From Kappaphycus alvarezii (lineage: Eukaryota; Rhodophyta; Florideophyceae; Gigartinales; Solieriaceae), in NCBI GenBank assembly GCA_002205965.3, contig NADL03000611.1, positions 930,001-994,000 on the forward strand: 64,000 bases of DNA, in the 5' to 3' direction. The notes beneath the pieces were generated by a model that was given only the letters and a program-made list of their open reading frames with translations, did no database searches and was not told the origin of the DNA. Shown one piece after another: positions 1 through 64,000 of the stretch (its first letter is position 1; each line of letters begins with the position of its first letter). The position numbers and the translations under genes were made by a program.

Positions 1-585
1 ACCACAACAGTCAATTACGGACACATACCGGGGACTACAAGCAAAGGCAAGACGAGTCATCGCCTCAACCGTTTCCGATGACATCATCGACACCCTCCCC
101 ACAACTTTTCTCCGCCGCTCCCTGACAGAAATGCTGGCGGAAGTGGACACTCTATACGCTGCAGACAAGACGCCGGAACGACGTCTCGAACCCATGGACC
201 AAGCCCACCAAACCACATCTACTTATTCGGACACCATCGACACCTAGCGCCATAAAAATTTACAACTCCGTCGTCAAATTGCGGATGCAGACGTCCCGAA
301 CATCGAACACGAAGCCGCAACAGTCAAATATGATATACATGGACTACGCACTCGCCCCACGCTCCGCACCTACGTCCCAGTACTCCACGGGGCCAGCATA
401 GAAACAATTCAGAAGTCCAAGAAGACGATTACCTCTTACGTCCAGCTCGCACCACCACAGGAACACACACCGCAGATTGCCTACAACAAGGCGACAACTT
501 ATAGCCTAAAATACAGGGCATTTCACCAAACGTGGGGCCACCATGACACAGATCACTGCCATTCCTTGCAACAGGCACCTAGACA

Positions 586-1329
586 TTGGACAACCCGACC
601 CGCACCCACACGGGCTCCGCCGCCAACAACACAACGACCGGAGGATCCGCAAAGGACCCCCCAGCACGCAGACCTGCTATGAATTCCTGGCCGCCTCGAC
701 TTCGTGCCACCCGCACCGCCCACATGACCAACTTCGATCACGGAATGGAGGATCCTCTTCCAAATCATATGGAGTCCGAACAAGTCGACCTCGGCCAAAA
801 ATACCCCGGAAAGGGCGTCTTTTTTGACTCTTACATCTTAGGTTCCGCATGTTACCCAACCTTTTCCAAGAACCCTTCAACCGACTATACTCCACATGTA
901 TCAACGGTCAACATGTCAGATGGGTCGATATCTCCCACAACGGGGCACAAGGTGCAGACACTATACACCAAACACGGTCAACCACTCCTATTCCCGCATC
1001 TAGTGCACGCACCATATTTCACGAAAAACATCATGTCTGTGCGCTGGATAACGGCGGCCAATAACTGCGCGGTAATATTTACACCATCTGTGGGCTACAT
1101 AACACCGATGAACATGCTTCGCAAACCCGAACATATAATAACCCACATACAACTCCCGAAAGGCCACTATCGCATCTCGCTAACCACGGCGCTCCCAACC
1201 ATGCATGCAGCAGGGACAAATTACCCACAAGAACACTCAAAGAATACTTTAAAACGCGGAAGCCAACACAGACAACGAAACACCCCCGTGCTGAAAATCC
1301 ACGGTGCCCCACCACGGACGAAACGCTGA
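586..1329 (+). pseudogene. copia protease / gag-pre-integrase fragment
   Basis: A 247-codon open frame. Around residues 35-55 the sequence 'TAHMTNFDHGMEDPL' corresponds to the region just after the copia aspartic protease active site (usually D-S/T-G-A-T-x-H-M), but the catalytic D-S/T-G is gone. Residues 138-160 ('HAPYFTKNIMSVRWIT') match the typical 'HVPxFTKNLLSVxxLT' stretch of the gag-pre-integrase domain. The C-terminal third is low in recognisable content. The start codon shown is only the first Met of the frame; the real protein would have been part of a longer polyprotein. Confidence 0.65.
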
Positions 1330-1599
1330 AGGTACTACCGCCACCCACCCACCATCCTCGCGGCCGCTGGACAGAGACGACCACCCACACGGTCCCATAC
1401 CCCGCTCACCTGTCGTCACCCCTGCCTCATCAGCGCCGACTCACTGAACTCACCCATTCTGGCACCTAAGGCTCAACTACATAGCCCCTTCTAAGGTCAA
1501 CAGTATGGCCAAGCTTGATCTCCCTCTTTGGTTACCTGCTGAACTTCGCAACGGCACCCCACCTCTCCACTGCCAGGGATGCTCGGTAGGATACTTCTA

Positions 1600-2290
1600 A
1601 AAAGCACCGCACCAACAACAGACAGTTCGCCCTCCAACCGGACACTCCCTTGTTGCTGAAATCGCGGGACCTTTTCCAAAGACCGAAGAAGGACAACAAT
1701 ACTTCCTCACAGTAACGGACGTACATAGTCGAATGATACATGCACACTTGCTACGCCAACGCAAGGATGCCGATGATGCCCTACCTAGCATGGTCGCCAA
1801 GATTGCCAAGTCGGAATGTGCGCCACCAGCCTAGATCCAACGGTAACCCATACGCCTCAAGAAAACTCCATCGCTGAGAGGCTCAACCGCACGATCATGT
1901 CACGTGTACGTGCCACTCTCCACGCTGGCCAAATGCCATTTGACAAGCATTGGGCGCTGTGCGTTCTTGATACGGTAGGAAAACCAATGCAAGCTCCACC
2001 GTCCCATTGACGCCATCTCAAGACTAATTTGGGAAACACATCGGCAGCCGCACTCTCTGTACCCACGGCGCAGCCTCAGCCTCCAACTGTTTCGTATGTT
2101 CGGGGAATACGGGCACATACCTGTACTAACGGCAATCAAGAAGAAGTCTGCCAATCGTGCCGTCCTGGTAGTCTATTTATTCACTCCGGACGGAGCACAC
2201 TACCGCCTAATCAATCTACAGACAAGACAACTCCTCACGGCACGCATCTCCGACTATCGACCATACAACCCCAACTATGATCCGCGAAGA
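1600..2290 (+). pseudogene. copia integrase core and linker, broken
   Basis: Frame ending at 1833: 'AEIAGPFPKTEEGQQYFLTV' followed by TDVHSR, the first catalytic Asp region of a copia integrase. Frame 1816-2010: 'HTPQENSIAERLNRTIMSR', containing the catalytic Glu (normally TPQQNGVAERxNRT). The segment that should hold the second Asp (SDNGxEF) between them is deleted. Frame 2096-2290: 'FGEYGHIPVLTAIKKKSANR' then YLFTPDGAHYRLINLQT, the usual FGxxxYVH...K...YRL linker after integrase. At least two frame changes and one deletion are needed to join these pieces. Confidence 0.75.
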
Positions 2291-2439
2291 ATGTATCACC
2301 ATGCGATATCCCCTCAACACAGACACGACCCCAGGGTGAATCAACACCATGTCATCCCATACACAGCGCACGCCACGAACACAGGCGAGCCCATGGCCTT
2401 GTTGAAGGGCAGCCGACAACCGTCACTACATCTCGCCAT

Positions 2440-2709
2440 TCCACCTCGCACACTGTAAGATATGGACAACCAGGCGCCACAATCGATGGCCAACTTCAAT
2501 CTCACACTCGGCGCAGCAAGTACATTGACGTTCGATACCATCACCTTCGGGACGCCGCCGACAGTTGGGAAATCACTATTGTTCATACGCCGTCCACGCT
2601 CCGGCAAGCTGACCTCCTCACCAAAGCCTTACCAACGACAACTTTCCTACGCCACCGTGCCAAGCTGTGCTTGACACCCGCCAACCAGCCCATACCCGCG
2701 GCTGTATAG
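2440..2709 (+). pseudogene. copia RNase H C-terminal tail
   Basis: The frame ending at TAG 2707-2709 encodes 'RRSKYIDVRYHHLRD', then 'VHTPSTLRQADLLTKALPTT' and FLRHRAKLCL. This is the classic end of copia pol (SKHIDIRYHFIRE ... TxxQxADxLTKxL ... FxxxRxxLxL). It starts only about 150 bases after the post-integrase linker, so roughly 1.5-2 kb of pol has been lost here. Confidence 0.8.
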
Positions 2710-2930
2710 GTATCGTAATACCACAAGATTATGGGCTGGTTACCAATGTCGTAGGATCTCCCTAGAGGTATCATAATAGCTTACAGTAGGTACCTCCATT
2801 TTCTATATAAAGCCCCTTCCGCGGGCAGGAACTGCTGGTGCGACGGGAGGCAAGGGAAAAGGATCAATTCTTCTTTACACACGACATAATATAATGTAAT
2901 TTTTATCGGCGTTGCGGGCGAGGGTGGCGG
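2706..2930 (+). repeat. probable copia 3' LTR region with TATA box
   Basis: Directly after the pol stop comes non-coding DNA with a TATA box (TATATAAAG near 2804) about 95 bases downstream, where an LTR promoter would be expected. Two related stretches (TAGGTATCGTAATA near 2706 and GAGGTATCATAATA near 2765) lie upstream of it. No second LTR is present in the window to define the borders, so the coordinates are approximate and the call is an inference from position. Confidence 0.35.
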
Positions 2931-3059
2931 CTGACATGCATTCTGGAAGGAAGCCATACTCCGCCCAAAAAGACGACTGGAGGCTATATGCGAAGTCCAC
3001 GAGGAGAGAATCGAGCTCTCTGTATAGTTATGGTTGCGTTCTAGGATTACTAGCGGGAT

Positions 3060-3815
3060 GACTCCTGAATGGCACGCCGCAGCCCGGTCGACCACAACCC
3101 CGATGATGTACGTCTCATAATACGTGGCCTCATGTTCCGGAACAGTCCCGTCGCCACATTCCTCTTCACACATCTCACGACTGGCACGGTGGTGTCCAAA
3201 GCACAATGGCAGACCATGATCCGCCGGATCCTGGACTCCCCGTCTACGATGAGTCCCTCCCGCTTACCTGCGATCACTGCAAGCAACAAATGGACGCAGT
3301 TGGGGACCACTCTGCTGACCTCTGCCCTGCCGTTATCGGCCGCCCTCCCCGCCACAACTTTCTACGCAACGTCTTCGCCTACCACGTTGCTGGCGCAGCG
3401 GGTCTGGACTGTCAATAAGAGGTCCCGCTCCTCGTCCTGGAGCGAAGATCCGCCCTGCGGACATCCTCGTTCATCTCACCCCCACGCCCAATGGCCAACA
3501 GGCTCGCCCTGTGGCCAGCTCAATTACTTTTGTCTCTCCATTCAAGCCAGGCGTGTCCAGAAGGGCCACATAAATGGCCGACGGCGCCACCGGCATTGCC
3601 CAAAGAGACAAAGTCAAAGCCTTGGAGCGCTAACTGCCACGCAGCCTCTCACTTGCCTTGGAAGGGCCACTTCAGGCACCAAACTTCCAGTTTAAGCCTC
3701 TGGCCTTCGATTCCTTGTGTGCCCCATCTACCGTCTCCATCCCCCTCGGAAGGTCCAATTCAGGCACGAAAATTCCAGTTTCAGCCTCTGGCCTTCGAAT
3801 ACTTGGGTGAAATGT
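3060..3815 (+). pseudogene. non-LTR retrotransposon 3' end: restriction-like endonuclease domain, copy 1
   Basis: The frame 3206-3418 contains CDHC-x9-H-x4-C (codons 3269-3325) followed by RHNFLRN. This is the CCHC finger plus R-H-N signature that precedes the PD-(D/E)XK endonuclease of R2/CRE-type non-LTR elements. After a stop at 3416 and a frame change, RPADILV (about 3451-3471) gives the conserved RPxD piece, then 'SITFVSPFKPG' and a short ATG..A..K stretch. Only the 3' endonuclease part survives; there is no reverse transcriptase upstream. The end of the domain is partly duplicated (about 3655-3716 and 3745-3806). A diverged homologous copy lies at 13.09-13.62 kb. Confidence 0.65.
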
Positions 3816-3829
3816 TTGGGTGTTTTACT

Positions 3830-5350
3830 CTTGGAAGATATATCCGATCTATCTCATAGTTTTCCGGACAACCACAATCGACTCATTATTTGGGTGCCCA
3901 AACTCCGGCATTCATCCTTTTCCTAGAGCAGCACATCCCTCGTATCGGATCGAAGATTCACACCACAAAAGGAGTGATCCGCAGGCGTATTTATCTGCGC
4001 GTAAGTTGCACACAGTGGTCATCTGTTGCATTGTCGACTCTATCGCGAGCTCCACTGCACGTGGCCGACGTGGAGCATCCGGTTAGGTCTTAGCCGTATA
4101 GTCGCATCCTGCAGTGTACACGAGAGATACTTATTGGAGTAAACTTTCTTGAAGGACCAGCGTTGTTTTAAGGCGTAAGGTGATCGTGATTGAGGCCGCT
4201 GGCGACGGTCCAAAGAGGACCGCTCCTCGGGGATACAATCGGGGATACAGCGAGAAAATATTAGAAACTGTCAGGCACTAGTTTCAGTACTTTTAAATAT
4301 AGGTTTTAGGATGGAGGGGACGAAGCCAAAGTAAAATGATTGGACATTCTGTCACTATTAGTACTTTAGCGCAAACATATTATCCCTGATGCCGTATTTT
4401 AACGTTCAATTTACTGAGCTTTGACTTCAACGCTCAGCAGTTGGCAATTATTGATATAAATAGAGCTTTTGAGCCTATGGGTGTCCTCTACAGGACTGTC
4501 CAAGCACCTCTACCAAGTTTCAAAAAGCTTGGACAAGCAGAATGAAATCCACAAACCTGCAAAGTTGGGCTGTCCTGGCCGTTTCCAGGAGCTCAAAAAG
4601 GGTGTTAAGTACAGTTTAATTGTCTTTATGAGGACTTCTTTACTAACTCTACAGCTCCTATTGCAGCTCAGAATCTCGATTAGAGTCGCCTTCTTCTCTT
4701 CGGTAAACGTTCTGCGCTTTCCCTTGTGGCAACAGAAGGAAGGTTTTCACCTTCCAATCTACAATCCCTCAATTCTTCACCACTGCCTCTTGTAGACCTC
4801 ACACTTGAAAGAGTTCGACTATCACCACCACCTTCCTCTCCATCCTACGTTTCCTGTAAAAGTCCTTCAATCCCACTTGCCCTTACTCCGCAGCAAGTAA
4901 CTCCAGCTGTAGATCTGCTTATAGGCCCAGATCTTCTTGTAACCCCGCTGCGAGAAGTTGATGAAACCCCAGCGGGAATCCTCCGCGCTTCTAGCTGCTT
5001 TGGACGATGTCACAGTTGAAACCAACTTTTGGGAAAACCTAATAGCACTTTCAAACAGGAGATTAACGTCGCGTTTCTCACACCTCCATTTTGTCCTATT
5101 CCCTCTGTAGCCCTGATTATTTCCACCAGACAAAGCACAAAACTAAAGCCCACCATAATCTGGTTGATGACCTGGAACGCTTGTACGGAAAGTTATACCG
5201 TTATTTAAGTTTAAGAATGTTATTCTGTTTCGCTTTTTACCTTTTTAAAAAGTAGTTATTCGTCTTTTCTCGTCTGCCAGAGGCTATACCTCTGTAAAAT
5301 ACTCACTTCCTTCCCTTAGGCTCATACCAGACCCATAACTTTACAGATCT
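3830..5350. other. about 1.5 kb with no supportable gene
   Basis: Several open frames of 60-110 codons exist on both strands (for example 4469-4795 plus and 4867-5133 minus). None has a convincing domain, and they overlap each other. Composition is intermediate. This is probably old transposon debris lying between the endonuclease fragment and the minus-strand DNA transposon. Confidence 0.5.
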
Positions 5351-5706
5351 TGAGCTACGTCAAACATAAAATCTGCCGTAGCCTGCAACTTATGCAAAGA
5401 ATTGCGGGAGCTCTCAATCGACTTAAGATATTCTTCATATTCCAGTAGTTCTTGTCTTTCGAACAGGCGCAACGCCACAAAGGAACTAAACGCAAGCGTA
5501 TTAATAGTTCTAGTAACCGTTTTCTGCTCCTACTTGAAATTCGACGTCGGGTTGCGTATAATTGTTCGCTTCTGTATAGCACCTTCCACATCAGCCTTTG
5601 ACTTAGAGTAGAAAGTCTATTCGGCATGTTTAAATAGTTTCAACAGCACGAATCATCCATTGTTTTTGACATGGATGTCCAAAATCTTCCAAAACGAGTG
5701 TCTACT

Positions 5707-6461
5707 TTACATTTCTTCCTTATCTTCTGCTAGGATGAAGTCAGAAAGAGAAATTTCATTTGAGAAAGCCCAGTTTACTAATAGTGTTGATATATGAATT
5801 ATCGACCGTTGAAAACGTTCCTGTGCGGCAGACGGAACCCTGATTACCATTTTATACATCAAATCTGTCTCTGCAGCCACAACGTAGATACAAAATGGGA
5901 CTTGTAGAACTATACATTGGTGTTTTACTTGTCCCATGAGCTCATTTGGCATGTACTTCCTGCAAGTGTCATCTCCAATATTACAGAGAACGATATCAGG
6001 GGAAGATATACCAAAAGATTCTTTTAACGCGTTAGAAGTTATCTTTTTCTTAATCTCTAGTGGCGCCAACATAATACTCCGACCTTCAAAACCAGGAAGC
6101 ACTGCTTCGTGTTTCCACTCCTCAAACGACCCGATGTCCATCAATAATATCCCATCAGGAGAATATGCAAGATATCTTGAAGATTTAATTACGCACTGCC
6201 ATTTTGAAAGATTTAATTTACAGAATCCAATGATCTTAACGCACCCATACCCGCACTTTCGTTTGTAGTCCCTCTCTTCATGGCTTCCGTCGAGACCTGG
6301 GAACTAAACCACCCAGATTTTAATACTTGATACCATTCCATCACCGTCTTTTCATTTGACCCACCCCGAGCCGTTATTTTATGGCGGCAAAAGATATGAA
6401 AAGTAGTCCGGCGTTTGTACCAGTGACCCTGAACTAACGCCGGACAAACTAATCGGAGCAA
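5707..6461 (-). pseudogene. YqaJ-like PD-(D/E)XK nuclease domain of the transposon
   Basis: Frame 6461-6213 carries RRTTFHIFCRHKITARGG and SNEKTVMEWY, then 'RGTTNESAGMGALRSLDSV'. After a frame change, 6170-5707 carries YLAYSPDGILLMD, then APLEIKKK, then 'GQVKHQCIVLQVPFCIYVVA'. S-P-D-G-I followed by E-I-K is the catalytic signature of the lambda-exonuclease/YqaJ nuclease fold, and the Q-x-x-H-Q helix followed by a YVVA strand fits the same family. The catalytic motif looks intact although the reading frame is broken. It lies immediately downstream of the transposase core in the same orientation. Confidence 0.65.
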
Positions 6462-7693
6462 CGCTGTCCCAACGTCAAGACCTCACATTGCTCCCCATCC
6501 TTATTCCGAGCCACTTGTTGCATTATTTTCATGGTCTCATCTGCCTGTCTCTCGCCACTGCAAATGGTGTGGCTCAATGGGATGTGAGCTTTTGTAACAG
6601 AAATAAACGTGTTAAGGATTTCTTGCAATGAGGTTGGAACGGTGTACATGAATCTAAGCACATTCGAAAACCTCTCCGTTCCATGCTCCCTTACAGCAAC
6701 TGCTTTAATAAGATTACTCGCCGTCCTTGATCTGACTCCGGGCATAGCTTTGGATGCAAACAATACCTCTGGACCCATTCCAGGACCATCATCCACCACG
6801 AAGTCCTTGCGCCTGTCATATTCACACAGGTCACTTCGCCATGCAGCCTCCTTTCCCTCATTTCTACTCTCAACAGCTGATTCAGTAACTGGACGACCTT
6901 CTCCCGCTGCAACAACTGACTCAACATCCTCAACTTCTTCCGATACTCCTTCCCTTCTTGCTGTCTCCTCTCCATCTGCTTCTAACCTAGAATCCACTCC
7001 CATCTCTTCTTCCAAGTCTTGCCTGCATAGTCTGCAATAAGACTTACCAACAAATTGATGACTTTTTAATATAACGTCTGGCATAGTCAACAACGAACAC
7101 ACCCCAAATTCCATCAGTATGCGAACTAGAGCCTCCTTTCCATAACCCCTATCGGCTGTGATAACACATGCATCCAAAGAAGTCTCGCCTCTCTCTTCTA
7201 AAAGTTTCTCAAGCAGCTTCTTAGCAGACAACTGTTGAAGCTCTCTTCTCCTTCTAAATCTTATTGAATTAGTATCCCTAAACTGCGCATCTGCTACACA
7301 ATCTGCACTGTGCCCTTCTCGATCTGCTTTCCTTGTACTAATAATCCCTCGTCCCATGCAGGTCATCATCAAGTGTTCCAAGAGGTGAAGAGGTTCAAAG
7401 AAAACTTTGCGGCTCTCTGAAAAATCTATGGTCTCAACTCCTGTGAGGCTCTGAGATAGATCGGGTTGTTCTGTCCATTTTTCCTCTCCCTCCATTCCTC
7501 TACCCGTTACAGGATATTCCAATACATTTGTAAAGGTGTATCTCAACAGATCCAAATTTGGAGCTGTACTGCCGGCTATTCTTAGAGTCGAGACTGCCTT
7601 CTCAACACTGAAACCAGTAGTGTGCGAAAAAATAAAACAGCGACAAAACGATACATGTCGGACATGGAGGCCCCTTGATAGATCCCCTTTCAT
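6449..7693 (-). pseudogene. DDE-like transposase core
   Basis: A single open frame of 414 codons, the longest unbroken part of this element. Key stretches: residues 50-60 around LDLLRYTFTNVLEY; residues 118-135 'RKADREGHSADCVADAQF'; residues 177-190 'VITADRGYGKEALVRIL', a strand-Asp-R-G-Y-G motif typical of the second acidic residue of RNase-H-fold (DDE) transposases; and 'AVAVREHGTERFSNVLRFMY' near residue 350. A Glu/Ser-rich acidic linker lies at about residues 230-285. I cannot name the superfamily with certainty. The frame ends at the junction with the nuclease domain. Confidence 0.6.
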
Positions 7694-7893
7694 TACCTTT
7701 CTCCAACCGAAGTTGCTCGTTCATTCATTCCAGAAGCTGTCTCAAAATTTGATTCATCATGAGCACAAATATTCCTCCTCTTGCCTGTGTAAGACCCTTT
7801 ACCTCCAACTCTAACCGTAAGTTTGTCATTACCGCTCTGCAGTATACCTCGCCCGATATTGCATCACGCGTTCGGAAAAATTTTTTTCCATCA

Positions 7894-8211
7894 TCACACT
7901 CCCACACAAGTACTGCTCCCTTTTATCCAACCAGCAATGGCACATTCTGTCAATCCCCCTCTCCTTCTTGCTGCATTTCCTCTCCCGCGGCCTCTACTTC
8001 TTCCCCTTCCCCCACCTCTTCCCTGATCATTCACAACACCACGACCTCTCCTTCGCTTGCCACGACCTATTTCTCTCTCACTGATACCACCGCGACCGGC
8101 CTTATCATTACCATTCCCAGCTGCCCCACGCCCCGATTCCTCCTGAGCCACAGCACCACGGCCTCTACCAGCCCCTTCACCACTCCAAAAAGACCCATGT
8201 GCACCATTTGA
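7894..8211 (-). pseudogene. Arg/Gly-rich N-terminal region of the transposase
   Basis: The minus-strand frame is rich in GR, RGG and RGRG dipeptides (for example 'GRGGGRGRSRGRGRGNAARR'), an RGG-box-like composition that usually binds nucleic acid. It reads toward the transposase core at 7693 with one or two frame changes between (short open frame 7907-7725). It is interpreted as the basic N-terminus of the same protein, because transposases often start with a basic DNA-binding tail. The plus-strand open frame 7759-8211 is its antisense shadow. Confidence 0.4.
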
Positions 8212-8399
8212 GATGAAAATCGCCCCGATGGCGCTTGCCGAATTCCTAGATTACGACACCCTCTTGACCGTCAAGCAACGCATCCCCATCACAATCAGTA
8301 TCAACCATGCGAAAAGAACTTGTAGAAGGAAAAGTAGTCGTCCCCAAGGCAGTGTAGAGGCAGTTTTGGAGGTCTCTGTGCACGCCCGAGCTTAGTGGT

Positions 8400-8912
8400 G
8401 CGTTGATCGGCCACAGAGGGGGAAGTTCTGCCCGTATTTCGGATGTTGAAAACCTGGAAGGCTCCAAAGCTGATCCTCGATCTACAGTAAGGATAATAAT
8501 TGGATCATATTTAGCCGTTTTGTCAGTGGATAAGCACAAAGTGACCGTTGCAAACGTGTCTTAAGTTAATGGTTTGTGTACTTATGGACCAAACGGACCA
8601 ATTGGTGATTTTTTTAAAGTGCAATTTTTTGAACTCTCTGAGCATTAGCGATATGCATGCCAACTTACCCAGTCATTTACAAAAATGGCTGCCTGCAATT
8701 CTATTACATAAGCTCATTGAAAAAACGGTAAATAATTCTGAATAGATTTCATCTTTATCAAATTTGATAATAACTATTTCAATGATTGATTAAAATGAAG
8801 AGTTCTCTGAAAATTATCGGTGAATTTCAAAATATAGCGGTCTTATAGGAAACCGCCCGATAATTTTGCGACACCTCGATCTTCAAACCTATACAGTTGC
8901 CTTGGACAGACC
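8400..8912. other. intergenic, no gene seen
   Basis: About 500 bases between two oppositely oriented DNA transposon remnants. It contains only short open frames and an AT-rich stretch (8700-8870). No repeat ends could be matched by eye. Confidence 0.5.
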
Positions 8913-8915
8913 TAC

Positions 8916-10120
8916 ATGTACCTCACTACACCTCAGACATTTCCATTCCACTTCCCGTATTATACTGCCCCAAGTATGGAAACTGTCACCCCCAGTCAAG
9001 CTGGAAGAGCTCTTCTTCCACTCTCCGATACTGCAGTTGTAAGACAAGCTGAACTTCAGGAATATGCTTCCTCTTCTGACGATGTCGATTTTTCTGATGA
9101 AGACTCTGGTAGTGACGTCCCCATCTTTGATCAATTCTACAAAATGGTAGCTCTCAATCGATTGTTCAAATTATCAACTTCGATCCCGCTCAGTACACGA
9201 CTTTTTGGCATACTTTCGAGAAATACATCACGGAAAGGTACATCAGCGGTCGGGTTCGCAAGTATCATCAATCGCCTAAAGATTTTTTATTCATGAATCT
9301 GGTTGTTCTTAAGCACGGTGGGGAGTGAGACTTCCTTGCACAGATTTTTGGCATGAAGGTAATCTCCTCCGAGCGCATGATCATGCGGTTCATTGATATC
9401 ATTTCTGAACCTATGTATGAACACTTTGTCGAGTATCATGCAAGGAAGTGGAAAATGATCGAAATGATAAATAAGAATTCTCTGTTTCAAAACCATCCGA
9501 TGGCTCGCTATGCAACCGATGTGACATTCCATCCAAGCTTTCGTCCAAGTAGAAGTATGAAAGAAGGCAAACTTTATTTCAGTGGAAAACACAAGTTCTA
9601 TGGTTACAAGACAGAAGTATTCTTCTTTCATGTGGCTTTGCAATTGGATGCAGTTCACATAAGCCGGGATCTGTTTCAGATCTTACTCTTTTCAAATCTA
9701 TGAACTTTCTTCATCAAGATCAGTTCAACAAACAAGATGGAGAACAGCAGGCCATTGAAGATGACGGACCATTGCATGAAGATTACCCCAAGTGCATGGA
9801 CATTGTTAACAGACAAGGGATACTATGGCGCCCGCGAATTCTGTAGAGTCATTCATTCCAAAAAGAAGCCGATAAATGGAGTCCTAGCACACCCAGAAAT
9901 GGTTGTCAATCGTCACATTTCAAGCGAGCGCATTATTGTAGAAAATATCTCTGGAAAGAGGTGCAGTTTTTGGACTGTGATTTCGTCCAAGTGGAAGTGG
10001 GCAGAAACTTCATACGACAATATATTTAGGCTTTGTGTTGCTCTGACGAACTTTCATATCTTCAAAAACCCGCTCCGTGAGGAAGACAGCAAACTTTTCA
10101 AAAAAATCAAGAATTTCTAG
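8916..10120 (+). pseudogene. DDE_Tnp_4 / HARBI1-like transposase, frame-broken
   Basis: N-terminal acidic Ser/Asp-rich region (8916-9130), then after a frame change a helical domain, 'FEKYITERYISGRVRKYHQS' and KDFLFMNLVVLKHGG. An in-frame TGA near 9328 follows where related proteins have Trp, and the frame continues with RMIMRFIDIISEPMYEHFV. Catalytic region: 'ARYATDVTFHPSFRPS' (first Asp), YFSGKHKFYGYKTEV, a GSVSDLTLF motif in another frame near 9670 (second Asp), LLTDKGYYGAREF (third acidic motif) and SSERIIVENISGK (Glu). These are the hallmarks of DDE_Tnp_4. Three frame changes and one stop make it non-functional. The last open frame ends at 10118-10120. Confidence 0.75.
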
Positions 10121-10129
10121 TACCACATC

Positions 10130-12060
10130 GGCAAAAATCAAATTTCAAAGCGTCTGCAGATTCAAAAGAAGTACAGGGAGAATCTTTATATCCGTGTTGA
10201 AATTCAATTTCGTCGGGTATCCCTCTCCGAAAAAGAAGATCAGTACAACTTTCTCTGAATTCATCATTGCGTTTTTTCTTAAGTAAAAATAAACTTGAAT
10301 TAAACTTTCCTTTTTTTCGTTTCTAAAAAAGAAGAGAAATATCTCTCAAGTCATATAGTTTCTACTTGTATCCTAGTCCTTTCCCTTCAACATTACTTAT
10401 TTGTTTACTGCAAATAAAAGATATCCGTGACTGTTTGGTTTGGTTTCAAATTCTGGATTGCCTACAGGTATTACACGTGGTGCCATTTTGGCAAAAAAAA
10501 TCTACGGGGCCACTCGTGAGGTCACCAGCATCTTTCTTCCCTGGAGGGCGAGGGTTATTTAGCACTTTATGGAATGGGAGCTACACCAATCTCTGTGCAG
10601 TGTCTGATTTGCGACTTGCAAACTAACTAATTTTCTAGGGCAAGCTACTAATGTGCTGTCAGGGATAACGCTTCAGGCATGAGGATAGCTATCTAGGGGG
10701 AGAGGGGTGGTCAGCCCTGCCCCACCAGGAATCGTTCTACCGTATGCACTGTAGCGTATGCTTATGTAGACAATCAATTCATAACGTCATTGTTTTTTAA
10801 ACTACATGATTCGTGCAGTGATTTGGAACGTGTATAATGAGTAAACGAACGGATTTTATTTCTACACAGGAAAGGAATTTTTAATTTATTATAAATGTAA
10901 GTGAAATTTTCAATATGCATGTGTTTCTGTAAATATTGTGCACAATACCACTTCCAATGTCAGTCTCAAATGGCTTACTGTGTGCGTTAACTATGCTGTT
11001 TATGCAGAAAGGTCAACCAGTTACCTAAAATATCGAGTGTTTGCGCAAGTACAGGATCTTCGCGCAAAAACGCATTAATTGTGGTTGTGTCCTATTGATA
11101 AAGATTTCACCAAAGGTCATCTAATTGTTATTTTCAAATAAGTAAATAATTGAAAGTTTACCAAGTATGTTATCAAAAACACTAGAGGCGATTCAGTTCT
11201 ATTGTAATTCAATAACTATGACTGTAAAAAGTATATTATTTGTTGATCATTTGACAAAAGCTTTCTAAGTCTTTGATTGAGAGATTTACTGTACTGTATG
11301 CTTTAGTGAGTGCGCTCGAATCTAAATGTACCAGGCTAGAGCTACACTACTGGCTCTAAACTGGACGGGTCTTCTGGATTCTTGGGTAAATCTAGCTACA
11401 CTCCATTGAACCTTTGCCCTCAAGTTTCTGAAACCCACTGCCATCGTCTCCACTACTCCTTTAGCAGCACCCCGGCTGCCGCCCTCTCTGTTTCACTCGG
11501 TTTACTGCTCTACTCGCACTGTACCCTATTGTACAGTGGGCTGCCAACCTTACTGACGGTTAGAAGGGACACGCATCCCTTCATACATGACCGTTGATCA
11601 CATCTTGCTAGCAGGACAGGTCGCCGAGTGTCAAATGCGGAGGGGGCAGAGGAGGATGATTTGGGTGTTCTACACTCAGAATATGTGTACTGGATTAAGG
11701 GGACAGTATGTTACTGGACATGTGACAAAGGATTAGTGCCCTGCTAGTAGGAACAGCGCCTCGAGCACCGTGTGGCTGTATGTTCAAACTATGACAATTA
11801 CGTCATGTACAGGAGCACAGCGCCCTTCCTTGCGGCGTAGCCTATTGATCCGGGATGTATGGGGAGCAAAAGGCATTGCTGCACGCAGTTGGTTGGTCAG
11901 GGGGACACTGCAGACACGGGAACGAAGCTTAGCAATGTTTAGCAATGTTATCAACAGGGGACTAGCAGTACAGTACCCTGAATTAGAAACTATTGACACT
12001 ATACGTTACGGAGCTAAGACTGCTCCGTAGGGTGGCGACGGATTCGAACATGTCACGGCA
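10130..12060. other. about 1.9 kb gene-free intergenic region
   Basis: No convincing open frame, no domain and no RNA gene recognised. The best open frames (10366-10626, 11382-11597, 11770-12030) are short and carry no recognisable motifs. GC content is mixed. Confidence 0.5.
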
Positions 12061-12069
12061 ATGGTGAAC

Positions 12070-12080
12070 AAAAAAAAAAA
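12070..12080 (-). terminator. RNA polymerase III terminator of the tRNA-Asp gene
   Basis: Eleven consecutive T residues on the transcribed strand, beginning five bases after the presumed 3' end of the tRNA. Four or more T are enough for Pol III termination, so this is a strong signal and supports the tRNA being, or having been, a transcribed gene. Confidence 0.75.
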
Positions 12081-12085
12081 CGCCG

Positions 12086-12167
12086 AGCTCGTGCCGGGAA
12101 TTGAACCCGGATCTCCTCGGTGACAGCGAGATATACGCAGGTTACTTAACCATTATACTACACGAAC
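12086..12167 (-). tRNA. tRNA-Asp (anticodon GTC) with a 10-nt insertion in the D-arm
   Basis: On the minus strand the acceptor stem GTTCGTG pairs with CACGAGC. Next come TA and the A-box-like TAGTATAATGG. The anticodon arm is TCTCG-CTGTCAC-CGAGG with anticodon GTC, and the T-arm is CCGGG-TTCAATT-CCCGG containing the B-box GGTTCAATTCC. A run of 11 T starts six bases downstream (plus-strand A run 12070-12080), a good Pol III terminator. The gene is 82 nt long against 72 for a normal tRNA-Asp. Removing the ten bases AGTAACCTGC between D-loop and D-stem restores GTAT-loop-GTAT exactly. The discriminator base appears to be T instead of the usual G, so a pseudogene cannot be excluded. Confidence 0.75.
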
Positions 12168-12169
12168 GG

Positions 12170-13059
12170 GTTCGGCTGATGATGCGATGTTCGGTCTAGT
12201 AATTATACTTGTTTGGCGTTGAGTCTGACACGTGTACACGTGGCCGGCATAAACAGTCGGTTCCTGGACTGGACTTACAAGATATCTTGAGTGTGAACCA
12301 CACTATGCCATAATACTTGTTTGGCAAGTCCAGGTCGACAATGTGTTCCACTTTTGAAATTAGCTTCCTTTTTTTCTTCAGAAAAGAGGTGGGGAAATTT
12401 TTGGGCTATTTTAATGAATGGAGGATGTGGTCGGTAAAGAGTGTCGCCAAAGTTAGTTCGAGAAATTTTGAGTAAGCTTCGGAGAGATTTAGCTAAAGAA
12501 TGATCCCAGTTATGTTGTAACTCTCGCCATGGAGCACGTCAGCGAATGGGGCGGTTGGGACATTGGAGCAGATTGCGTAACTTAGGCGCTCCAGAATTCG
12601 TCCCTTACAATGATTGAACCGGCGCGCAGATCGGAACGCGATATGTCTGACGCAATCTTCAACAACTTGTGGCGAATGGGTGGACAGGGCACCGAGTGTA
12701 TCAAGCGCTTATAGGACAAGATGCTATTGGACATCTGGGGCTGGATCCGTGCCAGTGGGCAACAGGACCTCGTCACGAGCCAGCCGGCCATGTGACCGAG
12801 GTTTGCCGCCATCGCCGAGTTTAGCAGCACCAGCACACCTCTTGGCTGCTATAAATCCGTACGTGAACAACGACATGGCCATTTCCAGCTCTTAACTGAG
12901 TAGTCGGTCATTCGGTGAACGGTGCCGAACATCCCCAAATATTGAATGAACAAATATCATCTACTCTACTGCTTCCGCTTTCCTGCAAACGCGTCCGACG
13001 AACGCGACCAAAGTTTCTGCTGCACATTGGAGCATCAAGGTCCGTCGCCGGCTTAGTCC
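12170..13059. other. intergenic with short repeats
   Basis: No gene recognised. A 14-base stretch (TATACTTGTTTGGC near 12205; AATACTTGTTTGGC near 12312) occurs twice about 105 bases apart, flanking a partly palindromic ACACGTGTACACGTG segment near 12230. Open frames 12582-12836 and 12614-12895 overlap on opposite strands and show no domain. Confidence 0.4.
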
Positions 13060-13640
13060 TCCAGTGCACTCGGACTCGATGCCGAGGAAATGTCACCACT
13101 TCCAGCAAACACTAGATGTGCACTGTGACCACCTTGCGGACCTCTGCCCCTCGTGTTTTACGCGTACACCGTCATGACTCCGCCTCCGACGCCCCCGCAT
13201 ACAATGTTTTCCGCGCTGCGGGTTTTGTCTCGAAATAAGAAGCCCTGTTCCTCATTCCTGGAACCGATCCTCGCCCAGATGACCTACTCGTGCAACCCCG
13301 CCCCACTGCCATCGGCCCCAGGGAACGGCCCATCGCTTGTGATGTCGCGATTGTATCACCGTTTAAGCCGGCCTTCGTCATAAAAGCAACGCAAGATGCC
13401 AGAGGCGATGCCGTCCAGGCCACCGCGACAAGGTGGACCTCGAGCGCAAGCTCTCCCGGCGCCCTGTACCCTCGTCTGACAAGCCCTTTCGCTACCCGGG
13501 TTTCCGCTTCCAGTCATCCGCTCTCGATTCCCCCGATACGGCATTTCCAGCCACCATCCTGTCTCTCGAAACAGACTGCCTGTACCGCGGATAGCGATTA
13601 GATACCACCCCTCAGACCCCACTATTCGCTAGCGAATCTA
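13060..13640 (+). pseudogene. non-LTR retrotransposon restriction-like endonuclease, copy 2
   Basis: At 13091 the frame reads CHHF-x9-H-x4-C with DHLADLC, aligned to CDHC...DHSADLC of the copy at 3269. The second zinc Cys is replaced by Phe. Further on, in another frame, are AYNVFRAAGFVSK, a stop, then EALFLIPGTDPRPDDLLVQ and 'RPIACDVAIVSPFKPAFV', giving the E...RPxD...D pattern of the PD-(D/E)XK endonuclease. It ends with DKVDLERKLSRRPV and YPGFRFQSSALDS, which correspond to DKVKALER and APNFQFKPLAFDS in copy 1. At least three frame changes and several stops are present. Confidence 0.65.
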
Positions 13641-15250
13641 TCAGTGCCTCAGCTGTGCTTGGCGGGCTTACGGCTCTGGCCACCATATCCCGTCCCCCAT
13701 TGCACATGGCAGACCTGGACCGTCCTATTGATATTAACTGAAAAGTCGGTCCGTGTGCACGTCAGAGACACGAGCAATACAAACTACAAACTAGAGTATC
13801 ATTACCTGACCATGTCGCGCTCCCTCATTCCTCGAAAACTTCGCTGCTCAAGGGGTTGTCACCCGCCGCAGTCGAACGGCCAAGCATCTCACTGACAAGA
13901 GGCTTCTCTCATAGGTGATCCCCCATGTGTGATCGACATTCGCCACGGCCCTCCGCCACCACACTCGCTACATCGCTGAGGCCGGTCGTTCCGCACGTGC
14001 CCTCAAGTCCTCCCAACCCTCACCCCCGCCGCAGGCTGCCCCTGTGTCTGCCTCACGGGCCCCTCCTGCTGCTCCCCATACTGCCTTCGCTCCCACAGTG
14101 GGCCATGCCGCTGTTGCTTCCGCTGCCCTCGACTCCGCCTACCTCCCGCCTGAACATTTATCCCGCTCAAGGCGGCAAGTGCCCTCCGCGAACTCCTCCG
14201 CTCCATGTGGTGCCTCAGGGCCTTCCCCTCAGCCTCGTTCTTACCCAGCTGCCCGCTCCTCTCCACTACTGATGCACAGGCTTTAACGTTCACAACGCAT
14301 CAACCCTACGGGGAAATCTCACGTGAACACCCACATGACCCCTCCAACGACGGCTTCTACCCCACCGCTGCCTCCTAGACAAGATGCCCTCGTGCCCCTG
14401 GCTCCGCTTCTCCTCTCCGTTCCGGTTGACGAAAGCCCGGTCGCTACCATCCCGCCACCCACACGACCAATATCGTCATGACCCTCCCCTGCTGCCCTCA
14501 CAGCTCTCCCCGCACCTCCTCTTCCCTTCCCCTCTGTCCAAGATGTCCTGGACATGCCCTTTCGTCCTTCTGATCTCTTCCCTTCTATTCCCGGCCCTCG
14601 GCTTCAGAGCGCTGTCCGTCTGCTCTTCAGTCTCGCGCGGGCGACTGTGGTTCTTCGGCGTGCCGTCTCCGGTGAATCCCCGGTGGCGCTCCTCGGAAGG
14701 TCAAGTCAATGACCCTCCGTAAGGGATTGGTTCAGCGCCACTGGCGCCGAATGGGCCGCGCTCTGACATGAAGCCATGGCAGCCCACTGATCCAGGTGCG
14801 AAAGAACCTCTTACGGATCCGCTCGTACCCGCCACACTGCTACTCAAAACCACCGTGTCGCTTAGGCAATGGGTTTTCTGAGGACCCTAGAACTCTTGTG
14901 CTATGCTGGGTATCACGAATTCCCTAATCGCTGACCCATACAGTCCCGCCACGCAGGCTGCCCTTACTTCCCTCCATCCTCCCACGCACCCTGGTCATCC
15001 CCTTGGATGATTTGGACTGACGGTCTCCGCCGGAAATCATCGGGGGAGACGTCCTGCAAGCCGTTCGCTCTATGATCCCGACTTCCGCCCCTGTCCTTGA
15101 TCGCATTTCCCATGGCCAGCCCCCTGGTGTCAACCGCGTCGGTGTCCGCTGAATTTGACCTTCTGTTGAACCGCTGGTACGCAAATGACATGACGCTGCA
15201 ACCCGTCATCGCTTGCATGAAATAATGTTTCTTCCCCTGATACAGAGGTG
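13640..15250 (+). other. probable continuation of decayed non-LTR element sequence
   Basis: GC-rich DNA with many overlapping open frames in Pro/Ser/Leu-rich compositions on both strands. Short pieces such as MTLRKGLVQRHW (about 14709-14745) and 'RLQSAVRLLFSLARATVVLR' (about 14600-14660) look like ordinary protein sequence broken by frameshifts. They may be the N-terminal region of a second non-LTR element. I cannot assign a domain. No reverse transcriptase motif (YxDD) was found. Confidence 0.3.
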
Positions 15251-17960
15251 TCTCCAACCTGGAGTCTAGTTCAAAAGGACTTTGGTTTTGGATTACCTAG
15301 TTGGCACTGCTTATAAGAGTTCGAGCTTTTGCAGTCTTAGCGTTAGCAGCCTTTAGGCTATGTTACATAGGTACAATACTTCGCTTCACAACTTGCTCTC
15401 TATAGATGATTCGTCCATGCGTGGCATCTCACTGGGTACGTCTCTGTGTAGGTCACGTGATTGGTTGTTCCGGAGGGCGCACTTAAAGATGGCTCAGTAA
15501 TACCAACGCTCCACAGCTATAAAACGACACCACTTGTCTAGTATTCCGGGTAGTGTCTAGAATCCTTGAGATTGTGCGCAATCTCATTCCACCTCGTTGT
15601 GGACACAAATAAGAATAATTGATGCGTAAGAATGGCCTGGCAGAGCGATCAAGATAGTGATTCAGCGTCACTCGTCTACTAGGCTTCATCATGTCCTCTC
15701 CTTGTCAATGCTGGAGCAAGTTTTTTCAGCTGAAAGCAATTAGAAATTTGCGATATGTACCGAAGAACTGTTAGGTTCCGTGTCTTTGATCGCGTTTCCA
15801 TTGTCCTCTTGGCTCAATATGCTCAACTTTTCACGTATGCGCTGCCACAGAATTTGACAGAAGTGACGCCAATTCGATTTCCATAAATGCAAATGTTCTC
15901 AGGCGAAAGAGCGACGCAAAACAAACTGCTCGTAGTTTTCTCCTTCCTTTCTTGCAATTCTGCTTTTTCTGGGTCCGAAACAGAGTGACAATTTCAAGAG
16001 TGATTTGCGGACATGACCTCTACCTTCCAGCCTCTACAGAGGTAGAACACAACCAGTGGATGCAATTCAAGAAGTGTCGGTGAATAGAAACCTCACCTAT
16101 AACCAGCCTACCTCTAACCCCCGGCTTCATAGCTTTAACATCAAAGCTCCAGCATGTAGGCCATTTCATGTGTTACATGTTATGCATGGTTCCAAAAGAG
16201 CGTAATCACCCGCCTACTTTGTATCATTTTGTTGCTATGAGCTAGAATCAATGGGTGCAGACCCCTAGTGATGCTTCGCAAGTTAAGAATAGAGAACGCA
16301 AAATCTATTACTTCGCGATCATGGGGACAGTGATCGTAAAAGTTTTATTCTTTGGATGTAACTATTTTATTGCCTCTGAACTGACTTTGCTCGCGACATG
16401 AGCCTGAGTATATGTAGTGCTGTGCTGAAGCGAGGCCTTAGGAATACAGTAACAATACTTTGCATTCAAGCACAGCCTCTATCCCCCTGCTTATTCTTGA
16501 ATGCTTGTACTACAATCTATTTCATTCTGCAGGCAAAATGAATTGCGCCCGCTCTAAGAACATGTGTAGCTATGGTATGAAGCGGTGCGACGGTCTTGGT
16601 AGTATCGTACATGTCATCATCATCCAAATCGTTCAAGTTTCATTATTGAGTTTTCCGGGGTATAAATCGCAGTCAAACCATCATTACGAATTAAATGGTT
16701 TTTTGCCTCCAAAATTATGAGTGATCGCTGACAGCATCGCCATGAAACTCGGAGTGATCTAAACAGTACCGGTAAGACAGTAACAAAGCCCTTGTACTCG
16801 GAGAAACATCGCTGGCTCGAATGCAAATCTCTTTCAAATTATGGTCCTCGTTGGATGGATGGATACCAGGGACAATTCCCGCGTGAACACAGACCTACAC
16901 GACAGCCTGACTCGTTGGTGATGTACTGTACACGCAACGTTTCCTACAACGTCATGGAAAGGATGAGCATGTGAACAACGAGATGTGGTCTGCTAAAGGT
17001 TTGCAGTTTACAGATGGTGAGGCTCACGAGAAATGGTGCCTCAGCAGGGAGTATAAGAGGATCAGCAAGAGGAGAGGAACCGCCTTGAACGTACTGTAGG
17101 CCTGTTTTTCTCTACTTGTAAGATGTTCTGCGCGACAGTGCATGAAAACACAAAGAGAGTCAGTGCCTTGTTTCACGATGCGACAGGTGCCATCGCTCCT
17201 CTGAAGGTGAGACACAAATGGGTTATGCAAGGCACAGCATTGGCTTGTCCCCCCTTGGAGGGACAAGGGATTGGTACAGGACATGTGACTAAAAGGGGTC
17301 TTGTAGAAATAGGTGGTGGCAAGAGCTGCAACGGGAGTGCACGAGAAAAGGTGGGGACATAGTGATAGGTGGCTGAACAGCTGGCAGTTATCCGTTGCGG
17401 TTGTGGTGGAACATGGAACGTCCCATTCTGTCCGTCTGAGGTGATGCAATGTTGCGCTCCGTGAAGGCTGGGTGGGCACAGTAGATGCCATTGCGACATG
17501 GATAATGCATCTGGAGCAAGAAGCGTCATTGTGTGCATGTTGTTGTAGTGAATAGGAATGAAAAAGAGGTGTGGCTTTTCTTGTTGCTCTCCTCAAAATG
17601 GGATGTAGGGCGAAATGCCGTGCACTCTCCTAGTTTTCAATAATTGTAGCGGCGAAGAAATTATTGAGGATCACGTGCTTCGGGTTCCAAGGTAACTAAT
17701 GTAGTTCTGACTGATGTTGGTGCTTTCTTTAATGTGGTTGGTTTGTGCTTGATGACCCTGAGAGCGTTGGATCAATAGAATAATTTGTTTGGTTGCGGCA
17801 TGAATGTTTTTGTGTTTTGATGACTGTATTGACGCTTACCTAGTTTAAATCAATGTTCACCACACGTAGTCTAGCTAGCATGTTCCACTGGTTTTTGAAT
17901 TAAGCGAATATTCGTCATTCTTTGTTACCCTTGAAGGGTTACAGTAATACAGTTTCTCTG
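15250..17960. other. 2.7 kb without a supportable gene
   Basis: Mixed composition and no recognised protein domain or RNA gene. The only long open frame is 17024-17596 on the minus strand (190 codons, Ser/His/Cys/Thr-rich). It has no recognisable motif, and the opposite strand is also open over part of it (17123-17362), so it is not called as a gene. Confidence 0.45.
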
Positions 17961-18260
17961 GTGTACTGTACTGTACTGTACTGTACTGTACTGTACAATA
18001 CTGCACCAAATTGAGAATAGAGTTTATAATTTCACTCCAATCTCAAGCACGAGTGCGGTCCAAATACTATACTGTACAACTCAACTGATCAAATTCAGTT
18101 TTTGCGACTACCCTTCACACAGCACAATACAATATTGTTCGTAATAACTGATTTTGTATTGTAATATGTACAGTACAGTACTGTACTGTACGGTACATAT
18201 CTACTCAACTGCTGTGTGGGTGCAGTCGTAAAGTACAGTACAGTACAGTGCAGTACAATA
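17961..18260. repeat. CTGTA/TACAG pentamer repeat clusters upstream of the 688-aa gene
   Basis: At 17963-17997 the pentamer CTGTA is repeated about seven times. Further short arrays of the same unit, in both orientations, lie at 18168-18195 and 18230-18260, about 100-190 bases upstream of the ATG at 18360. Alternating orientation makes palindromes such as GTACTGTACAGTAC. The same motif recurs at 21583-21632, 24731-24742, 31505-31775, 32655-32760 and 39700-39735. Confidence 0.7.
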
Positions 18261-18359
18261 ACATGCAAACTCTCTTTATGCTGTACAAATTGCAGCAAAA
18301 CTGTGCACTATTGCATGCGCTGTCACTTGCAAGTCGTGTAACAACAATGACAACGTGAA

Positions 18360-20426
18360 ATGTCCTCTGTCCTAAAATCTCTCGAATTGCCCCTCTTTCC
18401 GAGCGACTCCAGTCAACGCACCGACACCGCCCCCATTCATCACCTAGCTCCTTCTGCAAACTCATTAAAACAAGCCAGTTACCCTTTCCTCCAACTCCCG
18501 CACCTCTCATGCCGTCCTCATCCTCATGCACGAGACTACCACCCAACGTTTGGAGCGTCTCGCCGACTCGCCCGCCATCGTTCTTTCCACCTACTTGCTA
18601 ATCCTCACCCCCTGGCCCTTTACGTCTACCACGATATCCTTGACACTCGTTGGCGTCCCGTATGGCGTCTTGTTAAATTCCTCATCGCATACGTTATTCT
18701 CTATCTCACCTCTGGCGCAGCTCTCATTTTCTATATCCTTCTGCAGGGCGTTTACGCCCATGATTTCAAAGAGGTCGGAGCCTCCATTCTTGCCTTCATT
18801 TTAGGAACTTATGGCGCCTGGAAGCTCATCCGTCTCGCGCGAATTATTGTCGCACATCGTCAACTCGTCCTGGTTCTTCAGCGCATTGATATTTCCCTCG
18901 GCAGACTCACAGGTCTAACTCCAGTCGGTCTCGAGTATCATTTATTCAAACAGCCACAAACTCGTGCCTCCCACAACGCTCTCACCCGATCCAACTGGGA
19001 CTATGAAGCCCGTCATGACTTTATTTCATCCAGTCTTTTCGATGATGATTACCCAGGTGATGCCGCCGCAAGAATCCGCTGGCTCGCCTCTTGCGGCCGT
19101 AAAGTCGTCGTATTGCAGGACGATGCCGACGAATGTGCATCTAGAGTCGCAGTATGGATGCGTCTTGTCTTACGTCGCCCGCGCTCAGAGCCTTGGCGAT
19201 TGCTCACCTCCACAAGTCCTCTTGTTCGTGGTCACTTGTATCGCATCGGCTTGGGCGAGGCGTTGCGCGCCCTGATTACTTATGGTAGTGGAAAGCCCCC
19301 GCCAATTCATGCAAACACAAATCCGGCTCAGGAGTTGCTGAATAACGGCAAGTTGACAGAGGTTGGCGTAGGATTCTTTTGGATCGCGTCGGAAATGAGT
19401 ACCGATGAAGTGACTGAGGTGTTGGCCGAAATGCCACCACGATGGATGCGCGGTGTTACCCAGACCGGGAAGCAATTGATGTTTGAGTTGGTCATGTCTC
19501 TTTTGCTTTGCGAAATGCCAGAGGAAGACGACCGCGATTTGCGATGGATTCTATCCTTACCGGTGTTAGAATGGAGGCGCGATGTCTCAAATATGCGTGT
19601 TTGGAGTATTATGGCCGAAATTTGCGCAGATGCAGTTGTCTCTTTGATGCCAAGATATACGGCGAACGGCGAAATGCCGCCCGAAGAGGGGATATATGAC
19701 ATAGTGCGGAAAGCAGTATTCGAACTAAAAGATGCTACCTCCGAGCTTCACGGCTTTCAAGGTGATATTATCGGGCTGAGTTTAATTGAATTGATTCGCG
19801 CATCTTATCGCGCAGGGTACATGGTCGAGAACATAATTGGGCTAAGACTTCGAGATGAGCTCGAGCGGTACGACTGGACCGGTCAGGAACTTGATTTTCG
19901 GATCTACAAGGCCGAGATCGTGACCGGGCTTTTCTCTGTCCTGCTACAACTAGGGCAAGATTCTGGAGAAGAATTTCAGTTTAAGTTCACCGAGCTGAAG
20001 AAATCATGGGGTGTGGACTCCGATATCACGGACGTCGTGCTTGCGCTCAAAGCGCGGGCGAGAAAAGAGCGACGGGAATCGTTTAATCTCGACCTCATGT
20101 TAACCAGTCAATGCTGGTACTTTGGAGACCGTGAGGGGCAATGCGAGAATCCGCCCGCGGCATTTGCTACCGTCGCAACCATCGCCTCAGAACTAGCACC
20201 ATTTGTCTTACAAATGCTTCAATCGTACGTACGACAAAACCACCGCATTCACATGCAGGCGACCGACCCGCAAAAAAGTAGTGAGTTATGGATGAATTGG
20301 AAGACGACACAGGCATATGACATTAGCGGGAGTACCGAGACAATCCGTGTAGATAACCTCCCCGTGCGCGGTCGCAAGACCCCAGATTACACAGCTATTG
20401 ACGTTCTCAAGCACCCCCATCCGTGA
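18360..20426 (+). CDS. 688-aa predicted membrane protein of unknown function
   Basis: A single uninterrupted frame of 688 codons with no intron; the first ATG in the frame is taken as start. Residues 1-90 are low in recognisable content (Ser/Pro/His-rich). Two hydrophobic segments follow, at about residues 105-130 ('LVKFLIAYVILYLTSGAALI') and 138-155 ('GASILAFILGTYGAWKL'), and are probable transmembrane helices. The rest, about 530 residues, is soluble, rich in Trp and acidic residues, with no motif I can name. The pentamer clusters just upstream may belong to its promoter. The next gene is convergent, with its stop 190 bases away. I do not recognise a family; it may be lineage-specific. Confidence 0.8.
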   Translation: MSSVLKSLELPLFPSDSSQRTDTAPIHHLAPSANSLKQASYPFLQLPHLSCRPHPHARDYHPTFGASRRLARHRSFHLLANPHPLALYVYHDILDTRWRPVWRLVKFLIAYVILYLTSGAALIFYILLQGVYAHDFKEVGASILAFILGTYGAWKLIRLARIIVAHRQLVLVLQRIDISLGRLTGLTPVGLEYHLFKQPQTRASHNALTRSNWDYEARHDFISSSLFDDDYPGDAAARIRWLASCGRKVVVLQDDADECASRVAVWMRLVLRRPRSEPWRLLTSTSPLVRGHLYRIGLGEALRALITYGSGKPPPIHANTNPAQELLNNGKLTEVGVGFFWIASEMSTDEVTEVLAEMPPRWMRGVTQTGKQLMFELVMSLLLCEMPEEDDRDLRWILSLPVLEWRRDVSNMRVWSIMAEICADAVVSLMPRYTANGEMPPEEGIYDIVRKAVFELKDATSELHGFQGDIIGLSLIELIRASYRAGYMVENIIGLRLRDELERYDWTGQELDFRIYKAEIVTGLFSVLLQLGQDSGEEFQFKFTELKKSWGVDSDITDVVLALKARARKERRESFNLDLMLTSQCWYFGDREGQCENPPAAFATVATIASELAPFVLQMLQSYVRQNHRIHMQATDPQKSSELWMNWKTTQAYDISGSTETIRVDNLPVRGRKTPDYTAIDVLKHPHP

Positions 20427-20616
20427 TCGATCTGTCTTTCGCATTTCTCCAACTAGAACGCACGCTAATTTTCGCACTCACCCACGGCTCCTCCCCCAAC
20501 GCAACTTGTATAGCCCTCCCCGTCATGGCGCGCAACCTAACTCCGACAAAAATCACCACAGCACCCCCCTCATATCCGGTGCTACATATAATTCAAAGCT
20601 TCAAACATAACAGCAA

Positions 20617-21371
20617 TCATGGCAGAGGCAGCGGCATTCGTAAGAATATTGGTTTGGTTGTAGCGCCAATACCCCGCGTGCTAATCATGGTCAAGACCCC
20701 GCCGGTAAAGCCGCCGGCCAGGGTGGGATTGAGCAAATCACGTCGGCCCCTCATTCTCATCAGCGAGCATCTCGATGTGCCATACAAGGCAGTCCATGCG
20801 GCAAACTGTCCCGCATTACGAACCGCACCCATCCCAGCATACGACGCCGCGGCAGAGCCGCGATAGCCGGATTGCACGGCCGTGGAAAGAGCTGGACAGG
20901 ATAATTGAGCAAGGCGAACAACAGAAAGAAAATCCGTTTGGGAATAATTTCGGAATGTGCAGGAAGATTAGTAACTTTTGACGGGGCGCGGAAGCAGATG
21001 TTTTGCGCTTGATGGACTTGGATTGAACGCAGATGTAGACGCGACAAGACAGTGATAAAAAGAGAATGACTTTTGAACGTACCCATGGCACCGCCGAAAA
21101 CAGAGCCGACTACGGCGCCGCGTACACCGTGGGCTAGACCCACGGCGATACAGTTGGGACCTCTTGCACCATATGAGAGAGAGGTGGGGGTGATAACGGG
21201 AGCGCCGGAGGCGTCGAGAAGACTGAGGGGGGATAGAGAGGGGTGGATGTGTTGGGGTGTTGTGGCTGAGGAAAGGCCCGCAGTTTTGGGAGGCGAAAAT
21301 GCGTTACGAAGAAGAGAAGACGGGAAAGGAGGATACTGCGAGCAGGTAGGGCAGTAGACGGGAGGGGACAT
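20617..21371 (-). CDS. TIM17/TIM22/TIM23-family inner-membrane protein, one intron
   Basis: Exon 1 runs from ATG at 21371 to 21083. A 191-base intron (21082-20892) starts GTACGT and ends TCCAG. Exon 2 runs from 20891 to the stop at 20617. The phases agree, and the splice joins GVRGAVVGSVFGGAM to 'LSTAVQSGYRGSAAASYAGM'. The C-terminal half fits the PRAT signature of this family: Y-x10-R-x3-D-x6-A-G-x3-G at YGTSRCSLMRMRGRRD followed by LLNPTLAGGFTGG. Family members form translocation channels in the mitochondrial inner membrane or related carriers in plastid envelopes. Total about 187 residues, usual for TIM22 types. Which member it is cannot be told. It is divergent from the RAD1 gene. Confidence 0.75.
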
Positions 21372-21700
21372 GACTGAGAGGTGAAACAAACAAAATTGCA
21401 CGCGTGGATTGTCAGAAGGCGACGGGGGAGGGGGAAGGAAGGTAAAGTCGCGAAGCTGCGTAAGAGACGGGCAAAAGAATGGTCGCTCAGAAATCCCTCC
21501 TGGACCGCCAAACAAAGATGGCCGGCCATTGGCAAGGGGCGTGCGCCATACCATGCACTGTCGTGTACCCACAATACTGTACTGTACTGTACAGTATTGT
21601 GTACAGCACTCTTACTGTACTGTACTGTACCATGCCAACATACCATTTTGTAACAGCCCGCAATCCACCCCGCACACCATGCTCCATCTCCCTCACCAGA
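21372..21700. promoter_or_regulatory. shared divergent promoter region between TIM22-like gene and RAD1
   Basis: About 330 bases separate the two divergent start codons. At 21583-21632 the segment contains two arrays of the CTGTA pentamer flanking a TACAGTATTGTGTACA spacer, giving near-palindromic GTACTGTAC blocks. Similar blocks lie upstream of the 688-aa gene. No TATA box is obvious. The regulatory role is inferred from position and recurrence only. Confidence 0.4.
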
Positions 21701-22651
21701 ATGCCATCACAGAATGCACCACCGCCACCGCCGGTACTATTCGGACGTCTCGACTCGATCAAGCCGTTAATCGACGCCCTATCATGCATCTACAGTGCGC
21801 AGCACAAATCGCAAGAGGTGCTGATTCGGACGCATCCGGGGGGTGGGCTAAAGTTCACGGTAGCGCATCGCGGGTCGCTTCTTGCCAGCGTAATAGTGCC
21901 GCGTAGCTCGTTTCTAGAGTTCACACATGCGGAGGAACCCACGCCTTGGCTACGTGTGAATTTGTCGTTGTTGTTGGAGTGTTTGAATATATTCGGGGGC
22001 GGTGGAGGTGGAGAGCGGTTTTCGACGGCGTCGGTGACATTGAGTTATGCAGGGGAGGGATATCCGTTGGAGATACGGGTGATGGATGGGGAGAAGGATT
22101 GTGTGTGTAGTTTGGTGACGATTGGGGAGGGGGTGTGGACGAGGGTGTGGGAGAGGAGGATGGGTTTCAGTTTCATGTGCACGAGATGGTGAACATGGCG
22201 GTGGTATCTGCGGAGGTGTTACGGGAAGCGATTATGGAGCTGGATTATAACGGGGCGAGTACCGCAGAGTTGAGGATGTCGCCGGAGAAGCCGAGATTCG
22301 CGCTGGCGTCACCGGCGTGGGGAGGGGAAACGGGAGTGGGGGTGGGGGGTCTGTGAAGTGGAGTTGGCGGACCCGGGGGATCGGAGGGTGGATATGTTTC
22401 AGGTGTTTGAGAGCAGGAGGACGCAGGTGGGGAGGTTTCGGTTGGAGGGGTTGGCGAGGTGTGTAAAGGCGTTGGGGAGATCGGAGAGTTGTAAGGTGGA
22501 GATGAATGATGTGGGAATGGTAAGTGTGATGTGTAGAATGCGGGGTGACGAAGGTGGCGGTGCGGATGAGAGTTGTTTTGTCGAGTTTGTCATTGTGGCG
22601 TTGGAAATCGAGGAGGAAGAGGAGGAGGAGGAGGAGGGAGAAGATGAATGA
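21701..22651 (+). CDS. RAD1: RAD1-like subunit of the 9-1-1 DNA damage clamp
   Basis: RAD1 forms, with RAD9 and HUS1, a PCNA-like ring that marks damaged DNA for checkpoint kinase signalling. The protein starts at ATG 21701 (MPSQNAPPPPPV). It shows 'LFGRLDSIKPLIDALSCIY', GLKFTVAHRGSLLASVIV, 'FLEFTHAEEPTPWLRVNLSL', LLECLNIFG and LSYAGEGYPLEI, the usual RAD1 N-terminal clamp domain. The second domain, DGFQFHVHEMVNMAVVSAEV and 'LREAIMELDYNGASTAELRM' then SPEKPRFALAS, lies in a different frame (22135-22340). The end, 'CFVEFVIVALEIEEEEEE', is back in the first frame. Two compensating frame changes in G-rich runs (about 22118-22135 and 22335-22350) are needed. They are probably sequence errors, since the domains on both sides are well conserved. 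The length of about 316 residues fits the family. Confidence 0.8.
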
Positions 22652-22929
22652 GTGTGAATATTTTAAGCCTGAAAGGGCCTGTCTCGAAGGAGTCAACCGA
22701 AAAATACGTCATGATGGATGTCCACGTGTACGTGTATTGCCCCGAATAATGTTTGTGTAGCGTACCGTACTGAAATGATTCGAAACAGTGTGTCAGCCAA
22801 AAGTTAAGACAGGCAGCTGAGTGCAGACGCAATGCCTTTGGAATGATGTGTCCTGTTTTTTGGCGCATTATCACAGCGCATTTATATTTGTCCGTCAAAA
22901 TCGCATGTTTATCGAACCATGTGCCTTGA

Positions 22930-24261
22930 CCAAATTCCGCTCCATCCTCTTCAACCCCCTCCCCTCCCCCAGAGACCTCTTCAATCTCTGACCCAATTCC
23001 GCCACATCCTCTCCTCACCCTCCCCGACATCAGCACAATCACATCAACAGATTTTCACACATATTCTATCCTCTCATCACCCATCCACCACCATAACCGC
23101 CATCTCAAACACCCCTGGGGCTCGGGGTGGCCCCGGCCCCCCTCTCCCGCCCCAACCCCTCCCAACGCTCGCGTCCTCGCCGTCGTCATCTCCTATGGTC
23201 TCTCCTCCCTCGGCGGAGTCTTTGTAAACAAAGCATGTCTCTCCGCTTTCAACTTTGGCTACACCGTTACCCTCATGCTTGCCCAACTCTGCGTTTCGGT
23301 CTCCGCCCTCACCCTACTCAACCTTTTCGGTCTTATCTCCCTCCCCAGACGTCATCCCCGTCAACTCGTAATTCTTGTCTTCCCGGCCACCTTTTTCATC
23401 GCAAACGTCACCGTCGGTCTTCTCGCTCTCAAGCTCGTAAACATACCTATGTTCTCCGCCTTTCGTCGCCTCTCCGTCTTGTCCGTCATGCTTTTGGAGT
23501 GGGTTGTTCTTGGCAAGACGGCCTCTCGTCGCATTCTTGTGACCGTTTTTGTTATGGTCTGTGGTAGCTTTTTCGCCGGTCTCGGCGACCTTGCGTTTGA
23601 TCCACTGGGTTACTTCTTGGTCCTCGTCAACAACTTTATCACCGCTGCAAATCTCGTCTCCATTAAGAAAGCCACCGCCGTTATCTCTCTCGACGCTCTT
23701 TCCCTCTTCTACTACATTTCCCTCATCTCCCTCCCCGTCGTCTTTCTTCTTGCCCTCCTTTCCGGCGAACTCACCCTCGCCCTTCGCGAAATTCATTCCC
23801 GACCCGACCTCCAATCCCCCTCGTTCATTTTTGCTTTGTCCCTGTCAGCCGCTTCCGCATTTCTCATTAACTTTTTCACAAACATGTGTACACAGCTCAC
23901 TTCTCCGCTAACCACTGCCATTACCGGCCAAATGAAAAACGTCCTCCAAACCATCCTAGGCATATTCGCGTTTGGCTATCAAGTCACACCGCTCAATCTT
24001 TTTGGTCTCGCGGTCGCCCTGGGAGGCTCCCTGACCTTTGCCTCATACAAGTACCAAGACGCTCAAAATGCAAGGCTTGCGAAGCAGGCCAAGGATCAAG
24101 CTAAACCTCCCGCACTCGTCATGTCCCAGTCCGTGCCCGCAAAGTTTCAGGACAGCAATGCAGCCGCCAGGCCTACTGCTGAAGATGAAAAGTTCGGGCT
24201 GCTCCGACACTCTGCTAGAACCAGCTTCTCAGCCCTGCCAATCCCAATGTCACGGTCCTGA
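22930..24261 (+). CDS. nucleotide-sugar transporter, SLC35D-like (drug/metabolite transporter superfamily)
   Basis: Multi-spanning membrane protein of Golgi/ER type that exchanges cytosolic UDP- or GDP-sugars for nucleoside monophosphates. From about 23161 the frame gives 'VLAVVISYGLSSLGGVFVNK' (helix 1 and the conserved VNK), then helices up to 'NLFGLAVALGGSLTFASYKY'. Family marks include 'NIPMFSAFRRLSVLSVMLLE' (PMFTVLRRxxIxxTMxxE), GDLAFDPLGYFLVLVNN and 'TSPLTTAITGQMKNVLQTIL' (SALTTxxxGxxKN). About nine to ten helices. The frame is open from 22930 but I find no in-frame ATG before 23275 (helix 2). The true start is therefore upstream across an intron, non-ATG, or hidden by an error. The C-terminal 60 residues are polar. 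Confidence 0.8.
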   Translation, partial: PNSAPSSSTPSPPPETSSISDPIPPHPLLTLPDISTITSTDFHTYSILSSPIHHHNRHLKHPWGSGWPRPPSPAPTPPNARVLAVVISYGLSSLGGVFVNKACLSAFNFGYTVTLMLAQLCVSVSALTLLNLFGLISLPRRHPRQLVILVFPATFFIANVTVGLLALKLVNIPMFSAFRRLSVLSVMLLEWVVLGKTASRRILVTVFVMVCGSFFAGLGDLAFDPLGYFLVLVNNFITAANLVSIKKATAVISLDALSLFYYISLISLPVVFLLALLSGELTLALREIHSRPDLQSPSFIFALSLSAASAFLINFFTNMCTQLTSPLTTAITGQMKNVLQTILGIFAFGYQVTPLNLFGLAVALGGSLTFASYKYQDAQNARLAKQAKDQAKPPALVMSQSVPAKFQDSNAAARPTAEDEKFGLLRHSARTSFSALPIPMSRS

Positions 24262-24981
24262 CTCACCTATGTTCTATTTGTTTTCTAGGTAGTCGGGTAC
24301 CGGGCGCCTTGTTGATATTCATCAATCTATAGCGCTGTCTGACTCAAGCTTTCTTATGTATTCCGTATATTCCATTATGGTATGTAAAATTCCATTGGCG
24401 ATTTCTAGATCGACAAGGTGCAGATACCCTATCGTCAGACATCATTACAAACTTAATGCAACCCCCCGTTCCGTCAGAAGAATGTTTGCTACCCGCTGTT
24501 CGAGGATAACTGAGTCTGACACCACGAAAATTGTAGGTCGATCTGCTTACGTTTAATCGCATCGCAGCGATAGGATTCCACATCGGCTCAAATCCCTACC
24601 TGCAATCAATTTCACACAACTAACTACGTACCATAGTTGACTCGCTAAGTTGACTCCCAAGTTGACTCGCTTAGTTTACAGTCTAGTTCGAACAGCCATC
24701 CTTAATCGATTGGAGCTGCCAGCCCTCGTTTACTGTACTGTACAAAAGATAAAATCTACCTCGTGTCTCCAGGAACTGATTCCATTCAACTACATGAAGA
24801 TACGACATAACAGTCTCTGCCAGTTGGGCATCAATTAGGAAACATAAATCAGAATGCGAATTCAGCTCAGCCGTGGGCAACCCCTACAAACGTCAACACT
24901 CAATACAGAAACTAGGCAAATATCACTGCTAATCTTGCAGGTGGCAGCAAACGCACTTTCAATCAGGTTGTCGCCATCCTG
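24262..24981. other. convergent intergenic region
   Basis: 720 bases between the 3' end of the transporter gene and the 3' end of the coiled-coil gene. A short pair of CTGTA units lies at 24731-24742. Two or three repeats of GTTGACTCGCTAAG/GTTGACTCCCAAG type occur near 24637-24675. No coding sequence recognised. Confidence 0.5.
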
Positions 24982-27900
24982 TTACGCGTTGCGCTTTTCT
25001 CCTCCAGCCCGTGCCAACAATTTCAACGCGAAAAGGCCAACACCGCCAACGACAGCAGAGGCACCCATCATGATACTGTTTCTAACTCCCGCATCCCTGC
25101 TTCTCCGACTAGCAGACGTCCTTCTACTAGACGATACCGATGGCGCCCGCCTAGGAGCTAGGTGACGATCAAAATGCCTGTCAAACGACAGGTCAGACGT
25201 GCGCCTCAAGTCCTCCATTTCCAACTTGTGTTCAACCGCCATTGACATTTTCTCAGATGCAAAGCGCTCCTCAGCAGTTCGCATTTTCTCCGACAGATTA
25301 TCACGTTCAAATTCGACACGAGCCTTACTACCAGACAACTCTTCTATCTGTGCCCTCATTCTTATCAACTCAGCCTCTGCAGAGCTAAACTTTCCTTCAA
25401 ATGAACGCAACCGATCCACTTGACTCTGCAACTCAAGGATTTTCTGTCGTTCCTCGCTCAATCGACCTTCTTGCCTCATGAGTTTATCCTCTTGCTCTCT
25501 CATAGATGCTTTTGCCGATTCTAATGAACTGGATAAATCCTTGTTCAGAGTCTCCAAGGTTGATATACGATCTCCCTGGAATTTTCCTTCCGAACGTGCC
25601 ATTTCAAGTCTCCGCTCAGCGGTTTCTCTGTCTACAATGAGTTTGCTTTGTTCGCTTTCCATGTTACTGATACGTGCATTGCTATGCGATACATTCTCAT
25701 TGGCACGGGATAACTCATCACTCATCTCGGCAATTCGTGACTCAAGTGCAACGATGTCTTCCAGCTTGGCCTGAACTTCATTTTCGGCCTCTAACACTCT
25801 GGCCTCTGCCTGCTCGCCGAACTCCTCGATCTGGGCATAAATATTTCGGCCTTGATCCCTAAGGCCTGCTGCTTCTTGCTCGGCCTGGTCAGCTCGTAAC
25901 GTTTCCTCACTCATAGCCATTTCGAGTTCAGAAATGCCATTCGCTGCTTTCGCCAGTTCTTCCTCTAGGTCATTCGCTCTAATCTCAGCTTCCTCTGCCA
26001 GCCTAATCGCTTCTTCTAGATCTGATTTCATAGTTTCAACAGCCTGATCTGCCTCTTCAATTTGCTTTGCTAGATCCCCGTTCACAACCGCAAGCTCTTC
26101 ACGCTGGCGCATCTCTTCGTCTCTTTCCGCGGTCAACGTGGTTTCTTTCTCGCTGTTCTCGGTGCAGACCTTTTCAAGCCGTTCATTTAGGTCTGCCACT
26201 ACCAGTTTCAAATTTGCTGATTCCGCCTCTAAGGCGGTAAGGTTCTCCTGAAGTGTTACCGCTTCATGAGTCGTCCTCTGCAACTCACTGGACAACTGCT
26301 CCTTCTGTAACTCATAGTCATCCACCGTTGCTTTATGAGCATCTTGCTCGGAGGCGTAAAGCTCCTCAAACTCATGCAACTTTCCTTCCTGCTCGGCAAC
26401 TTTGTTTAGAAGGCAAGTTCGAGCTTCTGTCCCTTCGATATTGTCAGCCTCAAGAGACTTTAAACGTGTATGCGCAACCTGCAGGTCCTTTTGTAATGTT
26501 TTCCTTTCATCCTCATTATTCTTTGACAATAGGCCAAGCTGCTCAACCTCCGCAACCGCTTGTTCATACTTCAAATGCTTTTCAGAAGCCTCCTGCTCAA
26601 GCGCGGAAACTTTGTCAACGTAGACTTTTGCCTGCTCTGTTACTGACTCGATTTCAGTTTCAGCACCACGGAGTTTTTCCTCGAGGTCTCTCTGAATATT
26701 TGTTAGAGATTCTACTCCCTTCTGTTTCTCCTCCGCATTGGATAGCGCAATACTCTTCTCCTCCGCCTCACGAGTAAGATTAAGTTGAACTTCGTGGAGC
26801 TCTTTCTCAGTGGCGGAGTGTCTCTCTTCTAGATCTACAATACGCTGTTGAGCCTCAGCAAGGGAATTCTTTGACTCGGAGAGTGCTCTATTGACATCTG
26901 CCAAATCCAAGGTCATGTTGTCAAGTTCTTGAATGACCTCAACTCGCTGGTTGTTGAGTGATGTAATCGAGCACTCCCTGTCCTCAACTTCTTGGGTCAC
27001 TGCCTGCAATTTTTTTTCTAGGCCTTTCAAAACATCATTTTGCTTGTCTGCTTCTGAAACTAGGAAATCGATTCTTGCATCCCGTTCTGTAATAGCAACT
27101 TCTTGATCAGAGCATGCTTTTTCGGCCTTTTTTAGGGCGACCTCTGCTGATCGCAGACTATCTTGGATCTCGCTAACGCGCTTTAGGGAAAGATCCCAGT
27201 TACTCTTATGTTTGGCGGATTCGTCTGTGGCAATCGCTAATTGTGCTGAGAGCTGCTCCTGGGAACTTGCGAGATCCCGATTTTCAGTGGAAAGCGCCGT
27301 GATTCGATCACGAAGATCGCTACTCATTGTTTCTGATTCCGCTTGTTCTTTCTCCAATCTTTCGATGCGACGGATGCGATCATCCGCTCCCTAGCCATGG
27401 ATGCGGCCTCCCGAGCAGCTTCATCCATTTGGGAATTCAGTGACAACCGCTCGTTATCCAGGTCTTGCTTGCTCTTCTCCAAAGCCGTAATCTGCGTCTC
27501 AAGCTCAGCGACACGCTTCCTACTCTCACTTAGTTCTGTTTTTGCGTTATTCAGCAATCTAGTACTCTCGTCACGTTCTCCTTGAGCCTCAAGGAGCTCC
27601 GTGCTCATAGCAGCCATCCGTTGTGCGGTCTCAAAACTCCTAGATTCGTAGTTTGAGGACTTTTCCGTAGACGCGTTCAAAGTAGCTTGCAACTCATCAA
27701 TTTGAGTCTTTTGCACACTGACGATACGTTCAAACTCTGGTAGCTTCATTACATCCTCAGAGAGCTTATGGTTCTCGCGAATCACGTCCCTCACTTCTTG
27801 CTCAAGATTTTCAATCTTCGCTGAGCTTGACGATAACGCAGACGTAAGTTCCGTAATACGTTCCTCGGATTTTCTCACCTGCGCGGTGGTCTGTGAAAGC

Positions 27901-30172
27901 TCTTTCTCCGCCGAAGTGATGTCTGCCTCGTAATCCTTGATTCGGCGCATTCTGTCTTCGGCATCAGCCTCAGCTTGTTTAGCGTGTTTCTCAGAGTCCG
28001 CAAAAGAATTCTCCAGCCTTGCTTTCTCCTCCTCGAGATCCTCCACCTGTCTCCGTCGCGCTTCGGACTCCTTCTCGACGACATGAAGCCGTGACGTATT
28101 TTGCCGCAACTCGTCCAAGCTGCTGCTTAGCTTCTCCGAAATTCTCGCTGCCTCTTCCTTCGACATCTCCATTGCCGATTCAGCCTGACTCGCCCTACGC
28201 TCTGCATCACGAGATGCTGTGTGAAGTGAGAACACTCGATCACGAGCGTCCTGAAGCTCGGCCTTCAACTCGTCCTCTGCGTGTCTGGCAGAAGTTTTCA
28301 AGTCAGCGATCTTCGTGTTTGCCCTTTCGAGGTGCCACTTAGAGTCCTCGACATCTTGGACTGCAGCCTCCATCTTCGCGCTCAAGCTTTTCAGTTCCCT
28401 TTCCTTACTTGTCACTGCGTCCTGGGCTTCGTCCAGCTGCAATGCCAATTCGCGGCGCTCTTTCGTCCAGGCTACTCGAGCATTCCCGTGTTCCTCACGA
28501 GCAGTCTCCAGCTTACTTTCCCATTCAGCCAGTTCTTTCGCTCTACTAGAATCTAGGTCAGCCTTCTCCTTGCCGAAAGCTGCTTTCTGCTTTTCAACCT
28601 GCCGCGTCGCTACCTCCAACTCCTGTCTTGTGTGCTCCAATTCCTCACTCGAGACCCTCTCCATCCTTTCTTCCAAGCTCTTGCTCTTCCTCTCTGCCTC
28701 TTCTACCTCCCCCTCATTTGCTGTAAGTCCCGCTCTAATGCTGCAAGCTCTGCCTTTGCTTCACCATACTTGCCCTCCATCCTTTCCGCCAACTTTTCTG
28801 CTGCCTTCACCTCGTCTGTTCTCAGACTCAATAGCCTCTCTAGTTCACTCACACGCGCGGCTGCATCACTGCCTTCTCCTTTGGCTACTTCCAATCCCCT
28901 CTCCAAGGCGCGAACCTCTCTCTCCATTCTACTACTATCCGCCTCCACGGTCTCCAATTGCCTACGAACTTGGTTCAACTCCGCAATCTTCTCACGGACC
29001 TCCTGCTCTGCGGCCTCTCTTATCTGCGCGGCTCTGCCACTCTTCCCCTCTTCAGCCTTGAGAGCTTCCTCCAACTTTTGCACATGCCTACCCATCCTGT
29101 CAATGGTCTTCTGATGGCCGATACTCTCGTTCTCCACATCTGCCAAACTCCTTTCCGCAATAGCCAACTTTTTGTTTAATTCGCTTATCTCCCTCGCTTT
29201 CCTCAACATGGCACTTTCTGCAGCCTTCTCCCGTTGCATCATTTCCTTGACACTCTTCGCATCACCACTCTCAACCTCTTTCTTCAAAGTACTTACTTCC
29301 TTCGTGCGAGCTGCAACTTCTCCCTTCAGAGCTCTGATTTCATTCTGCAACTGACTCACCATCTTCCCGGAGCCTGTGACCCTAGCTCTTTCCTTTCCTA
29401 GTTCTGCTTTGGCTTCCTCCAGCTCCTCCCTGAGACTATCACCCTCATTACCACCTTTGACGAGGTCTTCCAGCTCTTTGACCCTCTTTCTCAAACTTTC
29501 CCTCTCAGTCGCGATGTCCTGAAAGGCCCTCTTGAAACTATCCGAGACATCAGTAGTAAAGCCACCCGCACCCTCCACCCATTGCATCGGGACAGCGCCA
29601 CCTAACTCCAAAGGCCTGGCTGTGATGCCATCAGCTGATGTGACAGCTCTCAATCGCGCGCTTTCCGATCTTGGTGGAGTACCCGAGACAGCCTTGACAC
29701 CTGTACCAGATTCCCTCGACCCTCTCCTCCCTGACGTACTGATTGGCGGCGGAAGTTTGTCGCTCTCCGCCCTAGGTCTCATGTTAGACATTGTTGGAGG
29801 GGGTGGCGGAGGCGGCGGCGGTGGCGGTGGCGGAGGTGCGGATGATGCTTGACGCACAGGAGCTGATCTTGTAGAGATTCGGGACGAGGAGTTTGAGTCC
29901 GAAGGGCGACGAGTTGGAGATGGTGTTATGGAAGCAACGGAAGACTCGTCGGTAGGAAGCTCGGAGGAAGAAGGAAGAGATGTAGTCGATGAGGTGTTCG
30001 AGAGGGCACGAGGGACGGTTGGCTCGTTGGAACTCCGTTTGCGGGTGGAGGTTAACGGTAAAGGGTACGGACGGGACAGGGTGGCAGAGGTCACAGGGGG
30101 TGCGGACTTTTGGGACTTTTCGTGGCGGCGGCGTGTGAAACCGCGGAGAATGGAGCCGTGCCCCGACGACAT
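24982..30172 (-). CDS. very large coiled-coil protein with C-terminal membrane anchor (golgin-like), two frame breaks
   Basis: Reading from ATG 30172 downward: residues 1-110 are Ser/Thr/Arg-rich and disordered; then a run of 14 Pro (DNA about 29795-29840); residues 180-225 contain a short ordered stretch ('LGGAVPMQWVEGAGGFTTDV'). About 1,450 residues of near-continuous heptad coiled coil follow. Near the C-terminus a basic Ser/Arg segment (RRAPSVSSSRRTSASRRSR) precedes a hydrophobic helix SIMMGASAVVGGVGLFALKL (about 25010-25070) and a short tail. This is the plan of tail-anchored tethers such as golgins. The coiled coil continues through two 1-base frame changes, at the C5 run 28709-28713 and near 27385-27398. 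They may be sequence errors or may make it a pseudogene. Total about 1,730 residues. No motor or enzymatic domain is seen. Confidence 0.7.
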
Positions 30173-32753
30173 TTCTCCGTGTGGGATGGTTGGGGACGAA
30201 AGGGAAGGGGACGCCTGGGAGGTGGCACGCTGTAATAAGGGGAGGGAGGCGATAGGTGACAGTGATCTTTGAGCGGTACGATGGGAGGTATCTTTGTCCC
30301 TGTCAAGTGGGTAAGCGTCTTGCGGTCGAACTGAAATGGCTTAAAAAAGAGAGAACTGGGTTGAAAATGCCGATTTAAGATTTCCGTTTTGGGTTGTTGT
30401 TTAAAGGAGTGTGGTGGGGTCAATTTGGTCTCACATGCGGGGTGAAAACAAGGTTCAGTTGTTCTTTTTTTGGTTCTATTTTGACCGGCGAATGTGGGCT
30501 GTGGCGATTTGTTTTGCAGGATTGTGGGACCTGGACCTTCCGGGTTGGTGGTTTTGATCCCGCCCTATTTTTTTAAAACTTTACAATTTTTAAAATTGGT
30601 TTTGACCGTTCATGACAAATGCGGCTCAAATGGACCCACGTGGACACGTGTCAAAGGAGATATTCGCGTGGGTACAGCAGTACAAGAGTATCTTCTTGTG
30701 TGGATCTCGAAGCTGTTGAGGTGTGCCAGGCCGAGAAAGTTTTTTGACACATCGTCTGTAATCTTGCGCCTTGCACTTCCGCGCCACCCTGATACAGTAT
30801 GGTGTTGATATTTGCGTCAATACCACTAGCATGATATCGGCACTCATATCAACGGTATTGGCATCATCAGCATTCAAACTCTGCGTTGTTCTTACTTTAC
30901 TAATTTAACCTACTGTGGTAGTGGGTTGCCGCTAGACCGTGCCTAGCGGGGATAACGGGTTACTCAGGGTGGCAGATGCCCCTGCCGTGCCATACGGTAG
31001 CATGCGAGCACGTGGCACAGCAGCAACATTCAACCAGATAGCGGAGCTTAGCGGTTGATGATTTTGCGCCTTGGCTGTTGGTTAGAGTTGGGCGAAGCGA
31101 AACGCGATTTGATGTACAATCTCGTCGAGTACACGTCTCGTACGCTCGGATGTCACATCGAGGGTATCGAAACCAGGGGATCAAGGTGCCAAGAGACGTG
31201 AAGGGACGCATCGCCGTCGGCGAGGAGCACGAGCGCGTATTCTGCGGATGAACTACATCTTGGCGTTGCTGAAATAGCATTTCCTGTTGTAATACTGTAC
31301 GCACTGTCATGGTACCTACTGTACGATACTGGCAATGCTGTAAAGTGCTTCGTTCATTACACGTTTCGATTCATTTTATTTCAGGCATCTTTCAAATATT
31401 AGAGAACCCAACCTTTCCCTCCCTTTTATTTCGACGGGGGTGGTCGTCAAAAGGACAGAAGACAAATGTTCTACTTTACACTAGTGGGTGGATCTATATA
31501 CAGTATGCACACTCATACTGTATGTACTGTACAGTACTGTGTGGTGTTGCTGCAGGCTATGAACTGCTCCATAAATTTCTTCTGCACAGTACAGTACTGT
31601 ACGTACATTACAGTATTGTTAGTACCGCTGTTAACAGCACTGTTGATACTGTCAAGATTGCTGCAGTGCTGTACTGTACAGTAGCTGATGGAGGTTTCTG
31701 CAGTACAGTTCTGTAGCCCAGTACTGTACAGTAGTACCTCAACAAAGCTTTCCCAACTCAAAATTACGTACTGTACGTAACTAGAGAAACACTACCATAT
31801 TCAATCACTGCAAGTTTGCAACACCACCTTGGCACAAACAGGTGGCTCAAGAAAGAGTACAGCACACTCCCACATCTAAAAGTATACGGAACCACACTCC
31901 CTTCCGTCCACAGGTGCCCTCTACCTCAAACTCTCGTCAACCGGAAGACAAAACCCCAAGTCCCCGACCTTTCCCCCCGCATGCACCCTCATTGTTAACC
32001 GTCACACGTTCCAATCATCAACCGCTTGTACGACACATTGCATGCCCCTCTTGGCCTTGAAACTCACTGACAACCTCCAAACTCCCTACCAATGAACGAA
32101 CACCTGCCTTGATCGTAGCAACCAACGCGTCCCAGGTCGTCTCGTAAATAAATGTAGATTAAGACAGCAAAAATGCTGCGGTCACATCGACATTGCCACA
32201 TGTTGACGAACATTGGACTATGTGGTGCGTCTTTTTGTACATGTGTGTAGCATGCCCGTCTACTTGATAACTTGAGGTCTTCTCGCTCTACGGGGCGTAA
32301 AAGCTGGCGAAAGGTGAGTTTTTAAAGGCTGCGATAATGCTATTTGTTATCTCAGCCATGCGAAATGGCACGATAGCGGAAAGGTCGCTTTTTCATTGTG
32401 AGAGTGCTTCGGGAGATGGATGCAGTATGCGAGGCAAGAAGCGAGGGCGATGCGGTCTTTTGCACGCAGCAATGGCAGAGCGGTGCACTCTGTCCTTGCT
32501 GCGGAGGAAGGAGTGCACAGCTCAGTGCTTACAGTAATGTACAGTTTGGCACCATTGTTGCGAGAATTGTGGCAATCGTCGCATACTTCCTGTATCATAC
32601 AGTCACAAGTGCCAATCATCATCCGGCTGGGTAGAAATTTTCTACTACAGTAGGCCGTACTGTACTGTACAGTATGATGGGGACAAACGTTGCATTGTTG
32701 ATTGTTTTTAAATATTTTAAAGTACTGTACAGTACAATACTGTACTAAACGGG
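30173..32753. other. intergenic region with dense CTGTA/TACAG motifs
   Basis: 2.6 kb without a recognised gene. 30.2-30.45 kb is the likely promoter of the coiled-coil gene. From 31505 to 31775 there are about a dozen short blocks of GTACTGTAC/TACAGTAC in both orientations within 270 bases, and more at 32520-32760, running up to the edge of the gypsy element. Open frames here (31309-31716, 32347-32799 minus) are low in content, and their Tyr-Cys-Thr-Val repeats are simply translated pentamers. Confidence 0.55.
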
Positions 32754-32921
32754 TTATATTTGTACAGTATTTTAGACTACAGTACTGAAATTTATGCATT
32801 TTGTAGGAAACGCCGGCCGCTTCTATCTACATGCGTTTCGGCGCTTGCCTATACTGTATATGTAGGCGAGGCATCGTATGCGCGCGAGTAAAGAGAGGAC
32901 ACACAAAGACTTACACCAGCA
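32754..32921 (+). repeat. 5' LTR of the gypsy element
   Basis: Shares with the 3' block the stretches TAGGAAACGCCGGCCGCTT (32803-32822), GCGTTTCGG, TTGCCTATA and GCGCGAGTAAAGAGAGGA. It ends ACACCAGCA; the base run directly after begins TGG, as a tRNA primer-binding site would. The left border is uncertain because pentamer repeats adjoin it. The two LTRs differ at many positions, so the insertion is old. Confidence 0.65.
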
Positions 32922-33648
32922 TGGTACTCTTGCGCAGGACTAAAACTCCTGGCGCCAGCACGGTAGTGTTCGACGGCACTAGCGATGTGCGCAAATTCTT
33001 CTTTTTCTATGAGAACGTCATTATGACCTCTAGACCCAATCCGGAGAAAGCACTTACCCTCCATGGACACATAGACGGCTTGGCTTTCGATTTCTACTAC
33101 GATAAATTCGCCTTAAATGGCGAACTCATAGACGAGGCAAAAGACTACTCCATTGTCATGCAAAAATTTTCCGAGTACTTCGTCAAGGAAGAAGACTCCC
33201 AAGACGTCATCCAAAAACCTTTAAAAGTTGGACTCGACATTGAAGACATTTATGGCTCCCTGAAGGAGATATATCGCCTTTATGAGGACTCTTACGAACC
33301 GCCACCTGTCGCCACGAGTAGCTACATAATTTCTTCGCTTTCCGTGGGCCTCGAGATTAATCAAGCATCAAAAAAGCTCTAAAAGACTCTCAGTCGAATC
33401 GCCTTACGTTCATTGGCTCTTCAAGCCAAGTTTCAGACGTCCCAACAGCCAAGTTGTTAGCTCGTCCGGACTCCCATTCCAGAAACATCGAGGACAAATT
33501 GGACGCTCTAGCTGAGGATCTCTCCAGACTGACATTGTTTTTAAAGAATAAGAAGAGAGATAACAGTGGAGGACCTTTTCCGGCACAACAGAGGGGCAGA
33601 AAGGTCTTCCGTGCTCTTATTGCAACGAAAAAAGGTCACAACTCTTAG
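32921..33648 (+). pseudogene. gypsy gag (capsid region)
   Basis: ATG at 32921, immediately after the LTR, opens a 153-codon frame to 33382. 'FDGTSDVRKFFFFYENVIM' then HIDGLAFDFYYDKF and YSIVMQKFSEYFVKEED are typical of the gypsy gag capsid (F-x-G-x2-D...FF...G.A..FY...Y..V...F...F). After a stop the theme continues in another frame to 33648 (VSDVPTAKLLARPDSH, 'NIEDKLDALAEDLSRLTLFL'), a short coiled-coil-like end. The frameshift and stop break the protein. Gag packages the element RNA into virus-like particles. Confidence 0.65.
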
Positions 33649-33679
33649 AACTGCGAGAAGAACCTTCAACGCAATGCGC

Positions 33680-34688
33680 GTTGCTCTTATAGCGAAAAGT
33701 CCGGTCATTCGGAAGCCACTTGTTGTTCTGCCGCTAGTGACAGGTCTTTGAGAGCTCACGGCTACAACAAGAAGGAGGAAAAGGGAAAAACAGGTCAGCT
33801 TAATGTAGTCTGCAAAAGCGATTCAGACACCGACTATACTGTCAAAGAAGTCGTTAATGCAACAAAAAGAAAAGCCGAGGGCAATGGCTTACCAAAAAAC
33901 CTTCTTCAAGGAAATTACGAAGGGATTTCGATATCCCGTCCCTTGAATAAGCCGCAGCAAGCCCGAGTTATTCCCTTAGTCCCTCCGGTAGAAGAATTAC
34001 GTAATTTGAACCGCTGGAGGAAGCCGAAAAAGAACAACCGCGCCAAAAAAACTGGAACAAGATCCAAGAGTACGTGGGCAAATACGACGTCGTGTCGGAG
34101 CTTGCGAATGCTAACTGCGGTCTTACGTTTTGGCCAGATCCTTTGTGGGGATGCAGTTGGAGCTATTAAGATAATGTGCCGTTTTCTCGGGAGGCAGTCG
34201 GTACTTCGCGTCGCGGTCGTGTCCAACCCGGAGTCTCGCCTATTTCGCGTCGTACAACTTAAGGTTTATGGCACTGACGTTTGGGCATTGCTAGACTATG
34301 AGGCATTACCCAATGTGATGTCCGCCGTCTTGTCTCAACGCTTATACCTATTGCCGAGTTTTACGTCAAGGAAGATAACAGTGGCTAATGGAGAAAGTTC
34401 ATCTTGTGCCGGCTCTTTGCTGAATTTTCCTACCACTTTCGGAGAACAAGGGGTCAAATTGGACTTTGTTGTTGTCGAGAAGTATCCATTTTACATAATC
34501 ATTGGACTTCCTGCACTCGCATCTATGCGCGCGAGCCTAGACTTTGGAGCACACAATGTGCGCTAGTACATCGGGTCCGAAGAAGTCGTGTTAACGCTCG
34601 AAACTGACGGGAAAGCGACTGATAAGGGGCCCGTCGAAAGCAAAGATATCAGTAATTACCGCGAAGATTTCACATCCGATTTGAACGC
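33680..34688 (+). pseudogene. gypsy zinc knuckle and aspartic protease region
   Basis: At about 33682-33723 the frame gives C-x3-E-x3-H-x4-C (CSYSEKSGHSEATC), a CCHC zinc knuckle in which the second Cys is Ser. Further on, 'VYGTDVWALLDYEALPNVMS' is the retroviral-type protease active site, where D-S/T-G-A would be expected; only the Asp and Ala remain. It is followed by SRKITVANGESSSCAG and FYIIIGLPALASMRASLDF (the conserved I-x-G-L/M-x-(F/A)L end). A TAG at 34564 interrupts the frame. The altered active site means this copy would not make working protease. Confidence 0.65.
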
Positions 34689-36300
34689 TGGCCGGAGTCA
34701 TCGGATTTGTCCGAAGAAGAACTTGTTTTGTTCATCCGTTGAGACGTACTGGAACACGAAGATGAGAAGCCCTCTGGCGGAGAAAGCACAACCGATGATG
34801 AAGAAGATGAAGTTCGTGGCGCTCTGGTTGCTCTTCTAGCGCACCTTCGAGAAGAAGACCAAGGGCGAATAAATGATTCCCTCCAAAGCAGTAGAATAGT
34901 CGCTTGGAAGATTGACGAGCTCCAACCGGCCGCGGTTCCATGGCAACAAAAGTTTGAGCTAAAGGACCAAAATACAGTTTACAACTGAGCTTGTCGCATG
35001 ACTCCGCGTCACAATGATACAGTCCTACAAGAAGTTGATAAAATTCTGAAAACACGTATTATTGTCCCAGCGTCTTCTGCATAGTCCATTCATGTAGTGA
35101 TCGCCTCCAAGGAGGACGGAAAGACCAGATTCTGTGGGGTCTACCGCACTCTGAACCGTAAAATGAAGGCTGATCGTTGGCCTCTGCCCAAGATAGAGTA
35201 AATATTCGATGACCTAAAAGGTAGCTCGGTATTCACTACCCTCGACTTGTTCGCAGGATACTGGCAGACTCGCATGAGCTTGGAATGTAATGAGATGAAT
35301 ACTTTTGTTTGCCGTTATGGGACGTTCAAGTTTGAGGATATGCCCTTTGGTCTCATCAATGCGCCGTCAACTTTGCAGCGCATGATAGACTATGTTTTAC
35401 GGGACAATCACTTTGCCCGCGTTTATCTGGACGATTTTGTCGTCTTTTCTAACTCCGTCGAGGAGAACATTGATCATTTAAATAGAATTTTCAACGCTAT
35501 CTGAAAGGCGGGTTTGACGGTCAAGATCACAAAGTCTGACTTTGCGAAACCAGCTGTGAAGTTGCTGGGACACAAAGTTGACAAAAACGGAGTTCACGTC
35601 GACGAAGAGAAGACTAAGGCCATCAAGGAGTCCCCGGTTCCGACAGATAAGACTGAGTCGCGCGGTTTCCTTGGCCTCGCCGGTTACTACCGTAGTTTTA
35701 TCTGTGGCTTCGCCAAGATTTCAGCCGCATTACATGCTTCTACGTCTGGCAATAAGGATTTCAACTGGACAAAGGAAGGGATGGAGGCATTCGAGACTTT
35801 GAAAGAGAAGCTCACAACTCCACCGGTTCTGGTATTTCCAGAATTCGATTCCCGATTTATAGTGGAAACTGACGCTTCAAACGTCGCGGTAGGGACAGTC
35901 TTCTCCCAGAAAAAGGTATTCGGGAAGATACACCCCGTGTTTTACGCTAGTCGCACCATGAATTAGGCTGAGAAGAACTATTCCGCATGTGAGAGGGAAG
36001 CTCAGGCGGTAATTTTCGCCTTTCGGAAGTTTCGGGTATACTTTTTGTCGAAAAAGCCATTCAGGTTGGTTATCGATAATCAAGCCCTTCGCTACGCCTT
36101 GAAAAGGAACGACATATATGGAAGTTTGGCGCGGTGGATGGAACTTCTTGCTGAGTACGAGTTAGAAGTGGAGTTTAGGCCGGGCGCAAATAATTGCGCC
36201 GCGGACCACCTTTCGCGAGCCGTCCCTACTGATTCCACACCATCCACAGGGGTCGACGAAGGATAATTAGTTGCAGCAGTTGGTTTAGTCGCTGTCGTGG
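34689..36300 (+). pseudogene. gypsy reverse transcriptase and RNase H
   Basis: One frame carries the full RT: 'TRFCGVYRTLNRKMKADRWP', VFTTLDLFAGYWQ (first Asp), PFGLINAPSTLQRM, RVYLDDFVVFS (YLDD catalytic pair) and 'RGFLGLAGYYRSFICGFAKI'. RNase H follows with VETDASNVAVGTVF, YSACEREAQAVIFAF, FRLVIDNQALRYAL and NNCAADHLSRA, so the four acidic residues are present. In-frame stops at 34986, 35082, 35199, 35502, 35964 and 36264. The one at 35082 stands where Trp is conserved and the one at 35964 where Gln is conserved. All catalytic residues remain, so decay looks recent relative to domain divergence. Confidence 0.85.
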
Positions 36301-36317
36301 AGGGCAGTTCATTGTAA

Positions 36318-37455
36318 TCCCATCTTGTTGAGGTCGCTGGTCATCTGCGGGAGTTTAAGATGGAAGAAGAAGACGAAACCAAGAGGCGTGCAATCAAGCG
36401 TATGGCGAAGCGCTTCATGGTTTGGGAATGTAAACTACTAAGACGCACGAAAATGAGACTCAAATATGTCCCCTTACTTGAGGATAGGACGTCGATACTA
36501 CACAGCTTCCACGACGATATTGGACACAGGGACACTGAAACCAAGAAGAAGTTCGTCTCTGACCACTACTGGTGGCCTTATATGCATAAGGACATCCAAA
36601 ACTACGTGAACAAGTTGTGCGGGATGCCAGAAGACAAACACGATTCCACCTTACAGTACAAGCGTGAAAATCCCACTTTCAAACATATTCGAGACTTATT
36701 CGATCGATTTCGACGGGCCGCTTCCGAAGCCGAAGGGCGGGAATGGTTTTTTGCTCATTGCGGTAGGGCATTTAAAGGGCAGGCCAACAGATTCGGCCAC
36801 CGTAGATTCGTCGGCCGGAACTGTTGCTCAGTTTATAAAGAACGAAATTTCGTTCCATTTTGGCCCACCGAAAACCATTGTATCCGACAACGCGGGATGA
36901 ATCATCGCTGATTCCCTTATCTCCATTTTGGGGAAACACGTAATCGATTGGAGCACTGCTCTGGCCTACGACTCCATGTCGAATGGTAGGGCCGAGACGG
37001 TGGTACGGACCATCAAGACTGCCGTCAAGAAAATTATTCTAGGCCAGGGAATGGATTGGAAGGAGAGTCTGTCGAACGTGTTGTATGGATACTGCCGTCT
37101 TCGTCACACCTCCGGATCACCCGCGTTCGAGTTAATGTACGGACTTGTGCTACATATGGAATCATCAGATACCCTAGCTCTCATTTCCAACGCCTCGGAG
37201 AGCCATCGCTGATTGGAGTTGGTAGCAAACGTGGCACTCCGGGCACGAAGAAGGGATGAACAAGAGCTTGTATTTAGAAATAAGGCATTCGCGGAACCTG
37301 TAGGGTTCAATGTCGTCGACTGGGTCTTTTTCGCACCTGGGGCGGCCTTGCCGACAACAGTTAAATGGCCAGCTCTCAAGTCAAGATACTTCGGGCCGTG
37401 CCAGATATGGAAAGGTGTTCCTTTTGCAGTTCGCCCCAGAAATCTGCAAAATTAG
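36318..37455 (+). pseudogene. gypsy integrase
   Basis: Zinc-binding HHCC module: LHSFHDDIGHRDT then DHYWWPYMHKDIQNYV and LCGMPEDK, with the second Cys of C-x2-C lost. After a one-base insertion near 36681 the core follows: ETYSIDFDGPLPKPKGG (first Asp), GPPKTIVSDNAG (second Asp) and 'SNGRAETVVRTIKTAVKKII' (Glu), a complete DDE triad. C-terminal 'WPALKSRYFGPCQIWKG' fits the GPF/Y module of gypsy integrases. Stops at 36898 and 37210. No chromodomain is visible. Confidence 0.8.
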
Positions 37456-37669
37456 TACCCTCCATTCTCGCTGATCATAGTGGCCGCAGAGTTACCCTTG
37501 AGCAGAATTTGTCTCCTGTTTGTTTGAATAATATGTCCTTTTATCGTTTGAGTAATACATTTATTTTGTTGGTTTTAAACGCATGTCTACACAAAAGAAT
37601 AGTCATAGAAGAAAAGAATTACCAAAGAAGACAATCGAGTGATTTGACCTGCTGAATCACTATAGAACC

Positions 37670-38702
37670 TCACTGCATGGAGCTACTCTGTTCCCCCTTT
37701 ATCAGCGACTGCGCGCCGCAACTTTTACGGATTTCCGATCTGGTCCCGCCACGGCGGCGTAGACGCTTTGATGCCAGTCCACTTCTCGGAGAGAGCTTTC
37801 GAACTTCCAGGATCGTGGTGCAACTCAAACTTCCGCCCACACATTCAACTAAGGACTTCTCGGATAGCTCAGGAACGAAAGTTTCAGCGGGGTTGAGGAG
37901 ATGACCTGTCCGAGAATTCATCGCGGCGTAGTGTCTGACGCCGTCGGAAACTTCTACAGAGAAGATAAAGACGGCGGGGTCCAAGGCCAACGCAGATTTA
38001 ACGGAAAGGTACATCGACAGAGGTTTTTCGAGCACAATTTCCCTAGGTGGTAGGTGCTTTTATGCGGCCCGTAGGTCTCTACTACCGCCCCATCACAAGT
38101 AATTCGCGTGGCATCGAACCATATTTGACTGGAAGTAGTCAAACCAACGCTTCGTGTCGGCCTGCTTCGTAAATCTTGCAACCAATTTGCGATGAGGGCG
38201 CCAATGCACCCTTCCGTCTGGTACAAAAAGGGGCCTTGAGGAGAAGGAAAGAAAAATCCCTGGTCTCATCAACATGAGGCTCCGAAAGCGAGTGAAAGAA
38301 AGAAGAAGCTTTCGGCCAGGGTGCTCCTGCCACCATTCGTGGATTTCGAAGATCGCCTCCCAACGGCTATCCGAGCCCAAGATGAATAGGCCCTCTTCGT
38401 CGATATCGTGCATGAAGGAGCTGCATCCACCCTAAAAGGAAAGGTTATACAGGAGGATAGTATGAAAGTCCCTGGTGGCGTCTTCTTCTCCATTATACAC
38501 CGCTTCTTTCTCATCCCATGCTATGGACTTGACTATCCAATCTGTTTTGGACACCGCTTTATATATACGGAGTCATAAAGGGATTCCGGCAAGCTCAATT
38601 GGCAGGCGACTTCCTTCGTAAGCTCCCTGGTAGGCAAGGCGGAAGCTGCGTTCATAATATTATTTCCGAATAAGGATGGAAAGGGGTAAGCGCGAACCCT
38701 TG
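37670..38702 (-). pseudogene. antisense gene of the gypsy element, main body, unknown domain
   Basis: Minus-strand coding sequence continuing from the H3-like N-terminus. One frame runs from about 38699 to 38093 with stops near 38655, 38581 and 38430, and resumes in the same frame at 38035-37670. Recognisable protein-like stretches: 'YERSFRLAYQGAYEGSRLPI', VSKTDWIVKSIAWDEKEAV, LFILGSDSRWEAIFEIHEWW and 'ALALDPAVFIFSVEVSDGVR'. A local frame change at about 38050-38100 joins FDATRITCDGAVVETYGPH. At least 330 residues in total. I recognise no family. It lies wholly between integrase and 3' LTR, opposite to pol, and may be an accessory gene carried by this element lineage. Confidence 0.5.
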
Positions 38703-38948
38703 TCATCCGTGGGACCCAAAGGGGAAAACAACGGGTTCGGACTCGTTTGACGAAATGTACTTGATCTCAGTAATGTCCGATCTCCCAAGAAGGGCTCTTG
38801 TCTGCGGAGGTAGCTTGGACTGGGCTTCGGCGTCCGCTTTCCTCGACATCCTCGCCGCCTTGGTAGCTATCTTCTTCCGGGGCGCTTTGCCTCCCGTGCT
38901 CAACCTAGCCAACTGCTCCTTCCGCGCTATTGTGGTGTTTGTCGACAA
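38703..38948 (-). pseudogene. histone H3 N-terminal tail mimic (N-terminus of the antisense gene)
   Basis: Minus-strand open frame with ARKEQLARLSTGGKAPRKK followed by IATKAARMSRKA (codons 38927 down to about 38837). Against the H3 tail A1-A31 it matches 22 of 31 positions without a gap, including S10-K18 and A21-R26 complete. Differences: T3K, K4E, T6L, K9L, Q19K, L20I, K27M, A29R, P30K. The codon before A1 (38930-38928) is ATA where H3 genes have the start ATG, and a stop lies 18 bases upstream, so this copy probably lost its start by one G-to-A change. The tail is followed by about 45 residues with no histone fold, then a stop or frame change leading into the antisense body. It is too short and too altered to be a working histone gene. 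Confidence 0.7.
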
Positions 38949-39095
38949 CTAAGGATCAGCTTCCACGAGTATACAGGCAGTCTGAAACGCACCTCTCTAC
39001 CTCTCAGCTCCCATATTACCGTAGTTGTGCCACCAATAGCCGAAGAGAAAAGGATGGCGAGGAGAAGCACAAACCAACAAGGCGCTTTAGACAAG

Positions 39096-39163
39096 AAGGG
39101 GCACCAGCCGAACAGGGGCACCAGCCGAAAAGGGGCACCAGCCGAAAAGGGGCACCAGCCGAG
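39096..39163 (+). repeat. four tandem copies of a 17-bp unit inside the gypsy element
   Basis: Unit AAGGGGCACCAGCCGAA at 39096-39112, 39113-39129, 39130-39146 and 39147-39163, with one mismatch in the second and one in the last copy. Further decayed similar units (AAGGCATACAAGCCAAGG) follow. It lies between the antisense gene start and the 3' LTR, where a promoter for the antisense gene would be expected. Confidence 0.85.
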
Positions 39164-39434
39164 AAGGCATACAAGCCAAGGCACGCAAGCAGTAAGGAAC
39201 ACCAACCGTGAAGCCACACAAGCCAGGGAGCCCCAGTCGAGAGGCGCAGCCGACAAGGAGCGCCACAGAAGCACTGATGGTGCACAAGAAGACACCCACG
39301 AAGGTGCGCAAGCCAAGAACCAAGCCGTCAAGCAGGTTCAAACAAGCTGGTGTGTTGATGTCGAAGCTCGGGTTGGGAGGGCTGGAAGGGCTGGCAATTT
39401 GAAATACTGGAACGTAAAGTACAGTATGCAGCCG

Positions 39435-39588
39435 TGTATTTGTATTATAGACTACAATACTGAGATTTATTTATTTTCTAGGAAACGCCGGCCGCTTTTC
39501 GCCACACGCGTTTCGGGGATTGCCTATATATATATGCGAGTCGCCGGATGCGCGCGAGTAAAGAGAGGAAACATAACGACCGACACCA
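39435..39588 (+). repeat. 3' LTR of the gypsy element
   Basis: 154 bases beginning TGTATTTG and ending GACACCA (TG...CA), with a purine-rich tract (GGGTTGGGAGGGCTGGAAGGG split by short gaps, 39370-39391) upstream that may be the remains of the polypurine tract. Shares the GGAAACGCCGGCCGCTT, GCGTTTCGG and CGCGCGAGTAAAGAGAGG blocks with the 5' LTR. TATATATATATG at about 39525 is a likely TATA box. Confidence 0.65.
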
Positions 39589-40200
39589 TGACAGTATTTC
39601 CTGTACAAAAATTCGAACATTTTTCAGTAATGTACGTAGCCCCTTAAGGCTCTCTGACATCTGAATTGTGATTTAAGCTGACGGGTATCATAATCTAAGG
39701 TACTGTACTGTATACAGTACTGTATACTGTAAGGCACTTCACTTCTGTTCTGAGCGAGTTATTTCGTGGGGGGCTTTAAAGCACCTTACATTGCCAAAAA
39801 CATTGTAAGGGTACAGGACGTTTAAAACCGAGACGCTGGAACTGCTCAGAGAGGATCTAAACATTGTAAAATTTACTTCAGTAAAGTGCTCAATGTCTTT
39901 GCATGTTGGACCTGCCTAGTGTCTATCCGATCAAGCACTGTCCTCATATGAGGCACCCTTTGTCCCCATATGAGGACAGTTTCCGTTACATTTTGGAAAG
40001 GTAAATGTTTTAGAAGCCCGAAATTTTTACTGCAAGAAAGGTTTCTTTTTGTTGCGTTACAGTACAGTAATTCTTACTGTAGATGCGCCCTCGTTTCTGA
40101 AACCCCCCACGATAATACGAACTACATTTCCTTCCAGAATGAAGCCTTTTTCACAACTTCTTGCGAAGAGCGAAAGCTGGTGAGGGAAAACTGCTCTAAC
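39589..40200. other. intergenic transition from GC-rich to AT-rich DNA
   Basis: No gene. Contains CTGTA pentamer blocks (39700-39735) and a perfect 14-bp inverted repeat ACTGTCCTCATATG at 39937-39950 and 39967-39980, each half including a CATATG core. A related imperfect palindrome GTCCTCATATCAGGAC lies near 40329. Composition drops sharply in GC from about 40.2 kb onward. Confidence 0.5.
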
Positions 40201-43200
40201 CTTCACCGAGGTCAAAAATCTTGAAAAGTTTGTTTTGATCGGCCATCTACACTCATGAACTAATGCGGAGGGACAAGAAATGCGCTGAGGTAAAAAAACT
40301 TTGTTTTGAAAAAAAAGTGGTAAAAGTAGTCCTCATATCAGGACAACGGTCCAATAAACACTAGGTATGGAATGAATAAACAAATCTTAAGAAAATCTTA
40401 ACTTGTGATATGAAATAGAGGAAAAAGGAGACGAAACTTAATAGTCACAAAATACACTACCGAGGTGGGCATTTCGAAATTTGAGAAAATTTAGGGGTCA
40501 AATCCAGCAAATCATTTTTCCCGAGAAAGAATTGACCTCAGGCGGAACAGAGGGATGAGCCTTGTATAGGCAAAAATGGAGGTAGCGTGAAAAAATACGT
40601 TCTATTCGAAACCAAGGAGGATGAAATATTAAGGAATGGGGAGCTGTCTAGTATAATGAAAGTTCCAATTGACAAAGAGTCAAAATAAATTATCAGGATT
40701 ATAAAGGATCGCGGCAAACCCAAAACAATACCGTCTGATGCCGAAATATTCAAAAAAAAGCTCCTCGGAAAATATCCTATTGAAATAGCTTTGATTGCAA
40801 ACAATATTTTCTGTAACGTATATAGTTTGATGTTCTTGACTAGAAGGCAAGGATAGCGAGTATAAAAATCGCAAATGGATGAGGTTTCATGTGTAGAAAG
40901 GCTACTGAATGGCCCAATACAGCGAAAATTTTGTAGAGGGTGGCTTTAGGACGGTTAGAATTATTTAAGAAGCTATCGCGCGGAATTTACATCAATATGT
41001 ACTTTACGACAAACATAGTCCATCACATATTTTCGTAAGAGAAAAGCCTTATCAAATTTGAAATATATTTCCCATATAAAATTTCGAGTCCTTGCGCTGT
41101 TTATACTTATATTGCGTTATTCATTTTTAGTAGGTACCCTCTCCCAGTTATCAAGAGCAATGATATGTACTCAACAAGAAAAGAGCTTCAAAGTAGCACA
41201 TTATTTACCTATGGGGGAACAACCTTCAGACCAGTAGTTTTTCCCCCTTGACTTCAAGTTTTCAGTACTAAAAAAATCTATTACCTGAACGAATATCCTG
41301 TCACCAATACACTCGTATCTTTCATGTATTAAAGAACAATCCTTTCTTTCCCAGTTTTTAGTATACTGTAAATTCGAAAAATTTTTATTTTAATGGATTT
41401 TGAAATTTTTTTTGAATGTAATGACTTCATTCCCTCTTTTCTTGACTTTAACTCAGAGAACTTCCGTAAACCCTTCAGCACTGTGCCTGAACTCTGGAGA
41501 CAAATCGAGTCACTTTCGACTCCTCAGATCCTATGATCCGATGCAGGCTACGTTACAGCACAGATAATAGAACTTGATGAGGACAACATGGGGGATTCTC
41601 CACGATAAAGATAAAGCAGAAATTCTTGACTATCTTTGGAGTGGAAAACTATACGGAAAGTAGATACTGGGCTCGATTAAGTACTATTCAAACTCTAGTA
41701 TCTAATCAGCCAGCTGTACTTATGTGGGGCACATTTTATCTACGTAAGAAGGAAAAAATCAGTGCCCATTGTACTGTACGTAGTAGACACAGAAATAAAA
41801 TTTGGAGGCCTAAAAAATCCAAAAAGTACTTGGTAAATATTTAATTACTATACATTGGTACCCCATATTTTCTACTCTACCCATTCCTGGCGATAGCCTA
41901 TTGTTTCAAATAGCAAATATTATCTCCTGTCTCCTATCGAGGAGAGTATGGTCTGTGCTGGAATTTAATATTTTCTTATTTAGATATACGTACTTCGATT
42001 TCAGCTGTAATTCTATCATATAACCAAAAATTCAAGGATAAAATCTCCTGTTCGCGAAAATGCTACAATAGGCTTTCACTTGAACATTATGTAGAATACG
42101 GTGAAATACGACAAAGGGATAAAACAGTAAACCATATCCAACAGTCATTCTAGAACGTAAAAGAAGAAACTAGAAACGGAATAGGATTTTAGAGAGAGAA
42201 CTTAATTAAATTTGTCACAGTTTTACAATTACTCAACACTATTTCATTTCAAAATTTATTCTCAATTTGTACCTAGATGATGCTGATCGCACCTATATTC
42301 CGTAAAACATCTCTTAATGATTGCCTGTTGTATATAACTTCACCAAATACATCCTCACGGAAAATTAAGCAAGAATATTTGACTTGCTAACTGGGAAGAA
42401 AGGGGTGTTTCTTTATTGAGATGTATGGATTGGCTGGAACCCATTTGAGTTGTAAATCTGAACGTGACATTAAATACATGTACCGATAGTCGAAGCAATG
42501 TAATATTGCAAAATGAATGAAAAGGACAGCGCCCCTCTTAAGCTGTTTTAGTATATTAACCATCTCCCGTTTTTTTCTTATTATTTACGGCGTATAGAAT
42601 TACAAAAATCCAGCGAATTTTGATATTGCGGTACTCCCAATGTGCTGTCGAGGCATTCATATGCGCTTCGGGATATGTAATGTAGCGCGTTATCCAATTA
42701 CTTTTTCAGGAATTGTTTCATAAAAATTGGACAGATATGAATAAATAATTCTCCGAACTGCATGACTGCAAAGTTAACATGAGGCTTAGACGATTTTATG
42801 CAGTAGATTGGAATCAAGTCGAACAGACCACTTATTTATTTATATTTATGTCAGTAATAAGATAATTTTAGTGTATCAATTGCAACTGCCGATTTGAAAG
42901 CATATGATTGAGTAAATTATCACCAATTCTTAAAATGAGATCTGGAATCACACTTTTCTTGCCTTTTCTACTGACAGTTATCCACATTTCTCTGTAAATT
43001 TAGCTTCTTGTATGGGTTGCATTTGCTGACGAAATATGCTATCTCACGGTTCAGCCATAACACAGCCACTAGTAATTTGTTGCATCCTCAATTTAGTCAC
43101 CGAAGAGATAAGAGATAAGAGCTTTAAGTTCCGTGAGCTTCCCGGATGAAAGATAATGTATCGGAAATAGCAGCATTATTGACTACATTAGTGATTTAAT

Positions 43201-43925
43201 TCCATTGTTCATAAATATGTCTGCGGTTGAAGCGTATGCAAAGAATGAATCAACACATAAAACGCTGTCTGCCATCAAATGTGGCGAGATAGGGTGAGGT
43301 GTGTAAAAGTGTTAGTGTGACAGAGTTTTTCTGCGAATTCACGCCGCAAGGCATCTGTTTTTTATGCTTAACATAATCGCGAACTTTCTACCCGCCAATA
43401 AATTCATATCACAGCCGCTATAAGACCTGCGGTCTTTATAAAAGTAATGAAGGAGTTCTTATTGATCCATTCCCTACGAGTTCATACCGGCTGCTTATAC
43501 TTTCATCAACACATATATACGACGATGGCTTGACATATCGCTTACGGTAATCACTGATTGATTACAAAACCATTTATAAAAGATTCTCTTTGACCATCAA
43601 GTGGAGCATGCCATAGCCATAATTAACTCAAATTTTTGCATGAAGTGATCTTTCAAGAGTTGGGGGATGGTACGTACTTCAATCCAGATTACTTCGAAAG
43701 GTCAAAGCTGTTGTAAAATGAAACGTTTTCATAATTACGAGAATCAAAGCTCACTTCAAAGACACCCTTCAGATGAAATTTGATGCAAGTTTGACACATC
43801 AAATCGCGCACTCGTGAAAGCTCTTTTCAAATTAATGTAAAAAAGCGGAATTCTTACAGAACACTGAAATGAAGACGAACCTCCGGAGGAACGACCATAT
43901 GATAGAGTTTCAACAGAGAATTCGA

Positions 43926-43980
43926 TCACCGTGAATGATTTTTGTCACATTTAATTTGTGACAAAAATCATTCAAGGTGA
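43926..43980. repeat. perfect-stem inverted repeat (hairpin), 24-bp arms
   Basis: Arms 43926-43949 and 43957-43980 are reverse complements with one mismatch; the inner 17 bp (GAATGATTTTTGTCACA) are perfect, with a 7-base loop. It could be a minimal MITE-like hairpin or a matrix/recombination structure. Nothing coding is nearby. Confidence 0.85.
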
Positions 43981-46900
43981 AAAATCCTGACTGGTCCTGT
44001 GTGCAAATACAGTTGCATCTGATTAATGCACCGTGTAAACATCGGGGTTTAAATTAGTCTCTGGTCGAATCAGTTTCAAACTATGTGCATCTTCAACTGC
44101 ACCCTCAACTTGTGTCAGTGGGTTTTAATTAGAAATTCGTCTCTGGGATACAGCCCGCTTTTTAGCATGACAGCACTGAAGGGGTCACGTATGGTTCAAC
44201 CCGCCTCGAATGATTTCCTCCCATGACCGTTGAAAATGTCAATGTCAAGTGCAATGACGGTTTCTTCAGATATGTGCCATAGTACCGATAGAAAAATTCT
44301 CCGATAAATGACTTAAGCTCGATGTCCAAAATTCCCTTTTCCAAAGTTCTTTGAGTTACTAGGTTGCTTTTTTACTTCATATTCACTTAGTAATTTAATG
44401 TATAATACTTGAATGAGTTGATCAAAGCTGATGCGCCTCTGTAGTGAAGAGCTTATGCAGCTATTTTTGACTCTATTTTTCAAATAGGTTCATATCATTA
44501 TCCTATCGAACTGAATCAATATTGCTGATGTCATGGAGAAAATATCACTAGAGATTACATGAAAGGCCTAAATTAAAAACTTTTTACGTTTCACCAAATC
44601 TCTGCGTACTGAGGTAAAAATGTATCACTGCCAATGAGAATTATCGCTGTAGTTTAACAGTTTATTTGAAGCTTCCATACCTAATTTTACAAGATTATTG
44701 GGATATTCAGTAATTTTCTGAAGACAATGTATCTCTTAGCAACCAATTAGCGGATTTATCGATCATTATCGTTATAGAGATGATAAATAGACATTGATTT
44801 TTATTCCTCATAGAAAAGACACAAAAAATTATTTGGAAAAATATATTGCTAAACATTGACAAAATTGCAATTTAAAAATGTTAGTTAATATTTCTCTTGA
44901 ACTGATTTTTTTGTATAATTGTCTCTTGAAATTAAACTACATCATCAGATAATATCATCCATTCTTTTTCGTAGGTCTATACTGAAAAAGTTAAGTACTG
45001 ACCAGTGTGATGAGAAAAGACCATTTAAATGAAAATTAGTATTCCAGGAGATGAGGTCAGGACAATAACACTTTCGTGAACGACAATTGAAAGTATTTAA
45101 GCAATTGTTCTCATTTATTTATGACATGCGTGCGTAAAAAAATTTATCGTACCATTACAGTTACGACGGTCTGAACTGGAGCCGGAAAAATTAGAAACTT
45201 CCCATCTCAGGGAAGCATTGATCCAAAAAAAATTATAAAGCAGTCAAATTCTGCAATACTTCCGAAAAGTATGCTAATTTGATGTATTTATTTTTGAGAA
45301 GGTTGATGTAATATGAACCGTATGAATCGTTACAGTTACTCGTGAGCAAATGATTAGAATATTTCATTGCAAATACTGTAGAAGACTTTACAGTTAGAAG
45401 TATTTAAAAGTAATCTAATAGTCTGATACATAGCAGAGGTTACAGAGATTACGCTAGTATTGATGCAGAATGTTGAGGAATTCATAACATCAAATGATTA
45501 TGCTTAATTTACTGCAGCTATATTGAGGAAAATACAAGCGTTACATATACATTCATTTATTCATCAATGGATATTTTATCGCAATAACAAGCACATGAAA
45601 TATTAATATCTACTTTCGAGTTTATAACGGGCAAAAAGTATCTACTCCCAAATCTCGGGCAATATCTATAATTGATAAAATTTGCAAGCATTCAACTCGA
45701 TCTACATAAGGAAAAGGGCATGGATGAACTCTTTTGGAAAGAAAAAGGTGGAAAACCACTAAGAAACCGCCTTTTGATTTATATAAAGCAAAAGTTTAAT
45801 TTATACACATAATGATTACACATAAGGGACCAGTAAGCTTTCATCTTGAAATATCCGTCGAAATTGGTGTGAATAAGGTCAAAGAAGCGATAGATAATAG
45901 TTTAATTAAGTTTTAATAGACGTTTAAGGGTTTCAAACAGTACTATATTTCAAGGCTCACCAGCGTCTACCTTGGAATGCTTCCAAATTATGATATGGCA
46001 TAATTGCAATTACTTCTTCATAGAACAAACTTTACAGTATTCTGACTGTAAACAATTAACATTGGATTAGTTTATAAAACTTAACTAAGGAGCTGTTTTT
46101 CATTCATGAAATCTGTCAGAACGAAGAAATTTATACTCAGAGTTTCATTTTTTAATATATTCCCAATTATAATTCCATTCTAAGCTATCCAATTATTCTT
46201 CATTAGGTTCGAGATACATGTCATTCCTTTCAATTTTAGTTCCCGGCAACACAAATTTACCCTCAATAATTTCAAGAATACATTTACTTTTCCCTCTTGA
46301 ATATTCTCTCCTATGCCACTGACACAACTATTTTGCGCATCTTTTGTATTCTTCGCTTCACAAATCACTGCTTCTATCCTTCATCGCTTGCAGGCAAGAT
46401 TCGGCCCATAGACCTTTATTTTCAGCATTTTATTCCTCATTAGCATACCTACGCGTGCTTTTATTGTTTCACACCGAATACCTGAGGAGCCTTCATTTCC
46501 ATATAAATACTGCAGATAAATGCTATTGACGGAACTGCTCAAGTATGAATACTTTTTCAGTAATTCGGATGAGCGAAAATAATGATCGTTGCTTACCTTC
46601 AATATCTTGCGACTCGAGTGATGGAAATTTTCCTGTTCAATGATTGTCAAGAAATAAATTACCAATCAGAATCAGTTTTGGGCTCGCAAGAAATGAAGCT
46701 CAAGTTCAATAGTTTGGAGAAAAGTTCGTTCTCCATTTACAAGATATGTATTTTTCTCAAGGTTAGCTTTACGTAGCACTTTCGCGAAGTACACAACATA
46801 AGAATATGTATATCTACAATACATAGACAGAAAGAGCGACTCGAAAAGAAACGGACCCTACGGTATCTAGCGAAATTATATGAAGAAACAACAATTGATT

Positions 46901-49900
46901 GTACTACATTAGCTGTACTACAGTTTTAGTGCTGTTTAAGTAAAATAAGATTTCTAACTTTACTGAACTCGAAGCGCCCAACATACAATCGTTCTAAAAA
47001 TAAAAATGTTTCATTCGGTTTTCTCTAATTACCCTTGAGATACTTACTGCTAAAAAGAAACATACTTTACTTGCAGCATATTTTTTTCAGAAGAAATTTC
47101 ATTCGGAAAATTGAATGAGGAAATGTTTCTTTAGATCTTAGTTGCATTCGGACCATTTGTGTAGATATTAAAAGACTAAAAATGGATTTATTGTTTGAGT
47201 AAACTTTTTTCAATATTTGGCGATATCTATGGTGTGTGATGTTAAAAGAAAGAACCACTGAAGTAACTAGTGTAAGAGAGTTTTCATCAAAACTTGACAT
47301 AGCTTTGACATTATTTTTGTGACCGAAGGTTTCATGAATAATGGAGATATAATAAATTTGGAAGCTATAATAATATATTTTTACGAGAAAAAGATAGAGC
47401 CATGTAAAACGTTTTAGAAGATTAGAGGAGCAATACAATATCTTCATTTATTCTCATTTCATTTAACATACTTTGGAAATGAATATATTTGCAGAACATA
47501 GTTGAAGAAAGAAACCAATATAGGTTTCTAATAAAGAAGATAATTGAACTAAAGATAAGTGATTTCCTTCCGAAATGCATAGTAAAAGATGTTTCAGAAA
47601 TAGAACCGATTGAAGGCGTAGCTTAGAACATTAAAATCTTCAGAGTTTCTCGTCAATGATAATTTATCGAAAGATACGATAGTTCTACTACAATCAAACT
47701 CTTAACTAGTCAGAGAGTATGCGTATGAACGAAAATGCCCTGTTGCTAAACAATAGTCACAGATTATCAATTTGTAATATTTACTGCTAATAAAGACTTA
47801 CTTTGAGACATATTTGTTTTCTCAGCCATAAAAATTCATAATGTCCTGCATGTATCCCTTGCTTGGAGTTAATATTAAGGAAAGACTAGGAACCAATATG
47901 GATAACATATTAGAATCCACGCATGATGTGAACGGCAAATATTTAAATATGTATTAATTTCTAGAGATTCTTACGCAGCCAAATGATCCTATCGCTCGAA
48001 ATACCGACAAACAACTTCTTAATGTCAATAATGTATTTAATGCATAGAATTTAGTAGAAACCCGCACGAAAATATTAGTTTATACAACCGAATACCCTCT
48101 CTAAGTGCTGAATACACTTCAGTTTGATACCGAGGGAAATAGGATAGGATGGGTCCAAATGGCCTCAGATATCTTTGTTTTTTTCCTTAAATAACCGTTA
48201 AGTACTAAGTGCGCGACTAAGATTAGATTCTCCATCCCAACATGCAGCCATTAAATTTCAGTTACGCCCCAATTATATCGCTCTACGGTAAATGGTGCTG
48301 GCATCAAATGCTGGACAGCGCCACTACATTTCGCACTTTACCAATGAATTAATGTAATAAATTTATTTTTTAGCTTCTGAGAACAGAACTCCTCGTTCAA
48401 TTTTTCTTTCTTTCAGAAATTAATTGTAATTTAAATCATTTTTAATATTTTTTAAGACCCATATGGGGGATCCTGCGCACAAATTCCATAAGAATCCTCC
48501 TTTAATGCTCACCCAACATATGCAAACATCTCCAATTGCACATTAACTGCAAAAATAGCAAAGAAAATTTGACTCACTGAACATACAAACTCGAAAGCGA
48601 TCCTCGAAAGATGAGTTGGTATATTTCATATTTGAAAATATCCTCTTAATTTTGGTGATAGCGAGAAGGCTCCAATCCTTGACCAAAGGTATATAATCTG
48701 CTTATCATCCCTATTTACTGCGTTTTTTGCATGTTCTATGTGACTCAAAATCAAAATTTATCTCAATGAGCTCAGCGAACATAATCCAATAAATTTTTTC
48801 GTTTAAAGCAAATTATTGGACCAAAAAATTGATAAGTAATTAGCCATGAATGAAAATTAATAATATATAAGATAAAGGGAGTGAACTCAAAGAACTATAT
48901 CTTATTTCCAATTAAAACCCAAATCACAGGCTCTCTTTGCTGACATCTATGTTGACGATCGATTTGAAATCACATGTCGTAGTATATATGTATAAATTTG
49001 TAACGACAACCTGAAATTCCCTTTTTTTGTCTCTCCCTTGAGACTTATCCATCCTTCCCTGCACACTGGGATTACTTTATTGTTTGTATGAAAAGTGTTT
49101 CTAAAATATACACCTTCTACATCCATAAGACAATACCCATTAACGATTTTTGGTCTCAAGACTTTTCGAAACCATGAGACAATGTGATCTACTGTGATAA
49201 AAGTTGTTGCATCGGAGATTCCGTATCTAAATTCTCGAATGCACCAATATATCAGGTTCTTATCTCATCACGGGTTCCAAGGTTGATGTCAATGCAAAAA
49301 TTAATTTCCATATACGAACAGATATGTATTCAACCATGGTTGAATAAAAAGAAGATTAATTGAGGTAAGGCGACAAAATTCTGCTCTGAAAACATGCCTA
49401 ATGTCACCTCTTTTTCCCATCCCGAGCTGAATTTGCATCATAATTCCAGACAGACCACATGTCAAAGCCTTAAATTTACAGCAATTTTTTTCCGTTCTCT
49501 CATAAAAGAAATTAATGCCTGGGAGTCTTTTCTTGATCCAATCCCGCAAAGACCGCAGTTTCTACTGAGAATTTTATCCTCGCATATGTAAGAAGATTAC
49601 ATACCACATTTACTGTGGTGTTCATAGTCCACGTTAAAATTAGAATCATCAAAGGACAACGTTATTCATCCATAGGAGTTTCCTTGCATCCAGAGGTGTG
49701 ACTGACGAAAATATTTGGGAGAATAAGCTCAAAAATTCGGAATGAAATGATATTTTTAAAACCAGGGGCGGAAATGTACTTCGAAACAGAATCATTCTAG
49801 AGCTCAAAGCAACTTGAAATTGAAAGTATTTTCATAAAAATTATTATTAAAAAGAATTTAAATTTGTATCCGTACTGGACGGGATGAATTCCTACGGTAT

Positions 49901-50701
49901 TCGACTGGTCAGATGCAATTGTAAGCACAAATGTTTAGTAATGGAGCGGAAAATTGTGACAGAAGTCACTGCAGGTAACGGAGGGTTGAAGTGAAAGGAC
50001 AGTCATTTGCAAAGGAAGCTCGCCAGCTCTTGCTGGGGGTTTACTTGGAGTCTCAGCAAATTGAAACTTATATACTACGTCAATGTACACCCTTATTTAG
50101 TAAAGACTTCAAGATTAACATAAACAACAATGTACAAAGGCTAAGTACACAAAATCGTCACACGAAATCATCAAGCCAGCTTCACGTAATTTTACACATC
50201 ACAAAAGTACTACACGTAACCGCAATGTAAATGTGCCAGCTCATCCATATTCATACTATAACCACATGTACCTGTAAACCCCATGACAGTCCCTTAATTA
50301 TTCATCATAGTGCCTATGCTGTAACACCTGTACCATATGTCAATAGGATATACCTGTAACTCGTGCCAACGCTGCACACTGTCTTAGGTGGACAAATAGA
50401 CGTGCTTTCTTCATCCATACGAGCCAGAACAATTGTACGCACTGCATTGTATATGAGAAATTTTAGTAGCCAATCAGAAGCCCGTTTCACGTTGCGTTCA
50501 CATAGGTACGCATATGCTCCTCTCCAGCGGCACCTTCCAAACAGCCTATCGTCCCAGAATATTTGGTTTTCAATGACAATACAAGGTCATCAACCAACAA
50601 GTTGCGCATAAAGAATTCAAATTCCGAAAAATGTTGACAATCAGGCCCACAGAAAAGAGTATTACTAAGGTTATCAATTATTGTGAAGCTGTTTCAGCTG
50701 A

Positions 50702-50759
50702 TTATTCATGAACGGGTATGAGAATCTCCTTTATTCATGAACGGGTATGAGAATCTCCT
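50702..50759 (+). repeat. exact 29-bp tandem duplication
   Basis: TTATTCATGAACGGGTATGA plus nine further bases is repeated twice head to tail (50702-50730, 50731-50759) without a mismatch. A recent duplication inside otherwise degenerate AT-rich DNA. Confidence 0.9.
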
Positions 50760-51459
50760 GAATGGCCCAAACTCCGCTCGTTTTCGATCGCAGTTACATC
50801 TTATCAATACTCTTTGGAATCATCTTAGTTCACATTTGATACCGAAAGATATGATTTAAAACATCTGAACCTTTATTTTCACGTTTTTTGGGAAGTTCAG
50901 TAGTGTATTTCTCCACTAGAAAATATCCTTTATAGCTACAAACGCCTTAATGTTGACAGTCTTCAGCGTAAACATTTTTGAGATTGCAACTTATCTTCCA
51001 AACTGCTTCAACTCACTTTCTCTCTTGACCTTATTGATCTTGATAATGATGTGGACACCGATGGTTTCTCCATTGACAACTTTTTTCTTCAAGCCGACCA
51101 AAACACGCGCTTACATTCAGAAAGTTATATAAAAGGGAAGCACGACAGCTGATAGTATTTCTTCGAACAGCTTTTGACATCTTTTTTGACGAAAAAGAAA
51201 CAAAAGAAATTAACCAAGTCACGGTCATGACTTGAGTAGAGTGCTAATTTCTGCAAAGTATTTCCATGTAATATCCACATTTTAGAAGAATACGTGTGAA
51301 CTGAAATAGAAAATTTGTATTTTAAAAATCAAGTGTTAAAATTGTCCGCACGTAAGGGGAATTGTCTAATAGACGCTCGGTAGGAGTCCCACGCTCAGCC
51401 TTCACATAGCTAGCAACATGAAAAGTTAGGAACTATTTCTATCAATATTCAACTATGCA

Positions 51460-51792
51460 ATGGAGAACGTGCATGGAAACGATAATTTAATTGCTAGTAT
51501 GCTCACGCGAGTATGCAATTCATACCACGTAAAAAATCTCCTGCGCGAAAGTACGGAGTTTCAAGCTCATAAATATTACCATACTTTAGGTTATAGAGAT
51601 TTTTTCAAAAAGCCGACGGCTGAACGTATTAAGACCGAACAATATGAAGCAGCAAACTTTCCAGACACTGCGATCGAAGGAGCAGGTTTAGCACGTATAG
51701 CTGGTTCCTTAACAAAAATTTCCGAAAACAGTACTGATATGCAACTAGACTACATATTCGCCGCACATTGCTGCCATTTGTTTCATCACTGA
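51460..51792 (+). pseudogene. possible coding remnant, unidentified
   Basis: A 110-codon open frame in AT-rich DNA with normal-looking amino-acid composition ('YYHTLGYRDFFKKPTAERIK', 'IEGAGLARIAGSLTKISENS'). The same frame stays fairly coding-like for several hundred bases beyond the stop, interrupted by single stops. I cannot assign a family. It may be a chance frame. Confidence 0.3.
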
Positions 51793-54700
51793 GTCGAAGC
51801 AACAGACGGCAATTTGGCTGAAGAACGTACATGACAAATAATAAAAGCTGACATCGAGCTATTTGTAAATGTTTGTATACATTGTATGGTGGAAGTAGAT
51901 AGATGCAAAAAACCAAGTCAATTTAAATGTATAGTCCGCATTTCTTGACAGTATTACAGGGGTATATTTTACCCAGGTGAAAAAGCACAACTCACAATCT
52001 AGAAACTATTCATACGAGTAAAATTCTGTCTGCAGCACGGGAATAGAAAATCTTTACTTTAAAAAGATTAGTGAAATAAGCAGAACAATTTGAGGACATA
52101 TTTAAAGTACCAAATCGTTTACTAGATGTCTGAAAAGCTGCGGAAACAATACCTGCGTAATTGCAGCGGCTTGACCTAGCAGGGGGATCCAAGTGTAAAT
52201 TCAATGGTGCAAAAAAATATTTAAAGACATTACAGAGATCTTGGAAGAATGTTTACGCACATAAAAGAAAAATTTTGAAATTGTAGAGTATTCATCCATT
52301 CAATTAGCTGAAAAATAAAACGAAAGTATAGTGAATTTATGACATCTCATCTAAAAGAACTGAAAATATACATATTTCTGGCCTCTTATTTTCATGAAGG
52401 TCAATTAAGTTTAAAGTACCAACAGTTCTGATACTTCAGGTAATATCATAGCCATATTTTTCGGGAATCGGGTCCATGAGATTCTTAAGGCATAACTATT
52501 TCAAGATATGAGTGAGAATTTGTTCCTTCCGATTGTATTTAGAACTTTCTGTCGGCTCTTGTACTGTAAAATGGGTCATGATAAGCGAGTATCCCTCGGC
52601 TTTTATACTGAGATGGAAACTAAAATCTATAATTTTCTAGTGAATAAATATCACTTAGAGTAATTTCTAGAGAAATTAGACATATGAGCATTATTTTGTA
52701 ACCAGTTACTTATTTTTTCGAAGGTATTTCCAATATATCTAAAGCAAATTATTTTTGTTAATGATATATTTTGATTTTACATCCCTTCCTATTTTGATCT
52801 TGCTCCAATATATGCTTTTTAACAGATTATTCCTGATTGATTAACTTAAAATATTCATTTCTGGCAATATCTGCTAATGTGACAAAAAAATGTGTGATAT
52901 TTATTTCATGTGTCTTTCTATTTGGTTTTCACAATTTAAAAAGAGAAAAAACAGAATAGAAGTGATAAAATCTTTGTTTCAGGGTTTTAGTCAGTCTATA
53001 AATACACATTTTATTCGTTTGTAGCTGTATATATGAAACTATATGATAAAGGGTATATTTTTTAGACTATGTAGGTAATTTAGAGCCTCATTTCTCTAAT
53101 ATTTTCGGTATTACAATATTTTAAACATAAATGGTGACAAATAAGATGCTATTTCACTGTTAAAAGGGTATTGGTAGATTATAGCAGGAAAATGCCGTAT
53201 GTTCTTAGGATCGGAGTAAGATTTCTCTTCAGAATACATTTGAGCGACTCCTTAATACTCAATATTCGAGATATATTAATTTGCATTTTTATTCTATCCA
53301 GGGCACTTAGTAATACAGAGGTCAGTAAAATAAACCAATTCATAGTAAATAACTAAAATAAGCAGTACATGATGCTGATATCTGCTAAATGTACAACTAA
53401 AAAACTTTACTAAAAATAGAAATACTCAGCGAAAAACGTTAGTAATGATTAAGATGAAGTGTAGGTGGTTACGAAATATATATTCTCCATACAAATATGT
53501 CTACTGGAAGACAGTTGCAGAATATCGGCGACTACTCTACCATACAGTTGTACAATGGATACTTAATATATTAAAACTGGGTGGTGTATTTTCCAAAGTG
53601 ATGAAAATGACCTAATTATTGTCTAGCAAACCATCTATTTCGAAATTTTCAGATATTTCTACTGTAAAAGAACCAATATGCGTATAATCGGCGCCTAGTG
53701 GTTGATTTTGAAAGCTGTTTGGCTATGATGCTAACTAAAGTGGAAAATAAGCCAGAAAAAAACAGCACGGTGTGTAAACTTTGCTATATTCCTTTTAATC
53801 CATAAATGCATATTTACATGATTTGAAATTCTTGAAATTCTCTAAAAATAACAATAGAAGAAGGTGCCCTGACATCAAAAATAAATCTAATACTTTTGTC
53901 CCATTTGCGATATTTATTTCTTTGATGATTAATTGGCCCTCAGAGTATTGTACTACAATAGTAATAGTCTCAATAATGGTATTATTAGATAGTTTGACAG
54001 TATAGAGTAGGTATAGGGTGTCAAAGTTCGGATTCTCGCCTCTCTTGGGTACTAAAAGTACGACGACAGAAATTACTCAGAACTCGTTGAAAATCTGTTA
54101 AATTCTTTCCAATTTTTTAAAATTTTGTTTCAAGTTGTTTTTTTATTTCCTAGAAAATATTCCTGAAGCACTTGGTGCTATATGAAATACCGATCTCACT
54201 CAAAAATTTTATGTCAAATAGTTTTTCGGGCATTCATTCCATGTGTCATGACAGAATTCGCATATATGCAAAATTTCGTAACAACTTTCACCGTAAAAGG
54301 CGAAATAATAGTGAGAAGACCTTTTATTGTGTCAATATTACGAGATGAAGCTTTTGAGTTTTAAATTCTCTATCTTGTTAATGAATTAAGCACGTATACA
54401 ATTCATTTTATACTTTTCTGAGATATCCATGATAGCCTACTCTAGTGCATTCATCAATTGAGTTTTTAGTGGGTTTGCTCACATTAATTATGGGGGAACA
54501 AAAAAGTTAGTTTACGCTGTGCATTATCAAGGACATCCGTGTAAGAAAAAGGATTTTCGGAGATTTTCTAATGAGTGCCACAGATCACTTCGATAGTAAA
54601 CATTTAGTATTCGCTTAGTTGCATATTTTTATGTAAAGTAATAACTTTATTCTTCAAATTGAAAATTTTGATGCAAGTATAATCCTTATCACAAGCTTCT

Positions 54701-55559
54701 CAACCCTGCACGGAAAATCTTGATCTACCAGAATTTACTTTTCTCAAATCATGGAGAAGCACATTATTAGTTAATAATATGAAAAATTCATTCTATTGCA
54801 ATGTATGTATTTACATCACTTATTGCTGTCCATGAAATTTATCTCATATAGCCTTTAAAATCAGATCCTCTCTCGATTAACTTACTTTGAAAAATGAAGA
54901 GCCTCCAATTGATACAAGTTCTATAAGATTTTCTGGTTATGCAGGAAATAGATATTACGTCCACCAAAATGGAAGAATAATTTCCCAGTCATATTATCCG
55001 ATTCGTTTATATTCAATTCCTTTCTTGAATGAATAAAAAAGACGTTGAAAAATTCTTTTGTCCCTTATTCCGTAGTGCATTTGTCCATTTTAATTACTTA
55101 AAAACACTGAGTCGCTACAATAATATTAAAGAGAGAATTTCTTCTCCTTTAGTATATTAACTGAACGAGACCTATTTCAACTGAATTGCTGCCTCCTTTG
55201 ACTTAAATATCATATCCCTTAGAAAATTGAAAGTGGCAGTAATTGTTTATTGATTACATAAAAGGTTACCGATAATCTTAAAATACCAATTTGATGTACT
55301 TTTAGTCCTGCCGGCAAACGGTAACGGAGTATGAACATATAATAGAAATCAAAATCGCCGCCGTAATGACTGAATACTTGTTCATCTTCTCCGACTTGGC
55401 ATTTCGTGGATTTATAAGCCATTTAATCATCATAGTAGTTTTTAACCACTGGCTACTTTTCAAATTTTTGATTAAAGAGGGATAGGGGATGAAAATTTTG
55501 ATAAGCAAGTTATAAATTATTAACAAAAATGAAAGACTTTAACAACCATGGAAAGATCT

Positions 55560-56075
55560 TTAAAAAACCCACCAATACTGCTCAGGATCATTGGTAGCCA
55601 CAGTGGCTATTTTGCAGATCAAATCATCTACAATGAAATAATGGTCTTCACCTACATGCATAGAATCCATCGCAAGACCTTTTTGAATATGAAGTGTTTT
55701 TCTATTCTTTTTATAAAGCGCAAGCTCTTCATGAGCCATCCATATACATTCTAAGACATAACTTGAACCACGAAATGTCTGCTCAAATCTAAATTGTGGC
55801 ATGATATTGATTTTTCGGGCTATTCAGAGTAAATTTCAGTCACTTTGAATGAAAAGATTGACTTTCGTAGCGGCAAGCAAATACTGTTCCGTAAGACCTG
55901 TTCTGAGCATAATTATGTAAGAAATATTCTTGGTTGTGCTTCCAGTTCTATGGAAGTTGCCTTTCGTCATTCGCAAAGCATGATAGATTGCAAAATAATA
56001 ATAATGAATAAATTTGAAGCACATAAATACAGAAGCAAAACACTTTGAGGACTGAGTTGAAACCCAATACAGCAA
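55560..56075 (-). pseudogene. possible coding remnant, unidentified
   Basis: Two minus-strand open frames (56075-55836 and 55802-55560) are in the same frame, separated by only a few stops. The second contains 'GLAMDSMHVGEDHYFIVDDL' and 'ICKIATVATNDPEQYWWVF', which look like real protein. About 170 codons with so few stops is unusual for this composition. No family recognised. Confidence 0.3.
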
Positions 56076-57149
56076 TATGTTACTCGGATGACAAAAGAGC
56101 TACAAACATAGTCACTATCAACTGGTAGTTATAAACAATAAGTATACATAAATTGGCAGTTTAAGCCAAAATTAAGTACACTAGAGCACTGAGCCAATTC
56201 CGGAAATTATTTATGAGAAAAAAATCTTCCAATTGAATCAAAAGAAAAGATGAAAACAGATAAATTCAACACCTAAACGTAAAATTCCATATAAAATACG
56301 GTATAGGTCAACATGATTTGAATCTAACAACTATTTTCAGTGTAATGATATAGATGGAAACATATCACTCGTACGAGCGTTCTTCCCTACAACGAGGAAA
56401 TATTTTTCTCCGCTTCATAAATTTTTTTTATTTTTGAACTCGCACATCTACTCTACCCCTCAGATGTGTAATGGCAATAAAAATCTCTCTGTCTTGTTAT
56501 GAAATACGCAGTTTGTACCTTTCCTCTTCGAGGGATGTCCAATTCAGATAAAAAGTTTTAAAAAATTGCGTAATATGGCTTCAAATATTTCTTATTTCAT
56601 TTTTATTCCGTTCAATTCATTTGCACAATACTTATAAACCATTTTTGATCAATCAATTCTCAGAAAATAAATCTGGAGATTCCTTGTCATTTGTATGTAC
56701 GAATACATATTTTAGTACCCAAATTAAAATATGAACATGTTTTGGAGGCAAAACTGAAGAAATAATGCGTTTTTCTCCTTATTCTGAATTGTTTTGTATT
56801 AAAGACGAAGATTTGGAAATATTTCGATTTGAGGTTTCAAATTTATTCCATCGAAGTAGCTTCCTTGTTTATCATTAATTGGGTCGGAAATTTGGACAAA
56901 TTATTTTGGAAATAACTTTTCAAAGCAACTGTTATTCCTCAGGGTAGAGCTGAATAGGTCCTGATGTATATGAGCAAGTTATTAGTCTTCATTTGCTTAA
57001 CTATGGATACTATGCGCCAGTAAAAATAAAATTTTCCTTCAACTGGCAAGTAGTAAATTAGGCAGTAAATCGATACTGCTATTACAAAATATCCTTTTTT
57101 AATATGGTGCTACATTTCCAAAGAAGAAAATGAGGTCTTGAAATAATTG

Positions 57150-57960
57150 CAGCGTTTCATATTTCAATCACTGGCGGTAGAAACTGGGAGGGCTAAGGTT
57201 GCCGGGGGACGGAGATTAGTCCTCTAGATAAAGACCCATGCTTCAAGCTTGCAATTTTGGCTGGAAGCGCACATGAAGTGCGTGAGTAGGACGTCACGCA
57301 CGGAGTTGTGTTGATGGAGGATGCAGAATCCAGCTGGACATCGGTCAGCTGCGTGGTCTCTGTGGGTTTCTATGGGCTCGTGGAAGTACAGGCAGAGAGC
57401 AGGCGGGCAGTCTGGGTACAGAGGTGGGCCCAGATTCTTTTCGAGCATTACAGGAATTGAATGTCGGGGACCCAGTAGAAGGAGGCGAGATGGACATCGA
57501 GAATGGCGGTAGCGGGGCTGCTCAGGCAAGAAGTGGCCTCGGATGCGGAGCCGTATGTATTAGAATCTATACTATAAGGGGTAATTCTGGTTTCACAGTC
57601 TTCGTTATGGAGGTAGAGACTGGCTCATACTTCTTTCTGTACCATAGGTAGTACGTATTGGGTGCTTTGAAGGTACACAGTGGGGACATGGTCGAGATCT
57701 CAACTAGCGGCGGGATCGGGGATAATGCTGATGCGGCAGACGAGAGCATAAGGGAAAGGCGTGCTTCATCAAGCAGGGAACTTCAGTCTGCAGAGCACAG
57801 CAAGTGCAGACTGTCTGTCGTCCGTTGCGTTCGCGAGTGGGAGCACCGACAATAATGCTACCACCGGATTTTTCAAAGAGAAGGGATCAGCTTTCGGAGA
57901 TACATGGCTTCAGAGATAGAAGTTATGCCCATTTTCGACAGATGACGACTAAAAGACCTG
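57150..57960. other. GC-richer islet in AT-rich DNA
   Basis: About 800 bases with clearly higher GC, several overlapping open frames on both strands (for example 57224-57529 minus, 57658-57855 plus) and no motif I recognise. It is probably a younger insertion, possibly a transposon fragment, in the AT-rich tract. Both flanks return abruptly to AT-rich sequence. Confidence 0.4.
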
Positions 57961-58935
57961 CTTTGAAAGGTAAGTATTACTAAATGATACGAAAATAATT
58001 TACTGTAAAGTATTGTTCCACCATGCCCACTAAAATTTCAGGAATACGTATTTCGTAAGCAAAATTCTATTGTGATTCTAAAATTGCATAAAAATTATGA
58101 GACCCATAATTTATTTGTGAAGTCATTATTACCCCACGGATCAATTTTGTAAACACTACTACGATACTTCTTACCTTGGGTTACCTAAGTGGTAATGAGC
58201 CATTAATTATCCGCTGAGTACTTATTCACTCGAAGATAATTTTATGTCCATTATTTTAACATTATTTCAAGGCCAAGAATAAAAAAACTGTTATTATTAT
58301 GTAGTTCTGATCCAATCGCAATTGATTCCTGGCCATAAATAACTGCAATTCACTAACACTCTTTACAGTGATAAGATATCTTTTAGTCGCGTAAATAACT
58401 GGTAACAAATTCCTATGCCGGGCATTACTTCCGGATAGACAACACAGTCATTGATTTTGTTATACCATGGACGATTATGGCTAGTTGTGGTGCTTTTTGC
58501 TCAGCAGAATGGTGTCATTCTTAGTCCTTAAAGTGTAAAATAGCCTTATTACAAGATTTTGGAGCAATTTGATTCATGAAGCAAAAATTAGGGCTAAATA
58601 AACTATTGCATTTATTTTATCAAAATAATTATTTTAAATCCTCAATACTAAGTCCGTTGATATATATTTTTTAAACCCCACCTTATCCATCATTTATGCT
58701 AAACAGATCTTATGGATTATTGTTGCTTTTTTATATCTTTTATGAGTAATACTTTTTATAAACGATATTTTACATTTAGGTTTGACATAAATCTCTTACT
58801 GAGTCCAAGAGACACTTGAATTAAACTAAAGCTACTTTTTCGTGCCTTAAAAATAAATTGATAAACAAAATTACACATATTTACTTAATTGACTCTGAAG
58901 TATGCATTAGAGCAGCATAAAGAAACTAACACTAA
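57960..58935. other. AT-rich, no gene seen
   Basis: Returns to the composition of the 40-57 kb tract. No open frame over 60 codons and no repeat noticed. Confidence 0.5.
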
Positions 58936-59520
58936 GAGGGATAACTGACGCTCAACTGCTTGTCCTAGTAACCGGGAAGACCTGGATTCGCCGTGTCGCG
59001 CGAAAGCGCGCCCTCATAGGTGCTTGCACCTGTGAGTGGCTTGGGGAGGCATACGTTGGAGAAAGTTACTTCTGGTGGACGGATGGAGAAGTTGAGACAT
59101 GGTGGAAAAGGGAAGGAGTGAAAGAGATGGAATGGTGAAACGGTGAAAGGTGCTTCTCCCCAAGCACCCGGATCCCGGACACCGTTTTGTCTCCGTAGTT
59201 CCATTTCCCACGTATATGCATACAAAGACAACGAATGGGTAAAATCTTATATTCGGTGCGTGCACGCTCGCGAGATTTGTGAGGAGTGTAGTGCTGGTAA
59301 TTCACCCATACCAATGTGCACATTTGAAACTCCGACCGAACTGAACATTTGCCCCTGATACAAGAACATATTATCCAAATAATGCTCAAATAATAATCAA
59401 AACAAAAGAACATACAACGGCTTTTGATTTGGCCATGAAGGACGAGTGGAGGGCAGGAGGCGGGAGAACAGGCGACGACTTGAGAGAGTAGCAAAAGCAA
59501 CGGTGGCGACTTAAGTCGGT
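58936..59520 (+). pseudogene. GC-richer islet with broken coding traces, unidentified
   Basis: On the plus strand, 58941-59130 reads 'ITDAQLLVLVTGKTWIRRVA' and then 'AYVGESYFWWTDGEVETWWK', protein-like and rich in Trp. After a frame change, 59143-59358 gives 'SYIRCVHAREICEECSAGNS' and 'PIPMCTFETPTELNICP', with closely spaced Cys that could bind a metal. It looks like a transposon-derived fragment with at least one frameshift. I do not recognise the family. Confidence 0.35.
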
Positions 59521-62240
59521 GATTATATAGCCCTGTTAAACGGGCTGTCTTCGCACTTGCGCAAGTCCTTGCAAACCATGAACATTACCAGGTTGACACG
59601 TAGCGCAGCATTAGTGTGTTTATGACAATATGACCTATATTTGAAATCAGAATGTGACGCGTGACTTGCTTATAGTGGTGGAAGGCAGACACGATGAAGC
59701 CTCTCGATACATTCACCCATAATTTTCGAATCATAACACCAAATCAAACTGTGTACATTTATCTGAGCCCTGTGAGACACGTTGAAGTAAAACAATAAAA
59801 AGCAATAAAATATGATTATTATACTTTATTTATATTTTGACACTCATTAAATTAGAATTTTTCAGAAGTCTTTGGGAATCTAGTCCTTTTTAGTTATTTT
59901 TCCTAATAGTCTCATCAGAGCTTTATGAATATTTTATCGAGACGGAAATTCCATCAAGTTAACTTCAATCGTTAAAGCTGTCAACACATTGACTGTTTCT
60001 GAGTGCAGTACTAATCGCAGCAGATCATGTGAATAACCGCTTCATCGATAGCTTTTTTAAACTTCCCAATTATCTACTTCATCTTAATCTGTGGAAGATG
60101 AATTTATTTTCACACTTTCTTGTCCGATAGGAACTATCCTTGATTAAAAAAGGAATGAAAAACAATTTTACATTACCATTTCAGTCAAACATTTTACAAA
60201 GAGCGTAAAAATGAGCGCTTCAAGACACACCCTTATTACAATGTTAGTTGATTTTTTATCCACCAATATATTTAAAATACTAAACTGGAAATTTAAACGA
60301 GAATCATTGTTTTCAAATTATCTTGCTTTACTAAAAAAATTCTATTTTGAAACAATGGTAGCATGAAATTATCTCATCAACCAAGATATAATTAGATGGT
60401 GCTTTTGCACTCAATGGTGGCTTAGAAAGTCATAATTTTCCGATAAGAAATTTATCCTAATATCACTTTTTGTGTTATTTCCCATATACTTTCCGCAACT
60501 TGCCGAATTAATATTACAAATTCTGATTTATTACTCCTACTACAAGCAGAGAAACTAAGAAACACTAATTTTCGAGAATGAAGGTTCGCTTTAGTTTTTC
60601 AGTTAAATAAACGCTTCCAAACATATCAGCAATGGTCAAATCAATTCTTATAGAATTAATTTGTTGTAAAATATATTTAGGGGTTATTTATCTTTTCTAA
60701 TCACACTGCAAATGTTAAATTTTTTAAAAGGAAACCTTACTGGAATAAATATATACCATATTTATGCTTGTGTGAACATTAATAATCCAGAATAAATTTA
60801 CAGAAATCACTCAGCACTGCTTGAATTTTATTCATAACATTATCTTATCTCGGTTTTCTTACATCTCATTTAGCTATCTGTACAACTCAGTACTCATAGC
60901 TGCGTTTAATGTGGTGAAATCATGATAAGTAAGCAAAACGTCTCTTGCGAGCATATATCAGCTCCTGAGCACATACACTCATATACTCCCCCTTTTCGGG
61001 AATATTAATCAAAAACGTGTGAATTGAGATTCTATTTCATACGCAATATAAATCCATGTGTAAGTGTATAAATGGAGTTTCATTTTCTTAAATTATATAT
61101 TTATTTCGGCCATTGTTGACCGCCAGTCCTGGTATGAAGTCAGATGCACTCTTATCTACCATACTAGTTCCAAGTTGTAACTTTCAAGATCAATTATACA
61201 TATTTATACGCATTCTTTTCTCACCATTTAATCTCGTAAAATAGGGGTTAAATTTGAATGTTTAAGAAATATGTCCGCGCGATGAATCCAAAAATGAATT
61301 TCTGGTTGAGTTAGTAAATTTAAATATTTTACTGATAATTCAAATTTATAATCAGACTCAGAACCTTAGTTTGAGTATCAATTAACAACAATAAGTACCA
61401 AATTTAATTAATAATAATGTTGGTTTGAAATCTGAGTTGCCAACGCACATTTTACACATAATTTTTAGCTCAAAAACACTGCACTATGTTTTTGGCTCAA
61501 TGATACTGAATTCTGGTGAAATTTCATTTATTTTATATGGGGAGTAACTGCAGCTGGTCTGTACGAGATTCATTGTTGCCACTATGCGATATTTAACGAA
61601 GGTACTTGAGCAATATTTTCGATAGTTTAGATGATTAATTATGGTTTATTAAATAAAATCTGTTAGTGAGGAAAAAAGTTAGGGGTTTGACGATACTTTC
61701 TTAATATTGTTTCAGTTTTCTCCAAACATCTAGAGATGAAAATTTGTAGCATTCAATCAGTTTGAAACGACTGCCATAGATTATATCGAAAGAACTTGCA
61801 CGATCGCAAATTATTCTTTCCTATCCGCATTTTTCCATCGTAGTCAGGCCTGCAGTTTACTTAATCCTTCGAGTAGTAGAGCTCGAAAGATGACCTGTGA
61901 CGAATTAGATACGATAACATATTCCTGCAGTGTGGTAAGAGCTTATTGTACCTTGAAATTGAGGAATTATTTTGATGACTGAAATTCGTGTTCACCGACC
62001 ATTACAAAACTGAGCAATGCGAAAATTTTCTACAGTTACCGAATACATTACCTATCCTTGTCTTCCCAGTTTCTTTCTCACTTTCTTCCTTTGGTCGGAG
62101 TTGTTCGAGTCTTATTTATCATTTATAATATGTTCATAAGACCCTTTTTTGACTTTTACCGAAAGACATGGACTTCATGTATAAGATTAGCGGTGACCGG
62201 CCCCAGATTACCACATTGCATTCACGAACGAGACTTTTTC
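59520..62240. other. 2.7 kb AT-rich, no gene seen
   Basis: Composition as in the 40-57 kb tract and no recognisable feature. The frame 62058-62252 is in phase with the Myb/SANT-like gene that follows but is separated by a stop, hydrophobic, and not clearly part of it. Confidence 0.5.
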
Positions 62241-62252
62241 GATAAAATTTGA

Positions 62253-63035
62253 ACTTTAGATGATGTTGCTGTTCACCATAAGCCATATTTTGTTTTGAGA
62301 AGAGATCTTGACAATTTCGAGCCTCAAGAACTATATCTCCAATATTTGTTTGACAAAAATATATTTAAACCATTACCGAAACATCGAAGTACCATTTTTG
62401 TAGCGACGCTTTGTAATTTGAACAAAAATATGAAGAAAAAGATCACCTGGAAGGCGTGCCAAGATCGATATAGTTGCCTCAAGGACCGTTTTGAGGCCCA
62501 AGCTGATGCTAACGCTGCCATGTTGGGTGTAGCTGGAGAGGAGATAAGCAATATCTATCAGGCTCTTTCTCAGTTGAGAGAACGCGCGTCTTTTGTGGAG
62601 ATAAAGAATGCGGCTGAAAAAAAGAAAAACAAGAGAGAGGAATAGAAGGTGCGTTACGGACGTCAAGATGTGGAGATAACGCTGTGAAGAAAGTCACAGA
62701 GCGAGACAAACTATGTAGGTAGCTTGCAAAATGATTTTGTGGAAGTTTTTCAGCCTCTGGTGGTAACAGGCGCAGCAATATGAGCCTTCGGAGGTCTCAA
62801 ACAGTATATCTTTACTCTCGTCTTGCGTTGTGCGCATATAAGCTAAAGGAGAATGACATGGCGCTTGTTGGGTTATAGAATGAAAACCTAAAATTTGACC
62901 GCCAAAAAGTACGACAAGGAGTTAGCGGAGCGTAGTACAGAAAGGAATGAACGTTGAAAGGAGCGAGAAGACGCAAAAAGCTTAAAACTCAACAAATTTG
63001 AGATGATGATGGATGTGTTGCACAACCGCAAATAG
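62253..63035 (+). pseudogene. Myb/SANT-like DNA-binding protein of a PIF/Harbinger transposon
   Basis: The frame from 62253 gives DDVAVHHKPYFVLRRDLD, then 'STIFVATLCNLNKNMKKKIT', WKACQDRYSCLKDRFEAQ and 'LGVAGEEISNIYQALSQLRE'. This is the trihelix-like Myb/SANT domain found in many Harbinger partner proteins, where it helps bring transposase to DNA. The first open part ends at 62645. The C-terminal basic helix, 'KYDKELAERSTERNER', stop, and 'KSLKLNKFEMMMDVLHNRK', lies at 62910-63035. No ATG precedes the first part. It faces the transposase on the opposite strand. Frameshifts and stops make it a pseudogene. Confidence 0.6.
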
Positions 63036-63309
63036 ATCACTGGATGGCGATTACTGATAGAGAATAGCATAAAATGCGCAGAGGCGTCCTGCGGGGCTGC
63101 AGGCCCATTCTGCGGGACTCACCGGGGAGAAGCTTTGTGATTCACTCCTCAGGGACCTCCTACAACCCTTTCATTGAGGTACTCTCTCAATGTTGGCTGC
63201 GTGAGTCCAAAGTATTAGGATATTTGGTTGGGGTAGAAAATTTTTTGGAGCGTGTACATAAGCATAGTTTAAATGTAAAGGAGACCGACTGGAGCCTCAC
63301 ATCTATTTA

Positions 63310-64000
63310 TTTGTGCTGCGTATCACATGTGGAGAAGTATAACTTAACCTTTTTGAAGATAAACTCCATCGTTACTCTCACCTTTGATGTAGACGTGATG
63401 AATGCCTTCTGGTTGGTATTCTTATCCCTCCCTTGTCTAGAAACGTCCATGAATGAACCCTAATTTTACCCAAATCACCAAATATTACCTAATGTCTGCG
63501 GTTTACTACCAATATGGATGAAAGCATGCCATCGACGCCGCTTGTGACATGCAGATACGAGTCATGACGCTGTCATTCCATAAATACATGATCATGAAGC
63601 ATCATTCAGTCCGACGTATTAATAGCCTGATACTTCGACGCGTGCTTTCTTTTTTGCCCGTTGTGCACAACATGTTGTCGTTTTATCCGGTAGTTTGAGC
63701 CACGTGAAGAACAGTACCATCGATAAACCCCCCACAGTTCGGGAGCGCTGCTCCACGGTATTTCACAGCCTTGCTAAACCGATCCACTCTCTAACTAATG
63801 AAACTGCATGGAAAAGGACCTAAAGTGGAGTCCCCTCTAACTGATATAAACTAATCCATAGCTTCTCATAATATTCTTGAAAACTGACATGGGTGCTTAC
63901 CGAAAAGGGAACAAACATCTTCCAATCTATCCGGAACCGCTAGACTCCGTAGAACAAGAAACTTAGCCAGTAACGGGCTTATGCTGTAACGATTGCAAGA
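63310..64000 (-). pseudogene. PIF/Harbinger (HARBI1-like) transposase, broken and cut by the window end
   Basis: Minus strand from the window edge: LAVPDRLEDVCSLFGKHP, a stop-interrupted helical part, then 'KAVKYRGAALPNCGGFIDGT', whose FIDGT holds the first catalytic Asp (about 63720). After a frame change come RQHVVHNGQKRKHASKYQAI and QRHDSYLHVTSGVDGM (second Asp about 63562), then 'TSKVRVTMEFIFKKVKLYF' with the Glu (about 63365). This D-D-E spacing and the wording GFIDGT...R.HA.K+Q...RHD are characteristic of HARBI1/DDE_Tnp_4. Several stops. With the Myb/SANT-like gene it forms the usual two-gene Harbinger pair, here convergent. Confidence 0.65.

Follow-up and report, generated by a model that had tools for sequence, protein, structure and literature searches.

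Does a short antisense reading frame that resembles the tail of histone H3, lying inside a gypsy retrotransposon of the red alga Kappaphycus alvarezii, represent a stray remnant of a host histone gene, or is it the trace of a gene that the element itself has kept, and if so, what could such a tail do? The stretch of DNA analysed here, referred to as the window, comprises 64,000 nucleotides (contig NADL03000611.1 of assembly GCA_002205965.3, positions 930,001 to 994,000 of the forward strand). An earlier note, made from the letters of this window, had proposed that the frame encodes a decoy of the H3 tail in which K4, K9 and K27 are replaced. In this study I compare the frame with its sister copies in the genome, with related proteins outside it and with the host's own chromatin genes.

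Results

The open frame occupies positions 38703-38948 on the minus strand of the 64-kb window and consists of 81 codons and a stop, TGA, covering the tail and the first part of the linker behind it. Both the frame and its ungapped match to H3 residues A1-A31 (38835-38927, minus strand), with 22 of 31 positions identical from A1 onwards, were reproduced, and a phmmer search against PDB chains recovers histone H3 at E 6e-7. The differences from H3 are T3K, K4E, T6L, K9L, Q19K, L20I, K27M, A29R and P30K. As noted earlier, the codon preceding A1 (38928-38930, minus strand) is ATA in this copy. The remainder of the gene, the body with a Cys-His-Asp domain, runs through 37739-38655 of the same strand in more than one frame and with stops. 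Alignment places the C-terminal piece, with an H...(N/D)P motif and a basic end, at 37739-38059 on the minus strand. The full gene in the window spans approximately 37739-38930 (minus strand), and the tail frame makes up roughly its first fifth. This copy is a decayed member of a repeated gene family. A histone pseudogene that includes the fold is excluded, as Pfam gives no match to the histone fold PF00125 in the window frame, the gene pieces or the family members, and the similarity between the family profile and PDB H3 chains, in the best 60 of 135 rows, extends only over about residues 1-37.

The carrier element lies on the plus strand. Comparison of its long terminal repeats (LTRs) identifies parts of the 5' and the 3' copy at 32767-32918 and 39442-39588, which are only 81% identical over 152 columns, and the insertion in the window is therefore old. 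Also on the plus strand are an open frame near the 5' LTR that is kept in sister copies (32807-33379; gag-like by position only), the end of the probable reverse transcriptase (RT), named by its position and likewise kept in sister copies (35505-35963), RNase H (35967-36266; PF17917, 1.3e-15) and a region of broken frames, presumably the integrase on the same grounds (36318-37212), two pieces of which were scanned against Pfam and had no match. The order RT, RNase H, integrase, together with the LTRs, is that of a gypsy LTR retrotransposon, and the H3-like frame sits on the opposite strand, in the interval that separates the integrase region from the 3' LTR. When 20 gene copies of lineage I were read with 10 kb of context, 13 were accompanied on the opposite strand by RT, RNase H and the two integrase pieces at approximately equal spacing (L015 and L016, both among the 13, are closely similar copies). 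In one copy, L021, an integrase piece alone lies alongside the gene, and six copies have no such pol nearby, although in one of these, L022, RT and RNase H are present but oriented the other way round. The single lineage-II copy read with context shows the same antisense arrangement, with an RT that is 52% identical. The antisense location described from the window copy is thus shared by most of the copies read in context, and the gene is a standing antisense part of one gypsy family.

The wider window has features of its own. In 2-kb blocks, the G+C content is 41-54% as far as 40 kb and falls to 30-39% between 40 and 62 kb, with the shift just outside the element. An open frame on the plus strand (22930-24258) belongs to the triose-phosphate/nucleotide-sugar transporter family (PF03151, 3e-18). 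Three consecutive long frames on the minus strand (24985-30340) are seemingly rich in coiled coil and perhaps represent one large gene with introns or frame breaks, and two further long frames (198 and 423 codons) lie at 5710-7720, minus strand, with no Pfam match. Runs of TACTGTA-like short repeats (for example at 21137-21706 and 32350-32826) give rise to TVQYSTVQY-like strings in several frames.

In the genome (336.0 Mb in 884 contigs), the window frame has at least 150 matches, 150 of 390 candidates being scored, and many of these matches have long open frames; the 150 listed include the window's own match and some split ones. A lineage-II copy as query has at least 125 matches (112 of 908 candidates scored). 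By these searches, candidate members of the family number in the hundreds in the 336-Mb genome. Several pairs of loci have equal scores or nearly equal sequences (L030/L032, C447/C585, C536/C710 and C530/C809), which suggests that haplotypes are separate in the assembly, and the copy counts may therefore be inflated. Most copies that were read carry damage. A coding stretch of about 400 codons could be pieced together by alignment of copies, and related proteins have 403 and 416 residues. They start with the H3 tail, continue with a conserved domain containing Cys, His and Asp, and end in a basic segment. In a set of eight copies, an ATG stands before A1 in four (L005-L008) and an in-frame stop lies a few codons upstream in six. 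Sister copies with ATG in this place, whose existence had only been supposed, account for 63 of the 91 tails sampled below. The antisense accessory gene encodes a protein of about 400 residues that opens with H3 residues 1-28, usually after an ATG.

The 91 distinct tails comprise 20 of lineage I with context (the window included, and L016, the near copy of L015, left out), nine and two from separate sets of copies, and 60 from hit tables; L053 is tail-less. The latter 60 were picked mostly for a match that starts near residue 1, so that the sample favours copies that keep the tail. Lineages were assigned by eye, the register of L065 is uncertain, and both copies of lineage VI have stops. In total, 80 tails are stop-free, and 57 of these have the ATG. 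Residue 9 is L in 81 tails, F in four, W in one, E in one and K in four; the four tails that keep K9 make up lineage V and all have R8A, and the pair R8-K9 occurs in none of the 91. Residue 27 is V in 38, M in 29, I in 12, F in five, T in three, N in two, E in one and K in one, and different lineages use different residues here. The pair R26-K27 is found in one tail only (L058, whose tail is interrupted by a stop). Both ARKS sites of the H3 tail are spoiled, with residue 27 nearly always hydrophobic and with either L at position 9 or R8 lost. A hydrophobic residue in place of K27, which is the feature of EZHIP and of the H3K27M inhibitors, is present as V, M, I or F in 84 tails.

The earlier description of the tail was only partly upheld by these copies. 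Replacement of K9 and K27 stands in most lineages, whereas K4 is kept in 78 of 91 tails; because of this, the K4E of the window is to be read as private decay, and K4 as a replaced target site is ruled out, the change being private to the window and a few copies. In lineage V, K4R or K4L is seen in four of four tails and residue 27 is still hydrophobic. K14, K18 and K23 had been described as kept, which holds for K23 (87 of 91) and in part for K18 (63 of 91) and residue 14 (K in 40, R in 39, another residue in 12). Conservation of K9L and K27M between copies had been made a test; the former is widespread and not universal, and the latter is confined to the 29 tails with M, one of several residues at 27, so that K27M alone was rejected as the signature of the family. 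In lineages I and II, the changes T6L, Q19K/N and L20I have reached much the same degree of fixation as K9L, a point in favour of some founder effect. At position 9, TTG is the prevailing codon in lineages I, II and IV, and CTC prevails in III and VI. The lineage-I copies have TTG (37) or TTT (three) here and no synonymous change, so that the counts within this lineage give no sign of selection on residue 9 alone.

The reading frame is under purifying selection. Pairwise comparison of 20 lineage-I copies gave a dN/dS of 0.24 for codons 1-31 and of 0.41 when the stretch was extended to codons 1-69. The two alternative forward frames had values of 1.06 and 1.45 and the three reverse frames 1.08, 1.89 and 0.55, and the value for the 60 nt preceding the frame was 1.00. 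With larger sets, dN/dS over codons 1-31 was 0.29 both in lineage I (n = 40) and in lineage II (n = 36); one reverse frame gave 0.47 and 0.41, presumably a reflection of shared third positions, and values of 1.0-1.8 came from all the others. The comparison of dN/dS across copies, proposed in the earlier note, thus indicates unequal synonymous and non-synonymous change and argues against random decay. Distinct changes overall show a slight excess of synonymous ones (p 0.012 in lineage I, 0.017 in lineage II). Among changes found in two or more copies, 35 are synonymous and 42 non-synonymous in lineage I (p 8.3e-5), and 41 and 39, respectively, in lineage II (p 2.5e-5), whereas changes in single copies (16 vs. 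59 and 19 vs. 63) follow the expectation for neutral decay; all these tests assume that changes are independent and that all base changes are equally likely. As shared changes are enriched in synonymous ones and single-copy changes are neutral, the gene was maintained during multiplication of the elements, with decay setting in once a copy had inserted. Synonymous sites are saturated between lineages I and II (pS 0.73; pN 0.24). The tail DNA shares no more than 68% identity with any of three host H3 genes, with lineage means of 44-61%, and the capture is therefore old.

A protein search with a single ORF scored 983 candidates outside the genome, none at E <= 1. A first profile search recovered three short metagenome pieces and one ordinary H3, and a later one 13 proteins at E <= 1 among 7996 candidates scored. 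Among these are three Chondrus crispus proteins of 351-403 amino acids, 31-34% identical over the whole query, in which K27 is replaced by F or V; Chondrus and Kappaphycus both belong to the Gigartinales. Further relatives are P0006, P0010 and P0014, and the others are histones or H3-tail proteins that are built differently; P0015, P0016 and P0018, all with PF00125, are also among the 13. The body of P0014 is related as well, with a profile comparison probability of 98% that is partly owed to the tail. The tails of the outside relatives differ from H3 at the sites of interest by R8A and K27F (P0007), R8A, R26C and K27V (P0008), R2K, R8Q and K27L (P0006), K4R, R8Q and K27V (P0010) and R8A and K27M (P0014), all of which keep K9, and by R8A, K9N and K27F (P0009) and K9L and K27V (P0002). 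Hence none of the seven has K27 (two F, three V, one L, one M) or the pair R8-K9, while K9 itself is kept in five and is N in one more. Taken together, the tails from outside and from the genome indicate that the deep feature is the loss of K27 and of the R8-K9 pair, through either residue, and K9L looks like a later form. Two other proteins, P0013 and P0017, have an H3 tail with K14M (P0013 also with K27L, P0017 with K23M and K27R) and other C termini with no clear Pfam match, and are perhaps independent mimics of the H3 tail.

In alignments of the lineages and relatives, the C-terminal third of the protein shows a Cys (in CIGxS..N or CISAA), a His and an Asp in fixed order and a basic end, and this domain is conserved as far as Chondrus. 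The Cys is lost in L009, L010 and L013, the aligned His in L009, L047 and L052, and the Asp is Asn in the window copy. In papain-like folds a helix lies near the Cys and the His is on a strand. A model of the domain shows a helix beginning close to the Cys and a strand that bears the His, at low confidence (pLDDT 55, pTM 0.50), and a model of the whole protein is poor (pLDDT 51). Searches of Pfam, NCBIfam and PDB with the domain gave no convincing match. By its residue order and its modelled fold the domain is possibly protease-like, with Cys, His and Asp in the order of papain.

Three phycobilisome matches in the genome, the Chondrus relatives and the C terminus of the host's H3 all speak for a red alga, probably a florideophyte, as host, and a fungal host was rejected on these grounds; contaminating cyanobacterial DNA may account for the phycobilisome matches. 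Canonical H3 genes are present in the same genome, and L037 and L039 together form a divergent H3 in two pieces (with a probable intron), perhaps the host's centromeric variant. The host also has an EZH2-like gene, found at two places of equal score, with a CXC domain (4e-7) and a SET domain whose best PDB match is EZH2 (2e-36). SET genes of the K36 and K4 types are present as well, as judged by matches of their SET domains to PDB chains. For a K9 methyltransferase, six of 43 SET matches were fetched and five compared with PDB (L114 was left out); none was clearly of the K9 type, and L119 had no clear type. Genome searches for Pre-SET and chromoshadow domains gave no match, nor did their controls.

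Discussion

The explanation that I favour, tentatively and at rather less than an even chance, is that the gypsy-borne H3 tail acts as a decoy that disarms the Polycomb methyltransferase of the host, and perhaps its K9 methyltransferase, and that it is coupled to a protease-like effector domain. Removal of the initial Met would leave a free, H3-like N terminus that could be displayed in the nucleus. R26 followed by M, I, V, F or L at position 27 would then occupy the SET channel of host PRC2 (E(z)) and stay unmethylated, in the manner of H3K27M and EZHIP, and less H3K27me3 would be laid down at new copies of the element. With K27 closed to marking, and K9 probably closed as well, the tail would recruit no silencing readers, while the ARTKQ end would still offer the K4 site in most lineages. 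The C-terminal domain, if it is a papain-like protease, may act on the silencing complex that the tail reaches.

In favour of this reading, about 50% of the repetitive elements of the red alga C. merolae are covered by H3K27me3 (PMC5405695). EZHIP is described as a competitive inhibitor of PRC2 whose K27M-like VRMR motif resembles unmodifiable H3K27M (PMC12713659), and K9M and K27M peptides are described in complex with their SET enzymes, K27I being reported from leukaemia (PMC6562757). On the other hand, the residues do not all fit. M and I are strong PRC2-blocking residues at position 27, whereas I know of no good blocking by V, F, T or L, and that V is the commonest residue here is a point against the decoy. 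Loss of R8 would be expected to spoil K9 methylation; K9 itself, however, is kept in lineage V and in most outside relatives, which counts against the K9 part of the decoy reading, and this part is weaker than the Polycomb part. The fixation of T6L, Q19K/N and L20I is unexplained by any decoy model, and neither does a decoy account for the larger C-terminal part of the protein, which needs a role of its own.

The main rival, unlikely on balance yet to be taken seriously, is that the H3 tail is an address label and not an inhibitor. The free ARTKQ end would be read by PHD fingers, K4 methyltransferases or H3 chaperones and would bring the C-terminal domain or the integration complex to active chromatin, K9 and K27 having been lost so that the tail is never read as silent. 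That A1, R2 and K4 are kept in most tails, that the host has SET genes of the K4 type and that the C-terminal domain is conserved to Chondrus are all in line with such a label; the K4R or K4L of lineage V and the K4R of P0010 are not, as residue 27 is still hydrophobic there.

Alternatively, and with a still smaller probability, the tail may be a ready-made basic segment for nuclear entry or stability, in which the state of residues 9 and 27 is an accident of the original capture, followed only by drift. Tail and C terminus are both basic, the persistence of founder changes is evident from T6, Q19 and L20, all of them replaced for good in lineages I and II, and lineage I has only non-synonymous changes at residue 27, a pattern that drift among codons close to ATG, which itself has no synonym, would produce. 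However, a basic signal does not need A1-S28 to be conserved at a dN/dS of 0.29 and up to the saturation of synonymous sites between lineages I and II, nor does it account for the loss of K27 to different residues in separate lineages and in Chondrus while residue 23 stays K nearly throughout.

It is improbable that the working part is a cysteine peptidase of the element, directed at SUMO, ubiquitin or histone tails, with the H3 tail as its pseudo-substrate or autoinhibitory segment. The fixed order of Cys, His and Asp across aligned lineages and relatives, and the helix and strand of the model, would suit this proposal, but the model has a pLDDT of only 55, the database searches returned nothing convincing, and Cys or His is lost in L009, L010, L013, L047 and L052. 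Finally, a one-off capture of a piece of host H3 followed by random decay, to which the damage in most copies and the neutral single-copy changes might have pointed, has a negligible probability and is excluded by the hundreds of candidate copies with their shared placement, by purifying selection and by relatives in another genus.

Several parts of this arrangement are known separately. The Gypsy elements Retand, Grande and RIRE2 of plants likewise carry an accessory gene in antisense between pol and the 3' LTR in many copies (PMC11963269), as the algal family does in 13 of the 20 copies read in context; the function of these plant ORFs is given as unknown there. The antisense ORFs of Retand, from flowering plants, have TRP28 and other domains (PMC11963269), whereas the algal gene joins an H3 tail to an unrelated domain with no Pfam match: TRP28 (PF04195) was not among the Pfam matches of 31 members, which gave four weak families with a best E of 0.046. 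HBZ of HTLV-1 is another antisense gene of a retroelement that encodes a nuclear protein (PMC11963269), the protein itself being unrelated. EZHIP/CATACOMB of placental mammals is similar in that a histone-tail motif has Met for lysine with R preceding it (PMC12713659), but it is a host gene with a short motif, whereas the algal gene belongs to a mobile element, has the whole tail from A1 with both ARKS sites spoiled and often has V, I or F at 27, its inhibition of PRC2 being putative. The H3L gene of a hAT transposon in Pyrenophora tritici-repentis is likewise an H3-like gene carried and multiplied by an element, a DNA transposon with 26 very similar copies, with a histone fold and with insertions in the tail (PMC3538342). 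The algal gene, in contrast, lacks the fold and the full H3-like protein, sits in an LTR element, and is old and diverse. HBZ lies near the 3' LTR of its virus. VANC of VANDAL21 is an anti-silencing protein of a transposon and not a histone mimic, and the likeness, an element protein that counters host silencing, holds only if the decoy reading is true.

Conclusions

Antisense genes before the 3' LTR, an H3-like gene in a transposon and K27M mimicry are thus all known, and the algal gene joins these kinds. Among the matches listed from open-licence PMC papers, no title or abstract describes an H3-tail mimic borne by a retrotransposon, and I know of no mobile element that uses histone mimicry against its own silencing; the gene would be categorically new if the decoy were shown. 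PRC2 marks transposons in several eukaryotes, including red algae. The H3 tails of the family described here, with M, I, V, F or L at residue 27, amount to a natural library that selection has preserved beside a conserved effector domain, and with peptides made from it an arms race between PRC2 and the elements could be tested directly. If the decoy reading is true, the K27M trick of tumours would also have arisen in a red alga, and the library would show which substitutions evolution accepts.
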